Assembly: GCF_000151205.2 (NCBI RefSeq) | Contig: NC_016051.1 | Coordinates: 1,116,001 to 1,180,000, forward strand | Length of the DNA: 64,000 nucleotides | Source: Thermococcus sp. AM4 | GTDB lineage: Archaea; Methanobacteriota_B; Thermococci; Thermococcales; Thermococcaceae | Direction: 5' to 3' | Part shown: one piece after another, positions 1 through 64,000 of the stretch | Layout: each line of letters starts with the position of its first letter | How positions within the stretch are numbered: the first letter of the stretch is position 1 | Notes under the pieces: model-generated | Told to the model about the DNA's origin: nothing | Database searches by the model: none | The model's input: the letters and a program-made list of their open reading frames with translations, nothing else | Position numbers and translations under genes: made by a program

Positions 1-625
1 GCGCAGTGAGGTTCATAAGCTCCCGAAAGTCGTAGACAACCACCAGGTTTCCCGAGCCGACCTTCTCAACGATCCCACTGTACTGCTTGGCCCACTTCCC
101 GTGGCCGTTTATCAGATCGATCATTTCCTCGATCGTGACCCTATCCCCAACGATGATGTAGCTGTCGCTGACGGCAACCCCCCAGTTCTCGCGATCGAAG
201 TATTCATCGACGCCCATGTAAGTGGTGTGGGAGACCGTCTCGTTGAGGCTCTCAATCTTTTTCCTGACCTTCTCAACGTCCACGCTCCCCTCGACGTATA
301 CCGCCATCTTCGGCCGCTGGTTCCCCTCGTCGTAGCCCCTCACAACGAAAATCGCCCTGGACAGCGTCGCGATGTCAACGCCCGTCTCGTTCAGAACGTT
401 CTCCCTCAAAGACTCGTACTTTGGATAGAGGCTGATGTTCTTCATGAGCTCCTCAAAGGCGGCCTCTTTTACCGTGTTCATGTCAAAAACGCCCGCCACC
501 ACGGCATCAGAGGGAACCAGCTCAAGCCAGCTCTTCTCCCTGCTCCCGCCGATACAGCCGCTGGAAGCGATTCCCGCAACAAGAACAAAGAGAACGATCA
601 CCGCGTAGATTGTTCTGCCCCTCAT
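1..625 (-). CDS. Secreted lipoprotein of unknown function (3' end outside window)
   Basis: The gene reads leftward and runs off position 1, so only the first 208 codons are visible. It starts with ATG at 623-625 behind a GGGGTGA ribosome site. The N-terminus is basic, then a hydrophobic stretch (residues 5-20), then the lipobox ASSGC with Cys24, so it should be a lipid-anchored surface protein. The mature part begins around SWLELVPSDAVV and contains several N-glycosylation sequons. I do not recognise a family and infer no function. An archaeal TATA box lies just upstream at 658-671 on the same strand. The gene is divergent from the fucose-isomerase-like gene. Confidence 0.8.
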   Translation of the reverse strand, partial: MRGRTIYAVIVLFVLVAGIASSGCIGGSREKSWLELVPSDAVVAGVFDMNTVKEAAFEELMKNISLYPKYESLRENVLNETGVDIATLSRAIFVVRGYDEGNQRPKMAVYVEGSVDVEKVRKKIESLNETVSHTTYMGVDEYFDRENWGVAVSDSYIIVGDRVTIEEMIDLINGHGKWAKQYSGIVEKVGSGNLVVVYDFRELMNLTA

Positions 626-657
626 GGGGTCACCCCAAAGAACGTTGGGCCGCTTCG

Positions 658-671
658 TATTTATACCTTTT
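658..671 (-). promoter_or_regulatory. BRE/TATA box for the left-edge lipoprotein gene
   Basis: Read on the minus strand this is AAAAGGTATAAATA, a good match to a Thermococcales BRE plus TATA box. It lies about 35 bases before the start codon, which fits a short leader carrying the GGGGTGA ribosome site. Confidence 0.6.
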
Positions 672-741
672 CCACGGGGGTTAGAAAGAAAGGTTCATAA
701 GCGAGGAAGCCGATGATCCCTGACTCAAGAGGGGTGATATC

Positions 742-1950
742 GTGAAGGTTGGTGTCGTCTTCGGGATTAGCGAGCTGGCCGATCCCAGGGCATTCGAGAA
801 GAAGGCCTCGGAATTCCTCAGCCGTCTCGCGGGGGAGCACGAGGTAATGGGCGGCCTCTTCGTATCGACCAAGTCCGACTTCAGGAGGCTCAAGGAGGAA
901 GTTGACTTCAACGAGGCGGACGTGCTCGTGCTCTACCCCTTAACAGGGGGAACCGAAAACGGGCTCAAAGAGTTCGCCGTTTACAGGAAACCCGTCATAA
1001 TTTACGGTGATCCCTTCAACAACTCGATAGCGGCTGGCATTGAGCTGAGGGAGTACTTCAGGGAAAGGCTCATTCCGGCCACCCTCGTTAAGGAGGAAGA
1101 CGAGCTGAAGGCGGCTTTGCTTGGATACGAAGACTCGGCCGAGCTCTTTGAGAGGTTTCTGAGGGCGCGCCTTGGCCTGATCGGCAGGGTATCCCCGTGG
1201 CTCATCAACGAGCGCTTCGAGCTCCCCTACGTCCACGTAAGCCTGAAGAAGTTCTACGAGTACTATGAAGCCATCAGCGACGAGGAGGGCCTTAGAACAA
1301 TAGAGGGGATCATTGAGAAGGCCCGCGAGATAAAGGAACCGGGCAGGAAATCCCTCGCCAAGGCGGGACGGGTTTACCTTGCCCTCAAAAAGATCGTCGA
1401 GGACTACCGGCTGGACGGCTTCACGATCGGCTGCTTTGACCTCATTGGAAAGATAGGAACGACGCCCTGTTTGGCATTAGCGATGTTCAACACCGAGGGA
1501 ATCCCCGCGGCCTGCGAGGGCGAGCTGAACTCACTCCTCGGCATGCTCATCGTCAGGCGGTTCTTCGACAGACCGGCCTTCATGGGCAACGTGGCGGACT
1601 ACGGTGATGACTACGTTATCCTGGCCCACTGCACGGCCCCCCTCCTCGGGGAATACATCCTGAGAACTCACTTTGAGAGCGGAACCGGAGTCGGAGTCGC
1701 CGTGGAGATGCCGAAGGGGAAGGCCTCGCTCCTGAAGGTGCGTGGAAGAAAGGCCATAGTTGCCGGCGTCGAGGTGGTCGGAACGGAGAGGAGCGAGAGC
1801 CGGTGCAGGACGCAGGTCAGGCTTAGGGTTGAAGAGGCCAAGGACTTCGTGGACGGAACGATAGGAAACCACCACCTCCTAGCATACGTGGACAGCGAGG
1901 AGCTTGCAGACCTGCTGAGCGAACTCGGCTTCGAGGTCATGCTCTATTAG
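742..1950 (+). CDS. L-fucose/L-arabinose isomerase-like protein
   Basis: The product is 402 residues and starts at GTG 742, chosen because GAGGGGTGAT lies eight bases upstream. The layout fits the L-fucose isomerase-like fold: an N-terminal alpha/beta half with VLVLYPLTGGTENG and a C-terminal half with GFTIGCFDLIG, EGELNSLLGM and DYVILAHCTAPL. The conserved Glu in ACEGE and the late His are typical of this metal-dependent family. Members in hyperthermophiles are usually annotated only as isomerase-like, and the substrate is not known. It is a single gene between a divergent lipoprotein and the convergent TRAP operon, so the context gives no pathway. Confidence 0.75.
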   Translation: MKVGVVFGISELADPRAFEKKASEFLSRLAGEHEVMGGLFVSTKSDFRRLKEEVDFNEADVLVLYPLTGGTENGLKEFAVYRKPVIIYGDPFNNSIAAGIELREYFRERLIPATLVKEEDELKAALLGYEDSAELFERFLRARLGLIGRVSPWLINERFELPYVHVSLKKFYEYYEAISDEEGLRTIEGIIEKAREIKEPGRKSLAKAGRVYLALKKIVEDYRLDGFTIGCFDLIGKIGTTPCLALAMFNTEGIPAACEGELNSLLGMLIVRRFFDRPAFMGNVADYGDDYVILAHCTAPLLGEYILRTHFESGTGVGVAVEMPKGKASLLKVRGRKAIVAGVEVVGTERSESRCRTQVRLRVEEAKDFVDGTIGNHHLLAYVDSEELADLLSELGFEVMLY

Positions 1951-2000
1951 CTTTTCTTTCTGTCCACCCTTCCAAGGGAAATGGAAAAGCAGAAAAGGGA

Positions 2001-4298
2001 TCAGAGCTTCTTGCCGAAGAACCTCAGGAAGAGCACCGTGGCAACTCCGATGGCAACAGGTATCGGGTGCAGGGAGGCCGAAAGCAGACCCACGACGCCA
2101 GCAAGGGCCCTCAGCTCTTTTCTCAGGTGCTTTCCAAACCAGCCGGTGAGGGCTATGGCCAGCAGGTACATCACCATCAGCGTCGCCCCGAAGTCGAAGA
2201 TCACTGTCAGGGCCGTTTCCACCGTCCACTTCTGCACGGTTATGATGAACATCTCCGGGTGGGTGAAGTAGATGTACGGCCCTATGTAGCCGGCCAGCGC
2301 GTACTTGACGGCGTTCATTGCGGTCTTCCAGAAGTCGCCACCGGCTAACGCGGAACCGGCGTAGCTGGCCAGCGCCACCGGCGGCGTTATGTCGGCGAGG
2401 ATTCCGAAGTAGAACACGAAGAAGTGGGCGGCGAGGAGGGCTATGCTCGTTCCGTAGCCGGGGACGTTGAGGTTGTAGGGCTGAAGGCTTGAGACGGCGT
2501 TGTATATAGCCGGAGCGGCGACAAGAGAAGTTATGATGTAGTTGGCGGTCGTCGGCACGCCCATTCCGAGTATGAGGCTGAACACCATCGTCAGGATGAG
2601 GAGGAGCCAGAGGTTGCCGGCTGTTAGGTCGACGAGGCGGTAGCCGAGGCTCGTGATCAGGCCCGTCATCGTCAGAACTCCCTGGATCAGGCCCGCGCTC
2701 GCCGCGGCGAGCATGACGCTCGTGCTGGTTTTGCCCGCGTCGATCATGGATTCGTAGGTCGCCCTGTACATCTCATTGCCTTCCTCGCTCTTGGAGATGT
2801 AGCCAACGATCATCGAGAAGACTATTCCCATGACGCCGCTGAGCAGGAGTATCTGCTCCTTGTTCATCCCGAGGTACTTGACCATTGCCACGAAGAATAT
2901 GAAGAGCAGGCTGATGTAGAGCTTCTCGTTGAACTCAACCAGATCGGTGAAGAAGGCCATAGCCACCAGGGCAAGGCCCAGGAGAACCAGAACCCCGGCG
3001 ACTAGGGTGGCGGTTGCCGTCCCGGTGAACATGAGGAGGGTAGTTATCAGTACCACCGCAACGTAAAGGCCCTCGTGCCCCTTGATCTTGTCCTTGGCTA
3101 TCCACGCAACCCAGATGGCGATACCGAGTGAAGAAATCGCCGAGATGTGCGGGGCGATTCCCCAGACGAGGGCAACGGTTATGACGGCGATGGGCAGGAG
3201 GATGTAGAGCTTCCGGACGAAGTACCTGAGCGGAGCGAAGTGCTCGGTGGGCATTCCTCTGAGGCCGAGCCTCTTGGTTTCGAGGTCTATGAAGAGGTAC
3301 ACTCCGGAGTAGTAGACCAAGGCAGGTATAACTGCGGCTATTATGAGCTTGTTGTAGGGCACGCCGAGGAACTCCGCCATTATGAACGCTGCCGCACCCA
3401 TTATCGGGGGCATGAGCTGGCCGCCCGTTGATGCAACCGGTTCAACCGCACCGGCTATCTCGGGGGGATACCCGGCCTTTTTCATCAAGGGGATCGTGAA
3501 GGTACCCGTCGTGAGGACGTTGGCGACGCTCGACCCGCTGACCGTGCCCATAAGACCGCTCGCCACGACCGCCGCTTTGGCCGGCCCACCGGGTCTCTTG
3601 CCGAACAGGGTTATCATGAACTCCGTTATGTAATCGCTGATGCCTATCTTGAGCAGGAACGCTCCAAAGAACACGAAGGCGAAGACGTATATCGTCATGA
3701 CGAAGAAGGGAATGCCGAAGATTCCCTCGTCAAAGTAGAGCTGCTGGGTGAAGCGGATCCAGTCGAAGTTTATGTTGTAGATGCCGTACACCAAAAACAC
3801 CGTAACGACGAGGGGAAGAACCCACCCGAGGACCCTCCTCGTTGCTTCCAGGACGAGGATTATTGCGAGGATCCCGAAGAAGACGTCCCTCATGTAAACG
3901 TTCGCGAATTCTGTGTACCTCGGGTAGACCTTGAAGAGGTAAAACGCGGACACAACGCCAAGGGCCGCAAGTATGTAATCGTAGAACTGCACCTTTTCGA
4001 GGTGCTTTCTGTCCTTTTTAATGGGGTACAGCAGGTAAGTGATCAGCAGGATCATGGCCATGACGAAGGCTTCACCCTGCTTCGTCTGGAAAGTGGTCTT
4101 CAGAAAGCCTATCTTTATCCCCATGCGGGAGAACATGTCGTAGAGGGTGTAGTTGAAGTTGAATATAAACAGGATTTCATAGATACCGATCAATACTGCA
4201 GCAACTGTTATGACCTTTTCGAGGTGCGGGGGAAGCTTTCTGGTTCTCTCGATGACCACCTCGACCTTTTCAACCTGCTCCTCCTTGTTTTCAACCAT
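2001..4298 (-). CDS. TRAP transporter permease, fused 4TM/12TM type (TAXI family)
   Basis: The product is a 765-residue, very hydrophobic protein with many membrane segments. It corresponds to the small (DctQ-like) and large (DctM-like) TRAP permease subunits fused in one chain, the usual form in TAXI systems. The large-subunit signatures are visible: FGKRPGGPAKAAVVASGLMG, TGGQLMPPIMGAAAF and ADITPPVALASYAGSA. These systems use ion gradients to import organic acids. The start at 4298 is chosen over the in-frame TTG at 4316 because GGGAGGTG precedes it. The upstream DUF1850 gene stops one base before it, so the two are probably translationally coupled. The substrate cannot be deduced. Confidence 0.93.
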   Translation of the reverse strand: MVENKEEQVEKVEVVIERTRKLPPHLEKVITVAAVLIGIYEILFIFNFNYTLYDMFSRMGIKIGFLKTTFQTKQGEAFVMAMILLITYLLYPIKKDRKHLEKVQFYDYILAALGVVSAFYLFKVYPRYTEFANVYMRDVFFGILAIILVLEATRRVLGWVLPLVVTVFLVYGIYNINFDWIRFTQQLYFDEGIFGIPFFVMTIYVFAFVFFGAFLLKIGISDYITEFMITLFGKRPGGPAKAAVVASGLMGTVSGSSVANVLTTGTFTIPLMKKAGYPPEIAGAVEPVASTGGQLMPPIMGAAAFIMAEFLGVPYNKLIIAAVIPALVYYSGVYLFIDLETKRLGLRGMPTEHFAPLRYFVRKLYILLPIAVITVALVWGIAPHISAISSLGIAIWVAWIAKDKIKGHEGLYVAVVLITTLLMFTGTATATLVAGVLVLLGLALVAMAFFTDLVEFNEKLYISLLFIFFVAMVKYLGMNKEQILLLSGVMGIVFSMIVGYISKSEEGNEMYRATYESMIDAGKTSTSVMLAAASAGLIQGVLTMTGLITSLGYRLVDLTAGNLWLLLILTMVFSLILGMGVPTTANYIITSLVAAPAIYNAVSSLQPYNLNVPGYGTSIALLAAHFFVFYFGILADITPPVALASYAGSALAGGDFWKTAMNAVKYALAGYIGPYIYFTHPEMFIITVQKWTVETALTVIFDFGATLMVMYLLAIALTGWFGKHLRKELRALAGVVGLLSASLHPIPVAIGVATVLFLRFFGKKL

Positions 4299-4299
4299 A

Positions 4300-4746
4300 T
4301 CAACACCTCCCAACAACTTTCTGGATCAGCATACATCTCTCCACACGGAAGTGAACGAGCGCCTCCGACTTCGGCTGGAGCACCAGGTGGCCGTCAACGT
4401 ATATCCTGGCCCGGTTGAGGGGGATGAACCAGAAGTCCAGGCTCTTCCCGAGGGGAATGTCTATCCTCTTGACGTAGAACCCGTCCTTCATGAACTGTAT
4501 GTCCTCGGGAAGGCCAGCCCCAAAGTCCTTCCACCACATCTCCCGGGCGTAGATTCCGCTGGAGTTCACCTGGAGGACCTCTATCACGGTGCTCCGCTCT
4601 ACGCTATGGATGTAACGGATGGTAACGTTGTGAACCCCCAGAGAATAAACCCGCTCGTGGGTACCGTCGCTTATGACGAGACAGTTAACTGGAAGCAGGA
4701 AAATAGGTATGATTGCAAGGACAAAAAAGAAAAGAAACTTTTTCAA
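4300..4746 (-). CDS. DUF1850 family exported protein of the TRAP operon
   Basis: The product is 148 residues, with a signal peptide or anchor at residues 3-22. The body contains YIHSVERSTVIEVLQV and EMWWKDFGAGLPED, which match DUF1850, a small family that travels with TAXI-type TRAP transporters. It lies between the binding protein and the permease, with a gap of 6 bases upstream and 1 base downstream, so it is certainly in the operon. Its exact role is unknown; an accessory role at the outer face of the permease is an inference. Confidence 0.8.
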   Translation of the reverse strand: MKKFLFFFVLAIIPIFLLPVNCLVISDGTHERVYSLGVHNVTIRYIHSVERSTVIEVLQVNSSGIYAREMWWKDFGAGLPEDIQFMKDGFYVKRIDIPLGKSLDFWFIPLNRARIYVDGHLVLQPKSEALVHFRVERCMLIQKVVGRC

Positions 4747-4752
4747 CTACCC

Positions 4753-5733
4753 TCACCCGCTGGGCGGTTTAAGGTTGTTAGGAACCTGAATGCCCTTCTC
4801 CTGGTAGTACTTGTAGGCTCCGGGGTGGAGCGGTATGCTCATACCGTCGAGTGCCGTGTCGAGGCTTATGTACTTGGTCTTGGCGTGAACCTTGTGGAGC
4901 TCGTCGAGGTTGTCGAAGAGTATCTTGGTCATCTTGTAAACGGTGTCCTCTGGGAGGTCAGCGCTGACGGCGAGCATCGCCTTAACGGCGAGGGTCGGGG
5001 TGTCCTCCTGCATTCCTTTGTAGGTGTCCTTCGGGAGAACCTGCCTGACGTAGAAGATGTAGCCCTCCTGGTGGAGCTTGTTGAGTATGTCGTCCGGAAT
5101 TGGAAGAACCCTGACCGGGGTCTGCTGGGCGATCTGGTCAACGGCAGGGGTTGGAGCTCCGGAAACTATAACGGCCGCATCGATCTGGCCGAGCTTAAGG
5201 CTCTGTGCGGCCTCGCTGAACTTCTGGTTCACCTTCTCAATGCTGTCCCAGACGCCGGCGGCCTTGAGTATCTGCTCGGCGGCCACTTGGGTACCGCTTC
5301 CCGGGGCACCGATGGCGACCTTCTTGCCCTTGAGGTCCTCAAGGCTCTTTATGTTGCTGTCCGCCTTAACCACGAACTGAACGGTCTCAGGATAGAGCGC
5401 CGCGACACCGCGGATGTTCTTCACGGGCTGGTCCTTGAACATGTAGAGGCCGTGGTAGGCGTAGTAAGCAACGTCGTTCTGAAGGATGGCTGCCTGAGCC
5501 TTACCCTCACCGATTGCCTTGGCGTTCGTAACGCTCGCTCCACTCGTAACTGCCTTTGCCTTTATTCCGTTCTTATTCAATATCTCCGCGTACTTGGAAC
5601 CGAGGGGGAAGTAGACACCGCTGGTACCTCCGGTGTATATGGTTATTGTCTGGGTCTTCTCCCCCTGAATACAACCAACGGCGACGGTTGCCAGCACCAA
5701 CGCCATTATCAATCCAACTGCGGCCCATCTCAT
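4753..5733 (-). CDS. TAXI family TRAP transporter solute-binding lipoprotein
   Basis: The product is 326 residues with an N-terminal signal peptide ending in the lipobox VAVGC (Cys21). The mature protein opens with TITIYTGGTSGVYFPLGS, the hallmark of TAXI solute receptors. LKGKKVAIGAPGSGTQVAAEQIL and the SLKLGQIDAAVIVSGAPTPA region are also typical. It captures substrate outside the cell and delivers it to the fused permease downstream. The start at 5733 has GGGAGGAATG upstream. This is the first gene of the operon, with its promoter at 5803-5816. Substrate is unknown; characterised TAXI proteins bind glutamate or other organic acids. Confidence 0.93.
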   Translation of the reverse strand: MRWAAVGLIMALVLATVAVGCIQGEKTQTITIYTGGTSGVYFPLGSKYAEILNKNGIKAKAVTSGASVTNAKAIGEGKAQAAILQNDVAYYAYHGLYMFKDQPVKNIRGVAALYPETVQFVVKADSNIKSLEDLKGKKVAIGAPGSGTQVAAEQILKAAGVWDSIEKVNQKFSEAAQSLKLGQIDAAVIVSGAPTPAVDQIAQQTPVRVLPIPDDILNKLHQEGYIFYVRQVLPKDTYKGMQEDTPTLAVKAMLAVSADLPEDTVYKMTKILFDNLDELHKVHAKTKYISLDTALDGMSIPLHPGAYKYYQEKGIQVPNNLKPPSG

Positions 5734-5802
5734 TCTTCATTCCTCCCAAACATTGTTCAAACAACTAAAGCGTACATTAACGTCAAGTATTGTGTCGGTG
5801 AT

Positions 5803-5816
5803 CAGTTATATACTTT
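5803..5816 (-). promoter_or_regulatory. TATA box of the TRAP operon
   Basis: On the minus strand this reads AAAGTATATAACTG. It is about 70 bases from the start codon at 5733, giving a leader of roughly 45 bases. Confidence 0.6.
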
Positions 5817-5819
5817 ACG

Positions 5820-5835
5820 TTTACCAACGGGTAAA
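5820..5835. promoter_or_regulatory. Palindrome directly upstream of the TRAP operon TATA box
   Basis: TTTACC and GGTAAA form a perfect inverted repeat around AACG. It abuts the upstream (BRE) side of the TRAP promoter, where archaeal activators commonly bind. That it is an operator is an inference; the symmetry and position are seen directly. The remainder of 5734-6030 is AT-rich and holds no gene. Confidence 0.4.
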
Positions 5836-5972
5836 TCGTATGGATTTCATCAAACGATGCCCTCAATAAAATTTTGCGTAGATAAACCGGGTTATGTCAA
5901 AATGAACTTCGAAACGTTACAAAGGAGGACGCCGCTGTTTGACATGAAAATGTACAAAGACAGCGCCAGCAC

Positions 5973-5987
5973 CAAAGGTTTAAAAGC
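5973..5987 (+). promoter_or_regulatory. BRE/TATA box of the HPS-PHI gene
   Basis: CAAAGGTTTAAAAGC is a strong BRE plus TATA match. It lies about 45 bases before the start at 6031, giving a leader of about 20 bases that contains the GGAGG site. Confidence 0.65.
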
Positions 5988-6030
5988 AAACCTGACAACC
6001 CCCCACTGAAAAATCCTCGGAGGCGGGGAG

Positions 6031-7251
6031 ATGATACTTCAGGTTGCACTCGACGTTACAGATATAGATCAGGCTCTTTCTATCGCGGAGAAGGCCGCCC
6101 GTGGCGGGGCCCACTGGCTTGAGGTTGGAACACCGCTCATCAAAAAGGAAGGCATGCGCGCGGTGGAGCTTCTCAAGAGGCGCTTTCCGGACAGGAAGAT
6201 CGTCGCCGACCTGAAGACGATGGACACTGGAGCTTTGGAAGTTGAGATGGCCGCGAGGCACGGTGCGGACGTCGTTTCTATTCTCGGTGTTGCCGACGAC
6301 AAAACCATCAAGGACGCGGTCGACGTCGCCAGGAGATACGGAATCAGGGTTATGGTTGACCTGATAGGGGTTAAGGACAAGGTTAAGCGTGCCAAAGAGC
6401 TCGAAAAGATGGGCGTCCACTACATCCTCGTGCATACCGGCATAGACGAGCAGGTCCAGGGCAAGAGCCCCTTAGAGGATCTCGAAAAGGTCGTTAAGGC
6501 TGTGAGCGTTCCCGTGGCAGTTGCCGGCGGGCTGAACCTCGAGACGATTCCGAAGGTTATAGAGCTCGGTGCAACCATAATAATCGTCGGCAGCGCCATA
6601 ACGAAGGCCAAAGACCCGGAGAAGGTTACGCGGCAGATCATAGACCTCTTCTGGGGCGAGTACATGATGACCATAAGGAAGGCCATGCTCGACATACTCG
6701 ACCACATCAAGGGCGTTGCCGAGAGCCTCAAGCTCGAACAGGTTCGCGGCTTCGTCGATGCCATGATCGGGGCCAACAAGATATTCATCTACGGGGCCGG
6801 GAGGAGCGGTCTGGTAGGCAAGGCCTTCGCGATGAGGCTCATGCACCTCGACTTCAACGTCTACGTCGTCGGCGAGACCATAACGCCGGCCTTCGAGCCC
6901 GGGGATCTGCTCATAGCCATCAGCGGATCCGGCGAAACGCAGAGCATCGTTGACGCGGCGAGAATAGCCAAGGAGCAGGGGGGCAAGATAGCGGCGATAA
7001 CGTCCTACGCCAACTCAACCCTCGGAAAGCTCGCCGATGTGGTCGTCGAGATCCCGGGAAGGGCGAAGACGGACGTACCGACGGACTATATAGCGAGGCA
7101 GATGCTCACCCAGTACAAGTGGATCGCCCCGATGGGAACCCTCTTCGAGGACTCGACCATGATATTCCTCGACGGGATAATAGCGCTCCTCATGGCAACG
7201 TTCCAGAAGACCGAGAAGGACATGAAGAGAAAGCACGCCACCCTCGAATGA
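6031..7251 (+). CDS. hps-phi: Bifunctional 3-hexulose-6-phosphate synthase / 6-phospho-3-hexuloisomerase
   Basis: The product is 406 residues with two enzymes fused. Residues 1-210 are the synthase, an orotidine-decarboxylase-like barrel with ALDVTD at 6-11 and the catalytic DLKTMD at 60-65. Residues about 215-406 are the isomerase, a SIS domain with YGAGRSGLVGKAFAMRL and AISGSGET. In Thermococcales, which lack the oxidative pentose phosphate pathway, the pair runs in reverse. It turns fructose 6-phosphate into ribulose 5-phosphate plus formaldehyde and so supplies pentoses. The ATG start has GGAGGCGGGGAG in front. It has its own promoter and is transcribed away from the TRAP operon. Confidence 0.95.
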   Translation: MILQVALDVTDIDQALSIAEKAARGGAHWLEVGTPLIKKEGMRAVELLKRRFPDRKIVADLKTMDTGALEVEMAARHGADVVSILGVADDKTIKDAVDVARRYGIRVMVDLIGVKDKVKRAKELEKMGVHYILVHTGIDEQVQGKSPLEDLEKVVKAVSVPVAVAGGLNLETIPKVIELGATIIIVGSAITKAKDPEKVTRQIIDLFWGEYMMTIRKAMLDILDHIKGVAESLKLEQVRGFVDAMIGANKIFIYGAGRSGLVGKAFAMRLMHLDFNVYVVGETITPAFEPGDLLIAISGSGETQSIVDAARIAKEQGGKIAAITSYANSTLGKLADVVVEIPGRAKTDVPTDYIARQMLTQYKWIAPMGTLFEDSTMIFLDGIIALLMATFQKTEKDMKRKHATLE

Positions 7252-7290
7252 TTTATTAACTCCTTTCCCCTTTTCCTATCGGGAGGGGCG

Positions 7291-8067
7291 GTGATAGGTT
7301 TCACCCACGTTTTTGTTGGAATAGGCGGGGCCGGCTCAAAGGTCGTCAATGCCATCAACCTCGACTCGATAAAGGTCACGGTGAACCCCGGGAGATACCT
7401 GCTGAGAACGGAGGAGTACCTGAGGAGGATTCCCCTCTTTTTCTCGGCCGTTCCCGAAGATTCCATCCTCTGGATCCTAACGGAGGACAAGCCGATCAAC
7501 GTGGAGATCCTGGAAACAATAATCAACAGCGTTCCCGAGGGCACAACGAAACTGGCCTACGTTTTCACACCCGCGAGGGAACTCGTTGAGGAGGAGAAAC
7601 CCCCCTGGGCCGGGCCCTTTGACACGGTCTTCTACGACTCCCTCTGGGAGTTCTTCGACGAAAGGAAACCCCTGAGCGAGGCCTACGAGGAGGCGTCCGG
7701 CTCAATAGCCCGGGCCCTCAGCGCACTTATTCGGAACCTGGAGGGCCAGATGCTCATAAACGTGGACTACGCCGACTTTTTTTCGGTGGTTCGGGGAGGC
7801 AACGTCGGTATAATAAGGCTCCTTCGCAGTGTGGATCTGAGCTGGCACTGGGGAATCTGGGACAGGGGGATCGTCATAACCCTCGCCCGGGACGACGTTG
7901 CCCTGAAGGAGGCCCACGAGATTCTTGCGATGTTCCAGGAGATCCTGAGGAAGAAGGACGTAATCTGGGGGATGGTGACCGACAAAGACGTTAAAAACAG
8001 GATGGAGGTAATAGCACTCCTCGTCAAGGAGTGGGGTGAAGGCAATGATAAAGGCGGTGCTCTTTGA
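7291..8067 (+). CDS. Short FtsZ/tubulin-like protein lacking the G-box
   Basis: The product is 258 residues from GTG 7291 behind GGGAGGGGCG. Three segments can be laid on the FtsZ at 48038-49291. Residues 10-17 read GIGGAGSK, like the nucleotide loop GVGGSGNN. Residues 157-170 contain NVDYADFFSVVRGG, like the FtsZ T7 loop [14 protein letters not shown]. The C-terminal part contains DRGIVITLARDDVALKEAHEIL and VIWGMVTDKDV, like the second FtsZ domain. The tubulin signature GxGxGTGTG is absent and the intervening region is shorter, so normal GTP hydrolysis looks unlikely. It overlaps the HAD gene by 23 bases. A role in membrane or cytoskeletal processes is an inference only. Confidence 0.65.
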   Translation: MIGFTHVFVGIGGAGSKVVNAINLDSIKVTVNPGRYLLRTEEYLRRIPLFFSAVPEDSILWILTEDKPINVEILETIINSVPEGTTKLAYVFTPARELVEEEKPPWAGPFDTVFYDSLWEFFDERKPLSEAYEEASGSIARALSALIRNLEGQMLINVDYADFFSVVRGGNVGIIRLLRSVDLSWHWGIWDRGIVITLARDDVALKEAHEILAMFQEILRKKDVIWGMVTDKDVKNRMEVIALLVKEWGEGNDKGGAL

Positions 8068-8689
8068 CATCGATCACACCTTGCTCACCGAGATGCCCCT
8101 CATCCAGCTCTTCCTCCCGCAGGTATACGAGAAGCTCTCCAAGAAACTCGGAATAAACAAGGAGGAGGCGAGGAAGAGATTCCTCGATGAGATCCTCGGG
8201 AGGAGGGAGACCTACGAGTGGCACGACTGGAACTTCTTCTTCCGACTCTTCGATTTGGATCTGAGGTACGAGGACCTGCTGAGGAGGTACCCCCACAAGC
8301 TCCACGTTTACCCGGACACGGTTCCGGTTCTCGGGTGGCTGCGCGGGGAGGACATAAAGCTGGGCGTCGTCACCAGCGGGCCGGAATACCAGAGGCTTAA
8401 GCTCGAACTTACGGGCCTCTCAAAATACTTCGACGTCGTGATAACAAGGGACGATGTGAACGCCATAAAACCAGAGCCCAAGATCTTCCTCAGGGCCCTT
8501 GAAGAGCTCAACGTTGCCCCGGAAGAGGCCCTAATGGTTGGGGATTCCCTCTGGCAGGACGTGTACGGGGGAAAGAACGTGGGCATGAAAACCGTGTGGA
8601 TAGCGAGGGAAGGCGGCGAGGACTTTCACTTCCCGGACTTTAAAATCGGAACCCTTCACGAGCTCAGGAAAGTGTTGGAGGTGGTGTGA
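8045..8689 (+). CDS. HAD superfamily hydrolase
   Basis: The product is 214 residues. The start at ATG 8045 is preferred over GTG 8036 because GGGGTGA lies five bases before it. Haloacid-dehalogenase motifs are all present: DIDHTLL (motif I, nucleophile and acid aspartates), VVTSG (motif II), KPEPKIF (motif III lysine) and MVGDSLWQDVYG (motif IV). A helical cap follows motif I, as in class I phosphatases. It should dephosphorylate a small metabolite, which the sequence does not identify. It overlaps the FtsZ-like gene upstream and abuts the next small gene with no gap. Confidence 0.88.
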   Translation: MIKAVLFDIDHTLLTEMPLIQLFLPQVYEKLSKKLGINKEEARKRFLDEILGRRETYEWHDWNFFFRLFDLDLRYEDLLRRYPHKLHVYPDTVPVLGWLRGEDIKLGVVTSGPEYQRLKLELTGLSKYFDVVITRDDVNAIKPEPKIFLRALEELNVAPEEALMVGDSLWQDVYGGKNVGMKTVWIAREGGEDFHFPDFKIGTLHELRKVLEVV

Positions 8690-8869
8690 ATGGGAAAGGT
8701 GTTCGAGGCCGAGGGCGTGTTTGTGAAATACGAGGAGAAGAGGGTGAAGCTTGAAAACGGCCACGAGCTGATCCACAGGAGCGAAGAACCAACTGAACTC
8801 TGGTGGAGGCTCAAAGAGGCCATCAAAGGCAGAAAAGTCCGGATCGTCGTTCACGAGGTGGAAGAATGA
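8690..8869 (+). CDS. Small conserved-looking protein, 59 residues, function unknown
   Basis: ATG 8690 follows the HAD stop codon without a gap and GGAGGTGGTG lies just upstream, so the start is well supported. The product, MGKVFEAEGVFVKYEEKRVK onwards, is charged and soluble, with beta-rich first half and a TELWWRLKEAIKGRKV helix. Its stop overlaps the next start in an ATGA arrangement (8866-8869), which indicates translational coupling. It is easily missed because it is under 60 codons. I do not recognise a family. Confidence 0.7.
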   Translation: MGKVFEAEGVFVKYEEKRVKLENGHELIHRSEEPTELWWRLKEAIKGRKVRIVVHEVEE

Positions 8870-9675
8870 TAGCCCACCTCATAAACACGGACGTCGGGAA
8901 CAGGGGAATTCTTTCCCTTTATCTTGACTACCGGAGGGAAAACTTCGACTTCCTCAAGAACGCCGCCAGAATTATACTTGAAAACCCCGAGAGGGTTCTG
9001 ATAGTGACGGGCTTCCCCATACCCCCTGAAAACGTTCCCGAGACGGACGGTCCCCCCGGGGCACTGGCGATCGCAAAGGCCGTCGAGATGATCGGCGGCC
9101 GCGCCGAGATCCTGAGCTACCCGGAGGTCGAGGCCGCGCTCGGGGAGTTCAAGGTCAGCTTTGCAGGATCGCCCAGGCCAGAGGACTACTCCGTTATAGT
9201 GGCGGTTGAGACGCCCGGGCGGGGAAAGGATGGGAAAGCGAGGTCGATGAGCGGAGTTCCCGTTGAGAGGGAAATCTTCGACTGGATTTTCATCGAGGCC
9301 CGGGAACTGGGCGTTCCGACGATAGGCATCGGGGACGGCGGCAACGAGGTCGGGATGGGCAAGATAAAGGATCTCGTGCTCAGGCACATCCCCAGGGGCG
9401 ATCTCATAGCCAGCACCGTCGAAACCGACGAGCTCGTAATCTCCGCAGTTTCGAACTGGGGTGCCTACGGACTCGTTGCCCAGCTCTCCCTCGAAACCGG
9501 GAAAAACCTTCTCTCGGGCTGGGATGAGGGGAAGGTCGTTAGAGCGCTCGTAAAGGCGGGAATAATCGACGGGGTCTCAAAAAAGGTGGAGGAGAGCGTC
9601 GACGGGATATCGATGGAGATACATCGCAGAATGGTTGAGCTTTTAAAGGCAATTGTGAGCGAATCCATCGGGTGA
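8866..9675 (+). CDS. DUF4392 (D-glutamate cyclase-like) protein
   Basis: The product is 269 residues. ATG 8866 is the natural start because it overlaps the preceding stop (ATGA) and the family begins near MIAHLINTDVGNRG. The conserved core GIGDGGNEVGMGKIKD matches DUF4392, the family of mitochondrial D-glutamate cyclase. PPENVPETDGPPGA and TVETDELVISAVSNWGAYG are further family-like blocks. The eukaryotic enzyme cyclises D-glutamate to 5-oxo-proline; whether the archaeal protein uses that substrate is unproven. It lies in a run of small hydrolase genes that look co-transcribed. Confidence 0.75.
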   Translation: MIAHLINTDVGNRGILSLYLDYRRENFDFLKNAARIILENPERVLIVTGFPIPPENVPETDGPPGALAIAKAVEMIGGRAEILSYPEVEAALGEFKVSFAGSPRPEDYSVIVAVETPGRGKDGKARSMSGVPVEREIFDWIFIEARELGVPTIGIGDGGNEVGMGKIKDLVLRHIPRGDLIASTVETDELVISAVSNWGAYGLVAQLSLETGKNLLSGWDEGKVVRALVKAGIIDGVSKKVEESVDGISMEIHRRMVELLKAIVSESIG

Positions 9676-9679
9676 GGTT

Positions 9680-10300
9680 ATGAAGCTTGAGGAGTTCATA
9701 CCCGACGCCAGGACCCGGGCGCTCATAGAGAGGACGCGCGAGTTCGCGAGGGGCTTCTTTGAGCGGGAGGGAACGCACGGCTTCAGCCACGTGGAGAGGG
9801 TTTTCAACCTCTGCATGCACATAGGCAAAGAGGAAGGGGCTGACCTTGAAGTCCTCGCCCTCGCTTCGCTCCTCCACGACATAGCGAGGCCCCTTGAGGA
9901 CGCCGGAAAGGTTGAGGATCATGCATTGGAAGGGGCGAAGATAGCGAGGCGCTTTCTCCTGAGCCTTGGTTATCCAGAGGAGAAGGCCGAGGCGGTTGCT
10001 CACGCAATCGAGGCCCATCGCTTTTCCCGCGGACCGGAGCCGAGGACTCTCGAGGCGAAGATACTCAGCGACGCGGACAAGCTCGACGCGATAGGGGCCA
10101 TTGGAATTGCTCGCGTTTTCATGTACTCCGGCGAGCACGGGAGAGATATCGAGGCATCGCTGAGGCACTTCGAGGAGAAAATCCTCAAGCTCAAGGACTT
10201 GATGTACACTGAAACGGCAAAGCGCATCGCCGAGGACAGACACCGCTTTACGGTCGGCTTCATCGAGAGAATCCGGCGGGAAATCGAAGGCGAGCTTTAG
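9680..10300 (+). CDS. HD domain phosphohydrolase
   Basis: The product is 206 residues. HD-superfamily metal ligands are visible in order: HGFSHVERV (first His), LLHDIAR (the HD pair), AHAIEAHRFS (histidines) and LSDADKLDAIGAIGIARVF (late Asp). This matches the uncharacterised YedJ/YpgQ-type HD phosphohydrolases, which act on phosphate esters or nucleotides. Start ATG 9680 lies five bases after the DUF4392 stop and has GGTGAGGTT upstream, so it closes this operon. Substrate unknown. Confidence 0.85.
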   Translation: MKLEEFIPDARTRALIERTREFARGFFEREGTHGFSHVERVFNLCMHIGKEEGADLEVLALASLLHDIARPLEDAGKVEDHALEGAKIARRFLLSLGYPEEKAEAVAHAIEAHRFSRGPEPRTLEAKILSDADKLDAIGAIGIARVFMYSGEHGRDIEASLRHFEEKILKLKDLMYTETAKRIAEDRHRFTVGFIERIRREIEGEL

Positions 10301-10308
10301 GCCATAAT

Positions 10309-10322
10309 AACCTTTTTAAATG
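10309..10322 (+). promoter_or_regulatory. TATA box of the KH-domain gene
   Basis: AACCTTTTTAAATG resembles a BRE plus TATA element. It lies about 55 bases before the start at 10375 and just after the HD gene stop. Confidence 0.5.
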
Positions 10323-10374
10323 GCTTCCAAAATTTAGTTTAGCCGTTCAAGGTCATTCTGCGGGAGGTGAGCGA

Positions 10375-10887
10375 ATGAAGGCCCCGATCTGTGAGGTTTG
10401 CCTAAAGACGGACGGTATTCTGTGCCCGGCTGACGAGAAGAAGCTCCAGGAAGGTATAATCTCCGAGCTCGACGTTAAGGTCGCGAGACTGCTCTACAAG
10501 CTTCTCGGGGATGTGGACGTCGAGTTCAAGAAGGCCGTCGAGGCCGGGGATCTAATCGTCATAGTCGTTGGCAAAGGAGACGTGCCCGTTGTCATAGGCA
10601 AGGGAGGAAAGAACATAAAGGCCCTCGTGAAGGAGCTCGGAAAGCGCGTCAGGGTCATCGAGGGAATCGAAGCCGAGACCACCGATGACATAAAGAAGCT
10701 CGCGACCGACCTCTTCTACCCGGCGAGCGTTTTCGGCGTCAACGTTGTGTACAGGCCGGGAGGGGAGAAGTACTACAAGATACTCGTCGCGACGAGGGAG
10801 AAGAAGAGGCTTCCCGAGAAACCGGAGCTCCTCGAGAGCATTCTGGCCCAGGTCCTCGGGAAGGACGTGAAGATCTCTTTCATCTGA
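10375..10887 (+). CDS. NusA-like KH domain RNA-binding protein
   Basis: The product is 170 residues. The N-terminus has a possible zinc motif, CEVCLKTDGILC (Cys6, Cys9, Cys17). A KH domain with PVVIGKGGKNIKALVKELGK carries the GxxG loop, and a second KH-like half follows. This is the archaeal NusA-related family, which binds RNA and is thought to act in transcription or ribosome biogenesis. The start has GGGAGGTGAGCGA in front. Its 3' end overlaps the convergent PIN gene by eight bases. Confidence 0.85.
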   Translation: MKAPICEVCLKTDGILCPADEKKLQEGIISELDVKVARLLYKLLGDVDVEFKKAVEAGDLIVIVVGKGDVPVVIGKGGKNIKALVKELGKRVRVIEGIEAETTDDIKKLATDLFYPASVFGVNVVYRPGGEKYYKILVATREKKRLPEKPELLESILAQVLGKDVKISFI

Positions 10888-11398
10888 GTCCTTTCCTTTT
10901 CAGTACTGTTTTCACGAACTCCCTAGCCGTAAGCACGTAAAAATAGTGGTTCGCAATTCTTGCTCGGCCCGTTCTGGAGTCATCCTTTAAGACAAAGTTC
11001 CCAAAGTGCTTCGTGTTCTCGGTGATGAGGTACTTTGCTTTGGACGCGAAAACTGCCTCAAGGAATTTCACATCGTCGGGGTCTTGGAGTTTTACAAGAG
11101 TCTTCTTATCGCTCAGAGCGTGTTTGGGCTCAAGAAACCTCGAATTAGAGCGGATTATGCCCAGTATCCTATTGGCTTTATCCACGAGGTCCCAATACGT
11201 TTCGGGAGTTGCGAACTCCATCGCTATCGAGAACAGAGTAATCTCCATCTCATCGAGGATTTCAGGAGTAACGTAGTTTTCAATCTCCTTGGTTTTTAGC
11301 ATTTCCAGAATCTTCCACGCCGGGCTTCTGGCTTCGTCTTTGGATTTAAGCGCGCTCACTAAAATCGACGTGTCAATGACGGTTCGGAGTTTTGGCAT
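10880..11398 (-). CDS. PIN domain ribonuclease toxin (VapC-like)
   Basis: The product is 172 residues. It begins TVIDTSILVSAL, the first PIN acidic motif, and has later acidic residues in EILDEME and DPDDVKFLEAVFASKAKYLIT, the D..D..E cluster of PIN nucleases. The second half TENTKHFGNF is typical of the PIN_3 type. These enzymes cleave RNA and usually act as toxins. It begins four bases after the stop of the small protein upstream, which is its likely antitoxin. The two lie as a reverse-strand pair between the KH gene and aspS. Confidence 0.85.
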   Translation of the reverse strand: MPKLRTVIDTSILVSALKSKDEARSPAWKILEMLKTKEIENYVTPEILDEMEITLFSIAMEFATPETYWDLVDKANRILGIIRSNSRFLEPKHALSDKKTLVKLQDPDDVKFLEAVFASKAKYLITENTKHFGNFVLKDDSRTGRARIANHYFYVLTAREFVKTVLKRKGLR

Positions 11399-11402
11399 TG
11401 GC

Positions 11403-11681
11403 TCACACCAAACCGGCTTTCCTGAGTTTCTCTTCTATCCTCTTGTATTTCCTGAAGTTTTTCTTTCCAGCATCGAGGAGCTTTTCCAGTGACTGGTCTA
11501 TCCCAACGGATTTATCCGATTTGGGTGCGAGTTTGTCAAGCTTCCCGGAGCGAGAAGCTTCGATGAGGCTCTTAAGCTCGAAGAACCACAGAACGTCCTC
11601 GGGCTTCTCACCTATTTTCTTCGCTATGCTCTCGGCCATGAGCTTTGTAACCTCGCTGGAAGTGGTCACGGTCTCGCTCAT
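11403..11681 (-). CDS. Putative antitoxin partner of the PIN toxin
   Basis: The product is 92 residues, helical, with a basic C-terminus (DAGKKNFRKYKRIEEKLRKAG). It precedes the PIN gene by four bases, the normal antitoxin-toxin order. No ribbon-helix-helix or AbrB motif is obvious, and the function is inferred from position only. The start at 11681 has GGTGAGAGG upstream. A short palindrome lies at 11695-11707 just before the gene. Confidence 0.6.
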   Translation of the reverse strand: MSETVTTSSEVTKLMAESIAKKIGEKPEDVLWFFELKSLIEASRSGKLDKLAPKSDKSVGIDQSLEKLLDAGKKNFRKYKRIEEKLRKAGLV

Positions 11682-11694
11682 CCTCTCACCATTT

Positions 11695-11707
11695 CAAACT
11701 TCGTTTG
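11695..11707. promoter_or_regulatory. Short palindrome upstream of the toxin-antitoxin pair
   Basis: CAAAC and GTTTG flank TTC as a perfect inverted repeat 14 bases before the antitoxin start. This is a plausible autoregulatory operator, but it is short and could be chance. Confidence 0.3.
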
Positions 11708-11733
11708 GGAATAGATTAAGGTTTTGGTACAAT

Positions 11734-11750
11734 CGAATACCTTTAAAAGC
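11734..11750 (+). promoter_or_regulatory. TATA box of aspS
   Basis: CGAATACCTTTAAAAGC fits BRE plus TATA. The start codon at 11778 is only about 28 bases further, so the mRNA leader must be very short. Confidence 0.55.
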
Positions 11751-11777
11751 TCGCCCCTACTCCTTCTGGGGATGGCC

Positions 11778-13094
11778 ATGTACAGGACGCACTACTCGAG
11801 CGAGATAACCGAGGAACTCAACGGCCAGCGCGTTAAAGTGGCCGGCTGGGTGTGGGAAGTCAAGGATTTGGGCGGAATCAAGTTCCTCTGGCTCAGGGAC
11901 AGGGAGGGGATAGTCCAGATTACTGCCCCGAAGAAGAAGGTTGACCCCGAGATATTCAAGCTCATTCCGAAGCTCAACAGCGAAGACGTCGTCGCGGTCG
12001 AGGGAACTGTTAACTTCACGCCCAAGGCGAAGCTCGGCTTTGAGATTCTCCCGGAGAAGCTTGAGATCCTCAGCAGGGCGGAGGCACCTCTACCCCTCGA
12101 CCCGACGGGGAAGGTCAAGGCCGAGCTCGACACCCGCCTGGACAACCGCTTCATGGACGTCAGAAGGCCCGAGGTAATGGCGATTTTCAAGATACGCTCG
12201 AGCGTCTTCAAGGCGATAAGGGATTTCTTCCACGAGAACGGCTTCATCGAGATTCACACGCCCAAGATTATTGCGACGGCAACCGAGGGTGGAACGGAGC
12301 TCTTTCCGATGAAATACTTCGAGAAGGACGCTTTTCTCGCCCAGAGCCCACAGCTCTACAAGCAGATTATGATGGCAAGCGGTCTGGACAGGGTTTACGA
12401 GATAGCGCCGATTTTCAGGGCGGAGGAGCACAACACGACGAGGCACCTCAACGAGGCGTGGAGCGTTGATGCAGAGATGGCCTTCATCGAAAGCGAGGAG
12501 GAGGTAATGGCGCTCCTTGAGAGGCTAGTGGCTTATACGATCAACTACGTCCGCGAGCACAACGCGAAGGAACTCGAAACCCTCAACTTCGAGCTGGAGG
12601 AGCCGAAACTGCCCTTCCCGAGGCTGAGCTACGATAAGGCCCTTGAGATTTTGGCGGACCTCGGCAAAACTATAGAGTGGGGCGAGGACATAGACACCGA
12701 GGGCGAGAGGCTACTCGGAAAGTACATGATGGAGAACGAGGAGGCACCGCTCTACTTCCTCTACAAGTATCCGAGCGAGGCCAAGCCCTTTTACATCATG
12801 AAGTACGACGATAAGCCCGAAATCTGCAGGGCCTTCGATTTGGAGTACAGGGGCGTCGAGATAACCTCCGGTGGCCAGAGGGAACACCGCGTTGACGTCC
12901 TCGTCGAGCAGATTAAGGAGAAGGGACTCAATCCAGAGAGCTTCGAGTTCTACCTCAAGGCCTTCCGCTACGGAATGCCGCCGCACGGTGGCTTCGGCCT
13001 CGGCGCCGAGAGGCTGATAAAGCAGATGCTCGATTTGCCAAACATCAGGGAGGTCATACTCTTCCCGAGGGACAGGAAGAGACTGGTTCCGTGA
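11778..13094 (+). CDS. aspS: Aspartyl-tRNA synthetase
   Basis: The product is 438 residues from the ATG giving [14 protein letters not shown], the usual Thermococcus start and length. ATGs at 11772 and further upstream are in frame but less likely. An N-terminal OB-fold anticodon-binding domain (about 1-100) precedes the class II catalytic core. The core shows [20 protein letters not shown] (motif 1/flipping loop), [18 protein letters not shown] (motif 2) and [19 protein letters not shown] (motif 3). It charges tRNA(Asp) with aspartate. The gene is monocistronic, divergent from the toxin-antitoxin pair. Confidence 0.97.
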
Positions 13095-13099
13095 GCAAA

Positions 13100-13114
13100 A
13101 CCCCTTTATACTTT
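13100..13114 (+). promoter_or_regulatory. TATA box of the surface-protein gene
   Basis: ACCCCTTTATACTTT follows the aspS stop by six bases and lies about 45 bases before ATG 13154. Confidence 0.5.
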
Positions 13115-13153
13115 TCTGCCCTTTTTATTCCAGCATCAACGGGAGGGAGTGAA

Positions 13154-15295
13154 ATGGGTTCAAAGAAAGTCCTTCCAATCCTGCTGATCTTTCTCCTGCT
13201 GCCGGTTTACGCACCGCAGGTGCACGCTGAGAGAAGCTGGAGTGCCGAGATCTCGCCGATAGTCCTCGGACTTGGGGACAGCGTCAGGATAGCGAACTAC
13301 ACGATCCAGTTCTACGACGTCAGCACGAACTGGAGCCTCGTAACGATCAGGGTCTCGTATGCCAGCGGCGTTCAGCTGCTGTTCCTCCGGGAGGGGGAGG
13401 TGGGCTACTTCCCGTCACGGGACTCCGAGGTCTTCGCGGTGGCGCTCAACTCGATAGACAGGGAGAACGGCCTCATAGTCATCTCCATCACATCTCCCCT
13501 CGTCCGGGTCAGGGAAAACCTCCAGATGGTCCCGAACGAGACGGTTGTTATAAACAAGAACGTGATGATACGCCTTCTCGCCTCGTGGCAGAACGGGGCA
13601 ACAATCGGGGTTAAACTGCCCCCGCTGACGGACTTCAAGGTCTTCAACCTGACCGTGGGTGAATCAAGGGGCTTTGACTACCAGCTTGCCCCCGGGGTAA
13701 TGTACACGGACTACCTCAGGGTTGAGCTCCAGAGCGCTTCAAAGGACGTTGCCTGGCTGAACGTTTACCTTCCAAAGCTCGACGCCGAAAACCTGACCCT
13801 TCAGCAGATCCCCGCCGGCAACGGTTCGAAGCCGGTAAAAACCGAACCAACGGTCTTTGTCGAGGCCTACAAAGGCTACGTGCCCGTAAACCAGCCGGTT
13901 AAGGTGGAGACCCCGCTCGGCACCGCAGTCGTCAGGTTAACGGCCTTCAGCCTGAGCGGTGGCCTCAACCTGCCAACCACCTCGAGCTTTCTGGCCTTAG
14001 TGAACTTCACCGCCGCAAACGGGAGCGTGCTGTCAAAGAGGGTAAACGTCCCCATCGGCTCGGGCCCGGTTGCGGTCGAAGGCGTTCCGCTCATGCTCGC
14101 GGTGTACAGTGCCGATTCAGAGCACGGCAGGGCCCTCATCGGGATCTTTGCCCCGCAGGGCTCAACCGTTTACAGACCTCCGGAACCGGCCAACGTTTCG
14201 GTCTCAATAAGCGCGGTTCCCACGGAGCTAATGGTCGGCGGCGAGGTGGCAGTTTACATAAACGTCGCCAACAACGGGCCCGGAGAGGCCAGGAACCTCG
14301 CGATAGCCGCGCCTGTGCCGAGCGGATTTGAACTCGTCGGTAAGGAAACCGGCTGGTCCATCGGCGACCTGAAACCGTACTCGAAGGTTCCTGCGATCGT
14401 TTACATCCTCAGGCCCACAAAACCGGGGGAGTTCACGATCTCTGGGGTCGTCGCCACCTACTACGACGAGAGCGGGAACAAGGTTCAGGTCAAATCCACG
14501 CCGGACATACACGTCAAAGTCTACGGTGTTCCAGACCTCCAGGTCACGATACTCGGTTCGAACTCAACCTTTGGCGGAAACTGGGGCCATTACGTCCACA
14601 CCGAGAACATGAGCCCGGTTCTTCTCCTCATAAACGTCAGCGCCGCTGGAACCGACGGCAGGTTTGAGTACATCACCGATGTGGAGCTCCACATAAGCTA
14701 CCCGAGAGGAGTCGTCGGGCCCGCTTTGATAGGACTGGGGAACCTGAGCGCGGGAAGGAACATCGAGAAGGCCCTTCAGATAAGGGTTCTTGAAACGGGC
14801 CGCTTCCCGATAAGGGCGTCCCTGACCTACCGCGATCCGCTCGGGGGCGAACACGAGCTCGACCTCGGCACGGTTCTCGTCGTCGATACGGTTCCGCCGA
14901 AGGTTATCGTTAAGGAGAAGGTCATCCACGTCTACCCGAGTGAGAACGAGCTTCCGGAGTTCGTTAACCAGACCCTCAAGAACTCCACGAACGCAAAGGC
15001 CCTGGCGGAGGAGCTCTCGAACGTCATAAAACCCTACCTGCCCAAAGAAACCAACCACTGGAAGATCGCCACGATAGTCCTGCTGATCCTCGTCCTGATC
15101 CTCGGATACCTCGCCTACGGCTACTACCGCGAGGTTCAGACCTTCAGGAGGTTCCTCCTCAGGAAGAGGAAGAGCAGACCCGGAGGACTTCCTAAGAAAT
15201 GGAAGAGGGACGAGCTGGAAGTGCTCCTCAGAGAGCTCCGCCTAGAACTCGTCCGAGAGAGCCTGCCCTCGGAGAGGAAGCCCCCGGAGGGGTGA
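13154..15295 (+). CDS. Large cell-surface protein with CARDB/DUF11-like domain and C-terminal anchor
   Basis: The product is 713 residues. ATG 13154 is chosen because GGGAGGGAGTGAA precedes it and a clean signal peptide follows (GSKKVLPILLIFLLLPVYA..VHA). The ectodomain is beta-rich with many sequons. Around residues 335-450 it contains VSISAVPTELMVGGEVAVYI and VANNGPGEARNLAI, like CARDB/DUF11 beta-sandwich domains of archaeal surface proteins. A single membrane helix near the end (IATIVLLILVLILGYLAYGY) is followed by a very basic cytoplasmic tail. It should be a type I anchored surface protein; ligand and role are unknown. Confidence 0.75.
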   Translation: MGSKKVLPILLIFLLLPVYAPQVHAERSWSAEISPIVLGLGDSVRIANYTIQFYDVSTNWSLVTIRVSYASGVQLLFLREGEVGYFPSRDSEVFAVALNSIDRENGLIVISITSPLVRVRENLQMVPNETVVINKNVMIRLLASWQNGATIGVKLPPLTDFKVFNLTVGESRGFDYQLAPGVMYTDYLRVELQSASKDVAWLNVYLPKLDAENLTLQQIPAGNGSKPVKTEPTVFVEAYKGYVPVNQPVKVETPLGTAVVRLTAFSLSGGLNLPTTSSFLALVNFTAANGSVLSKRVNVPIGSGPVAVEGVPLMLAVYSADSEHGRALIGIFAPQGSTVYRPPEPANVSVSISAVPTELMVGGEVAVYINVANNGPGEARNLAIAAPVPSGFELVGKETGWSIGDLKPYSKVPAIVYILRPTKPGEFTISGVVATYYDESGNKVQVKSTPDIHVKVYGVPDLQVTILGSNSTFGGNWGHYVHTENMSPVLLLINVSAAGTDGRFEYITDVELHISYPRGVVGPALIGLGNLSAGRNIEKALQIRVLETGRFPIRASLTYRDPLGGEHELDLGTVLVVDTVPPKVIVKEKVIHVYPSENELPEFVNQTLKNSTNAKALAEELSNVIKPYLPKETNHWKIATIVLLILVLILGYLAYGYYREVQTFRRFLLRKRKSRPGGLPKKWKRDELEVLLRELRLELVRESLPSERKPPEG

Positions 15296-15340
15296 CCCTT
15301 TAATTTTTAAATTCCATTCCAAGCCCTTTTGGTGGTGCTC

Positions 15341-15697
15341 ATGTTCAGGTACAAGCAGGTTATAGTCTCTCGGAAGGACCTCAAGCTCAGCAAGGGCAAG
15401 TTCGCGGTCCAGGTGGCTCACGGGGCCGTTACCGCCGCTCTAAAGGCCCAGAAAGAGAAGCCCGAGTGGTTTAAAGCATGGTTCAACGAGGGGCAGAAGA
15501 AGGTCGTCGTCAAGGCTGAGAACCTTGAGGAGCTGTTCCAGCTCAAGGAGAAGGCGGAAAGGTTCGGACTTCCGACGGCGCTCATAAGGGACGCCGGACT
15601 AACGGAAATTCCGCCCGGAACGGTCACGGTTCTTGCAATCGGGCCCGGCCCTGAGGAGCTGGTCGATAAGGTTACTGGTCATTTAAAGCTGGTGTGA
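15341..15697 (+). CDS. pth2: Peptidyl-tRNA hydrolase, archaeal/eukaryotic type
   Basis: The product is 118 residues from ATG 15341, selected over GTG 15329 because the family begins [14 protein letters not shown] and GGTGGTGC lies just before. The Pth2 signatures [30 protein letters not shown] and TVLAIGPGP are all present. It releases tRNA from prematurely dropped peptidyl-tRNA. It is monocistronic and sits between the surface protein and the ATPase/TOPRIM pair. Confidence 0.96.
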
Positions 15698-15744
15698 ACG
15701 GAAGCCTTTTAATCACCTGACCGTTTTTAATCTTCGGTGGGAAC

Positions 15745-17034
15745 GTGAGGTTAAAGAAGCTCGTCGTCAAGAACTTCAAAAGCCTCAGGGACTGCGAGAT
15801 AGAGCTCAATAAGTTCAATGTCCTCATCGGACCTAACGCCTCAGGTAAAACGAACCTCGTTGAGGTATTCAAGCTCCTCAGAAAAATCTACCTTGAGCGG
15901 GACGATAATCCTTTCTTGGAGTGGTGGGGCTACAACAACGTCGTCTGGGCCGGAAAGGAGGAGCTTCCGATAACAGTCGGAATGCTCTTCGACGTTGATG
16001 GCTACGACGTTTACTTTGAGACTACTTTTACTGGGACGGGTGGGAGTTTTAGGATTTTGAAGGAGGTTCTTGAAGTTAAGGGGTATCTAACTCTCGAGAA
16101 GAAAGGCCCCAGTGTTCATCTTAAGTACTCTGAAAGATTCTACTGGGCAACAAAAGAAGTCCCGGGGCTGATTAATAACCTGTTTATCCCTCCAGAGCCC
16201 GAGCTCATGCTGGAAGCCCCAGGTTCAAGCTCTCTCCTTGGTCTCTTATCTCCTGAAAAGCCTGAAGAGGCGTTTTTCTCGGAGGTCTTAGGGAAATTGT
16301 TTGGAGCCCTGCCGTTAATCAAGACGAGATATGCTAGTAAAAAGGAAATTTTCGTAGTCTCCCCTAAAATAGGAGAGGATCTCGTAATTTCTCGCTTTGT
16401 GAAAGGGTTCCTTCTGTTGGTATCTTCGCCCCTGCTCAGACAGCTAAACATAAGAAGTGCCAAAAACCCGCAGTATCCCCGCAAAGAAACCACCCTCAAA
16501 GAAGATGCCTCAAACCTCATCCCTCTTCTCTACAACCTCTGGCTCCGCGAGGGGAGGCTGCCCGATGAGATAAGCAAGCCTCTATCCATAGCGTTTCCAA
16601 ATACGAGGGTGTTCTTCCAGCTGACGGAGGATGGAAGGGTCATGATGAAGGTCTTTGAGAACGACCTTGAACTCGCACCCCCAAGCATCTCGGACGGATT
16701 CTACAAAGTCCTTGCGATACTGACTGCGGCCTATCTAAAACCACCTCTCCTGATAATAGACGAAATAGAGAACTCCCTCCACCCAGAAACCCTTGAGCTC
16801 ATAATCGACACGCTCAAAGAAAGCGAGAGCCAGGTTATAATAACCACGCACTCCCCGGTTGTCGTTGATATTGTCGAGCCCTCTGACCTTGTGCTTGTTG
16901 ATAAAGAGGAGGGTGAGACAATCTTTAGAAGGATAAGAAACCCTGAGAAAATCAAGAAGTTCCTCAACGAGAAGGGCATCACTCTCAGCGAGGGGTGGCT
17001 CTACGGCTCGCTCTTTGAAAACGACGAGCAGTGA
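15745..17034 (+). CDS. AAA family ATPase, OLD/RecF-like (possible defence protein)
   Basis: The product is 429 residues from GTG 15745. It has an ABC-type/AAA_15 ATPase layout: Walker A GPNASGKT at 29-36, a long divergent insert, a signature-like SISDG at 314-318, Walker B LLIIDEIENS at 335-344 and the switch ITTHSP at 366-371. This is the OLD/AriA kind of ATPase, which usually works with a TOPRIM nuclease. The next gene overlaps or abuts its stop and looks TOPRIM-like. The central part is more AT-rich than the neighbouring housekeeping genes, suggesting later acquisition. A defence role is inferred. Confidence 0.85.
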   Translation: MRLKKLVVKNFKSLRDCEIELNKFNVLIGPNASGKTNLVEVFKLLRKIYLERDDNPFLEWWGYNNVVWAGKEELPITVGMLFDVDGYDVYFETTFTGTGGSFRILKEVLEVKGYLTLEKKGPSVHLKYSERFYWATKEVPGLINNLFIPPEPELMLEAPGSSSLLGLLSPEKPEEAFFSEVLGKLFGALPLIKTRYASKKEIFVVSPKIGEDLVISRFVKGFLLLVSSPLLRQLNIRSAKNPQYPRKETTLKEDASNLIPLLYNLWLREGRLPDEISKPLSIAFPNTRVFFQLTEDGRVMMKVFENDLELAPPSISDGFYKVLAILTAAYLKPPLLIIDEIENSLHPETLELIIDTLKESESQVIITTHSPVVVDIVEPSDLVLVDKEEGETIFRRIRNPEKIKKFLNEKGITLSEGWLYGSLFENDEQ

Positions 17035-17039
17035 TGGGC

Positions 17040-17552
17040 ATGACAAAGGAGATAGTGATAATAACCGAGGACGCCTACGGGGGAGAGTTCTTCAAACGTC
17101 TTCTGAACAGATTGAACCGCGAAGGGTTTACCAACGTTAGGCTCAAGAAGATAACGGGAAGAAAAAATCCCATCCATGCTCCCATCCTTTGTAACTCAAA
17201 GCTTAACAGGATTATAACAGCGGCTGAACTCGCCAGACCCGATCTTATCCTCGTGGTTTACGATGGGGATGGCCCTTCTAATTATGACTCCCGGAAGAAT
17301 GACGTACAGAAACACATTCCTAAGAAGAGGATAAAAACACCCGTTAAAATCCTTATCTTTGAGTACGAAATAGAGGAATGGATTTGCAGGAGTTTGGGCT
17401 ACAGCTGGAGCACTAAGCCGTCTGACGAGCTGAAACGACGAGAGAGATACGCCAAACACAAATTGCCTGACTATGTGAACAAGCTCGACTTTGATAGGCT
17501 CAGGAGAAACTGCAGGTCATTCCAGGAGTTTCTGAAGATTGTGGGTGAGTGA
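17040..17552 (+). CDS. TOPRIM-like (DUF4276/RloB-like) partner of the ATPase
   Basis: The product is 170 residues from ATG 17040. ATG 17034 and GTG 17031 are also possible and overlap the ATPase stop. Acidic motifs fit a TOPRIM fold: IVIITED near the start (Glu10), LVVYDGDG at 72-78 and IFEYEIEEW at 106-114. Such proteins are nucleases or nuclease-like effectors paired with OLD/AriA-type ATPases. I cannot assign the exact family. It overlaps nothing downstream; truD starts one base after its stop region. Confidence 0.65.
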
Positions 17553-17553
17553 A

Positions 17554-18801
17554 ATGGACTACCGCGAGTTCTTCTCCCGGTTCCGGCACCTGAGCGAGAA
17601 GCCCGGGATAGGGGGTAGAATCAAGATCCTTCCCGAGGATTTCGTTGTCATCGAAGAACCCCTCCCCCAAATCTTCGAGGGGAGGAAGCACGCGATTTTC
17701 CTCCTCAAAAAGCGCAACTGGGACACTATGGCCGTGATAAAGGAGATAGCCAAGCGCGCCGGGATAAGCCACCGCGATATAGGCTTCGCTGGAACCAAAG
17801 ACAGACACGCGGTAACTTACCAGTACATAAGCGTGCCCGCAGAAGCTAAGGAAAAAGTTGAGTCAGTTCAGATCCGAGACATCGAGCTGAGGTTCGTCTC
17901 CTACGGCAGGTTCATAAAGCTCGGCCACCTGCTCGGCAACAGGTTTAGGATAATCGTCCGTGACGTCGAAGAGGACGCCTTTGAAAGGGCTAAGGAGATA
18001 ATCCATGAGCTCCGCGAGAAAGGTGGCTTCCCCAACTACTTCGGCTACCAGCGCTTCGGCGAGAGGAGGGTGGTAAACCACCTGATTGGAAAGCTCCTCC
18101 TCCGGGGAGAGTTTGAAGAAGCTGCAAGGCTCTTCCTCGGCTACGCCGACGGGAGCATGGAGGGTGATGAAGCCAGAAAGAACTTCTGGGAGACGGGCGA
18201 CGTTGATAGGGCTTTGGAGGAGTTCCCGCGCTTCCTCCGCTACGAGAGGACCCTGCTTTACACCTACAAGAAGACCGGAAGCTGGAGAAAGGCCTTCTTA
18301 TCTCTCCCGCTCCCGATAATGCGCATCTTTATCCACGCTTATCAGAGCTACCTCTTCAACCTATACCTGCCGAGGAGGAGCGAGGAGCTACCTCTCAACG
18401 AACCGCTCGTCGGCGATGTGGTTGTCCAAGTGAAGGGCGGAATCCCTTACCGCGACAGAACCTACCGAGTCACCGAGACTAACATCAACTTCGTCCGCGA
18501 GAAGGTGAGAAGGGGCGAGGCCATGGTTTCGGGTCCGCTCTTCGGCTTCGCGATGAGAGGGGCTAAGGGAATTCCGGGTGAACTCGAGAGGGAAATCCTT
18601 GAGGAGGAAGGGATAACCCTTGAAACATTCAAAAAGCTCCCAAAGCCGATGGCCGAACCCGGAGGTAGGAGGGAACTCCTGATCCGTCCCCTCGGCATGA
18701 CCTACGGCTACGTTCCCGGAACTGGAATGTGCTTCAGATTCTTCCTTCCGAAGGGGGTTTACGCGACCAGCGTCCTGCGCGAGATCATGAAAGACCACTG
18801 A
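17554..18801 (+). CDS. truD: tRNA pseudouridine(13) synthase TruD
   Basis: The product is 415 residues, the archaeal length. ATG 17554 is chosen because GGGTGAGTGAA lies directly before it. [13 protein letters not shown] around residues 78-90 carries the catalytic Asp83 of the TruD family, and [23 protein letters not shown] and [13 protein letters not shown] are further TruD blocks. It converts U13 of tRNAs, and in archaea possibly U35, to pseudouridine. Its start follows the TOPRIM-like gene by one base. Confidence 0.96.
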
Positions 18802-18803
18802 AG

Positions 18804-18818
18804 GAAAGGTTTAAAAAC
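18804..18818 (+). promoter_or_regulatory. BRE/TATA box of rpl7ae
   Basis: GAAAGGTTTAAAAAC is a strong BRE plus TATA match beginning two bases after the truD stop. The start codon is about 60 bases further on. Confidence 0.65.
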
Positions 18819-18878
18819 GCAATCCGTCTTTCTACCTTGACAAACCGGATGAACGATGAGGTTTCGGAGGGATGAAGG

Positions 18879-19250
18879 ATGGCGAAGCCGAGCTACGTGA
18901 AGTTTGAGGTTCCCCAGGAGCTTGCCGAGAAGGCCCTTGAGGCCGTTGAGATTGCTCGCGACACCGGAAGGATAAGGAAGGGCACCAACGAGACCACCAA
19001 GGCCGTCGAGAGGGGCCAGGCCAAGCTCGTTATCATTGCCGAGGACGTTGATCCAGAGGAGATAGTTGCCCACCTCCCGCCGCTGTGCGAGGAGAAGGAG
19101 ATCCCGTACATCTACGTTCCGAGCAAGAAGGAGCTCGGTGCGGCCGCCGGGCTTGAGGTTGCCGCTGCGAGCGTTGCCATCATTGAGCCCGGCAAGGCCC
19201 GCGAGCTCGTTGAGGACATCGCCATGAAGGTCAAGGAGCTCATGAAGTGA
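18879..19250 (+). CDS. rpl7ae: 50S ribosomal protein L7Ae (kink-turn binding)
   Basis: The product is 123 residues. The L30e/L7Ae core is clear: [39 protein letters not shown] and [15 protein letters not shown]. In archaea it binds kink-turns in 23S rRNA, in box C/D and H/ACA guide RNAs and in RNase P RNA. The start has GGAGGGATGAAGG upstream. It opens the conserved block L7Ae-S28e-L24e. Confidence 0.97.
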
Positions 19251-19274
19251 GCTCCTTTTCCTTCCTTCACACGT

Positions 19275-19288
19275 GGAAAGGTTTAAGT
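19275..19288 (+). promoter_or_regulatory. TATA box of rps28e
   Basis: GGAAAGGTTTAAGT precedes the rps28e start by about 40 bases, suggesting that S28e and L24e can be transcribed separately from L7Ae. Confidence 0.5.
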
Positions 19289-19324
19289 TCATCTCGCGAG
19301 GTTGAGTTTTAAGGGGTGTGAGGT

Positions 19325-19537
19325 ATGAGCGACGAAGGATATCCCGCCGAGGTCATCGAGATCGTTGCAAGAACCGGTGTCACCGGCGGCGTTACCCAGG
19401 TAAAGGTTAGAATACTCGAGGGACGCGACAAGGGTCGCGTCATCAGGAGGAACGTTAAAGGCCCGGTCCGCGTCGGCGACATAGTCATCCTCAGGGAGAC
19501 CGAAAGAGAGGCGAGAGAGATCAGGAGGAGGCGTTGA
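19325..19537 (+). CDS. rps28e: 30S ribosomal protein S28e
   Basis: The product is 70 residues, the usual length. [20 protein letters not shown] and [20 protein letters not shown] are diagnostic for S28e. It is a component of the small subunit near the mRNA exit. It is followed two bases later by rpl24e. Confidence 0.96.
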
Positions 19538-19539
19538 AG

Positions 19540-19746
19540 ATGGCCCGCTGGAACGTCTGCTCCTACTGCGGAAGGGAGTTCGAGCCGGGAACTGGCAAAA
19601 TGTTCGTCAGGAACGACGGCAGAGTGCTCTTCTTCTGCTCCAGCAAGTGCGAGAAGTACTACTTCATGGGGCGCAACCCGAGGAAGCTCAAGTGGACCAA
19701 GGCCTTCCAAGAGGCCAGGCTCCAGAGAGCCAAGAGGAGGAAGTGA
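19540..19746 (+). CDS. rpl24e: 50S ribosomal protein L24e
   Basis: The product is 68 residues from ATG 19540; an upstream in-frame TTG is rejected because GGAGGAGG fits the ATG. The zinc finger is visible as [13 protein letters not shown] and [20 protein letters not shown]. In related genomes this gene is normally followed closely by ndk. Here an islet of about 8.3 kb comes between. Confidence 0.96.
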
Positions 19747-19772
19747 TTTCTTTCTTTTCTTCGTAATTTTGC
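19747..19772 (+). terminator. T-rich tract after rpl24e
   Basis: Several runs of T (TTTC, TTTCTTTTC, AATTTT) follow the rpl24e stop, typical of archaeal oligo-T termination. It marks the left boundary of the accessory islet. Confidence 0.4.
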
Positions 19773-19812
19773 GTATTCTCGTGCCGTAACAAGCACGTAA
19801 TTTCCATTCTGC

Positions 19813-19829
19813 AAAACGTTTAAATATAT
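19813..19829 (+). promoter_or_regulatory. TATA box of the first islet gene
   Basis: AAAACGTTTAAATATAT fits BRE plus TATA and lies about 45 bases before ATG 19871. Nearby, 19842-19850 reads GATTACAAC, which matches one arm of the palindrome at 21253-21270. Confidence 0.55.
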
Positions 19830-19870
19830 GGATACCCTACACGATTACAACAACCCGCTGGGGGAGTTGA

Positions 19871-21058
19871 ATGCGAGGGAAGATAGTATTGTTTGTACTA
19901 GGAGTTCTGATCGGCGGCCTCTTAGTTTTCTTGGCGCATCCATTCCATCCTTCCCATACCTCTCCTGAGAACATTCCCTCAGCAGCCCCCATAGTTGAGG
20001 TGTATAGGGGAGCAAATTATACCGCCTATCTATTCTACACCAAAAGCGGTCTGCCCATCGATAAAGGTCAACTTGCCAAGAAAATCGAAGCATTACTCGA
20101 CATAACCGCTCCAAACGTCAAATGGCAAACTTACGCCATTCCCGACCTTCCCAAAGACGTCGTTCTCATTGGATACGGAATAAAGGTAACCAAGGACGGC
20201 CGGACCGCAAGTTACATCCTCGCAACGAGAGAGAATTCTCTTCCCCAAGAAAATCCCAGGGCAGAACTCCTCAAGTGGGCCCAGAAGAAACCGGTTTTTG
20301 CCCCCAAAATCCCAATCGGAACCTACGGACCACCCAAGGGCTGGGTGGCCAAGATAACGACCAGCACCGGCGAGGAAAGAATACTGAGCGGGCAGGTAAG
20401 CCCCTACTGGTACGATATCGGTCCCGCTGAGATGCAACTCAATTATCCCCCGTATGGCAATATAAAAATGAAGTTCCACCTCTACGCCCTCCTACACGAC
20501 GGTGATCCCCAGCACATTAGCCTTCTCCTCGCCCCCGGCAAAAACGGGGACGGATGGTACAGGATTGAGCCAGGATACTGGATAAGGCACGTACTGGGTA
20601 ACAGTAATTACGGCGATTATATAACGGATATGGCGAAGATAATCCACGACTGGAACCTCGATCCAGCCCTCAAACCAGAAATAGACACCGCATACATCCC
20701 CACGACCACCAAGGGTCATCGGGAAATCCAGATACCCTTAGGATACCCTCCCTCGCTGAATTTCACAATAACGATTCCTGACTCGAAGATGCTTCCAGCG
20801 GTTGCCAGTTCGACCCAGAAGGCAGGATGGCTCCTAGAGTTCAACTCCAACTCTGATGATGCGAAGTACTCCTTCAGTACCAACGTCTATTCAACGGCCA
20901 AGGTGAAGCAGTCTGTACTGCTCGACGGCCACTGGCATAGCATTGTCAAGGTGACGTTCCAAGTATCGTTCAAGAACTCCGGTAATTTCCTCGGCTGGAG
21001 GAAGGATCACAAAGCATTAATGGCTCTAACGTGGAACCTGAAGGTTGATAACCTCTAA
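19871..21058 (+). CDS. Secreted or anchored protein of unknown function (islet gene 1)
   Basis: The product is 395 residues. An N-terminal membrane helix or signal (KIVLFVLGVLIGGLLVFLA) is followed by a long extracellular part rich in Pro, Tyr and Trp. Recognisable stretches include VAKITTSTGEERIL and HSIVKVTFQVSFKNSGN, but I do not know the family. The start has GGGGGAGTTGA upstream. It has its own promoter and is separated from the rest of the islet by 311 AT-rich bases. Confidence 0.75.
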   Translation: MRGKIVLFVLGVLIGGLLVFLAHPFHPSHTSPENIPSAAPIVEVYRGANYTAYLFYTKSGLPIDKGQLAKKIEALLDITAPNVKWQTYAIPDLPKDVVLIGYGIKVTKDGRTASYILATRENSLPQENPRAELLKWAQKKPVFAPKIPIGTYGPPKGWVAKITTSTGEERILSGQVSPYWYDIGPAEMQLNYPPYGNIKMKFHLYALLHDGDPQHISLLLAPGKNGDGWYRIEPGYWIRHVLGNSNYGDYITDMAKIIHDWNLDPALKPEIDTAYIPTTTKGHREIQIPLGYPPSLNFTITIPDSKMLPAVASSTQKAGWLLEFNSNSDDAKYSFSTNVYSTAKVKQSVLLDGHWHSIVKVTFQVSFKNSGNFLGWRKDHKALMALTWNLKVDNL

Positions 21059-21252
21059 ATGCATATTTTTCAATTTTAGGAGTGTTCTGCCAAGTCAAAT
21101 GATTATCCAGCATCATCAGGAAGTACAAATTAAATTTCAGTCCCTTTTTGCAATTACCGAAATTCAGTCAAAAAATACACAAGAACTATTTAAGTTCTCT
21201 ACTAGATTTTTATTTGTAGTTTTTGTAGCAAAAATATCAGCGTGGATAGCTT

Positions 21253-21270
21253 GTTGTAATTGATTACAAC
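21253..21270. promoter_or_regulatory. Perfect 8-bp palindrome upstream of the islet operon promoter
   Basis: GTTGTAAT and ATTACAAC flank TG. It lies about 26 bases upstream of the BRE/TATA at 21296-21310. Part of one arm recurs near the promoter of islet gene 1. A regulator operator is a reasonable inference. Confidence 0.45.
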
Positions 21271-21295
21271 CACCATAAAATTACCTATCATAATA

Positions 21296-21310
21296 GAAAG
21301 GTTTATAAAG
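21296..21310 (+). promoter_or_regulatory. BRE/TATA box of the islet operon
   Basis: GAAAGGTTTATAAAG is one of the strongest promoter matches in the window. The expected transcript start is near 21333, which places the GTG at 21315 upstream of the mRNA and supports ATG 21370 as the start. Confidence 0.7.
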
Positions 21311-21330
21311 AATAGTGTTAAACCCACTAA

Positions 21331-21348
21331 GGGCACGGAATAGTGCCC
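21331..21348 (+). other. Small hairpin at the predicted 5' end of the islet mRNA
   Basis: GGGCAC and GTGCCC can pair around the loop GGAATA. It lies at the predicted transcript start and ends about ten bases before GGAGGTG, so it could stabilise the mRNA or influence initiation. Confidence 0.4.
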
Positions 21349-21369
21349 ATACACTTTGGAGGTGGAAAA

Positions 21370-22295
21370 ATGAGGCTAAGGAAAAGCCTCTTGGCTCTGG
21401 GAATGTTTTTTTTTTAGTAGTGGCGGCAGTATTTCCTTCGACTTTTGTAGCAGGAATGTCAACGGCTGCCAGCGACAGAAACGAATATACTGGGCATGCA
21501 ACATGGTATAGTGCAAGCAACACTATAACAAGATATGAAGATACCATACGGGGTGGATACGTCCAAGATGTCAAAGTCTCTATACCATGGGATGGCCATG
21601 TAGCTGCCAGTGTATCGATTCTTGCCCACCATCTGTATTTCATAGACGATGATGGAAAAATTTATGACTTCCCAATAGCAGTGGGAGCTACGGATTACAA
21701 TAGAGGAACCCAAAGTACGATATCCTATCCCGGAGGAACAACTACAAAAGAAAAGTATAGCGTGAGTTTCGTTAATGACGGGTATTCAAAACATGTAATT
21801 TACTCGGGAACGACCTCAGGAGAGAGCAGGGGCGGGGTAATTGTTAAGGTTACGGCAACCGATGAAGTTTCAGCCAAGATGAAAGCTGAAGCCAAAGTTA
21901 AGGCGGGGCTTGATGTACTCGGAAGCGGATGGGAAACGGCATTGGAACTCTCCTCAGAGGTCGTTAAGAAGGTCTCTGGTACGCAGGAATACTATGTTGA
22001 AGTCAGCTTTACATTGAAGCACTATTACCTTGAGGTGGACTATAAAGGGTATCTTGTCCATGAGGTTACAACGTATGGAAATGGTCCGGCCTGCCCAACA
22101 TTGGCGCCAAATCTGCCAGAGATCTCTAAAAACAGCGTGATTTCACCCCTTGGATGTGTTTATTCCAAGGTGAACACTAAACCATTTGATCTCAGCAGGA
22201 TCGTATACTTCTGGAGCTTTGCAGGTGGGGTTGATATTTCAAGTCTAGGAGCTAATCAGGGGTTCCCAATAGTGTACGAGGAGGTGAGTGAATGA
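21370..22295 (+). pseudogene. Secreted protein of unknown function with a frameshift at a T10 run in the signal peptide
   Basis: ATG 21370 has a perfect GGAGGTG site and begins MRLRKSLLALGM, the start of a signal peptide. It then meets ten T residues (21406-21415) and stops at TAG 21415. One extra T, or two fewer, continues into LVVAAVFPSTFVAG and a long open frame to 22295, about 308 residues in total. The mature part (DRNEYTGHATWYSASN onward) is beta-rich and of no family I know. The gene may be broken, phase-variable, read by slippage, or affected by a sequencing error. Its stop overlaps the next start (ATGA), so it heads the operon. Confidence 0.65.
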
Positions 22296-23953
22296 AGCAT
22301 CTTTCTTTTTTTATTGTTTTCATCATCATTAGTACTATGATATCCCCAAATTCTGCAATTGCATCTTCAATTACCACTATTCATTCTGTTCCAGTTGCAA
22401 TTTGGCCAATGAATGAAAACTTTTCAATAGTTCCCCTCAACGCTCCTTCTTGCTATCCGTTTTCGACTTTTGGCATCGCGACCGTGAACTTTACGAACTC
22501 AACTGATGTAATCTACGCCTATGGAGGAGGATGGATATATGCGGGATGCAAGAACGTGACCCATCCCCTCATCACAATAAAAGGTGCAACTTTTTATAGG
22601 TTTAAAGGGATTAATGGTTCTCCTAACGAGACGTATATTGAGATTAAAGGTTCTATGTTTATCCCCGAGCCATATCGGGTAGCCTTGGGATTTTTCTCAA
22701 CCAACGTAACGTTCAAGTATCTCCAATATAACGCTACCCATGTGCTCGTTGAAGTCAGGATATCAAACATTACGGTATGGCCCGATGGGGAGAGAATCCT
22801 AAACACAACGGACCCCACCGCGATTGGATGGCCAAAGAACCTAACCCTTAGGTATTTGGTTGAGAGTAAGACAGGAGAAGGATACATTCTCTCGAACTCC
22901 ACAAAGACGTATATCGGCCTGTTTCCGCTGTACCCATCTCCGTACCTTGATAAAAAGCGCTATTTCGACGCGATACTAACAAACACGGAAAAGTTAATTG
23001 AGGAAGTTTCAGAAAATCCATGGATTGTTACGAACGTTATCGAGAAGGCCAAATTGAGTTCAACCAAGAACGAGAGCCTCTATTCGAGACTTATAACTCA
23101 GCTTGCGTATAATCTAACTGCACGCGTGTTATACCCAACTGATTCATACATCGGGCTTCCCCTTCGTATTGGCACTGATTACATTAAAAACGGAACGATA
23201 GCTGTTCCTGAAGTTACAGCATGGACAGGACATTCTTACATTGTGGAAACCCTTGCCGTGTCTCACAGGGTTCTTCCCTACAAGCTTCGGCTTGAGGCTA
23301 TTAAGAGGTACATTTATCAGAATGACAGCACTCTTTTGAAAGAACTCATACTAAACTCCACCAACATAACAAGAACCATGAGCCCGTACTTGTTGTATTC
23401 GTTTGGAAGAAAAACATATGGAGTCGTCGATGTACACGTGCCTCCAGATGATTCCATGCTTTTAACATTGCCCCTACCCCCCTCGATGAAGAAAAAACTT
23501 GGAGCCTCTTATATCTTGATAAAGGCCGTAAAGGGTGGCTCGACACAGTACATTCACGTTGAGTACACTCCCTCAATTCTCTCCCCCGAGAGGATACGAG
23601 AAGACTGGAAAGTCATCGGCCAGTGCTCGGCATATCTCCGCTCCCGACTTGTGAACAGGTTTCTTGAAATCCTTAACAACGCATCAACCAACGGTTTCAA
23701 CGTCACGGTCTTCACAGGGATGTACACGTTCGTGAAGAACCAACTCAAAATGTGCGGTTTCAACGAGTCCACGTTAGCTAATGGAACAATCACTGCAACG
23801 TCAGGGACAGAGATGAAAGAAGGCAAAAAAGCCGAGAAAAAGCACAGATGGAGTATATGCGGGCCAGGCACTGCGATCTTGTTCTCCTTGCTTGGAATCA
23901 GGCTGATGAAGACAAAAGGAAAAAAACAAGAAAATGAGGAGGTGAAAAGATGA
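22292..23953 (+). CDS. CGP-CTERM surface protein, WP..C family, paralogue 1
   Basis: The product is 553 residues with an N-terminal signal peptide (HLSFFIVFIIISTMIS) and many N-glycosylation sequons. After the signal comes VAIWPMNENFSIVPLN, then a Cys pair (PSCYPF, AGCKNV). A later block, ENPWIVTNVIEKAKLSS, is shared with the two following proteins. The C-terminus reads SICGPG, then a hydrophobic segment and a basic end, which is the CGP-CTERM anchor signal of Thermococcales surface proteins. Function is unknown. It overlaps both neighbours by four bases. Confidence 0.75.
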   Translation: MKHLSFFIVFIIISTMISPNSAIASSITTIHSVPVAIWPMNENFSIVPLNAPSCYPFSTFGIATVNFTNSTDVIYAYGGGWIYAGCKNVTHPLITIKGATFYRFKGINGSPNETYIEIKGSMFIPEPYRVALGFFSTNVTFKYLQYNATHVLVEVRISNITVWPDGERILNTTDPTAIGWPKNLTLRYLVESKTGEGYILSNSTKTYIGLFPLYPSPYLDKKRYFDAILTNTEKLIEEVSENPWIVTNVIEKAKLSSTKNESLYSRLITQLAYNLTARVLYPTDSYIGLPLRIGTDYIKNGTIAVPEVTAWTGHSYIVETLAVSHRVLPYKLRLEAIKRYIYQNDSTLLKELILNSTNITRTMSPYLLYSFGRKTYGVVDVHVPPDDSMLLTLPLPPSMKKKLGASYILIKAVKGGSTQYIHVEYTPSILSPERIREDWKVIGQCSAYLRSRLVNRFLEILNNASTNGFNVTVFTGMYTFVKNQLKMCGFNESTLANGTITATSGTEMKEGKKAEKKHRWSICGPGTAILFSLLGIRLMKTKGKKQENEEVKR

Positions 23954-24453
23954 GGTTTTACAAGCTATTTCTTTCTTTTTCTATTTTGTCAGTTTTCATA
24001 TTGGGATCTTTTTATATGCCCTCAGTAATTGCTGAAAACTTTACCCCAAATACCGTTCCCTTAATTTCAGATGATCGGGATATAAACTTCATCGTTCTCT
24101 GGCCTCTCGACGAGAACTTCAAAATAGTCCAGTTTAACATCAGCTCGTGCACTCCCTACCCCTATCTGAAAAATCGCCTGATAGGTTATTATATAAACGC
24201 CACAGAAGCTCTGGAGATAAGGGCCAACGTTTATATCGGGTGCTCCAACGTCTCGGGGATTAAGGTGGAAGTTCTCTCACCTAAGATCACGCGGAAGAAA
24301 GAGAACTTCATGTACGTTACCGTTCCGGTCAGCTACCTCCAGACCATCAAGGAAAACGCCTTTAACTTCGTCCAGAGCGTGAAGTCAAATCCATGGACAA
24401 TAAAGGAGATTGTCGAGAAGACCAAGCTCGCTAACAAGAGTGACTATATATGA
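23950..24453 (+). CDS. Truncated paralogue 2 of the WP..C surface family
   Basis: The product is 167 residues. It has the same plan as its neighbours at the N-terminus: signal peptide, FIVLWPLDENFKIVQFN, and the Cys pair in SSCTPY and IGCSNV. It then jumps directly to SVKSNPWTIKEIVEKTKLA and stops. Compared with the paralogues on either side it lacks a middle block of roughly 100 residues, the whole C-terminal half and the CGP-CTERM anchor. It may be a decaying copy or a short soluble variant. An 81-base gap without a clear gene follows. Confidence 0.65.
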   Translation: MRFYKLFLSFSILSVFILGSFYMPSVIAENFTPNTVPLISDDRDINFIVLWPLDENFKIVQFNISSCTPYPYLKNRLIGYYINATEALEIRANVYIGCSNVSGIKVEVLSPKITRKKENFMYVTVPVSYLQTIKENAFNFVQSVKSNPWTIKEIVEKTKLANKSDYI

Positions 24454-24534
24454 TAGCTTTTTATTCCCTGGAAGATGTAGAGATAAGTACTCAAGGCACA
24501 ACTGGAGAGATGGTAAGCTAAGGGGGAACTGGAC

Positions 24535-26025
24535 ATGAGAATAGAAAGGGGTTTTGCCACTGTTTTTCTTGTTTTTCTTCTTTTTGTTCAGGCATTCTTA
24601 ACTGTCCCCACCTTTGTCTCGGCTCAAGACACCGGCAACGAGAACACAACGTTCCCGGTCGTTATCTGGCCGTTGAACGGAAGCTTCAAAGTGATACCAT
24701 ACCACGCAAACGATTGCGTTCTATATCAGGAAAACAGAACATTAGGATACATAGTTAACTCAACTTCGGCGGTCTTTGTTAAGGCGAACATCTACGTTAA
24801 CTGCAAAAACGTTACCGACGTTAGGGTTGTCGTAGCGGGAAAACACAGCAAAACGAAAAACAACTACACAACGACAACGGTGATGCTCAACATCTACATG
24901 AACACGCCGTTTCCGGCCGTTGAGGAACTCCGCTCCAAAAACCTGACGATAGAGTATGATTATTACAACGAGAGATATGCACTTGTAAAGGTAACCTTTT
25001 CCAACCTGACCGTTTCCCCGGACATTGGATGGGTATTCAGCTCTTTTGACCCGGCCAAATATGGCTGGCCGAGGGATATAAAGCTCTCGTTTCTCGTGAA
25101 CAGGAACAACGGCGACTCATACCTGCTCGACAACGGTTCGAAGAGGTACGTTGGAAACCTCCCACTTCTGATGCCCCAATTTGACATCGTGAATTACCTC
25201 AATAGCGCGGTTAAGAATGCACAGGCTTTTGTCCGGCAGGTGAAGAAGAACCCCTGGGTGATTGGGAACATCATAAACAAGGCGAAGATGAGCTCCGGCT
25301 TCAACGCTTCGAAAATAATATCCAACGCAACGTTGAAGTTTAGAGACAGGATATTCAGCGTTAAGGGCACTTACCTCGGACTTCCAATAAAAGTGGTTGC
25401 AGAGGGAAACGGAACCTCTGTCTATGCCCCCGCGGTTAACTTCTCAAGGATCCTGCCTAAACCATGGGTGAACATAAGCGGAATACATAGCAACGAGACA
25501 GTGGAGGTCATAGTAAAATACCTTAAAACTGGGAACACCAGTGCTCTTGAGGATGCAATTAGGAACATTCTGTACATGAGGGAGATCCATCTTCCGGGTC
25601 TATTCGCAAACCATTTAATCGCCGCCTACATTCCCCCGAGACGGGGAGATACAATTGTTCTGCCACTGAGCAGGGAGTACGAAAAGCAACTAAACGCATC
25701 CTACATTCTATCCTACATCACTTTAAGTTCCGGTGGATATCTTCACGTTAAGTACGACCCCAGGGTCCTCAACCCTCGGAAGGCGGAGGAGAACTGGAGG
25801 AAGTACGGCTCATGCGTTCCCCTTATAGAGAGCGATCTCTTTCAGAGCCTCTCGAACTTTATGAACGACGCACTTGCAACGGGGAAGATAAATCAGACCA
25901 AGCTCGAGGATGTTTACCTGACAGTTAAGAAAGATGTGACAAGGTGTCTCGGCCATCCGGCCGAGGAAACGCCATCCAAGGAGAGACGGCAAGTTCCAGC
26001 TTCACGTCAACGATTCCCCCACTGA
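24535..26025 (+). CDS. WP..C surface protein, paralogue 3, frameshifted before its CGP-CTERM anchor
   Basis: As read, the product is 496 residues with signal peptide, VVIWPLNGSFKVIPYH, the Cys pair (NDCVLY, VNCKNV), KKNPWVIGNIINKAKMSS, then a C-terminal Cys pair (GSCVPL, TRCLGH) as in paralogue 1. The frame ends at 26025 in an unrelated tail (RRQVPASRQRFPH). A different frame carries the expected ending. A shift of one base around 25970-25990 would join the two and give about 527 residues. Function is unknown. Confidence 0.7.
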   Translation: MRIERGFATVFLVFLLFVQAFLTVPTFVSAQDTGNENTTFPVVIWPLNGSFKVIPYHANDCVLYQENRTLGYIVNSTSAVFVKANIYVNCKNVTDVRVVVAGKHSKTKNNYTTTTVMLNIYMNTPFPAVEELRSKNLTIEYDYYNERYALVKVTFSNLTVSPDIGWVFSSFDPAKYGWPRDIKLSFLVNRNNGDSYLLDNGSKRYVGNLPLLMPQFDIVNYLNSAVKNAQAFVRQVKKNPWVIGNIINKAKMSSGFNASKIISNATLKFRDRIFSVKGTYLGLPIKVVAEGNGTSVYAPAVNFSRILPKPWVNISGIHSNETVEVIVKYLKTGNTSALEDAIRNILYMREIHLPGLFANHLIAAYIPPRRGDTIVLPLSREYEKQLNASYILSYITLSSGGYLHVKYDPRVLNPRKAEENWRKYGSCVPLIESDLFQSLSNFMNDALATGKINQTKLEDVYLTVKKDVTRCLGHPAEETPSKERRQVPASRQRFPH

Positions 26026-26119
26026 AACGTCTACAAAAAACAAAAGGAAAGACATCTGCGGTCCGGCCCTCATCATAGGCCTCTCGATAATCCCGCTGCT
26101 GAGGAGGAAGAAAAAATGA
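25982..26119 (+). other. Out-of-frame CGP-CTERM tail of paralogue 3
   Basis: Read from 25982, this encodes RDGKFQLHVNDSPTETSTK, a basic linker, then DICGPALIIGLSIIPLLRRK, and stops at TGA 26117-26119. That is a textbook CGP-CTERM anchor. The stop overlaps the ATG of the next gene (ATGA at 26116), exactly as at the other junctions of this operon. This strongly suggests it was the original end of paralogue 3. Confidence 0.7.
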
Positions 26120-26871
26120 AGGCCCTAATAAAGAACGCGTTTTCAGACTACCTCCACGTCGAGGTGCTGGCGGTGATTTTGGCTGCCATAATGGTCGCGG
26201 CTGTTACATCATACATAGCGGCTGACTCCGTCTACAAGGCCTCAATAATCGGGGGCTCGGTGACCCCTATCCTCGGGGCCCCTGGCCACCTCTCGGGTCA
26301 GGTGCAGGAGAAGCCGCCGGAATACTACGCCTCCAAGTACCTCGCGATGAAGGAGAAGATTGCAAACCTTTTTGGAGCCCTCGTGTGGTCGAACTCCAGC
26401 CTGCTCTCTTCCGTTTACGTTGTGGCCGTGATGATAGCCCTCTTTCCCATGATGTACAAGACGAGGTCTTCATTCGTCCCCCTGCTCTTCAGGGAGAGGG
26501 CTTCGCCAGCTAAAGCAGCTTTAATAGGCTTTACCGCTTCTCTCGTTCTCTTTCTGCTTCTGGCGTTCTCAGCGCTCTTTCCCATAGAAATTGTCTCAAT
26601 TAAGTGGCTCTCCGGAATAAGCCGTCACTCCCTTATCCTGCTGGCCTCAATCCTCATTTCCCTCCTCCTGACGGCAACGCTCGCCGTTTACTCGACCTAC
26701 ATCCTGTGGGGCAGGCTCGACCTCTCAATAGTCTTCACCCTGCTCCTGACGTTCCTCCTCTCCGGGAAGCTCGGCTTTGAATGGAGGACCGTGTGGACAT
26801 ACCTTGGGGTTTCGGCCGGACTGTTTGTCTTCATGCTCTACTCCCTTCACAGGAGGTTGATGAACGTATGA
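26116..26871 (+). CDS. ABC transporter membrane subunit (islet)
   Basis: The product is 251 residues with about six hydrophobic helices (for example VLAVILAAIMVAAVTSYIAA, SSVYVVAVMIALFPMM and LILLASILISLLLTATLAVY). A sizeable external loop lies between the first two. The layout resembles ABC-2 type permeases, and an ATPase gene follows two genes later. It overlaps the restored end of paralogue 3 and the next gene in ATGA fashion. Transport direction and substrate cannot be read from the sequence. Confidence 0.7.
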   Translation: MKALIKNAFSDYLHVEVLAVILAAIMVAAVTSYIAADSVYKASIIGGSVTPILGAPGHLSGQVQEKPPEYYASKYLAMKEKIANLFGALVWSNSSLLSSVYVVAVMIALFPMMYKTRSSFVPLLFRERASPAKAALIGFTASLVLFLLLAFSALFPIEIVSIKWLSGISRHSLILLASILISLLLTATLAVYSTYILWGRLDLSIVFTLLLTFLLSGKLGFEWRTVWTYLGVSAGLFVFMLYSLHRRLMNV

Positions 26872-27320
26872 GGTGGTGGAAAACCATCGCGATCATAGCG
26901 GCACTCTCTCTACTGCTCTCGGCCTCCGTTACCGTCCTTGGAATCTCCTACTGGAGCCCCCTTGAATCTTCGATGCACGCAGAGATAAGGCTCGACCAGG
27001 CAGATCAGCTCCTGAAGTTCGGCAAAGCCGTTGATAAAAACGTCACATACAGTTTCGACGTTTTCTGGCCTATGAAAGCCGGAAAAACTGAATTGAGCTT
27101 GAACTTAGCCAACGTTGACTGCCCCAAGAACGCAGACTACACGATTAAAGTCGTCACAATGGATGGAAAGGTCTTCCAGGGATCGGGACCGGTGAGATTC
27201 GAGTTCGAGAGGAGGGACCCCTTCCTGTACATCCATGTCAGTGTGGACATCCCAAATTCCTGCCGGGTTCTTCCGAGCAGAAACGGTCCGGAGGTGGTTG
27301 TGAATGTCAGTGTCGGATGA
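26868..27320 (+). CDS. Small anchored extracellular protein of the ABC cassette
   Basis: The product is 150 residues from ATG 26868 with GGAGGTTGAT upstream. An N-terminal membrane helix (TIAIIAALSLLLSASVTVLG) is followed by a small beta-rich domain. It contains VFWPMKAGKTELSLN and a Cys (VDCPKN) placed almost as in the WP..C surface proteins, so it may be a distant relative. It lies between the permease and ATPase genes, overlapping the ATPase by 17 bases. Possibly an extracellular accessory subunit. Confidence 0.65.
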   Translation: MRWWKTIAIIAALSLLLSASVTVLGISYWSPLESSMHAEIRLDQADQLLKFGKAVDKNVTYSFDVFWPMKAGKTELSLNLANVDCPKNADYTIKVVTMDGKVFQGSGPVRFEFERRDPFLYIHVSVDIPNSCRVLPSRNGPEVVVNVSVG

Positions 27321-27996
27321 GCCCGTAGTCAGCGTTAGAGACCTTACGGTCAGGTTCCGCTACAACGTGGCCCTCGATAACCTGAGCCTCGAAATTAAGA
27401 GGGGCCGAATTCTCCTTCTCGGCTCAAACGGCTCGGGAAAGACCACCCTGATGAGGGTCCTATCGGGCCTTCTGAGACCCACAACTGGAAAAGTCAAAGT
27501 CCTCGGGCTGGATCCCTTCAAGGAGAGCGGAAGGCTTTACTCAAGGATGCTCTACGTGAGGGACGTTGAGGATCTCCCCTATATGATGAGGGTTTCTACC
27601 GTGGTGGAACTCCTCTCCGATGTCTACGGAAGTGGGAAGGTTAGAAAGGCCGTTAAGACCCTCGGACTGGAAAAACACCTCTTCAAGCGGATCGGCGAGC
27701 TCTCCAAAGGTTTGCGGAGGAGGGTTTCAATGATTGAACCCCTCGCAAGCGGCAGGGAGCTCATCCTGATGGACGAGCCCTTCAGCGGCCTCGACGCTGA
27801 CAGCAGGGTAATTATTGCAAAGGCCCTCTCCAACCTGCCCGAGGAAATGACCTTAGTGATAGCGAGCCACATTCCCCTTAACATGGGGATAGATCAAATG
27901 GTCGTTCTGGAGGGCGGGAAGCTGAGCTACAACGGGCCATACAATCGCGAAGTCGCACGGAAGTACCTTGCATGGATGGAAGAGCTAACGGGCTGA
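27304..27996 (+). CDS. ABC transporter ATP-binding protein (islet)
   Basis: The product is 230 residues. Walker A is GSNGSGKT at 40-47, the signature is LSKGLRRR at 133-140 (a variant of LSGGQ), Walker B is LILMDEP at 153-159, with D-loop SGLDADS and switch ASHIP. It powers the membrane subunit encoded two genes upstream. GGAGGTGGTTGTGA precedes the ATG. It is the last gene of the islet; ndk starts 47 bases later. Confidence 0.93.
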
Positions 27997-28043
27997 TGCA
28001 AAAACATATTAATCCCCTTGCCCCTCATATTTTGGTGTTGCCG

Positions 28044-28568
28044 ATGGCCGACAAACAGATAGAAAGAACCCTCGTTATTCTGAAGCCCGATGCAGTTGTC
28101 CGCGGGTTGATGGGCGAAATCATAAGCCGCTTTGAGAAGAGGGGCCTCAAGATAGTGGGAATGAAGATGATATGGATCGACCGCGAGCTCGCTGAAAAGC
28201 ACTACGAGGAGCACAGGGGCAAGCCCTTCTTCGAGGCTCTGATAGACTACATCACCAAGGCTCCAAGCGTCGTGATGGTCGTTGAGGGGCGCTATGCAAT
28301 AAGCGTCGTCAGGAAGATGGCCGGCGCGACCGACCCGAAGGACGCAGAGCCGGGGAGCATAAGGGGTGACTACGGCCTCGACGTCGGGGATGCGATATAC
28401 AACGTTATCCACGCATCAGACAGCCCCGAGAGCGCGGAGAGGGAGATAAGCCTATACTTCAAGCCAGAGGAGCTCTACCGCTACTGCAAAGCCGCCGACT
28501 GGTTCTACCACACCCACGCGAGGGCAAGGAAGGAGTACCTCGACAGCATGGACTGTCTCGAGAGGTAA
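28044..28568 (+). CDS. ndk: Nucleoside diphosphate kinase
   Basis: The product is 174 residues from ATG 28044; in-frame starts upstream lack a ribosome site. The family motifs are intact: [14 protein letters not shown], the catalytic His123 in NVIHASDS and [17 protein letters not shown]. It equalises nucleoside triphosphate pools using ATP. In related genomes it follows rpl24e closely; here it restarts the ancestral gene order after the islet. Confidence 0.96.
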
Positions 28569-28571
28569 GGG

Positions 28572-29438
28572 CTAATCCACAACCAATTTCCGTTGCTTTC
28601 CCTTCTTCTCCTTGAAGAATTCCGCATATTCCTTTGCAAGAGCCCTGCAATCGTCCTTTAGAGCCCTTCTCGTTAGTGAAACCGTCAGCTTCAGAGCGGT
28701 GTAGTATGAGAGCAGGACGAGGATCAGTAGGACCAATGCAGTTGTAATGCCCCTCCCGAGCAGGATTCCGATCGGAACCGCGGAGAGGTAGAGCAAGTGG
28801 AGGAAAACGTCGAGCCTTAAGCCGGGCTCCGGAACCCCGGCAAGGCACTCAATTAACTCCCTCCACCGCGGAAATTCCCGGAGTAATCCCCCGACTAAAA
28901 GGGTTCCCTTAACCTTGTAGGCACTGTAACCGGTTTCATCGCTCAGACACTCAAGCCCGAGTTTTTCGGAAAGTTCTTTGAGCTCACCGGAGCAGGGGAC
29001 AGCTTTAATGGCCCGGAGGGGATCTTTCCCACCAAACAATGCAAGGAGTGCGTAGACTGCCAGTCCGGGGATTGCCAAAGCTGGCCACGCACTCGCGGAG
29101 AGTCCGAGTCCGAAGGCAGTGATTGCCCAGAAAAACGCGGAAATGGCTGGGAACTCGTCAATTTCAAAGACGTTTCTGCCCCTAAGCCCGATGTAAGCGA
29201 GCATAATCAACCACGCGATGAACGTCTGTAGTCCGATGAATTCGGACGCTGTGAAATCGCCGAGAGGAGTTGGGACGTAAACGTAATCGCCGAACCCGCC
29301 GTAGAGGCCGTTGGCCATCTCGTATGTCAGAAGAGGTAGCAGGAAAAACACCGCCAGCTCCGACTTCCGGTCCTTTAGCTTTCCAAGGGCGAGGGCCGTT
29401 CCAAGACCGAAAACGAGGCCAAATGCGAGGGCTATCAT
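28572..29438 (-). CDS. Predicted multi-pass membrane protein
   Basis: The product is 288 residues with several hydrophobic helices at the N-terminus, around residues 85-135 and near 215-250, plus a basic C-terminal tail (EFFKEKKGKQRKLVVD). A soluble segment of about 70 residues with three cysteines (VPCSGE, LECLSD, IECLAG) sits between helices. I do not recognise the family. It converges on ndk with a three-base gap and is divergent from infB. GGCGGTGGTC precedes the start. Confidence 0.65.
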   Translation of the reverse strand: MIALAFGLVFGLGTALALGKLKDRKSELAVFFLLPLLTYEMANGLYGGFGDYVYVPTPLGDFTASEFIGLQTFIAWLIMLAYIGLRGRNVFEIDEFPAISAFFWAITAFGLGLSASAWPALAIPGLAVYALLALFGGKDPLRAIKAVPCSGELKELSEKLGLECLSDETGYSAYKVKGTLLVGGLLREFPRWRELIECLAGVPEPGLRLDVFLHLLYLSAVPIGILLGRGITTALVLLILVLLSYYTALKLTVSLTRRALKDDCRALAKEYAEFFKEKKGKQRKLVVD

Positions 29439-29529
29439 TTGACCACCGCCTCGATTGCTCTCACTCGTTATTGATGATCGTCCCGAACCCTTTAAAAGGC
29501 CAGCCCTGAGTTATGCTCAGGTGATGAAG

Positions 29530-31326
29530 ATGACAAAGAGGATTAGGCAGCCCATCATAGCGGTTCTCGGGCATGTAGATCACGGAAAGACGACGCTCCT
29601 CGACAGGATCAGGCGCACCAATGTAGCCGCCAAGGAAGCGGGCGGAATAACCCAGCACATCGGAGCGACCGAGGTTCCGATTGACGTGGTAAAGCAGCTC
29701 GCCGGACCGCTCATAAAGCTCTGGAAGGGCGAGATAAAGCTTCCGGGACTTCTCTTTATTGACACGCCCGGCCACGAAGCCTTCACGAGCCTGCGCGCGA
29801 GGGGAGGAAGCTTGGCCGATCTGGCCGTCCTCGTCGTTGATATCAACGAGGGCTTCCAGCCCCAGACGATAGAGAGCATCGAGATACTCAGGAGGTACAG
29901 GACGCCCTTCATAGTCGCCGCCAACAAGATAGACAGGATAAAGGGCTGGGTCGTTGAAGAGGACGAACCCTTCCTGATAAACGTCAAGAAGCAGGATCAG
30001 AGGGCAATTCAGGAGCTCGAAACCAAGCTCTGGGAGCTCATCGGCAAGTTCTACGAGCTCGGATTCAACGCCAACCGCTTTGACAGGGTTCAGGACTTCA
30101 CGCGCGAGCTGGCGATAGTTCCGATCTCCGCCAAATACGGCATAGGCGTTCCCGAACTGCTCGTCCTCATAGCCGGCCTAAGCCAGAAGTACCTGGAGGA
30201 GAAGCTCAAGATAGAGGTCGAGGGGCCGGCGCGCGGAACGATCCTAGAGGTTCGCGAGGAGCTAGGCCTCGGAACAACGATAGACGTCATCATCTACGAC
30301 GGAACGCTGAGGAAGGACGACACAATCGTCGTCGGCGGAAAGGACAAGGCGATAGTGACCAAAATCCGCGCCCTGCTCAAGCCCAAGCCCCTCGACGAGA
30401 TACGCGATCCAAGGTTCCGCTTCGACCAGGTTGACGAGGTTACAGCCGCTGCCGGTGTGAAGATAGCCGCACCGGGCCTGGATGAAGCGCTGGCCGGCTC
30501 ACCTGTTATAGCCGCGAGGAGCGAGGAGGAAATCGAGAGGGCAAAGCAGGAGATACTCAACCAGATCCAGAGCGTCGTCATAAGCACCGGCAAAGTTGGC
30601 GTCATCGTCAAGGCCGACACCCTCGGAAGCCTCGAAGCTTTGAGCAAGGAGCTCCAGGAGAAGGGCATTCCGATAAGGAAGGCTGACGTCGGAAACATCA
30701 GCAAGACCGACGTTATGGAAGCCTTGAGCGTCCGCGAGGAGGAGCCGAAGTACGGCGTCGTCCTCGGCTTCAACGTCAAGGTTAACGAGGACGCGGAGGA
30801 GGTCGCGAAGGCCAAGGGAGTGCCGATTTTCGTCGGGAACATCATTTACAAGCTCATAGAGGACTACGAGGCCTGGGTGAAGGCGGAGGAAGAGAAGAAG
30901 AAGCGCGAGCTCCTCAAGAACGTCACCTTCCCGGGCGTCATCAGGCTCTACCCCGACGAGCGCTACGTCTTCAGGAGGAGCAAGCCGGCAATAGTGGGCG
31001 TTGAAGTCCTTGAGGGCAGGATAAGGCCCGGAGTTACGCTCATTAAGGAGACGGGCGAAAGGGTCGGCGTCATTAAGTCCATCAAGAACAAGAACGACTT
31101 CGTTCAGGAGGCGAGGAAGGGAGACGCAGTCGCCATAGCCATCGAGGGGGCGATAGTTGGCAGGCACATCCACCCCGGCGAGACCCTCTACGTTGACCTG
31201 AGCAAGAACGACGTCATAATCCTCGCCAAGCAGCTCAGAAGCGAGCTGGACGAGAGCGATCTCAAGGCCCTTAAGATGATAGCAAGGATAAAGGCCAAGG
31301 AGGATCCCTTCTGGAGGGCCGTTTGA
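29530..31326 (+). CDS. infB: Translation initiation factor aIF2/IF-2 (aIF5B), intein-free
   Basis: The product is 598 residues from ATG 29530, with GGTGATGAAG before it; ATG 29524 is a close alternative. The GTPase domain has GHVDHGKTTLL at 14-24, DTPGHEAF and NKIDR, followed by the beta-barrel and the C-terminal domains. It joins ribosomal subunits at the end of initiation. The P-loop GHVDHGKT is continuous, whereas several Thermococcales carry an intein at that point. It lies just beyond ndk and the membrane-protein gene. Confidence 0.96.
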   Translation: MTKRIRQPIIAVLGHVDHGKTTLLDRIRRTNVAAKEAGGITQHIGATEVPIDVVKQLAGPLIKLWKGEIKLPGLLFIDTPGHEAFTSLRARGGSLADLAVLVVDINEGFQPQTIESIEILRRYRTPFIVAANKIDRIKGWVVEEDEPFLINVKKQDQRAIQELETKLWELIGKFYELGFNANRFDRVQDFTRELAIVPISAKYGIGVPELLVLIAGLSQKYLEEKLKIEVEGPARGTILEVREELGLGTTIDVIIYDGTLRKDDTIVVGGKDKAIVTKIRALLKPKPLDEIRDPRFRFDQVDEVTAAAGVKIAAPGLDEALAGSPVIAARSEEEIERAKQEILNQIQSVVISTGKVGVIVKADTLGSLEALSKELQEKGIPIRKADVGNISKTDVMEALSVREEEPKYGVVLGFNVKVNEDAEEVAKAKGVPIFVGNIIYKLIEDYEAWVKAEEEKKKRELLKNVTFPGVIRLYPDERYVFRRSKPAIVGVEVLEGRIRPGVTLIKETGERVGVIKSIKNKNDFVQEARKGDAVAIAIEGAIVGRHIHPGETLYVDLSKNDVIILAKQLRSELDESDLKALKMIARIKAKEDPFWRAV

Positions 31327-31374
31327 TTCCACTATGTTTTTATGTCCCTCTTCCAATTTTGAGTGGTGATCCCT

Positions 31375-31551
31375 GTGGAGCGGAGACATCTGAAATGCCC
31401 TCTGTGCGGCGGCACCGAGTTCCAGGTTGAGGAGGGTAAGCTTGACAGCAAGTGGGGATTCACCGCCCACAAGGTCAAGATCGTTATCTGCAAGAACTGC
31501 GGCTACGTGATGCTGTTCTACAAGGGCAGAACCATATGGGACTTCGATTGA
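31375..31551 (+). CDS. Small zinc-ribbon protein
   Basis: The product is 58 residues. GTG 31375 is chosen because GGTGATC, an almost perfect ribosome site, would otherwise be inside the coding region. Two CxxC pairs, CPLCGG and CKNCGY, form a zinc ribbon, with KVKIVICKNCGYVMLFY typical of small archaeal nucleic-acid-binding or scaffold proteins. Function is not known. It follows infB by 48 bases. Confidence 0.8.
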   Translation: MERRHLKCPLCGGTEFQVEEGKLDSKWGFTAHKVKIVICKNCGYVMLFYKGRTIWDFD

Positions 31552-31569
31552 AGGGAAGGGCCAAAGGAA

Positions 31570-32358
31570 TCAAAGCCCTCCCTGGAGCCAGCCGACGAGC
31601 TTGAGGCTGGCACCCTTCTCAATTTCTCCCCTCAGCCTCTCCTTTAGCGCAAACGCCCTGACCCTTCCGAGGGGCTCGTTGCTGAGGAGCATAATGTAGC
31701 CGCCCCCGCAGGGGGTTGAGACCTCCTCCAAATCAAGCACGTGAGCCGTCATGACGTAGTCGTCTATGAAAGCCCCCTGAACGCTTACCGCCGCTGGGAG
31801 AAGTATCTCGGCCTCGTTGAGGTCAATGACAACCTCCTTTCCATCGGGAAGCCTGGTCGTGGTCCTCTCAATCACCCCGGCTGTTCCCGAGTAAACGAAG
31901 AACGAGAGACCCACGCGAATCCTTTCCGAGCCAAGATACTTCTCCCTGTTCTCAACGTAGTCCGCAGCGTAGAAGACGAGAGCAGGGGAGTGCTCGTTGA
32001 CGACCGTTCCCGCAATGTCGGCCTCTGGCCATTCTTTCCACTCAAGCACTTCCTTGACCTCGAAGTCTACTTTCTCCCCGCTGAGAACGGGGAAGGCCGT
32101 GACGGGAGTTCGGTCAACTTTAACGACCCTCAGCCAGAGCTCCCGTGCAAGGGGAACATCGACGATCTCGAATTCGAACTTTCTGGAACCGATGAGCTTT
32201 TTCTTCTCGAAGGCGGCCTTTCTGGTAGGATACTTCCCCGCAAGGGCGGCCTCTATCAGCCCTATCCCCCAATCCTGACTGAGGCAGAGGGAGTCCATGT
32301 GAGTTCCGTGCGGAATTCCGTCAATGAATTTTAATCTCTTTTTCCTGCCGAGAACCAT
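31570..32358 (-). CDS. Conserved-looking protein of unknown function
   Basis: The product is 262 residues from ATG 32358 (a TTG one codon earlier is less likely), with GGTGGGAGTTG upstream. It is soluble, beta-rich, without clear motifs; notable stretches are FIDGIPHGTHMDSLCLSQDW at the N-terminus and STPCGGGYIMLLSNEP near the C-terminus. No signal peptide or membrane helix. I do not recognise the family. It converges on the zinc-ribbon gene and lies just downstream of the methyltransferase on the same strand. Confidence 0.7.
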   Translation of the reverse strand: MVLGRKKRLKFIDGIPHGTHMDSLCLSQDWGIGLIEAALAGKYPTRKAAFEKKKLIGSRKFEFEIVDVPLARELWLRVVKVDRTPVTAFPVLSGEKVDFEVKEVLEWKEWPEADIAGTVVNEHSPALVFYAADYVENREKYLGSERIRVGLSFFVYSGTAGVIERTTTRLPDGKEVVIDLNEAEILLPAAVSVQGAFIDDYVMTAHVLDLEEVSTPCGGGYIMLLSNEPLGRVRAFALKERLRGEIEKGASLKLVGWLQGGL

Positions 32359-32399
32359 CAACTCCCACCGGAAGGCGTGTTCCGATGACCCTTAAAAAT

Positions 32400-33656
32400 T
32401 TAACGAGAGAGCAGCACGACCGCCTCGACGTGGGACGTGTGCGGGAACATGTCCACAAGAATCGCTTCCTCCACGCGGTAAGCCTTTTTCAGGTGGTTCT
32501 CGTAATCGAGCTTAAAGGCCTTAGGATTGCAGGAGACGTAAACGACCCTCTCAACCCCGCTCTTCACCAGCAGTTCCCCGGCTTCCTTCAGGCCTTTCCG
32601 CGGTGGGTCCACTATCACGGTGTCGTAGTCACCTATCGGGGTCTCTTCAGCCCTTCCAACGCGGAATTGGGCGTTTACCCCGTTCAGCTTGGCGTTTCTG
32701 TTGGCCATTTCGACCGCGAAGGGGTTGATCTCGATGCCCTCAACTCTAAAGCCCCTCTTCGCCAGGTAAACGCCGAACGTTCCGACGCCCGAGTAAAGAT
32801 CAAGAACCCTCTCCCCGTCGGTGAAGTTCTCAACGGCCCTGAGGAGAAGCTCAAGGGCATAGCTGTTGGTCTGGAAGAAGCTGTTGGGGTGTATGAGATA
32901 CGTTACGTCGCCGATTCTCTCCCGTATGAATGGGTTCCCATCGACGAGCTCCGGCTCCCCGCGCGGGTCGTCCCCCTCGTCGGCCTTTAGGCTCCAGTAA
33001 AGGGAATCCGCGAAGGAGAAGTAGTCCCTAAAGGCCTCAGCCGTTTCTTCAGAGGGCCTGCGATGGGCTATGAGGTTCGCCATGACCTCCCCGGTGAACT
33101 TGCCCTCCCTGACCTGGAGGTAGTGAACGTCACCGGTTTTCCGCGTCAGGCTCCACGGCCGGAGTCCCGTTTCCTTCAGAAAATTGCGGAGAACGCGCAG
33201 GTATTCGGGGGTTTTCTTCGAGAAGACCGGGCACTCCGAAAGGTCCACAACGCCAAGGGGGTTCCCATACTCCTTGAGGCCAGCGCCGTTGGTCGTCACG
33301 ATGAAGTTGCTCACGTTGCGGAAGCCCCAGATTTTGGGCGAGCCCTTAATTTCGGCCCTTATTCCGGTGATTCGCTCGAAGAGCTCAGCCTTGAGTTCGA
33401 GCTGGGCCCCGTAGTTCAGCCCCTGCCAGAGACAGCCACCGCACTTCCCGAAGTGCCTGCACCTTGGATGGACCCTCAGAGGGGAAGGCTCCAGAAGCTC
33501 AAAGTTCCTCGCGATTAACCTGCCGAAGCGCCTTCTCGTCGATTTAACCTTAATCCCGTCGCCGAGGTAAGCGAAGGGGACGTAAACGGTTTTGTTCCCA
33601 GCTTGAAGAACCCCGAGGCCGTCGTCGCTCAATGTCTCTACCTTACCTTTCAGCAT
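32400..33656 (-). CDS. TrmA/RumA-type RNA (uracil-5-)-methyltransferase with Fe-S motif
   Basis: The product is 418 residues. Residues 66-75 hold three Cys (CRHFGKCGGC) and a fourth lies near 142 (SECPVF), a [4Fe-4S] binding pattern. The SAM-binding core is VLDLYSGVGTFGVYLAKRGF. The catalytic Cys376 is in VYVSCNPKAF, with the late Glu in HTSHVEAVVL. Characterised Pyrococcus relatives methylate U54 of tRNA or a uridine of 23S rRNA; sequence alone does not decide which. GAGGGGAAC precedes the start. Confidence 0.9.
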   Translation of the reverse strand: MLKGKVETLSDDGLGVLQAGNKTVYVPFAYLGDGIKVKSTRRRFGRLIARNFELLEPSPLRVHPRCRHFGKCGGCLWQGLNYGAQLELKAELFERITGIRAEIKGSPKIWGFRNVSNFIVTTNGAGLKEYGNPLGVVDLSECPVFSKKTPEYLRVLRNFLKETGLRPWSLTRKTGDVHYLQVREGKFTGEVMANLIAHRRPSEETAEAFRDYFSFADSLYWSLKADEGDDPRGEPELVDGNPFIRERIGDVTYLIHPNSFFQTNSYALELLLRAVENFTDGERVLDLYSGVGTFGVYLAKRGFRVEGIEINPFAVEMANRNAKLNGVNAQFRVGRAEETPIGDYDTVIVDPPRKGLKEAGELLVKSGVERVVYVSCNPKAFKLDYENHLKKAYRVEEAILVDMFPHTSHVEAVVLLSR

Positions 33657-33673
33657 GTTCCCCTCTCACCGTC

Positions 33674-33688
33674 AGGGTTTTTATAACC
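33674..33688 (+). promoter_or_regulatory. TATA box of gyaR
   Basis: AGGGTTTTTATAACC lies about 35 bases before GTG 33717, with GGGGGTGATAAC as the ribosome site. Confidence 0.55.
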
Positions 33689-33716
33689 AGCGCCCATCTT
33701 AGACGGGGGTGATAAC

Positions 33717-34721
33717 GTGAAGCCAAAGGTCTTCATCACACGCGCGATTCCCGAGAACGGCATCGAGCTTTTGAGGGAGCACTTCGAGGTCGAGGTCTGG
33801 CCGGAGGAGCGAGAAATTCCCCGGGAGGTTCTCATCGAGAAGGTCCGCGATGTCGATGCCCTCGTCACGATGCTCAGCGAGAGGATTGACAGAGAGGTCT
33901 TCGACAACGCCCCGAAGCTCAGAATCGTCGCGAACTACGCTGTGGGCTACGACAACATAGACGTCGAAGAGGCAACGCGGAGGGGAATCTACGTAACGAA
34001 CACTCCCGATGTCCTCACCGATGCCACCGCTGATTTCGCGTGGACTCTTCTCCTAGCGACGGCGAGGAGGTTAATCGAGGCCGATAACTTCACGCGCTCC
34101 GGCGAGTGGAAGAAGCGCGGTATCGCCTGGCACCCGCGCTGGTTCCTGGGCTACGACGTTTACGGCAAAACCATCGGAATCATCGGCTTCGGTAGAATCG
34201 GGCAGGCGGTGGCGAAACGTGCCAGAGGCTTCGGCATGAGAATCCTCTACTACTCCCGCACGAGGAAGCCGGAGGCGGAGAAGGAACTCAACGCGGAGTT
34301 CAAGCCCCTCGACGAGCTTTTGGCCGAGAGCGACTTCGTGGTTCTGGCCGTTCCACTGACGAAGGAAACCTACCACATGATAGGCGAGAATGAACTTAGG
34401 CTCATGAAGGAAACGGCAATTCTCGTGAACATAGCGCGCGGAAAGGTCGTTGACACGGAAGCGCTCATCAGGGCCCTTAAGGAGGGCTGGATTGCCGGAG
34501 CTGGTTTAGACGTCTACGAGGAGGAGCCGTACTACAACGAAGAGCTCTTCGGCCTGAAGAACGTGGTTTTAGCCCCTCACATCGGTAGCGCAACATTTGG
34601 GGCGAGGGAGGGCATGGCCGAGCTCGTGGCGAGGAACCTCATCGCGTTCAAGAAAGGCCAGATCCCGCCGACGCTCGTGAACAAAGAAGTTGTTAAGGTC
34701 AGAGCGCCCGGTTTCCGGTGA
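33717..34721 (+). CDS. gyaR: Glyoxylate reductase (2-hydroxyacid dehydrogenase)
   Basis: The product is 334 residues from GTG 33717, closely resembling the characterised Thermococcus litoralis enzyme. NAD(P) binding is at [18 protein letters not shown], with the family block [20 protein letters not shown], the catalytic Arg in that region, Glu in [10 protein letters not shown] and His in APHIGSA. It reduces glyoxylate to glycolate, and probably hydroxypyruvate. The next gene, a PfkB kinase, starts right at its end. Confidence 0.95.
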
Positions 34722-34726
34722 GGGTC

Positions 34727-35566
34727 ATGGAGTGTCTCGTCGTCGGCCACCTGGTCATAGACAGGATAGTGAGGGACGGGAGGAGCGAGACGAGGATAGG
34801 GGGCGGTGCCTACTACTCGGCCCTGGCTTTATCCAGGTTCTGCAGGGTGAAGGTGGTGACGAGCGTCGGACGGGACTTTCCGAGGGAATGGCTTGAGGGG
34901 CTCAGGGAAAGGGGCATCTCGCTCGAGGTAGTCCCATCGGAGGAGAGCACGTCCTACGAGCTCCATTACATTGACGGCAACAGGAGGGTTTTAACCCTGC
35001 TCTCACGGGCCGAGCCGATCGAGAACGTTACCGCCGGGGACTTTGATCTGATACTCCTCAACCCCGTCGCCGGGGAGGTATCCCCCGAGCTGGTGAGGGA
35101 ACTCGCCGGAAGGGGCTTTCTCGCGGCCGATGTCCAGGGCTTCATCCGCGAGCCGGTCCCAGGCCCCCTGCGTCTGAAAACCATCGACGGGACGTTTCTG
35201 CGGGGAATGAATGTTCTCCACTCCGATGTGGGCGAGTTCAAGCATGTTAGAGGGATAAACCCTTCAGACGTCGAGGTTCTCCTGCTCTCCGACGGGCCGA
35301 ACCCCGGAACAGCTTACTTCAAGGGGAGAGAGTACCGGTTCAAACCCGTGAAAATGGACGTGCCGGAATCAACCGGAGCGGGCGACGTTTTCCTGGCCTC
35401 TTTCTCGTACTTCTACCTGAGATGCCCCTTCGTGCAGGCCCTCAAGAGGGCGACCGCCTTCACGGCGCTGTTCCTGAAGAGGAGGGACTTCGATGCAGAA
35501 GACGAGGAAATCGGAAGGATGGCCATGAGGGTGAGCGTTGAGAAAGTGTCTTCACAAGGGTTATAA
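34727..35566 (+). CDS. PfkB family carbohydrate kinase
   Basis: The product is 279 residues from ATG 34727, with GGTGAGGGTC before it; an upstream GTG overlaps gyaR. The family motifs are GGGAYYSALALSRF near the N-terminus and PESTGAGDVFLASFSYFY near the C-terminus, where the Asp of GAGD is the catalytic base. It phosphorylates a sugar or nucleoside using ATP or ADP. It is short for the family and the substrate is not evident. It is in one operon with gyaR. Confidence 0.85.
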   Translation: MECLVVGHLVIDRIVRDGRSETRIGGGAYYSALALSRFCRVKVVTSVGRDFPREWLEGLRERGISLEVVPSEESTSYELHYIDGNRRVLTLLSRAEPIENVTAGDFDLILLNPVAGEVSPELVRELAGRGFLAADVQGFIREPVPGPLRLKTIDGTFLRGMNVLHSDVGEFKHVRGINPSDVEVLLLSDGPNPGTAYFKGREYRFKPVKMDVPESTGAGDVFLASFSYFYLRCPFVQALKRATAFTALFLKRRDFDAEDEEIGRMAMRVSVEKVSSQGL

Positions 35567-35568
35567 CC
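35555..35568 (+). promoter_or_regulatory. TATA box of the QueD-like gene
   Basis: CAAGGGTTATAACC lies inside the last codons of the kinase gene, about 35 bases before GTG 35598. Confidence 0.45.
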
Positions 35569-35597
35569 CCAGCGGAAAACGTAAATCGGTGGTGGGA

Positions 35598-36056
35598 GTG
35601 GACTTCAAGGTGGGTGAGAGGAAGATAGGCTGGCACAAGGACTTCGACAGCTCGCATTTCCTTGCCCTACCCTACGACAGCAAATGCCTCAGAATTCACG
35701 GGCACACCTACAACGTGGACGTTGAGATCTGGGGCGAGCTGAACGAGAACGGCATGATCTTCGACTTCAACCACCTGAGCAACCTCGTGAAGAGACTCGA
35801 CCACAGGATCCTGGTAAGCGAGGAGTGGGTCGTCGAGAGGAAAAACGGGAAGATCACCGTGGAGAAGAACGGCAAGAGGCTCGAACTGCCGGAGGAGGAG
35901 GCAGTGATCCTCGACAAGCCCAACGTTACCGCGGAGTACATAGCGGAATGGTTCGCCGAGAGAATAGCGGAAAAGGCCGGAAAGAACGTAAAACGGATCC
36001 TCGTGCGGATCTGGGAGGATCCCAGGAGCTATGCCGAAATCACCCTTGAACGCTGA
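35598..36056 (+). CDS. 6-pyruvoyl-tetrahydropterin synthase / QueD family protein
   Basis: The product is 152 residues. GTG 35598 is preferred because GGTGGTGGGA lies before it; in-frame starts further upstream fall inside the kinase gene. Zinc ligands are the His in FDSSHFLA and the pair in IHGHTYNV, with the catalytic Cys in SKCLRIHGH. The C-terminal Glu in IWEDPRSYAEI fits the family. Such enzymes make 6-carboxytetrahydropterin (7-deazaguanine tRNA bases such as archaeosine) or pterins; the exact reaction is not settled here. Its end overlaps the convergent gene by 17 bases. Confidence 0.85.
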   Translation: MDFKVGERKIGWHKDFDSSHFLALPYDSKCLRIHGHTYNVDVEIWGELNENGMIFDFNHLSNLVKRLDHRILVSEEWVVERKNGKITVEKNGKRLELPEEEAVILDKPNVTAEYIAEWFAERIAEKAGKNVKRILVRIWEDPRSYAEITLER

Positions 36057-36600
36057 CCTTTCCGCAGCGTTCCTCCAGCTTCTTCAGAGTCTCGCCACTT
36101 TTTTCGAGGAGGTCCCTGAAGTACCGCTCCGGGAACGTCTTCGCGGCCTCCTCAGCAAGCCGGTTGATCAGCTTTAGGTACGCGAAGGCGAGCTCACAGT
36201 CTTCTTCTCCCGAGAGCACTCCGCCCATGTCCACGATGTAGCCCACGAAGTTGTGAAGGAGCAGCTTCCACTGGTCTTCAAAGCCGTTCTCGATGAGCCA
36301 GCCCTTTAGGGTGAGGAAAAGCTTGATCGAGGGTTTGATCGTAGCCTTGTCTCCGTACCGCCGGTACCTGATCATCAGGTACTGGAACACCGACAGGAGG
36401 GAGTTTCCAACGATCGCCTTGTCCAGTCCCTTCGCCTCGACGAACTCCTCAAACTCCCTCAGTCCTTTCCCGCCGCTTTCAGCAAACGAAGCCGCAAGAC
36501 CAAGGTACTGACTCGAATACCGGGAGAAATCGACGTCCTCAAGCTCCACGAGCTCGGGGAGCACAGCCATTACAGCGTTCTTGGCTTCCACTTTCCACAC
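36040..36600 (-). CDS. Helical protein of unknown function
   Basis: The product is up to 186 residues. It is all-alpha and soluble (for example FQYLMIRYRRYGDKATIKPS and KLLLHNFVGYIVDMGG), without recognised motifs. The start at GTG 36600 is not certain; GTG 36591 would use GGGTG as ribosome site. It converges on the QueD-like gene and is divergent from the PPC-domain gene. Confidence 0.65.
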   Translation of the reverse strand: MWKVEAKNAVMAVLPELVELEDVDFSRYSSQYLGLAASFAESGGKGLREFEEFVEAKGLDKAIVGNSLLSVFQYLMIRYRRYGDKATIKPSIKLFLTLKGWLIENGFEDQWKLLLHNFVGYIVDMGGVLSGEEDCELAFAYLKLINRLAEEAAKTFPERYFRDLLEKSGETLKKLEERCGKVSVQG

Positions 36601-36648
36601 CCAAAGGGTTAAAGGGCCGGGCGGCTTATTAGGGTTTAGGTGATCTCC

Positions 36649-37071
36649 GTGGAGTTCTCAACGGGAAGGAACTTTCTGTTCCGCGTGCCGGAGGGGGAGG
36701 ATCTACTCGAATTCGTGAACCGCTTTGCAGAGGCCAGGGAAATAAAAACCGGCATTGTGAGCGCAATTGGAAGCCTGAGAAACCCGAAGATAGGCTATTT
36801 CGACGAAGAAACCAACGATTACAGGGTTATCGAGCTGGAGGGAACGTTCGAGCTGGTTTCACTGACCGGAAACCTGAGCCTCAGGAACGGAAAACCTTTC
36901 GCACACATCCACGTTGCCTTGGGGGACGGGGAAGGCAGGCTTTACGGCGGGCACCTCGTTGAGGGAAGGGTCTTCGTCGCGGAGGTCTTCATCCAGGAGC
37001 TGAAGGGGCTTCCCCTTGAGAGAAAGGAGAGGGAAAACGGCCTAAGCCTCTGGGACGAGGTTTCTGAGTAG
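36649..37071 (+). CDS. PPC (DUF296) domain protein
   Basis: The product is 140 residues from GTG 36649, preceded by the perfect site GGTGATC. The domain is clear: RFAEAREIKTGIVSAIGSL, then the ligand-binding FAHIHVALGDGEGRLYGGHL and VFIQELKG. PPC proteins form trimers; in plants the domain accompanies AT-hook DNA binding, and in prokaryotes the stand-alone form is of unknown function. Its end overlaps the convergent membrane gene by 30 bases. Confidence 0.88.
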   Translation: MEFSTGRNFLFRVPEGEDLLEFVNRFAEAREIKTGIVSAIGSLRNPKIGYFDEETNDYRVIELEGTFELVSLTGNLSLRNGKPFAHIHVALGDGEGRLYGGHLVEGRVFVAEVFIQELKGLPLERKERENGLSLWDEVSE

Positions 37072-37605
37072 CGCGTAGTGCCAGATGACGATTCCAAAAA
37101 CACCCACGAACTCGGCCACCGCCACACCCCTGAAGTGAGTCTTGGCCCAGAGGGCTAAAGCCCATCCCCCCGCAAACAGGAGGAACGTCAAAACTCCGAA
37201 GCTCCTTTTCCCCGACGTGTACAGGCCAATTCCAATCAGCAGCATGCCCAAGCTCGCAGTCACGAAAAATCCCCAGCTGACGTAGTAGTGGGGTGAGGTA
37301 CCCTCCGGGAAGAGGCCTATTCCCGCGAGAAATACAAGACCGACCGCGAACACCGCCACCCCAATCCGCTGGAGGGTTCCTTTGAGCTCTCTCCACAGAC
37401 CGCTTACGTAATAAAGGCCGAGGATGGCCGAGAGTATCAAGCCAAGGTTCATCACCCAGTTGTAGCTCAAACCAACCCTCCCGAGGTCGCTGATAGCGTT
37501 CTCAGTAACCCTCCACCACGACCTGTGAATTACGATAGCCACGAAAACCCCCGAGAGGCCAACAACAGGGGAGAGAAACCCCGCGATCAGGTGGCTTCGT
37601 CTCAT
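37042..37605 (-). CDS. DUF998 family membrane protein
   Basis: The product is 187 residues from ATG 37605, chosen because GGTGGGACC precedes it and MRRSHLIAGFLSP is a normal family start. About six helices follow, with the family-typical SWWRVTENAISDLGR between the first two, and LFPEGTSPHYYVSWGFF in the middle. Function is unknown. A TATA-like CGTTTATATCG lies upstream on the same strand at 37634-37648. Confidence 0.8.
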   Translation of the reverse strand: MRRSHLIAGFLSPVVGLSGVFVAIVIHRSWWRVTENAISDLGRVGLSYNWVMNLGLILSAILGLYYVSGLWRELKGTLQRIGVAVFAVGLVFLAGIGLFPEGTSPHYYVSWGFFVTASLGMLLIGIGLYTSGKRSFGVLTFLLFAGGWALALWAKTHFRGVAVAEFVGVFGIVIWHYALLRNLVPEA

Positions 37606-37726
37606 GGTCCCACCATACATCATGGGCATCAACGATATAAACGGTTTGCGCGAACTGTGAACGACCGATGATGAAACGTCAGCACGCTGAACGCTGATGA
37701 GAAGGGACTTCCCTGAGGTGAAAAAG

Positions 37727-38239
37727 ATGGACCGTTACGTTCTGCTCGTTAAAGCCCCGAAGGGGGCTGAGGTAAGCGAATTCCGGGAGGAAGTTAAAGC
37801 CCTCGCAGAAAAACACGGCCTCAAGGCCGAGCTCCACAGGTGCATAGGACTCACGGTAGATGGAGTAATAATCTACAACAATGGCATCGTCCTGATAAAG
37901 CGGAAGTACGAGCCCTTTAAGGATCATTTTGCCCTTCCCGGCGGTTTCGTCGAGTACGGCGAGACCGCTGAAGAGGCCCTGAAGAGGGAGATGAAGGAAG
38001 AAACCGGCTTGAACGTCAGAATACTCAGACTGGTGGGCGTTTACTCCGACCCAAATCGCGATCCCAGAGGACACACCGTTTCGGTCGCCTTTCTCTGCAT
38101 CGGTGAAGGAGAACTTAAAGCCGGCGACGATGCGAAGGAAGTCGAGGTTGTTCCGATTGATGAGGTTGAGAAACTTCCACTGGCCTTTGACCACGCGAAG
38201 ATTTTGAGAGATGCACTGCACCCAAAGGACTGCTGGTGA
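37727..38239 (+). CDS. Nudix hydrolase (ADP-ribose pyrophosphatase-like)
   Basis: The product is 170 residues from ATG 37727, with GAGGTGAAAAAG upstream. The Nudix box is complete: GGFVEYGETAEEALKREMKE followed by ETGL. A preceding N-terminal extension of about 50 residues is present. Archaeal members hydrolyse ADP-ribose or related nucleotide sugars. The next small gene starts six bases after its stop, so they are probably co-transcribed. Confidence 0.9.
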   Translation: MDRYVLLVKAPKGAEVSEFREEVKALAEKHGLKAELHRCIGLTVDGVIIYNNGIVLIKRKYEPFKDHFALPGGFVEYGETAEEALKREMKEETGLNVRILRLVGVYSDPNRDPRGHTVSVAFLCIGEGELKAGDDAKEVEVVPIDEVEKLPLAFDHAKILRDALHPKDCW

Positions 38240-38244
38240 GTGCC

Positions 38245-38601
38245 ATGAAGCTCGAATACCCCTCCTTCGGGAGGATAGTGGTTGACGGGAGAACCTACGA
38301 GCACGACATCGTGGTTTACCCGAGCGGAAGGGTTGAGAAGAGAAAGAAGTGGCTGAGCAAAAACAAACACGGAACGAGCCACAAACTCGACCCCGACGAG
38401 CTCATGGAGTACCTGACTGAGGACTTTGAGGTTCTACTCGTCGGCACCGGCTACTACGGCTACCTCTCGCTACTCCCCGAGAGCAGGGAGCTGGTGAAGG
38501 ACAAGGAAGTCTATGAGCTCCCCACCGGGAAAGCGGTAGAGCTATTCAACGAGCTCAACGAAAAGAAAAGGGTTCTCGGAATCTTCCACGTCACCTGCTG
38601 A
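38245..38601 (+). CDS. MTH938/NDUFAF3-type (DUF498) domain protein
   Basis: The product is 118 residues from ATG 38245, with GGTGAGTGCC in front. PSFGRIVVDGRTYEHDIVVY and VLLVGTGYYGYLSLLPESRE match the Mth938-like fold, whose function in prokaryotes is unknown. PTGKAVELFNELNEKKRVLG completes the domain. It is coupled to the Nudix gene. Confidence 0.85.
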   Translation: MKLEYPSFGRIVVDGRTYEHDIVVYPSGRVEKRKKWLSKNKHGTSHKLDPDELMEYLTEDFEVLLVGTGYYGYLSLLPESRELVKDKEVYELPTGKAVELFNELNEKKRVLGIFHVTC

Positions 38602-38711
38602 GATTCCAAAGCAACAGCGCATCGACGAGGAGCACGAAGGGGAGCGAGAGGAACCCGGGAAGCTTAAGCCCGGATTAATAACCATTTCCGTGTGAACGGG
38701 GATTCAAGGAA

Positions 38712-38725
38712 ACCCCTAAATAGAA
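38712..38725 (+). promoter_or_regulatory. TATA box of the 851-residue lipoprotein gene
   Basis: ACCCCTAAATAGAA resembles a TATA box. The predicted transcript start, about 25 bases downstream, coincides with the left arm of the hairpin at 38745. The remaining bases of 38602-38744 show no gene. Confidence 0.45.
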
Positions 38726-38744
38726 TGGCACCCTACCATATGTA

Positions 38745-38786
38745 GTCCAAACCCGTACGGCTTTCCTTTTCTGCCGGGGTTTGGAC
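38745..38786 (+). other. Long hairpin in the 5' leader of the lipoprotein mRNA
   Basis: GTCCAAACCC (38745-38754) pairs perfectly with GGGTTTGGAC (38777-38786). Inside it, CGGC (38758-38761) pairs with GCCG (38773-38776), leaving a 3-base bulge and an 11-base pyrimidine loop. It lies between the predicted transcript start and the GGGGGTGCAGG ribosome site. It could be a mRNA stabiliser, a translational control element or a small RNA. Confidence 0.55.
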
Positions 38787-38799
38787 CGGGGGTGCAGGT

Positions 38800-41355
38800 A
38801 TGAGAAAACGTCTGCGGCTTCTCTTTTTCCTTCTCCTGACCGGGTTAGTGCTCATCAGCGGATGCGTTGGGCCAGAATCCGGGACGGGAGGAGAAACCAC
38901 GAAAAGCACTCCCTCCGAAACCGAAACGCAAGAATCAACGACCCACACAACAACCTCAGCAACTCAAACCCCCGCGACCACCTCAAGCACAACTCCCTCG
39001 GAGACAACAACGGAGACCCAGACTTCAACCGTAACCGAAACGCCAACTGAAACGCAAACCGAGACACCAACGCCAACCGAGACGCCCTCATCGAACGCGA
39101 GCCTTCAGTACGACGAGGATGGAAAAGTTCTCTGCGATGAAAGCTCGGACCCCGATTCCGGTTGCGAGGCCGGGGAGACCAACGGGAACGGAACCGGGCC
39201 GGGCTTCTCGATAGGGCTTCTCAACGTCACGCTCGAGCCTGTGATAATCCCCGTTTACAGGCTCACCGCCAACTTTACCTACGCCGGGCCACTCTGGAGC
39301 GACGCCTTCGAGCCGAACGGGAAGGTTATAGAGCGGGTCTCGCTCCTAACGTCCTCGACCGACCCCGGAAGGAGCGTTAAGTTCACGATAACCTTCGAGA
39401 ACGAGAGCCTGGCCAACGCCTACGTCCACATCCCGGTTTTCATAGACCTCTCGGGCAGGAAGTACACCTACCAGCCAACGGTTCTCCGCTTTGATGAAGG
39501 CGACGAGTTCGGGAGAATCTGGGAGTTACACCTTTACTCCACGGGCTTCACCCTCTACGAGCTGACCGGCGAAGGGCCGGTTGAAGTGGGGGCCGGAAAC
39601 GTCCAGCTCGACGGGAGGCGCGTTAGTTTCACCGTTGAGAACTTCTCGGAAATTTTCCCCGACAGGGTTTACCTCAGAATCTACGGGAGCACGATGGCCG
39701 ACAAGAGCCCGAGCCTCGTCTATCCATACACCGGGAGCTTCGTAATCGAGGCCGGGAAGGGCTGGATTGACTACTACTCACCGGCCAGCTTCTTCACGCC
39801 GGAGGGCAAGCTCTACATGGAGGCGAGGGGCTACGACCTCATGATAAGGCTCTATCTCGACGACCGCAAGTATCGCGACATGATGCCGATGAAGGTCTTC
39901 TTCGACAGCACCGACAACGGTAAAGCTGACTGGATTGCCTACGTTGACGAGGACTCCTTTAAGTTAAGGGACGCGCACGGAAGCGTCTACCGCGAGGGGG
40001 AGGTTAAAACTTACATCGAAAACGACCGGCACGTCGTCGAGTTCACCATCGAGAACTTCTTCTCCCTCGTCCCCTGGCGCTACTTCCGCCTCTGGTTCGC
40101 GGGTCAGGTTTACGCGCCTTCGCTGAAGCCCCGCTTCCCATCTCATAGCAACCTGTGGGTGAACGCCACCAACGGGCTCAGCATAGAGAAAGACGTCGAC
40201 CGCTACCTCGTCATCGTCGTCGAGGACGTCTACATAAAGGGCAACAAGGACAGCGCGGAGGGCGAGATTCAGCTCGTCTCGTGGGCCTTCCCGGTTTACT
40301 GGGAGCACGAGAACGACCTGAACTGGAAGTACGGGCCGATTTACGCCGTCGGCTATCCAGCAAAGCGCTGGGTCGAGGCGGACGACCACAGCCGGCTTTT
40401 ATACCACGATGATGGGGCGATAAGCGTGGGCTACCCCTTCATCAACGGCTACCCGATTTTCGCGATGCCCCTTGACGAGGTTAGGGAATACAGGAAAATC
40501 TACGTCCACACAGCTGGCTGGGACATCGACAGCCCCGGAAAGTACGTCACGATGGGCGTCGGCTTCCTCGTTGATACTGCTTTGGGCCTCGCCACCGGCG
40601 AAATCGGAACCGCGATGAAGTACGGCTACAACGGGGTCATGTTCATCAACCAGCTCGTTACCGGAGAAAGCGCGAGCGAGTTCTACGGCTCAAGGATTCT
40701 GGCCGCTTTCGGAACCGAACCTGACATGGTTGGCTACTCCGGCTACACAATAGACGCGAGGGCCGATTACAGCGACGGCGTGCTCGTTGAGGTCTGGTCA
40801 ACGGACGGCAACATGAGGGTTACCTACCTCGTCCAAACCGTGGAAGTCCCGAGGACGCTCCGCTACAACACCCTTCAGGCCTACCTCGACACCGTTCAGT
40901 TCACGAAGGATACTGAACTCGGCGACGACGAGTACTACCTCTACGCGAGCGGCTTCATCTCCTTCAAGCCAGAGGAAGTGGACGTTCCTGACGTAACGGC
41001 CGAGAGAACCACTGGAATGGCGCCGGTTCAGCCAGTCAACCGCTATCCAAAGTCCGGAGTGCTCTCGGGCAACAGGTTCACAGTAAGGCCGGAGATGCTT
41101 ATTATCGGCCATACGAAGGCGGACGTGCCGTTCCTGTACCTCGAATACGACGGCTGGGAAGAAGATGCAGGAAACTGGGGCAACGACGACGACCCGATGG
41201 GGCAGGTTTCCATAACGCTCCTCTTCGACGATGACTACTTCGACTGGGAGCCGGATTCGGCGATTCCGACCAAGGAGTGGAGCCTTGAGCTCCCGAGCTG
41301 CGGCGTTTCGGGCGGTTGCTCAAAGGCGTGGTTCTGGGTCAGGGTGAAGCCCTGA
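38800..41355 (+). CDS. Large surface lipoprotein with Thr/Ser-rich stalk
   Basis: The product is 851 residues with a signal peptide and the lipobox LISGC (Cys22). Residues about 32-98 are a Thr/Ser/Glu/Pro-rich stalk likely to be glycosylated. The rest is a large beta-rich ectodomain rich in aromatics, with repeated phrases such as VSFTVENFSEIFPDRVYLRI and VEFTIENFFSLVPWRYFRLW, which look like two related repeats. One hydrophobic helix-like stretch (YVTMGVGFLVDTALGLATGE) lies in the middle. No family is recognised; substrate binding or adhesion are possible. A strong leader hairpin precedes it. Confidence 0.8.
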   Translation: MRKRLRLLFFLLLTGLVLISGCVGPESGTGGETTKSTPSETETQESTTHTTTSATQTPATTSSTTPSETTTETQTSTVTETPTETQTETPTPTETPSSNASLQYDEDGKVLCDESSDPDSGCEAGETNGNGTGPGFSIGLLNVTLEPVIIPVYRLTANFTYAGPLWSDAFEPNGKVIERVSLLTSSTDPGRSVKFTITFENESLANAYVHIPVFIDLSGRKYTYQPTVLRFDEGDEFGRIWELHLYSTGFTLYELTGEGPVEVGAGNVQLDGRRVSFTVENFSEIFPDRVYLRIYGSTMADKSPSLVYPYTGSFVIEAGKGWIDYYSPASFFTPEGKLYMEARGYDLMIRLYLDDRKYRDMMPMKVFFDSTDNGKADWIAYVDEDSFKLRDAHGSVYREGEVKTYIENDRHVVEFTIENFFSLVPWRYFRLWFAGQVYAPSLKPRFPSHSNLWVNATNGLSIEKDVDRYLVIVVEDVYIKGNKDSAEGEIQLVSWAFPVYWEHENDLNWKYGPIYAVGYPAKRWVEADDHSRLLYHDDGAISVGYPFINGYPIFAMPLDEVREYRKIYVHTAGWDIDSPGKYVTMGVGFLVDTALGLATGEIGTAMKYGYNGVMFINQLVTGESASEFYGSRILAAFGTEPDMVGYSGYTIDARADYSDGVLVEVWSTDGNMRVTYLVQTVEVPRTLRYNTLQAYLDTVQFTKDTELGDDEYYLYASGFISFKPEEVDVPDVTAERTTGMAPVQPVNRYPKSGVLSGNRFTVRPEMLIIGHTKADVPFLYLEYDGWEEDAGNWGNDDDPMGQVSITLLFDDDYFDWEPDSAIPTKEWSLELPSCGVSGGCSKAWFWVRVKP

Positions 41356-41357
41356 CT

Positions 41358-42032
41358 TTATTTTTTCTCAAGGTGCGCCCTCTTGACCTCAAGCACTCCC
41401 GAATAGTCCCACTCGTTCCACCGCTTTTCTACCTCGTCGAAGACTATTCTGGCCTTGAAGAACGGCGCGTCGCGGACGAAGGTCTCGAACTCACCGCCCT
41501 CTCCGGCCACGTGGATTTTGTACCTCTCGTGGAGCTTCACAAGCTCCTCCAGGGCCTTTTCGTCAATCCTCCGCCCGAGCCAGCGCTCGTCCAACCCGTA
41601 GGCCGAAACTCCGACCATTACGATGTCAAAGATTCCAATAAGCTCGCGCATGTAGTCGATTGGGTCCCTGTGCCACGCCGGGGCAAAGCTCTCAAGGCCG
41701 AGCTCCTTCGCGACCCTGTCAACCCTCTGCTTCTGGTACTCGCTGGCCAGAGCGCCGGCAACGACGCCGTCAATCTTCAGGCCCTCAAGGACGGCCTTCA
41801 TGTCCTCTACTTCCTTCTCCTTCTCTCCGCTGGTGAACCCCTTGACGAGCGGAATCCCTATCGCCCTCGCCTGCAGTTCCGTGAGGTGAATGTTCGGCAC
41901 GTGGTACATGTAGCTGTCTTCCCTCTCGCTCACCATCGAGACGAGGTACTTGACCTCGAACCCCTGCCTGAGCGCCCAGTAGAGGGCGTAGTTCGAATCC
42001 TTGCCCCCCGAGTAAAGGACCGCCACGCGCAT
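41358..42032 (-). CDS. dph6: Diphthine-ammonia ligase
   Basis: The product is 224 residues from ATG 42032, with GGTGGTGGAA upstream. It starts with the PP-loop ATP pyrophosphatase motif [17 protein letters not shown], and has the family blocks [32 protein letters not shown] and [17 protein letters not shown]. It amidates diphthine to diphthamide on elongation factor 2, the last step of that modification. It converges on the lipoprotein gene with a two-base gap. Confidence 0.88.
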
Positions 42033-42124
42033 TTCCACCACCGAAAGCTTTAAATTACCTGCGGTTAATTTAATCTTGGTTCTCCTGATGGGGCCTCTTC
42101 GAGGGCCTTAAAAAGGTGATGCCG

Positions 42125-43423
42125 ATGACTCCAAAAACTGCAGTGATTCTCGCGGCAGGCCTAGGGACGAGGATGGGCGGAAGGCCAAAGGGCCTCATCA
42201 GGGTTGCCGGAAGGGAGATTCTGTACCGAACGATGCACCTCCTCCAGAGGAACGGCGTTGAGAGGTTCGTAATCGTCACCAACGAGCGGTACGCGCCCCT
42301 TTACCGCGAGTTCGTTGAGAGGAACGGCTTCAACGCCGAGCTCGTGATAAACCCCGAGCCCGAGAAGGGCAACGGGCACTCGCTCCACCTCGCCAAAGGC
42401 CACCTCTCCGGGCGTTTCGTCCTCGTCATGAGCGACCACGTCTACAGCGAAGCCTTCGTTGCGGAGGCCATAAAGGGAAACGGCCTCATAGCGGACCGAA
42501 GGCCAAGGTGGATTGACGTTGACGAGGCGACGAAGGTTAAGGTGAAGGACGGCCGGGTCGAGCGAATCGGGAAGGGCATTAAAGACTGGGACGCGGTTGA
42601 TACCGGCTTCTTCGTCCTCGATGAAGGGATTTTCAAGGTGACGGAAGGGCTTGAAAACGAGAAAAACGGTGACTACTCCCTCAGCGAGGTCGTCGGGCGT
42701 GCTAAGCTTCCGGTTACGTTCGTCGACGGCCTCGGCTGGACCGATGTGGACACGCCGGAGGAGCTCAAGAGGGCCCGAAAGATGCTCGTCTTCACGGCAG
42801 TTAAGGGAACCGGCGACGGGTTCATCAGCCGACACCTCAACAGGAAAATCTCGACGAGAATCAGCTATCTCCTCGTTGAGAAGGTTACTCCAAACCAGAT
42901 GACGGTCGTCACCTTCGCCCTCGGCGTGCTCTCGGCCTTCCTGACGCTCGTCAGCCTGCCCCTGGCCGGAATCCTCTACCAGCTGAGCTCAGTCCTCGAC
43001 GGCGTTGACGGCGAGCTCGCGAGGGCCCAGCTGAGGACGAGCAGGCTCGGTGGCTACGTGGATTCAATCCTCGACCGCTACGTTGACGGCTCTTTCCTCG
43101 CGCTCCTGGCTTACTCAGCCCTGAAAGAGCCCTTATGGTATCTGGTCGCGCTCCTGGCTCTGCTCGGTTCGGTCATGGTGAGCTACTCGACCGAGCGCTT
43201 TAAGGGGGCCTTCTGCAGGGACGCCTACCGGGAAGTCCCGGCACTCAGAAAGCTCCCCGGGAAGAGGGACGAGAGGGTCTTCCTGACTATGCTGTTCCTG
43301 CTCGTTCCTTCGGGCCTCGCCGTCAGGGCGCTCTTCGCGCTCCTCGCAGTCCTGACGAACCTCCGCGTCGGGGCGACGGTTTACCTCATATCCAGAAAGG
43401 TTTCGCGACCAAAAACTATTTAA
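42125..43423 (+). CDS. Bifunctional inositol-1-phosphate cytidylyltransferase / DIPP synthase
   Basis: The product is 432 residues from ATG 42125, with AAAGGTGATGCCG in front. Residues 1-230 are a nucleotidyltransferase (VILAAGLGTRMGGRPKGL). Residues 231-432 are a membrane CDP-alcohol phosphotransferase with the exact motif D295-G296-xx-A299-R300, G309, D313, D317. It makes CDP-inositol and then couples it with inositol 1-phosphate to phosphorylated di-myo-inositol phosphate, the heat-stress solute. The substrate-supplying synthase is encoded immediately downstream. Confidence 0.95.
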   Translation: MTPKTAVILAAGLGTRMGGRPKGLIRVAGREILYRTMHLLQRNGVERFVIVTNERYAPLYREFVERNGFNAELVINPEPEKGNGHSLHLAKGHLSGRFVLVMSDHVYSEAFVAEAIKGNGLIADRRPRWIDVDEATKVKVKDGRVERIGKGIKDWDAVDTGFFVLDEGIFKVTEGLENEKNGDYSLSEVVGRAKLPVTFVDGLGWTDVDTPEELKRARKMLVFTAVKGTGDGFISRHLNRKISTRISYLLVEKVTPNQMTVVTFALGVLSAFLTLVSLPLAGILYQLSSVLDGVDGELARAQLRTSRLGGYVDSILDRYVDGSFLALLAYSALKEPLWYLVALLALLGSVMVSYSTERFKGAFCRDAYREVPALRKLPGKRDERVFLTMLFLLVPSGLAVRALFALLAVLTNLRVGATVYLISRKVSRPKTI

Positions 43424-43424
43424 C
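43410..43424 (+). promoter_or_regulatory. TATA box of the inositol-1-phosphate synthase gene
   Basis: CAAAAACTATTTAAC overlaps the 3' end of the preceding gene and lies about 45 bases before ATG 43467. It suggests separate transcription in addition to read-through. Confidence 0.5.
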
Positions 43425-43466
43425 CACTGTAAAATATTTGAGAACAACGAAAAGGAGGTGGGTGAA

Positions 43467-44615
43467 ATGGTCAGGGTTGTTATACTCGGCCAGGGTTACG
43501 TTGCAAGCATATTCGCGAGCGGTCTCGAGAAGATAAAGGCCGGAAAGCTCGAACCCTACGGCGTCCCGCTGGCGGACGAGCTCCCAATTAAGATTAAGGA
43601 CATCGAAATCGTCGGTTCCTACGACGTTGACAAGGCCAAGGTCGGCAAGGACCTCCACGAGGTAGTCAGGGCCTACGACCCCGAGGCCCCGGAGAGCCTC
43701 AAGGGCATAACCATAAGGAAGGGTGTCCACCTCGGAAGCCTTAGGAACCTCCCGCTCGAGGCTACCGGTCTCGACGACGAGATGACCCTCAGCGAGGCCG
43801 TTGAGCACCTCGTCAGCGAGTGGAAGGAGCTCAAGGCGGAGGTCTTCGTCAACGTCTGCACCACCGAGGCCTTCGTTCCCTTCGAGAAGAAGGAGGAGCT
43901 TGAGAAGGCCATCGCCGAGGACAGGAAGGACAGGCTCACAGCCACCCAGGTCTACGCCTATGCAGTGGCAAAGTACGCGAAGGAAGTCGGCGGTGCCGCC
44001 TTCGTCAACGCGATTCCAACCCTCATCGCTAACGACCCGGCCTTCGTCGAGCTCGCGAAGGAGAGCAACCTCGTCATCTTCGGCGACGACGGAGCCACCG
44101 GCGCCACCCCGCTGACGGCTGACATCTTGGCTCACCTCGCCCAGAGGAACCGCTACGTCCTCGATATAGCCCAGTTCAACATCGGAGGAAACCAGGACTT
44201 CCTGGCTCTCACCGACAAGGAGCGCAACAAGAGCAAGGAGTTCACCAAGAGCTCCATCGTCAAGGACCTCCTCGGTTACGATGCACCACACTACATCAAG
44301 CCGACCGGCTTCCTTGAGCCCCTCGGCGACAAGAAGTTCATCGCCATGCACATCGAGTACGTCAGCTTCAACGGCGCCCACGACGAGCTCGTCATAACTG
44401 GAAGGATAAACGACAGCCCGGCTCTGGCAGGTCTGCTCGTCGACTTGGTGAGACTCGGAAAGATAGCGGTCGAGAAGAAGGCCTTCGGAACGGTTTACGA
44501 GGTCAACGCCTTCTACATGAAGAACCCGGGACCGAAGGAGATGCACAACATCCCGCGCATCATCGCCCACGAGAAGATGCGCATCTGGGCCGGACTCCAG
44601 CCCAAGTGGCTCTGA
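43467..44615 (+). CDS. ino1: myo-Inositol-1-phosphate synthase
   Basis: The product is 382 residues from ATG 43467, preceded by GGAGGTGGGTGAA. The NAD-binding start VVILGQGYVASIFASGLEK, the VFVNVCTTEAF block, FGDDGATGATPLTADILAHL and IAQFNIGGNQDFLAL are diagnostic. It cyclises glucose 6-phosphate to L-myo-inositol 1-phosphate, the precursor for di-myo-inositol phosphate and archaeal inositol lipids. It follows the IPCT-DIPPS gene by 43 bases. Confidence 0.95.
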   Translation: MVRVVILGQGYVASIFASGLEKIKAGKLEPYGVPLADELPIKIKDIEIVGSYDVDKAKVGKDLHEVVRAYDPEAPESLKGITIRKGVHLGSLRNLPLEATGLDDEMTLSEAVEHLVSEWKELKAEVFVNVCTTEAFVPFEKKEELEKAIAEDRKDRLTATQVYAYAVAKYAKEVGGAAFVNAIPTLIANDPAFVELAKESNLVIFGDDGATGATPLTADILAHLAQRNRYVLDIAQFNIGGNQDFLALTDKERNKSKEFTKSSIVKDLLGYDAPHYIKPTGFLEPLGDKKFIAMHIEYVSFNGAHDELVITGRINDSPALAGLLVDLVRLGKIAVEKKAFGTVYEVNAFYMKNPGPKEMHNIPRIIAHEKMRIWAGLQPKWL

Positions 44616-44661
44616 CGGCAAGCTTTTAACTCCCTTTTCCTACTTTTCTCGGTGGGTGAGC

Positions 44662-45261
44662 ATGAGCTGGAAGAGGGGAGCGTATCCTGAGTTCAGCCTT
44701 GAGGACATCATAGCCGCGCTGTTCCTCCTGAAAGAACCCGTTGGAAGAAAGTTCATGGCGGAGTTGCTCGACCTCGGCGAGGGGAGCGTAAGGACCATTC
44801 TGAGGAAACTCTCATCGCTGGGGCTCATTCGATCAACCCAGCGGGGCCACAGCCTGAGCGAGAAGGGCAGGGAACTGGCGGGAGAGCTCGAAAAACACTT
44901 CTCCGAAGTTTATCGGGCGGGCAAGATCGAGGGTTTTCCCGCCTACGCGATAGTCGTGAAAAACCCTCCCGAGTTCAAGAGCATTGAGCTTCGCGATGAA
45001 GCCATAAGGTTCTTCGCGAAAGGAGCAATGATTCTCGTCGTTAAAAACGGCGAGATAGTTTTCCCCGAGGACGGCCGGCCGCTGAGGGAGACTATGCCAG
45101 AACTCGCCGAGAGGCTCTCGGTTCTTAGGCCCGAAGAGGGGGACATGGTCGTCGTCACCTGGGCCGAAAACCCGGCCGATGCCATGAAGAGCGCCTACCA
45201 CGTTGCCATCGTCCTCAAAGGAGATCTGATACCCGAGGAGCTCAGGGGACTCGTGAGGTGA
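44662..45261 (+). CDS. Winged-helix regulator with DUF4443 domain
   Basis: The product is 199 residues from ATG 44662, with GGTGGGTGAGC upstream. The N-terminal part is a winged helix (AELLDLGEGSVRTILRKLSS, LGLIRSTQRGHSLSEKGREL). The C-terminal half, FKSIELRDEAIRFFAKGAMI, is the DUF4443 sensor-like domain. It is presumably a transcription regulator; the effector is unknown. It is followed four bases later by pyrF. Confidence 0.8.
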   Translation: MSWKRGAYPEFSLEDIIAALFLLKEPVGRKFMAELLDLGEGSVRTILRKLSSLGLIRSTQRGHSLSEKGRELAGELEKHFSEVYRAGKIEGFPAYAIVVKNPPEFKSIELRDEAIRFFAKGAMILVVKNGEIVFPEDGRPLRETMPELAERLSVLRPEEGDMVVVTWAENPADAMKSAYHVAIVLKGDLIPEELRGLVR

Positions 45262-45265
45262 CGAA

Positions 45266-45901
45266 ATGAGCAGGCTCATCCTTGCCCTTGACGTCTACGA
45301 GCGCGGGAGGGCCCTTGAGATAGCCCGAGAAACGGCGGACTACCTCTGGGCGATTAAGGTGAACTGGCCCCTCATCATCGGTTCCGGGCTGGACATAATC
45401 ACGGAACTCAAGGAGGAGACCGGCCTTCCGGTCATAGCCGACCTGAAGCTCGCGGACATTCCAAACACCAACCGGCTGATAGCGGGGAAGGTTTTCGAGG
45501 CCGGGGCGGATTACATCATAGCGCACGGCTTCGTCGGGAGCGACAGCGTTAAAGCGGTTATGGAGCTCGGAAAGACGATAATCGTCGTCGAGATGAGCCA
45601 CCCGGGGGCGAGGGAGTTCATCCAGCCAGTGACTGATAGTCTAATAGAGCTCGCCAACCGGCTCGAGCCCTTTGGGATTATAGCCCCGGCCACGAGGCCC
45701 GAGCGCGTCAATTACATTCGCTCGAAGCTCAAGCCGGGAATCAAAATCCTGACTCCAGGAGTTGGCGCCCAGGGTGGAAAGGCGGGCGAGGTTTTAAAGG
45801 CCGGTGCCGACTACATCATCGTGGGCCGTTCGATTTACGCGAGCGATAACCCGAGGGAAAGCGCGAGACGGATTTACGAGGAGGTGAGAGCGTGGAGCTG
45901 A
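45266..45901 (+). CDS. pyrF: Orotidine 5'-phosphate decarboxylase
   Basis: The product is 211 residues. LILALDVYERGRALEIA, the catalytic cluster VIADLKLADIPNTN (the D-K-x-x-D part), and TPGVGAQGGKAGEVLKAGAD with VGRSIYAS are all present. It makes UMP in pyrimidine synthesis. GGTGACGAA precedes the ATG. Its end overlaps the next gene by ten bases. Confidence 0.96.
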   Translation: MSRLILALDVYERGRALEIARETADYLWAIKVNWPLIIGSGLDIITELKEETGLPVIADLKLADIPNTNRLIAGKVFEAGADYIIAHGFVGSDSVKAVMELGKTIIVVEMSHPGAREFIQPVTDSLIELANRLEPFGIIAPATRPERVNYIRSKLKPGIKILTPGVGAQGGKAGEVLKAGADYIIVGRSIYASDNPRESARRIYEEVRAWS

Positions 45902-46410
45902 AGGTCAAGCACCCCCTCAGCAAGAAGGAGGTAAAGGCCATAATCCGTGAGATGGCCGAGATTTTCGGCGAGGAGATAGCCGAGAAGATGCTGAGCAAGA
46001 AGGACCGCGTTGAAGTAGCTGAGTTCGACAAGACCACCGAAATCCTTCTCGTCAACGGAAAGCCCTTCTTCATAAGGCGCAAGGGCCTGATTTTCCCGCT
46101 TGTCATAGCGCTCTACGAGCTGTCCAACGAGGAAGACCTGAGGAAGTGGCCGAGGCGCGTTGTCGTTGATGAGGGGGCGGTTCCATACATCATCAACGGC
46201 GCTGACGTCATGGCCGCTGGCATAGTTGACGCCGATGAGAACATCAAGGAGGGCGACTTCGTCTTCGTGGTTGAAGAGCAGTACGGAAGGCCACTCGCGA
46301 TAGGCATAGCCCTCATGAGCGGTAAGGCGATGAAGGAGAAGCCCAAGGGGAAGGCAGTGAAGAACATCCACCACGCCAAGGATAAAATCTGGAACGTCAC
46401 GGTGGGATGA
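45892..46410 (+). CDS. PUA domain RNA-binding protein (DUF1947)
   Basis: The product is 172 residues from GTG 45892, with GAGGTGAGAGC before it. The C-terminal PUA domain shows [39 protein letters not shown] and [10 protein letters not shown]. The N-terminal half is the pre-PUA domain. The family is related to eukaryotic MCT-1/Tma20, which acts in translation initiation or recycling. ribL starts one base after its stop. Confidence 0.88.
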
Positions 46411-46411
46411 G

Positions 46412-46864
46412 ATGGGGGAATCTAAAGGCCGGAGAATTCGCGTTTTAGCCGGTGGGGTCTTCGATATCCTCCACGTCGGTCACATTCACTTTTTGAAGCA
46501 GGCGAAAGAGCTTGGCGACGAGCTTATAGTCATAGTCGCCCACGACGAGACCGTTAGGAGGAACAAGCGGAGGAATCCAATCAATCCGGCCGAGGACAGG
46601 GCGGAACTGCTGAAGGCGATAAAATACGTGGACGAGGTTTACATCGGCTCTCCCGGCGGGATAGACTTCGAGCTCGTGAAGCGCATAAACCCGGACGTGA
46701 TAGCAATCGGCCCGGACCAGAACTTCAACTGCGAGAAGCTCAAGGAGGAGCTGAGGAGGCACGGGATAGAGGCCGAGGTGATAAGGGTTCCATACCTCTA
46801 CAAGGACGACCGGGCGAAGACCACTAAAATAATAAGGAGAATAGTCGAAGAGTTCTGCGAGTGA
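46412..46864 (+). CDS. ribL: FAD synthetase, archaeal RibL type
   Basis: The product is 150 residues. The nucleotidyltransferase HxGH motif is in [20 protein letters not shown], and the second motif region is [16 protein letters not shown], with the C-terminal [10 protein letters not shown] in place of ISSTxI. It adenylates FMN to FAD. Archaeal RibL has conserved cysteines near its C-terminus, and NCEKLKEE and EFCE are seen here. It follows the PUA gene by one base. Confidence 0.9.
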
Positions 46865-47197
46865 TTAAAGCCGGAACTTCTCCATGTACTCCCTGAGGAA
46901 GTCCGGGTCCTCCCTTCTAACCGCACTCATGAGCTCCTCAAATTTCTTCTCTCCGAGTGCGAGGCGGAGGTAGTAGTAGAGGTTGACAGCGTCTTCAACT
47001 ATTATGCTCTGCCTCCTTCCCTCTTCCCCATAGAGCTCTATCAGCTTTCGGTTTATATCGAGGCTTATGTAGAGGGTCTTCTGCTTCTTCTGGGATTTGA
47101 GATCCGCCCTCTCCTTCTGCTTCTTGGGCTTAGAAGGTTTCGTTAGGTCATCAACTGAACCGGAAAACAGTTTGGGAATCTTACTCTCCCTCGGCAA
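46865..47197 (-). CDS. Small basic partner of the ParA ATPase, possibly ribbon-helix-helix
   Basis: The product is 110 residues starting at TTG 47197. The unusual start is supported by the perfect ribosome site GGTGATC four bases before it. A very basic N-terminal tail (PSKPKKQKERADLKSQKKQK) precedes TLYISLDINRKLIELYGEEG and RRQSIIVEDAVNLYYYLRLA, which resembles a ribbon-helix-helix fold. It overlaps the ParA gene by 17 bases. ParA systems normally have a small DNA-binding partner, so a centromere-binding or adaptor role is a fair inference. Confidence 0.65.
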   Translation of the reverse strand: MPRESKIPKLFSGSVDDLTKPSKPKKQKERADLKSQKKQKTLYISLDINRKLIELYGEEGRRQSIIVEDAVNLYYYLRLALGEKKFEELMSAVRREDPDFLREYMEKFRL

Positions 47198-47954
47198 TTG
47201 AGATCACCTCTTCGGTCAGCTTCTCAAAGGCCCGGGCCGCACGCCCGTCGGGCTCATAATCAAATATGCTCAGGCCCTCCCCCTGGGCTTTCTCTAGGGC
47301 TATCGCCTTGGGGATCGTCGTTAGTATGGGCGCGTCAGGATACGCTTCCTTGAGTTCCTTGAGCCTCATCTGGGGCACCTTGGTCTGGCGTGTGAACTTG
47401 TTGGGGACCAGGCCCATCAGAGTCAGGTTTTCGTTCGTTTCCTCCCTTATCATAGCCATGAGGTTGAACATGAGCTGCATCCCGATGACACCGAAGTAGC
47501 TGAGCTCCAGCGGGATGAGCACGTAGTCCGAGGCTGTGAGGGAGTTCACGAGAAAGATGCCCATGCTCGGGGGATTGTCTATCAAAACGTAGTCGTAATC
47601 GGGCAGAACCGGTGCTATCGCCTTCACGAGGCGTCTTTCACGGTTGTAGGCGTTTATGATCTCTATCTCCTTGGCGGAAAGGTTGAGGTGGCTGGGTATG
47701 AGGTGGAGGTTCGGCGTTACCTCTACTATGGCATCCTCAACGCTGCTCTCCCTGCTCATAAGGGTCCCAACGTTGTTGTTCTCGTACTTGAGGACGTCCA
47801 TGCCGATTAAACCGAAGGTCAGGTTGAACTGCGGGTCAACGTCGATGAGAAGAACCTTCCTACCGGCCCTCGCGAGGCCGTAGCCGAGGTTCATGGTGAG
47901 GGTCGTCTTTCCAACTCCTCCCTTCTGGTTGGCCACGCTGATTACAACGGCCAT
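47181..47954 (-). CDS. ParA/Soj family ATPase
   Basis: The product is 257 residues. The deviant Walker A KGGVGKTT is at 11-18, with the intrinsic Lys, then LLIDVDPQFNLT and YVLIDNPPSMG (Walker B region). This is ParA rather than MinD, since no C-terminal amphipathic membrane helix is obvious. It should form ATP-dependent dimers on DNA for segregation or positioning. It lies 83 bases downstream of ftsZ on the same strand. Confidence 0.9.
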   Translation of the reverse strand: MAVVISVANQKGGVGKTTLTMNLGYGLARAGRKVLLIDVDPQFNLTFGLIGMDVLKYENNNVGTLMSRESSVEDAIVEVTPNLHLIPSHLNLSAKEIEIINAYNRERRLVKAIAPVLPDYDYVLIDNPPSMGIFLVNSLTASDYVLIPLELSYFGVIGMQLMFNLMAMIREETNENLTLMGLVPNKFTRQTKVPQMRLKELKEAYPDAPILTTIPKAIALEKAQGEGLSIFDYEPDGRAARAFEKLTEEVISIAEGE

Positions 47955-48037
47955 ACTACCACCCGCTCTCTAAGTTTAACCGGTCAGGTTTGGAATTCAA
48001 AAGATAAAAACCTTATGCAATTAAATAAAAGAGGTGA

Positions 48038-49291
48038 TCACAACTCGTCGATGCCGGAGAGTATCTGTTCAATGCGCTTTTTGTACCCGTCGTCGGCCTT
48101 GGCAACGGACTTGTCCTTACCCGCGATTATGGCGTAGAGATCCTTTGAGGACTTTGATTTCTCGGCGAATGGGAACGGTTCGGGTTCAGGGATAACGACC
48201 GAGTCGGATTTAGTCGTCAACGCGGTCTCACCGCCGAGGATGTGCGGACTCTCAACGCCCGTCATTATCACCATTGCCCTTACCACTTTGCCCATGTCCT
48301 CATCAACGCGGGCACCCCACTTGATCTCGGACTTGGCCCCGAGGTTGTTGTAAACTACCTCCATGGCCTCGTTGATCTCGCCGAGGTTCACGTCCGGGCC
48401 AACGGTGAAGTGGACGAGTGCCTTGTTGCCGCTGCCGAACTTAACGTCGAGCATCTTGTTCTCAAGGGCAGCTTTTACCGCTTCCACCGCCCTCTTCTTG
48501 GAGTCGCTCTCGCCTATACCTATGAGAGCAGCGCCCCCATCCTTCATGACGCTGTAAACGTCCGCGAAGTCGATGTTAACCATGGAAGGGAGCTTTATCG
48601 TTTCGGTTATTCCCTTGACCATCCTGGCTATTATCTCGTCGGCAAACCTGAAGGCGGCGCTTATCGGCAGGTTCGGCACGAGTTTGAGGAGCTTGTCGTT
48701 CTCGATGATTATCACAGTGTCCGAGTACTGAAGGAGAGCCTTGATTCCGGCGCGGGCCTTTTCGAGGCGAACGGTACCTTCGGTCTTGAAGGGGAACGTC
48801 ACGACGCTAACAACAAGGGGCTCGCGGAAGCGCCCGCTGTTCCTGGCGTGCTCCTTTATAACCTTTGCAACGACTGGAGCGGCACCGGTACCTGTTCCGT
48901 TGCCCATTCCGGCGGTTATGAAGACAAGATCGACGTCACCGACGGTTTTCGCTATCTCGTGGGCGCTCGCTTCGGCGGCTTTGTAGCCTATTCTCGGGTC
49001 TCCGCCCGAACCCTTTCCGTGGGTTATCTCCCTTCCGAGGAGGAGCTTTTTGTGGGCCTTCACCCTCGCCAGGTGCTGGGCGTCGGTGTTCATGGCTATA
49101 AGCTCGGCGCCCTCAACACCCAGCTCGTAGAGCCTGGTTATCGTGTTGTTACCCGAACCGCCAACACCAACGATTGCTATCTTTATGAAATCGTCAAAAT
49201 CCTCGCCAAAAAAGTCCGCTTTTTTCTCCACTTCCTTGCCCTCATCAAGGTCCAGTTTTATTCCGGCCTGCTCCAGGAGCTTAAACACCAT
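48038..49291 (-). CDS. ftsZ: Cell division protein FtsZ
   Basis: The product is 417 residues. Nucleotide-binding loops are complete: GVGGSGNN at 42-49 and the G-box [10 protein letters not shown] at 128-137. The T7 loop NIDFAD at about 239-244 supplies the catalytic aspartate. An N-terminal extension of about 35 residues and a variable C-terminal tail (from about 370) are archaeal features. It polymerises with GTP at the division site. It follows the ribbon-helix-helix gene by 22 bases. Confidence 0.97.
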
Positions 49292-49313
49292 ATTCCTTAC
49301 CCCCTCTCCGGAG

Positions 49314-49502
49314 TTATTTAATTACATATTCAGGAACCTCGTCCCCTTGCAGCTTAGTGCTCATTTCTTTTTTGAGGAATTCTCTGAGTGCTGCTCTGAT
49401 GACTTCGCTCCTGTTGGGATAAACACCGCGTCTAACGAGCTGATCCATGGCGTTGACAAAGCTCTGGGGCACTTGAACGCTTATGATGCGCATCTTTGTC
49501 AT
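49314..49502 (-). CDS. Ribbon-helix-helix (CopG/Arc-type) regulator upstream of ftsZ
   Basis: The product is 62 residues from ATG 49502, with GGGTGGT before it; ATG 49493 is possible. [20 protein letters not shown] is the ribbon and first helix, and [19 protein letters not shown] the second. Such proteins are DNA-binding repressors. It is the first gene of the ftsZ operon and may control it. A palindrome lies in its promoter region. Confidence 0.9.
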
Positions 49503-49530
49503 ACGCTGTACCACCCATGGCAGTGGGTCG

Positions 49531-49566
49531 CTACTTTAGTTAGTGCTTTAAGTAGTTAAATACTTT
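49531..49566 (-). promoter_or_regulatory. Promoter and palindrome of the ftsZ operon
   Basis: On the minus strand AAAGTATTTAACTAC (within 49552-49566) is a TATA-like element. CTACTT (49531-49536) and AAGTAG (49550-49555) form an inverted repeat between the TATA box and the first gene, where a repressor would block initiation. The repressor is plausibly the ribbon-helix-helix protein itself. Confidence 0.5.
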
Positions 49567-49669
49567 GCGCCTTGTTAATAATATTAGCGTATTAAAAATC
49601 TCAAAAAAGTTTTGAAAAATTGATTGTATACAACAAATGTTTTGGATGTCCACAGCCGGACACGACAAC

Positions 49670-49683
49670 CGTTATAAGCGGGA
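49670..49683 (+). promoter_or_regulatory. TATA-like box of the Cgi121 gene
   Basis: CCGTTATAAGCGGG lies about 30 bases before ATG 49709. The preceding 49567-49669 is AT-rich and holds no gene. Confidence 0.4.
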
Positions 49684-49708
49684 AGCAGTAGGCCGAAGGG
49701 GGAGGAAG

Positions 49709-50101
49709 ATGAAGGAGTTCGAAATAACGGCGGTGGAAGTTGAGGACGTTGAGGAGGTGATCCCCCTAATCGGGGGAAACGTCCAGATCGTCAGCGCCCC
49801 CTGCTACGAGGCCGTTGTGTATGCTGCCTTACTGACAGTGAGGGCTTTTGAGAGGGGAACGAACCACGCAAAAACCCTCGGAGGAGAGCTGCTTCTCAGG
49901 CTCTCGGGCAGGTTGCAGATAAAGGACGCGATCAGGGAGAACGGCGTTAAGGTGGGTCTCAACTACCTTGTCGTGTTTGGGAATGGTCACCTGGAGTCAA
50001 AACTCCAGGAGCTGGGGTTGAGAAAAGCCGAGCCAGTTCACTGCGATCCCGGGGAGCTAAAACCCCTGATGGAGAAATCCGCACTGGTGGAGGCCCTATA
50101 A
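49709..50101 (+). CDS. cgi121: KEOPS complex subunit Cgi121
   Basis: The product is 130 residues from ATG 49709, preceded by GGGGGAGGAAG. FERGTNHAKTLGGELLLRLS followed by GRLQIKDAIRENGV matches Cgi121, which binds Bud32 in the KEOPS complex and recruits tRNA for t6A37 synthesis. ITAVEVEDVEEVIPLIGG is the usual first strand. No other KEOPS gene is in the window, which is normal for archaea. Confidence 0.85.
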   Translation: MKEFEITAVEVEDVEEVIPLIGGNVQIVSAPCYEAVVYAALLTVRAFERGTNHAKTLGGELLLRLSGRLQIKDAIRENGVKVGLNYLVVFGNGHLESKLQELGLRKAEPVHCDPGELKPLMEKSALVEAL

Positions 50102-50163
50102 GCGGAACCCCTTAAACTTTATAAGGGGCCCCCTTCGAGTTCGAATGCCGGGGTGATATCTCC

Positions 50164-51342
50164 ATGAAATACAAAAGAAGAAAATACTTCATGGCTGGCA
50201 GGATCAACCTCATACAGAGATCTAAGATTAGGGAGCTCTTCGAAAAGGCAAGGAAGATGGAAAACGTCATCTCTCTGGGAATCGGTGAGCCCGATTTTGA
50301 CACTCCAGATGTCATAAAGGAGGCCGCCAAGAGGGCCCTTGATGAGGGCTACACCCACTACACCCCCAACGCGGGCATTCCCGAGTTCAGGGAGGCTATA
50401 GCCGAGTACTACCGCGAGTTCTATAAGATAGACGTTGATATTGACAGCATCATAGTCACCGCCGGCGCCTACGAGGCGACGTATCTCGCCTTCGAGTCCC
50501 TCCTCGAGGAGGGAGACGACGTTATAATCCCGGATCCCGCGTTCGTCTGCTATGTTGAGGACGCAAAGATAGCCGAGGCGGGAATAATCCGCATTCCCCT
50601 GCGCGAGGAGAACAGGTTTAGAATCGATCCCGATGAGCTGGTCGAGCTGATCACAAAGCGCACGAGAATGATAGTCATGAACTACCCCAACAACCCGACG
50701 GGCGCGACCCTCGACAAGGAAACCGCAAAGGCGATAGCCCAGATAGCGGAAGACTACAACATATACATACTCAGCGACGAACCGTACGAGCACTTTCTCT
50801 ACGAAGGGGCCAAGCACTATCCGATGATAAAGTACGCCCCGTACAACACAATCCTCGCCAACAGCTTCTCCAAGACCTTCGCCATGACCGGCTGGCGTCT
50901 CGGCTTCGCCATAGCCCCACCCCAGGTTATCAAGGACATGATAAAGCTCCACGCGTACGTTATCGGGAACGTTACCTCCTTCATCCAGATCGCGGGCATA
51001 ACAGCCCTGAGGGACAGGAGAAGCTGGGAGGCCGTCGAGAACATGAGAAAGATCTACGCAGAGAGGAGAAAGCTTGTCCTCCGCTACCTGAACGAGATGC
51101 CGCACATAGAGCCCTTCAGGCCGAAGGGGGCCTTTTACGTGTGGGCGAAGATCGATCCAGAGCTGGACATGAGCAGCGAGGACTTTGCCGAGTGGCTCCT
51201 GGAGAACGCGGGTGTCGTGGTTATTCCAGGGACTGCCTTTGGAAAACACGGCGAGGGATGGGTCAGGATAAGCTACGCAACGAAGAAGGAGCAGCTGATA
51301 GAGGCGATGGAGAGAATGAAGGGGGCCCTTGAAAAGCTGTGA
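50164..51342 (+). CDS. PLP-dependent class I aminotransferase
   Basis: The product is 392 residues from ATG 50164, with GGGGTGATATCTCC before it. The pyridoxal phosphate Lys237 is in NSFSKTFAMTGWRLGF, with YPNNPTG at 184-190, SDEPYEHF and the C-terminal Arg in GWVRISYA. It belongs to the aspartate/alanine/aromatic fold I group common in Thermococcales. Exact amino acid specificity is not clear. Confidence 0.92.
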   Translation: MKYKRRKYFMAGRINLIQRSKIRELFEKARKMENVISLGIGEPDFDTPDVIKEAAKRALDEGYTHYTPNAGIPEFREAIAEYYREFYKIDVDIDSIIVTAGAYEATYLAFESLLEEGDDVIIPDPAFVCYVEDAKIAEAGIIRIPLREENRFRIDPDELVELITKRTRMIVMNYPNNPTGATLDKETAKAIAQIAEDYNIYILSDEPYEHFLYEGAKHYPMIKYAPYNTILANSFSKTFAMTGWRLGFAIAPPQVIKDMIKLHAYVIGNVTSFIQIAGITALRDRRSWEAVENMRKIYAERRKLVLRYLNEMPHIEPFRPKGAFYVWAKIDPELDMSSEDFAEWLLENAGVVVIPGTAFGKHGEGWVRISYATKKEQLIEAMERMKGALEKL

Positions 51343-51352
51343 GGTGAGCCCC

Positions 51353-51616
51353 TTGGACCCTCTGATTTACATTTCCGTGATGGTCTTTCTGGCGGAGCTC
51401 GGTGACAAAACCCAGCTGGCGACGATGGCCTTTGCGACCAAGTACGGGTGGAAAAAGGCCTTTGCCGGGGCGATAATCGGCCTTGCACTCATCAACCTCC
51501 TAGGGGCCGTTGCGGGCGAGAAGCTGGGTGAGCTTTTGCCGCAGGAGGTAATACACAGGGGGGCCGGGGCACTCTTCATCATAATAGGTATTTTAATGAT
51601 GGCCGGAAAGCTGTGA
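51353..51616 (+). CDS. Half-size Gdt1/TMEM165 (UPF0016) family membrane protein
   Basis: The product is 87 residues from TTG 51353; GAGGTGA lies five bases before it, while GTG 51344 would swallow that site. AELGDKTQLATMAFA is the family motif E-x-G-D-K-T. Full-length members, which transport Mn2+ or Ca2+ with protons, contain two such domains. Only one is here, so it must dimerise or pair with another protein. It follows the aminotransferase by ten bases. Confidence 0.85.
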   Translation: MDPLIYISVMVFLAELGDKTQLATMAFATKYGWKKAFAGAIIGLALINLLGAVAGEKLGELLPQEVIHRGAGALFIIIGILMMAGKL

Positions 51617-51625
51617 GGTGGTAGT

Positions 51626-51973
51626 GTGAAGCTCATCCCCCGGCCAAAAACGGCCGTCGTGGTTTCCTTTTACGCCATGGCCCTCTACTTCATCGGCATA
51701 GGGGTTCTCTCCGCCGGCTACACCCTCCAGGTGGTTGGGGCCACTCTAGTCGGTGGGATCCACGCCCTCCTCGGATGGGGTGTCCAGAGGGGGGAAGAAT
51801 GGAGCATAGGATTCGGAAAGTATCTATCCTTCGTCGATCTTATATTCTCGATACTCTGGATGATGCTCGGCGTTCTGCCCCAGGGCGCGACACTCTTCTT
51901 CCTTTCGGCCCTCGTTCTGGTTCTTCTGAGCGATCCGGAGGTTGAAGGACAGATCCTCGGCAGAATCTACTGA
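51626..51973 (+). CDS. Small four-helix membrane protein, unknown
   Basis: The product is 115 residues from GTG 51626, with GAGGTGGTA upstream. Four hydrophobic helices (for example VVVSFYAMALYFIGIGVLSA and GATLFFLSALVLVLLS) fill the chain. There is no second E-x-G-D-K-T motif, so it is not the missing half of the Gdt1 protein. The two genes are separated by nine bases and probably co-transcribed. Confidence 0.7.
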   Translation: MKLIPRPKTAVVVSFYAMALYFIGIGVLSAGYTLQVVGATLVGGIHALLGWGVQRGEEWSIGFGKYLSFVDLIFSILWMMLGVLPQGATLFFLSALVLVLLSDPEVEGQILGRIY

Positions 51974-52052
51974 TGACCACCGGCGAGCTTGGATCGCTGG
52001 TTCGTTGCAAAAAAGTTGCATACCACCAAACACGAAAAAGGGTTGCAGGGTT

Positions 52053-52070
52053 CGAAAGTCTTTTAAATAG
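52053..52070 (+). promoter_or_regulatory. TATA box of the ribosomal superoperon
   Basis: CGAAAGTCTTTTAAATAG fits BRE plus TATA. It lies about 60 bases before the SPOUT methyltransferase start, and no comparable element is seen between the following 24 genes. Confidence 0.6.
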
Positions 52071-52125
52071 TCTCCATAAGCTCCCTTCAGCGTGTTGGGG
52101 TTAGGGAGGACAGTGGGGGCGAAAT

Positions 52126-52893
52126 ATGGCCTGGCACGTCTTCATTCCCGATTCCCTCCTTGAGGAAACCGACGACCCGAAAATCCGGACGTACAAGGTT
52201 GGGCAGGTTGCAAGGGCCTGCGCAATCTTCGGCGTCGAGCACATCTGGATTTACAGGGCAGGCGGAAGGGACGGGAAGTTCATAAAAACGGTCCTTGAGT
52301 ACATGGAGACACCGCAGTACCTCAGGAAGAGGCTGTTTCCCCTGATGCCCGAGCTCCGCTATGTGGGCGTCGTCCCCCCGCTCAGGACGCCACATCACAA
52401 GCTCAAGGGAAAACCAAAGGTCGGGGAAATCCGCGAGGGCTACGCCTTCCGGAAGGGGAGGAAAATCTACGCGGACATCGGGCTCGACGAGCTGGCCATC
52501 GTTGAGGGGAACGTCGAAGGCAGGGCAACGTTCAGAATCGTGTCAACGAGGCCCCTCAAGGTCGTCCCGACGAAGCCGGTTGAATACTGGGGGTACAAAG
52601 TTCACCTGAGCGGGAAGCCCCTGGCGAAAACACTTAAAAAGGCTCACCTGGATTTGGCAATCGCGACCTCGAGGAAGGGTCGCGACGTGAGAAAGGTCAA
52701 CCTTCCCCCGCTCGAAGGGGAGGTTGGTATCGCCTTTGGCTCGCCGAGGAAAGGCGTCATGGAGCTCCTCGGCGGAGAGTACGAGTTCGACTTCGTGCTC
52801 AACACGATTCCAAATCAGAAAACTAAAACCGTCCGCACCGAGGAGGCGCTCCTCGCCACGCTGGCGATATTCAATCTCATGAGGAGGGATTGA
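52126..52893 (+). CDS. Putative RNA uridine N3-methyltransferase, SPOUT fold
   Basis: The product is 255 residues. [20 protein letters not shown] and [18 protein letters not shown] match the archaeal SPOUT1 (DUF171) family, with a C-terminal knot region [16 protein letters not shown] and [20 protein letters not shown]. The family is conserved just upstream of L3 in archaea. Its target is thought to be ribosomal RNA. GGGGGCGAAAT precedes the ATG. Confidence 0.88.
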
Positions 52894-52894
52894 G

Positions 52895-53935
52895 ATGGGA
52901 AAGGTTCACAGACCAAGGAGAGGTTCACTCGCCTTCAGCCCGAGAAAAAGGGCTAGGAGTGTAGTCCCGAGAATCAAGAAGTGGCCAAAGGACAGTGAGG
53001 TCAGGATGCTGGGCTTTGCTGGCTACAAGGCCGGAATGACCCACATCCTCATGATAGACGACAGCCCCGGGCTCACCAAGGGCAAGGAGATATTCGTGCC
53101 CGTGACCATAGTTGAGGTTCCGCCTCTCTTCGTCTACGGAATCAGGGCCTACAAGCAGGGCTACCTTGGCCTTGAGACCGCTACGGAGGTCTGGTTCCAC
53201 GAGCTCAACGACAACGTCAAGAGGCGCATAAAGACCCTGCCGAAGAACTACGGCGAAGAGGACTTCAAGGCCAAGCTCGGTCAGCTCGAGGACCTCGTCA
53301 ACGACGGTGAGATTGTCGACGTCAGGCTTCTCGTCCACACCCAGCCCTGGCTCATCAAGCTCAAGAAGAAGCCCGAGGTTATGGAGTACGCCATCGGTGG
53401 CGACGACGTCAAGGCCAAGTTCGACTACGCCAAGGAGAAGATAGGCAAGGAGCTCCGCGCGAGCGAGGTTCTTCATGAGGGAGAGCTCCTCGACGTCATA
53501 GCAGTCACCAAGGGTAAGGGAACCCAGGGCCCGGTCAAGCGCTGGGGAATCAAGGTCCAGTTCCACAAGGCCCAGAGGGCTGGAAAGGGCAGGCACGTTG
53601 GAAACCTCGGTCCGTGGCACCCGGCTCGCGTTATGTGGACCGTCCCGCAGGCCGGTCAGATGGGCTTCCACCACAGGACCGAGTTCAACAAGAGGCTCAT
53701 AGCGATAGGCGAGAACGGAAAGCTCATCCTTAACGGCAACGAGATCGAGATAACCCCGAAGGGCGGCTTCCCGCACTACGGTGTGATAAGGAGCGACTTC
53801 CTCATGATTGAGGGTAGCGTTCCCGGAGCCTTCAAGAGGATAATCCGCGTTAGACCCGCCATAAGGCCGCCCAAGAAGAAGCCGCCCGTTGAGAGGCCCC
53901 AGATAACCTACGTCAGTAGGGAGTCCAAGCAGTGA
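52895..53935 (+). CDS. rpl3: 50S ribosomal protein L3
   Basis: The product is 346 residues, the archaeal length. The N-terminal [20 protein letters not shown] and the [12 protein letters not shown] block are typical, and [16 protein letters not shown] lies near the peptidyl transferase side. It is one of the first proteins assembled on 23S rRNA. It starts one base after the methyltransferase stop, behind GGAGGGATTGAG. Confidence 0.97.
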
Positions 53936-53945
53936 GGTGAGATAA

Positions 53946-54713
53946 ATGAAGGTTAAGGTCTTCAACCTCGAAGGCGAGCCCGTTGAGGAGATAGAGCTCC
54001 CCAAGGTGTTCAGCACTCCCTTCAGGCCCGACCTCATCAGGAGGGCTGTCATCGCTTCCTGGACCCACAGGATACAGCCCCAGGGAAGGGACCCGCTCGC
54101 TGGAAAGAGACGCGTTACCGAGAACATCGGTAAGGGCCACGGAATGGCGAGGGTTGAGAGGATAAAGACCCCGCCGAGGTTCGCAGCGTTTGTTCCCTTC
54201 GCTCGCGGTGGAAGGAGAACCCACCCGCCGAAGGTCGAGAAGATAATCTGGGAGGACATCAACAAGAAGGAGCGCAGACTGGCTATAATGAGCGCCATAG
54301 CCGCAACCGCCAACCCGGACCTCGTGAAGGCGAGGGGACACGTCACCGACAACGTTCCGGCCTTCCCGCTGGTCGTCGTTGACGACCTTGAGAAGGTCTT
54401 CAAGACCGCCCAGACCAGGGAGATATTCAAGAAGCTCGGAATATGGGACGACATCGAGAGGGCCAAGAGGAACACCAAGATAAGGGCCGGAAAGGGCAAG
54501 ATGCGCGGAAGGAGGTATAAGAAGGCCAAAGGCCCGCTCATCGTCGTTGCCAAGAACGAGGGAATAGTCCAGGGAGCGAGGAACCACCCGGGCGTTGATG
54601 TGGTTACCGTTGACAACCTCGGCGTTGAGCTTCTCGCGCCCGGAACACACCCGGGAAGGCTTACGGTCTGGACTAAGGGCGCTATAGAGAGGCTTAGGGA
54701 GATCTACGGGTGA
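53946..54713 (+). CDS. rpl4: 50S ribosomal protein L4 (L1e)
   Basis: The product is 255 residues. [20 protein letters not shown] and the basic loop [20 protein letters not shown] identify the archaeal L4. The loop lines the exit tunnel. GAGGTGAGATAA precedes the ATG, ten bases after the L3 stop. Confidence 0.97.
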
Positions 54714-54719
54714 TGAGAG

Positions 54720-54980
54720 ATGGACCCCTATAAGGTTATCATAAGGCCGCTCGTTACCGAAAAGGCCGTTTCGCTCATCGAGAAGGAGAACAAGCTCACC
54801 TTCATAGTGGACAGAAAGGCAACCAAGGCGGACATCAAGAGGGCCGTGGAAGAGATGTTCAACGTTAAAGTCGAGAAGGTCAACACCCTCATAACAATGA
54901 AGGGAGAGAAAAAGGCCTACGTCAAGCTCAAGCCCGAATACAACGCGAGTGAGATAGCCGCAAGGTTGGGATTGTTCTGA
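54720..54980 (+). CDS. rpl23: 50S ribosomal protein L23
   Basis: The product is 86 residues. [20 protein letters not shown] and the segment [20 protein letters not shown] are diagnostic. It lies at the tunnel exit and forms the docking site for signal recognition particle. It follows L4 by six bases. Confidence 0.97.
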
Positions 54981-54991
54981 GGTGATGTGAG

Positions 54992-55711
54992 ATGGGAAAG
55001 AGTCTCATACAGCAGAGGAGGGGTAAGGGAACCACAACATTTCGCGCTCCCTCCCACCGCTATAGGGGAGCCGTTAAGTACGTTCCTCTCAACGTCGTGA
55101 AGGAGAAGACCCTCAGGGGAGTCGTCGAGGAGATCCTCCACGATCCCGGAAGGACTGCCCCGGTAGCTCGCGTTAAGTTCGAGGACGGAACCAAGAAGCT
55201 CATCCTCGCTCCGGAAGGGGTCCTCGTCGGCCAGGAAATCTACATCGGGCCAGAGGCTCCTGTGGCGATAGGCAACACCCTTCCGCTCTCCAAGATACCC
55301 GAGGGAACCTACGTCTACAACATCGAGGGCGTTCCCGGCGACGGTGGAAAGTACGTCAGAGCGGGCGGAACATACGCCCTCGTGGTTTCAAGGGAGAAGG
55401 AGAAGGTCATCGTTCAGCTTCCGAGCGGTGAGCTCAAGCAGTTCAAGCCCGAGTGCAGGGCAACCATAGGCGTCGTCGCCGGCGGTGGAAGGCTTGAGAA
55501 GCCAATAGTCAAGGCCGGTAAGGCCTACTACATCGCCAAAGCTCGCAACAGGTTCTGGCCCAAGCCGAGGGGTGTCAAGATGAACGCCGTCAACCACCCG
55601 CACGGTGGTAAGGAGCACCACATCGGCAGGCCGAGCACCGTTTCCCGTAGAGCCCCGCCCGGAAGGAAGGTCGGTCACATAGCCGCGAGAAGAACGGGTA
55701 GGAGGAAGTGA
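54992..55711 (+). CDS. rpl2: 50S ribosomal protein L2
   Basis: The product is 239 residues. It has the N-terminal [20 protein letters not shown] and the C-terminal block [20 protein letters not shown], whose histidine is important for subunit association and peptidyl transfer. GAGGTGATGTGAG precedes the ATG. Its stop is three bases before the S19 ATG. Confidence 0.97.
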
Positions 55712-55713
55712 AG

Positions 55714-56115
55714 ATGGCGAGAAAGAAGGAGTTTAGGTATAGGGGTTACACGCTCGATGAACTGCTCAACATGTCCCTTGAGGAGTTCGCCAAGCTCCTC
55801 CCGAGCAGGCAGAGGAGGAGCCTCAAGCGCGGCCTTTCCCCGGAGCAGAAGAAGCTCCTCAGGAAGATCAGGCTCGCCAAGAAGGGCAAGTACAGCAAGC
55901 CGATAAGGACGCACAGCAGGGACATGATAGTCCTCCCCGAGATGGTCGGGATTACGATTCACGTCTACAACGGCAAGGAGTTCGTGCCAATCGAGATAAA
56001 GCCCGAGATGATCGGCCACTACCTCGGTGAGTTCGCCCTCACGAGGAAGATAGTCCAGCACGGCTCACCGGGTGTCGGAGCTACCAGGTCCTCGATGTTC
56101 GTGGCGGTCAAGTGA
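55714..56115 (+). CDS. rps19: 30S ribosomal protein S19
   Basis: The product is 133 residues from ATG 55714; the GTG two codons earlier overlaps the L2 stop. [19 protein letters not shown] and [20 protein letters not shown] are the S19 signature. It is a head protein of the small subunit near the A site. GGAGGAAGTGAAG gives its ribosome site. Confidence 0.96.
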
Positions 56116-56125
56116 GGTGGTATAG

Positions 56126-56596
56126 ATGAGCAGGGGCAGGTTTTCCTACTCATTCCAAAATTTTGACCCCGAGAGGATGGCCAGAGCGAGCGGAAGAGAC
56201 CTCAGGATTTCCCCCAAGCACAGCGTCGAGCTCCTCAGGGAGATAAGGGGCATGATGCTCAACGACGCCCTTCGCTACCTCGACGACGTCATAGCAAAGA
56301 GAAGGCCCGTTCCCATGAAGCGCTTCAACGACAGCCAGGGGCACAAGCCGGGCAAGGGCTTCGGTCCCGGTCGCTATCCGGTCAAGGTCGCCAAGGCCGT
56401 CAAGAAGATACTCCTCAACGCCAAGAACAACGCCGAGCAGAAGGGCCTCGACGTTGACAGGCTCAAGATAATCCACGCGGCAGCTCACAGGGGTCCGGTC
56501 CTCAGGGGCTACATCCCGAGGGCCTTCGGAAGGGCCACGCCCTTCAACGAGCAGACCACCCACATAGAGATAGTCGTCGAGGAGATTAGGAGGTGA
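56126..56596 (+). CDS. rpl22: 50S ribosomal protein L22
   Basis: The product is 156 residues. [39 protein letters not shown] and THIEIVVEE mark the archaeal L22 (eukaryotic uL22). Its hairpin reaches into the exit tunnel. It overlaps the S3 region by a few bases depending on the S3 start. Confidence 0.96.
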
Positions 56597-56601
56597 GACC
56601 T

Positions 56602-57231
56602 TTGGCAATCGAGAGGTACTTCATCAAGGAAGGCGTTAAGGAGATGCTCATCGACGAGTACCTTGAGAAGGAACTCAGGAGAGCGGGCTACGGTGGAATA
56701 GACATCAAGAAGACCCCCCTCGGAACCAAGGTTATAATCTTTGCAGCGAGCCCCGGCTACGTCATCGGAAGGGGTGGAAGGAGAATAAGAGAGCTCACCA
56801 GAATCCTTGAGAGGCAGTTCGGCCTTGAGAACCCCCAGATCGAGGTCGAAGAGATCAAGAACCCCTACCTCAACGCCAAGGTTCAGGCGGTAAGGCTTGC
56901 CCAGGCCCTCGAGAGGGGAATCCACTTCAGGAGGGCAGCTTACTCAGCGATCAGGGCCATCATGAGGAACGGAGCGAGGGGTGTTGAGATTCGCTTGAGC
57001 GGAAAGCTCACCGGCGAAAGAGCGAAAAGCGTCAGGTTTTATCAGGGCTACCTTGCCAAGGTCGGCAACCCGGCCGAGACCCTCGTCAGCAAGGGCTACG
57101 CTCAGGCCCTGCTCAAGCTCGGCGTCATAGGCGTTAAGGTCGCCATAATGCCGCCCGAGGCCAGGTTGCCTGATGAGATCGAGGTCAAGGAGATAGTCGA
57201 GGAAGAGGTGAGCACCAATGAAGCCCAGTGA
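56602..57231 (+). CDS. rps3: 30S ribosomal protein S3
   Basis: The product is 209 residues. TTG 56602 gives [11 protein letters not shown], the start used by relatives, and GAGGTGAGACC lies before it; GTG 56593 would overlap L22. The KH domain has [20 protein letters not shown], and the C-terminal half [20 protein letters not shown]. It lies at the mRNA entrance. Its end overlaps L29 by 14 bases. Confidence 0.96.
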
Positions 57232-57418
57232 GATTAGGGAGATGACCATTGAGGAGATAGATGAGAAGATAAGGCAGCTCCGCCTCGAGCTCGCCAAAGA
57301 GAGGGGTATGCTCACCATGGGGACCTCCACCGAGAACCCCATGGTAATAAGGAACCTCAGGCGCGACATTGCGCGCCTGCTTACCATAAAGAAGGAGAAG
57401 CTTAGGGAGAAAAGGTGA
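57218..57418 (+). CDS. rpl29: 50S ribosomal protein L29
   Basis: The product is 66 residues, two long helices: [20 protein letters not shown] and [19 protein letters not shown]. It sits by the tunnel exit next to L23. The ATG overlaps the end of S3, with GAGGTGAGCACCA before it. Confidence 0.96.
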
Positions 57419-57424
57419 GGTTAG

Positions 57425-57721
57425 GTGCCGAGGATTGTGAACCCTCTGGATGAGATGCTCTTTAAGGAGGTACTCAAGGAGCAGCAGAGGATTAGGGTCT
57501 ACATCGAGAGGGCCCGCTACGGAAAGCTTAAGACCATAATCGAGGGCATAGACGAGAAGGAGTTCGATCTCGAGGAGATAGCAAAGAAGCTGAAGGCGAA
57601 GCTGGCATGCGGCGGAACCGTAAAGAAGGGAAGGATAGAGCTCCAGGGCGACCACAGGGACCGTATCAGGAAGTTGCTCGCAGACCTTGGATTTTCCGAG
57701 GAGCTCATAGAGGTCGAGTGA
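57425..57721 (+). CDS. SUI1/eIF1 family translation initiation factor
   Basis: The product is 98 residues from GTG 57425, with GAGGTTAG before it. [40 protein letters not shown] and [15 protein letters not shown] match aIF1. It helps select the start codon on the small subunit. The stop overlaps the start of the RNase P gene (GTGA). Confidence 0.93.
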
Positions 57722-57987
57722 CGCGGAAAAACATACTCTGGCACGAACTCATAGGCCTCAAAGCAAAGATTATAAGGGCATCTCATCCAGAGCTGGTCGG
57801 CATCGAGGGCTACGTCCTTGATGAAACCCGTAACACTCTCACAATAGTTGGAGATAGGGTCTGGACCGTTCCTAAGGACGTGGTCGAGATCGAGTTTGAA
57901 ACGGCCGCCGGCGAAAGGGTTAGAGTTGATGGAAGGAACCTGGTGGGAAGACCTGAGATGAGGTTGAAGAAGAGGTGGCGGAAATGA
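57718..57987 (+). CDS. rnp1: Ribonuclease P protein component 1 (Rpp29/Pop4)
   Basis: The product is 89 residues if GTG 57718 is used, overlapping the SUI1 stop. ATG 57607 would add 37 residues read out of frame through SUI1; some Pyrococcus entries use that longer form. The Sm-like barrel shows [34 protein letters not shown] and [17 protein letters not shown], with [14 protein letters not shown] at the end. It is an RNase P subunit that matures tRNA 5' ends. Confidence 0.92.
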
Positions 57988-58328
57988 GAGAGATCGGATT
58001 GAGGGTTCAGCCTCCCGCTGAGGTGTGTAACGATCCCAAGTGCCCCTGGCACGGGAACCTCAAAATCCACGGGAGATACTTCGAGGGTATAGTCGTCAGC
58101 GACAAGGGCAAGAAGACGGTCGTCGTCGAGAGGAGGCACTACAAGTACCTCAAGAAATACGAGCGTTACGAGCTCAGGAGGAGCAAGGTCCACGCCCACA
58201 ACCCGGAGTGCATCAACGCAAAAACCGGCGACAAGGTCCTCATAGCCGAGACCAGGCCGATAAGCAAGACGAAGAGCTTCGTCGTCGTTGCGGTCCTTGA
58301 GAGGGCCGAGAGAGCGGAGGGGGTGTGA
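57984..58328 (+). CDS. rps17: 30S ribosomal protein S17
   Basis: The product is 114 residues from ATG 57984, with GAGGTGGCGGAA upstream. [39 protein letters not shown] and [18 protein letters not shown] are characteristic, as is the N-terminal [10 protein letters not shown] extension. Its start overlaps the RNase P gene by four bases. Confidence 0.96.
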
Positions 58329-58331
58329 GGT

Positions 58332-58757
58332 ATGGCCAAGAAGGGTGCCGGTGCGACCAGGGGAGTTAGCCCCGTCAGGCCAACTCGCGCTCTTCCGGTG
58401 GGGGCCTACCTCAAGGTCGCCGACAACAGCGGTGCCAAGGTCATCCAGATAATCGGCGTCGTTGGCTACAAGGGAACCAGGAGGAGGCTTGCCTCCGCTG
58501 GCGTTGGGGACATGGTCGTTGCGACCGTCAAGAAGGGAAGGCCTGACATAAGGCACCAGGTCGTTAGAGCGGTTGTCGTCAGGCAGAGGAAGGAGTACAG
58601 AAGGCTCGACGGCATGCGCGTCAAGTTCGAGGACAACGCAGCCGCTATAGTAACTCCCGAAGGCGTCCCGAGGGGAACCGAGATCAGGGGTGCCATAGCT
58701 AGAGAAGCCGCCGAGCGGTGGGTAAGGCTCGGCAGCATAGCGAGCATAGTTTTGTGA
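58332..58757 (+). CDS. rpl14: 50S ribosomal protein L14
   Basis: The product is 141 residues. [40 protein letters not shown] and GSIASIVL at the end identify archaeal L14. It makes an intersubunit bridge. It follows S17 by three bases, with GGTGTGAGGT before the ATG. Confidence 0.97.
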
Positions 58758-58767
58758 GGTGAGAGTT

Positions 58768-59133
58768 ATGAAGCTTGACATGAAGCAGCCGAGAAAGCAG
58801 AGGAAGTTCCTCTACAACGCTCCCCTTCACCTGAGGCAGAAGATAATGAGCGCGACCCTCAGCGAGGAGCTCCGCGAGAAGTACGGCGTCAGGAACCTTC
58901 CGATCAGGGAGGGGGACAAGGTAAAGGTCATGCGCGGCGACTTCAAGGGCAAGGAAGGGAAGGTCGTCGAGGTCGACCTCAAGAGGTACAGGATCCACGT
59001 TGAGGGAGTCACCATGACCAAAACCGACGGGACCGAGGTTTTCTACCCGCTCCACCCGTCGAACGTTATGATAATCGAGCTCAACCTCGATGATGAGGAG
59101 AGGAAGAAGATAATCGAGAGGAGGGCTGGCTGA
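58768..59133 (+). CDS. rpl24: 50S ribosomal protein L24
   Basis: The product is 121 residues from ATG 58768, with GAGGTGAGAGTT before it. The KOW motif is in [20 protein letters not shown], and [20 protein letters not shown] is the normal N-terminus. It starts assembly of the large subunit. Its stop overlaps the S4e ATG (TGATG). Confidence 0.96.
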
Positions 59134-59864
59134 TGGCGAGGAAAGGCGCGAAGAGGCACCTTAAGAGACTTGCCGCTCCAACTTCCTGGTACATTCACAG
59201 GAAGGCCTACAAGTGGGCCGTTCGCCCGAGTCCGGGCCCGCACAACATGCAGACGTCGATTCCGCTCCTCTACATAGTCAGGGACTACCTGGGCTACGCA
59301 AAGACCGCTAGAGAGGCGAGGAAGATCCTCAACGAGGGCAAGATCCTCGTTGACGGTCGCGTTAGGAAGGACTACAAGTTCCCGGTTGGAATCATGGACG
59401 TCGTCTCAATCCCCGAGACCGGCGAGCACTACCGCGTTCTGCCCAACAGGATCGGCAAGCTCATACTCCACCCGATAAGCGAGGAAGAGGCAAAGCTCAA
59501 GCCCTTCAGGATCAACAACAAGAGGATGGTCAAGGGGGCTAAAGTTCAGCTCAACCTCCACGACGGGAGCAACCACCTCGTGAGCCTCGCCGAGAAGGAC
59601 AGCTTCAAGACATCGTACACGATCATCATGAAGGTGCCAGAGAGGGAGATCGTCGAGGTCATACCCTTCGAGGTCGGTGCCTACGTCTTCGTTACCCAGG
59701 GTAAGAACGTCGCCAGAAAGGGAAGGATCGTCGAGGTCAGGCACTTCCCGATGGGCTGGCCCGACGTCGTCACCATCGAGGACGAGAGCGGGGAGAAGTT
59801 CGACACCCTGAAGGAGTACGCCTTCGTCGTTGGTAAGGAGAAGCCGGAGATTTCCCTTCCGTGA
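59133..59864 (+). CDS. rps4e: 30S ribosomal protein S4e
   Basis: The product is 243 residues. [20 protein letters not shown], the S4-type segment [20 protein letters not shown] and the KOW-like [20 protein letters not shown] are present. This protein is specific to archaea and eukaryotes. It overlaps the L24 stop by one base. Confidence 0.97.
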
Positions 59865-59875
59865 GGTGAGATGAG

Positions 59876-60427
59876 ATGCAGATCAACAGAGAGGCTATCC
59901 TTGCAGACTGGGAAGCTCACCCTATGAGGAGGCCGAGGATAGCTAAGCTTACCATAAACATCGGCGTCGGCGAGAGCGGTGAGCGCTTAACCAAGGCCGA
60001 AAAGATGCTCGAGCAGCTCGTCGGCCAGAAGCCGATAAGGAGGCGCGCGAAGCAGACCAACAGGGACTTCGGAATCAGGCGCGGTGAGCCGATAGCGGTC
60101 AAAGTTACACTCCGCGGCAAGAAGGCCTACGAGATGCTCGACAGACTTTTGGAGGCCGTTGACAGGAAGCTCAGCGTCGGCAACTTCGACGAGCACGGGA
60201 ACTTCTGCTTTGGAATCCAGGAGCACATCAACATACCGGGCGTCGAGTACGACCCCGAGATAGGTATCTTCGGTATGGACGTCTGCGTCACCCTTGAGAG
60301 GCCCGGCTTTAGGGTCGCCAAGAGGAAGAGGCAGAGGAGAAAGATACCGGCCAAGCACAAGCTGACGAAGGAAGAGGGTATAGTCTTCGCTATTGAGGAG
60401 TTCAAGGTCAACGTGGAGGGATTGTGA
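59876..60427 (+). CDS. rpl5: 50S ribosomal protein L5
   Basis: The product is 183 residues. [40 protein letters not shown] and [20 protein letters not shown] are diagnostic. It binds 5S rRNA and contacts the P-site tRNA. GAGGTGAGATGAG precedes the ATG. Confidence 0.97.
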
Positions 60428-60428
60428 G

Positions 60429-60599
60429 ATGGCGAAGGCCGATTACAACAAGAGGAAGCCGAGGAAGTTTGGTAAGGGAGCGAGAAGGTGCATGCGCTGC
60501 GGCCAGTACGGCCCGATAATCAGGATCCACGGCCTGATGCTCTGCAGGCACTGCTTCCGCGAGGTCGCTCCAAAGCTCGGCTTCAAGAAGTATGAGTGA
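60429..60599 (+). CDS. rps14: 30S ribosomal protein S14, zinc-binding type
   Basis: The product is 56 residues from ATG 60429. The zinc finger is [20 protein letters not shown] plus HC, with all four Cys kept. It is a head protein of the small subunit. It starts one base after the L5 stop; the in-frame ORF upstream lies inside L5 and is not used. Confidence 0.96.
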
Positions 60600-60610
60600 G
60601 GTGAGAGGAG

Positions 60611-61003
60611 ATGACTCTGCTTGACCCACTTGCGAACGCTCTCTCCCACATAACCAACAGCGAGAGGGTTGGAAAGAAGGAAGTCTACATAAAGCCCGCC
60701 TCGAAGCTCATCGGCGAGGTCCTCAGGGTTATGCAGGAGAACGGCTACATCGGCGAGTTCGAGTTCATAGACGACGGAAGGGCAGGCATTTACAGGGTTC
60801 AGCTCATAGGCAAGATAAACAAGGCGGGAGCGATTAAGCCGAGGTTCCCTGTCAAGGCGAGGAACTACGAGTACTGGGAGAAGAGGTTCCTTCCGGCCTT
60901 CGAGTTCGGAATCCTCATTGTCTCGACCTCCCAGGGCGTTATGACCCACAAGGAGGCCCGTGAGAGGGGCATCGGCGGAAGGCTGATAGCCTACGTCTAC
61001 TGA
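60611..61003 (+). CDS. rps8: 30S ribosomal protein S8
   Basis: The product is 130 residues. [40 protein letters not shown] and [20 protein letters not shown] are the S8 signature. It binds the central domain of 16S rRNA and is a candidate for autogenous control of this operon. GAGGTGAGAGG precedes the ATG. Confidence 0.97.
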
Positions 61004-61013
61004 GGTGAGAGCG

Positions 61014-61568
61014 ATGCCGATAGACGCGTGGATAAGGGAAGAGGTTGAGATCCCAGAGGGAGTCGAGGTCACCGTCGAGGGGAACACCGTCAAGGTCAAG
61101 GGGCCCAAGGGAGAGCTCGAGAGGGAGCTCAAGTACCCGGGCGTTAAGATATTCACCGAGGACGGCAAGGTCGTTGTTTACAAGGAGTTTCCGAAGAAGA
61201 AGGACATCGCCATCGCCAGAACCTTCAAGGCCCACATAGCCAACATGATTAAAGGCGTCACCGAGGGCTTCACCTACAAGCTCAAGGTCGTTTACAGCCA
61301 CTTCCCGGTCACCGTCAAAGTCCAGGGCGACGAGGTCGTCATCGAGAACTTCCTCGGTGAGAAGAACCCGAGGAGGGCCAAGATCCTTCCGGGCGTTACG
61401 GTAAAGGTTCGCGGTCAGGAGATAACCGTCGAGGGCATAGACAAAGAGAAGGTTGGTCAGACGGCCGCGAATATCGAGCAGGCCACGAGGATAACGAAGT
61501 GGGACAGGCGTGTCTTCCAGGATGGTATTTACATAGTTGAGAAGGCTGGCAAGCCGATAAAGTTCTGA
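61014..61568 (+). CDS. rpl6: 50S ribosomal protein L6
   Basis: The product is 184 residues from ATG 61014, with GAGGTGAGAGCG before it. [20 protein letters not shown] and [20 protein letters not shown] are the two related halves of the protein. It lies at the factor-binding side of the large subunit. Confidence 0.96.
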
Positions 61569-61578
61569 GGTGTGAGAA

Positions 61579-61962
61579 ATGGACGAGAAGGCGAGACTCC
61601 TTAGGGTGAGGGCCAGGCTCAAGAGGAAGAAGCCCAAGTTCCTCCGTCAGGAGTGGTGGAGGTTCCCGAAGTTCAAGAACGACCCCAAGTGGAGAAGGCC
61701 CAAGGGAATCGACAGCAAGATGAGGCTCAAGAAGAAGGGCAAGCCCCGCTCACCGAGCATAGGCTGGAGCTCACCTAAAGCTGTCCGCGGGCTTCACCCG
61801 AGCGGTTACGAGGAAGTCCTCGTTCACAACGTCAAGGAGCTCGAGGCAATAGACCCGACCAGGCAGGCAGCGAGGATAGCTGGAACCGTCGGCGCGAGGA
61901 AGAGAGAACTGATAATCGCGAGGGCCAGGGAGCTCGGAATTAAGGTCCTCAACGCGAGGTGA
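61579..61962 (+). CDS. rpl32e: 50S ribosomal protein L32e
   Basis: The product is 127 residues. [40 protein letters not shown] and [15 protein letters not shown] identify it. It is archaeal/eukaryotic only. Its stop overlaps the upstream GTG of L19e, and GAGGTGTGAGAA lies before its own ATG. Confidence 0.97.
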
Positions 61963-61967
61963 TGCTC

Positions 61968-62414
61968 ATGCTTAAGATGCAGAGAAGAATTGCCGCCGAG
62001 ATTTTGAAGTGCGGTGAGAACAGGATCTGGATCGACCCCGAGAGGATTGATGACGTTGCCGCTGCAATAACGAGGGAGGACATAAAGAGGCTCATCCACG
62101 ACGGCGTCATCAAGAAGAAGCCCATCAAGGGCCAGAGCAGGGCCAGGGCGAGGGCCTTCCACGAGGCGAGGAAGAAAGGAAGACACAGGGGTCCCGGAAG
62201 CAGGAAGGGCAAGAAGACCGCCAGGATGGGCAAGAAGGAGCGCTGGATGATGACCATAAGGGCCCTCAGGAAGGAACTTAGAAAGCTCAAGGCCGAGGGC
62301 AAGCTCGACGCCCACACCTACAGGAGGCTCTACATCAGGGCCAAGGGCGGCCAGTTCAAGAACAAGAGGCAGCTCTACCTGTTCATGCAGGAGCACGGCA
62401 TCTTGAAGGAGTGA
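61968..62414 (+). CDS. rpl19e: 50S ribosomal protein L19e
   Basis: The product is 148 residues from ATG 61968, the start giving [19 protein letters not shown] 61959 and an ATG just after overlap L32e. [20 protein letters not shown] and the basic [19 protein letters not shown] segment are typical. GAGGTGATGCTC is the ribosome site. Confidence 0.95.
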
Positions 62415-62424
62415 GGTGAGATAA

Positions 62425-63030
62425 ATGGCGAGAGGACCAAGGTATAGGGTTCCCTTCAGGAGGAGGAGAGAGGGTAAGACCAACTACCACAAGAGGCTCA
62501 AGCTCCTCAAGAGCAAGAAGCCGAGGCTCGTCGTGAGGAAGACCCTCAACCACCACATAGCGCAGATTATAGTCTACGACCCGAAGGGCGACAGGACTAT
62601 AGTTTCCGCCCACACCAGGGAGCTCATCAGGGACTTCGGCTGGAAGGGCCACACCGGAAACACCCCGAGCGCCTACCTCCTCGGACTGCTCATCGGTTAC
62701 AAGGCGAAGCAGGCCGGCGTTGAGGAGGCCATACTCGACATAGGCCTTCACCCGCCGACCAGGGGAAGCTCAATATTCGCCGTCCTCAAGGGAGCCGTTG
62801 ACGCGGGCTTAAACGTCCCGCACAGCGAGGAGATATTCCCTGAGGACTACAGGATAAGGGGCGAGCACGTTGCAAACTACGCCAAGGCCCTCAAGGAGGA
62901 GGACGAGACCCTTTACAGGAAGCAGTTTGGTGGCTACCTCGTCAAGGGCCTTGAGCCCGAGAAGCTGCCGGAGCACTTTGAAGAGGTTAAGGCCAAGATA
63001 ATCGAGAAGTTTGAGGGGGCGAGAGAATGA
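62425..63030 (+). CDS. rpl18: 50S ribosomal protein L18
   Basis: The product is 201 residues. [39 protein letters not shown] and [19 protein letters not shown] match archaeal L18/eukaryotic L5. It binds 5S rRNA. Its stop overlaps the S5 start (ATGA at 63027). Confidence 0.97.
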
Positions 63031-63734
63031 GCGACCCGAGAGAGATTGCCCAGAGGGTTCTTGAGGAGTGGGAGCCCAAAACGAAACTCGGCAAGCTTGT
63101 GAAGGAGGGCCAGATAACTGACATTCACGAGATATTCAGGAAGGGTTACCAGATAAAGGAGCCCGAGATAGTTGACGTCCTCCTTCCCGAGACCAACCTC
63201 AGGGAAAACCAGGAAGTGCTCGACATCGCTCTCACCGTCAGAATGACCGACAGCGGCAGGAGGATTCGCTTCCGCGTTCTTGCCGCTGTTGGCAACAGGG
63301 ACGGCTACGTCGGCCTCGGAATCGGCCACGGAAGGGAAGTCGGCATAGCCATCAGGAAGGCCATCAGCTACGCCAAGATGAACATCATCGAGATCAAGCG
63401 CGGTTGCGGTTCATGGGAGTGCAGGTGCAGGAGGCCACACTCGATTCCGTTCGCCGTCGAGGGCAAAGAGGGTAGCGTCCGCGTCAAGCTCATGCCCGGA
63501 CCGCGTGGTCTCGGACTCGTCATAGGTGACGTCGGCAAGAAGATACTGAGCCTGGCTGGCGTTCAGGACGTCTGGTCCCAGACCCTCGGTGAGACGAGGA
63601 CAACGGTTAACTTCGCCAAGGCAGTTTTCAACGCCCTCTACAACACCAACCGCGTCGCCATACAGCCCGGTATGGAGGAGAAGTACGGTATCGTCGTTGG
63701 CAGGGCGATGCCCCAGAGCTTCACCCTTGAGTGA
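63027..63734 (+). CDS. rps5: 30S ribosomal protein S5
   Basis: The product is 235 residues. [40 protein letters not shown] and [20 protein letters not shown] are the archaeal S5 (eukaryotic S2) features. It shapes the mRNA entry and decoding accuracy. GGGGGCGAGAGA precedes the ATG. Confidence 0.97.
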
Positions 63735-63745
63735 GGTGAGAGAAG

Positions 63746-64000
63746 ATGGCAAAGCTTGCACTCATAAGGCTTAGGAGCGGGATTAGGGCGAGGGGAGAAG
63801 TGAGGGACACCCTCGCCATGCTTCGCCTTCACAGGATTAACCACCTCGTCATAGTCGACGACAACCCGAGCTACCGCGGAATGATACAGAAGGTCAAGGA
63901 CTACATCACCTGGGGCGAGATAGACAAAGAAACTCTCGTCAAGCTCCTCAGGAAGAGGGGCAGGCTCGTCGGCAACAAGCCGATTACCGACGAGTACGTC
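63746..64000 (+). CDS. rpl30: 50S ribosomal protein L30 (3' end outside window)
   Basis: Eighty-five codons are visible from ATG 63746, which follows [53 protein letters not shown] and [18 protein letters not shown] identify the archaeal long form of L30, related to eukaryotic L7. The gene continues past the right edge. Confidence 0.96.

Follow-up and report, generated by a model that had tools for sequence, protein, structure and literature searches.

Simple-sequence phase variation is known mostly from bacteria that live with hosts. In the contingency loci of Neisseria, Haemophilus and Campylobacter, a homopolymer lies in the 5' part of a surface or secreted gene, a change of one base in the run breaks the frame, and relatives carry on and off alleles. 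Homopolymer phase variation is also on record for the Mycobacterium tuberculosis complex, as cited in PMC11551767; in Mycobacterium, NucS leaves indels of 1-2 nt unrepaired, and this has been linked to homopolymer phase variation (PMC11551767). In a survey that covered 99 prokaryotes, 18 of them archaea, poly-A/T tracts were overrepresented and biased toward the 5' ends of genes, and an inactivation mechanism was proposed for such 5' homopolymeric tracts (PMC2831843). Among archaea, a homopolymer shift site gives rise to a programmed -1 frameshift in Sulfolobus fucA1, between two long ORFs and with a putative stem-loop (PMC8211752), and the VARTIG modules of Thermococcales vary by recombination of Ig-domain genes (PMC8416519).

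We analyzed a 64,000-nt stretch of the genome of Thermococcus sp. AM4 (the window), in which the leader of a gene that we call gene A is broken at a run of ten T. This gene has several features of a phase-variable gene: the tract lies in the 5' coding region, its length sets the frame, alleles of on and off length are found (between species), and the off ORFs are constrained. We judge it somewhat more probable than the alternatives taken together that gene A is a simple-sequence contingency gene, brought to its present OFF state by replication slippage, which explains all of the tract lengths that we observed. Judged from genome sequences, the runs of on and off length in related species suggest a random switch of the bacterial style in heat-loving archaea.

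The coordinates of the locus are collected in Table 1. The T10 tract, flanked by G and A, occupies codons 13-16 of the leader. The original prediction had placed it behind a start codon, ATG 21370, with a good ribosome site and had translation end directly after the run; both points were confirmed; the stop codon TAG at 21415-21417 begins with the tenth T. It also correctly predicted that T11 or T8 would open the frame: either length joins the leader to the frame restarting at 21414 and ending with TGA at 22293-22295 (293 residues from LVVAAV), which then reads on as LVVAAVFPSTFVAGMS... through what appears from its sequence to be a signal peptide. The product would have about 308 residues for T11 counted from ATG 21370. 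No other A/T run in the 2,086,428-bp contig reaches 10, eight A/T runs of at least 8 occur genome-wide, and the next longest in the window is 7. There is an in-frame GTG at 21315 but, since it lies only 6 nt 3' of the TATA-like box, it is probably upstream of the transcription start. Gene A belongs by appearance to a small secreted-protein family, with secretion predicted from the signal peptide; it matched no Pfam family, and a PDB sequence search returned no relative. An AlphaFold model computed without an alignment was too poor for use (mean pLDDT 36). The sole match outside the phylum, Bacillota L002, was a low-complexity A/K/E repeat and was rejected.

Table 1. Features of the gene A locus, in window coordinates.
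Feature	Coordinates	Strand	Basis or remark
Perfect palindrome TTGTAATTGATTACAA, candidate operator of gene A	21254..21269	.	
TATA-like box TTTATAAA of gene A (role inferred)	21302..21309	+	Sequence
Hairpin GGGCAC-GGAATA-GTGCCC, near inferred mRNA 5' end	21331..21348	+	
Shine-Dalgarno GGAGGTG of gene A	21358..21364	+	
Leader ORF in its present state, MRLRKSLLALGMFFF then stop	21370..21417	+	Sequence
T10 tract, candidate switch site, in hydrophobic core of predicted signal peptide	21406..21415	+	Relatives vary in length
Gene A body, 293 codons and stop, out of frame with its own start	21414..22295	+	
Gene B, 553 aa, predicted signal peptide and C-terminal hydrophobic anchor	22292..23953	+	
Second B-type gene, remnant, internal deletion and truncation	23950..24453	+	
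Further B-type gene, 496 aa	24535..26025	+	
Multi-pass membrane protein, probable ABC permease	26116..26871	+	Role inferred from neighboring gene
Small secreted or anchored protein, kept across the locus	26868..27320	+	
ABC transporter ATPase	27304..27996	+	ABC_tran, E 7.7e-21

Upstream of gene A, the palindrome has one match in the window against 0.07 expected, and a similar palindrome precedes the gene A copy of genome G063. The hairpin folds with a z of -3.97 and occurs as a single copy in the genome; the form GGGCAC-N4-6-GTGCCC is also found, with 4-nt loops, in other A-family leaders (L006, L007, L009). An Rfam search of 19500-28500 gave no match. A further repeat stands upstream of the cassettes of genes A and B in G067 and G041, with the sequence CTCCTTC-A(n)-CAATGGAGGA or one close to it. 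Its A(n) is A7, A8 or A9 (L036 5462, 7350 and 11974; L037 7893 and 9673), possibly a case of promoter-tract variation.

The locus is bounded by rpl24e (19534) and ndk/IF2 (27972, 29455), and the same site holds genes of the same kinds in G055, G050, G030, G067 and G041. Its unit is a cassette of gene A (~290 residues) and gene B (~540 residues), present in one to several copies and followed by the membrane protein, the small secreted protein and the ABC ATPase. In the window, the start of gene B overlaps the gene A stop (ATGA), gene B has its own Shine-Dalgarno sequence (22280-22286), and a T7 at 22306-22312 leaves the frame of its leader intact. The remnant behind it is ~79% identical to two separate parts of one B gene of G067, so that some decay has taken place beside gene A. 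G055 carries three successive cassettes over two contigs (the join of the contigs is inferred), each with a near-identical B C-terminus, promoter and leader on its 5' side. These repeats lie at about 2600-2770 and 5200-5400 of L031 and at 1-210 of L032, with the T run at the repeat edge, as if the cassettes recombined or converted there. Elsewhere in G055, truD (L031 8457-8503) is split by an in-frame TGA away from any homopolymer; we rejected it as a case of homopolymer frameshift, the break being a stop outside a homopolymer.

The main rival to phase variation is ordinary decay at a fragile site: accessory secreted genes would be losing their function, the homopolymer, as a mutational hot spot, would break first, and nothing would be reversible or selected. 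We regard this as unlikely, although several observations fit it. Gene A is patchy, A-family genes being present in 9 of 94 Thermococcaceae genomes; a B remnant lies within the same operon; the A-family copy of G011 contains an in-frame TGA; and that of G063 has lost its leader. If the broken leaders marked genes in decay, however, the off alleles should be less constrained than the on alleles, and here the orthologues speak against it. Four genes share the leader GGAATG-T(n)-AGTAG, with T10 in the window, T7 in the first cassette of G055, T7 in G050 and T8 in the third cassette of G055. The T7 and T10 leaders break the frame alike (off), and the T8 leader is open (on), reading MKKVLALLGMFFLVGAVMPAVGA... 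The off gene of G050 and the on gene of the third G055 cassette are positional orthologues, 94% identical, with dN 0.032 and dS 0.20 between them. Their distances to the outgroup copy in G030 are equal (dN 0.213 for G050 and 0.218 for G055), and therefore the off lineage shows neither relaxation nor decay. Window gene A and the first G055 cassette, both off and 52% identical, have no second lesion in 280 aligned codons. All on/off comparisons here are between species, with one genome per species. Uniform T8 or T11, or a non-homopolymer sequence at this position, had been named in the original prediction as contrary evidence; neither is found in the close cassette members, whereas the leaders of more distant A-family members are in frame without a T run. 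The T-run switch is not universal within the A family.

The same pattern was found in other secreted-protein families. The 94 Thermococcaceae genomes were scanned twice for starts that have a Shine-Dalgarno-like motif and a run of at least T8 within 15-45 nt, the first scan taking GAGG-ATG-T8 and the second using GGTG, and we assigned ON and OFF from the reading frames. The union of both scans comprised 15 in-frame and 10 out-of-frame genes, the latter including two that reach contig ends (L064, L184) and one with a GTG start (L197); matches that were not leaders of the downstream gene (L039, L047, L053 and others) were left out. T8 leaders were on in 15 cases and off in 2, and T9-T10 leaders were on in none and off in 8 (Fisher p 4e-5 for the union of the two scans). 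On and off alleles are both present in six T-run families and one G/A-run family. In one gene pair, the first gene is off with T7 in G057 and with T9 in G052 (at a contig end) and on with T8 in G014 and G066; the second is off with T8 in G057 and on with T7 in G014 and G066. The L081 family is off with T9 in G054 and the closed genome G027, on with T8 in G040, and off through other indels in G026. A 390-aa family is on with T8 in G063, G081 and G083 and off with T9 in G003 (contig end) and the closed genome G070 and with T10 in G068. A 400-450-aa family is off with T9 in the closed genome G025 and on with T8 in G054. The metalloprotease-like family, whose runs are of G or A, is off at G8 in G055 and G041, off in G019, and on at G8 in a paralogue of the window's genome. 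Two observations from this comparison also weigh against simple loss of function: across the families the off alleles keep otherwise intact ORFs of 134 to ~850 codons, and two orthologues that are both off at G8 and share 48% identity have kept an open frame for more than 800 codons.

Three further leaders are recorded here on their own account. ORF P0002 (L079 2098-4818; G000 1331097-1333817) has 907 codons and is secreted by appearance and metalloprotease-like; its sole Shine-Dalgarno-supported start, a GTG, is out of frame across A9, and the G063 orthologue has the same offset with A7. This shared offset leaves the true start unsure, and the A9 leader (G000 1331112) was dropped from the tally of off cases. 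A 197-codon frame of G055 has eleven identical bases in a row (T11/A11; L169 1629) some 19 codons from its first start, and these are apparently in frame. At L178 8857 in G026, an A8 near the start of a 176-codon frame for a non-secreted protein is seemingly out of frame.

It is improbable, in our estimate, that the T10 is a sequencing or assembly error and that the true tract of this genome is T8 or T11. No A/T run in the genome is longer than T10, and such sites are prone to mistakes in long-read assemblies. If errors at homopolymers were common, runs within gene bodies should be broken as well. We counted runs of at least 7 in gene bodies of the sampled sequence, and all 53 were in frame: 17 of 17 in the window's own genome (the window and twenty 20-kb stretches) and 36 of 36 in ~525 kb of other genomes, a sample partly picked around known cases. 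This result is evidence against errors being general at homopolymers. Runs of at least 8 in gene bodies were in frame in 7 of 7 cases, four of them in the window's genome; compared with the leaders this gives, by our own reckoning, p about 0.07, which is not below 0.05 with so small a control. The plain count was used in place of an automated scan for homopolymer frameshifts by codon statistics, which yielded chiefly false positives, the G run being the Shine-Dalgarno sequence of the next gene, and which missed gene A owing to its low codon score. An error is further opposed by the orthologous leader being off at T7, a length seldom miscalled, in two other assemblies, and by T9 at comparable leaders in the closed genomes G025, G027 and G070. 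It would moreover cover the T10 call alone and not the pattern over families.

Still less probable is constitutive expression by slippage, in which RNA polymerase would slip on T10, or the ribosome would shift by -1 at U UUU UUU before UAG, to yield a fixed share of full-length protein. The original prediction had offered phase-variable or slippage-dependent expression as a pair, and the comparative evidence parts them. Phase variation is upheld by the T7/T8/T10 orthologous leaders, by the constrained intact frames and by the on/off pattern in other secreted families. Programmed slippage gained no such support. The run in the window is longer than the nine or so A/T that bacterial RNA polymerase needs for slippage (PMC5009743), so that expression could leak from T10; the G055 and G050 leaders have only T7, shorter than slippage length, and could not leak in this way. 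For the ribosome, the heptamer U_UUU_UUU stands in the zero frame with UAG behind it in the window, and a -1 shift there matches X_XXY_YYZ and would give MFFFLVV; in the T7 relatives the heptamer begins with G. The window (T10) and the first G055 cassette (T7) have an equal frame offset, and the Sulfolobus fucA1 orthologues with one A fewer are full-length genes (PMC8211752). Against this, neither direction nor site of a -1 shift is conserved: an in-frame T8 allele exists within the A family, and other groups are off both ways, with T7 and T9 around T8 in one orthologue group. Folding of the RNA downstream of the tract, where a stimulatory structure would be expected at 5-9 nt, gave none clearly better than shuffles (z -1.06, -0.07 and -0.34). 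The offsets in both directions, the in-frame alleles and the absence of structure behind the run together disfavor a single programmed shift by the ribosome. It is very improbable that the oligo-T is an attenuator, with intrinsic archaeal termination near the start of the operon and the frame secondary: short poly-U does suffice, with no hairpin, to stop euryarchaeal RNA polymerases (PMC7289017), but this leaves both the match of length to frame (T8 on, T9-T10 off) and the G-run and A-run cases unaccounted for.

If gene A is phase-variable, the switch may work as follows. The T run encodes Phe in the predicted hydrophobic core of the signal peptide, and replication slippage would add or drop one T, upon which the frame would be lost and translation would end a few codons past the run. 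T8 (or T11) would then be ON, and the sequenced clone, with T10, would be OFF. Exported A would then not be made, and gene B would perhaps be down-regulated too, through lost translational coupling or polarity; the U10 itself could act as an archaeal terminator. Further slippage would presumably restore ON. T7 and T8 are short by the standard of classical hypermutable tracts. The polymerases PolB and PolD of P. abyssi slip in vitro on hairpin and direct-repeat templates (PMC4134008). A permissive condition could lie in mismatch repair, which in Thermococcales is of the EndoMS/NucS type; by analogy with the mycobacterial enzyme, we infer that archaeal NucS may be blind to small indels. More tentatively, and with slightly less than even confidence, we propose that mononucleotide tracts in signal peptides form a family-wide bet-hedging switch in Thermococcaceae, acting at random on secreted and surface proteins and enabled by a NucS that ignores indels, with T8 the usual ON and T9-T10 (or T7) OFF.

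In the literature searched, which covers subscription papers only in small part, nothing earlier describes phase variation by homopolymers in Thermococcales. Should this reading be correct, orthologous on and off alleles in several secreted families of free-living hyperthermophiles would extend phase variation to archaea, and would explain why such genes can resemble pseudogenes or escape annotation. It would also predict that archaea with NucS in place of MutSL may put up with homopolymer indels or make use of them.

Set beside the VARTIG modules of Thermococcales (PMC8416519), the cassettes described here are likewise variable and lineage-specific modules of the same order, with products predicted to be secreted or at the surface. 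A VARTIG operon carries at its 5' end an Ig-domain protein of arCOG07710; for gene A, Pfam and PDB sequence searches returned no relative. The word 'frameshift' is absent from the VARTIG paper. The Sulfolobus fucA1 site (PMC8211752) shares with our leaders an archaeal homopolymer at which orthologues differ by one base; unlike fucA1, the leaders are offset both ways and no structure was seen. The available part of the survey of 5' tracts (PMC2831843) leaves Thermococcus and Pyrococcus unnamed and gives no orthologous on/off leader alleles, and to it we add specific loci and alleles. With the Mycobacterium tuberculosis complex, as cited in PMC11551767, Thermococcaceae have in common NucS-type repair and short homopolymer indels between relatives, but they belong to another domain, and it is for the mycobacterial NucS that indel blindness is known. 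The loci of Neisseria, Haemophilus and Campylobacter are matched in the 5' position of the run, the predicted kind of gene, the effect of a one-base change and the on and off alleles of relatives. Here the hosts of such runs are hyperthermophilic archaea, known in this respect from their sequences, and the runs are mostly poly-T of 7-10 in the core of a signal peptide. What is new is a set of specific Thermococcaceae loci with on and off alleles, whose mode of working would, by analogy, be that of the bacterial contingency loci.
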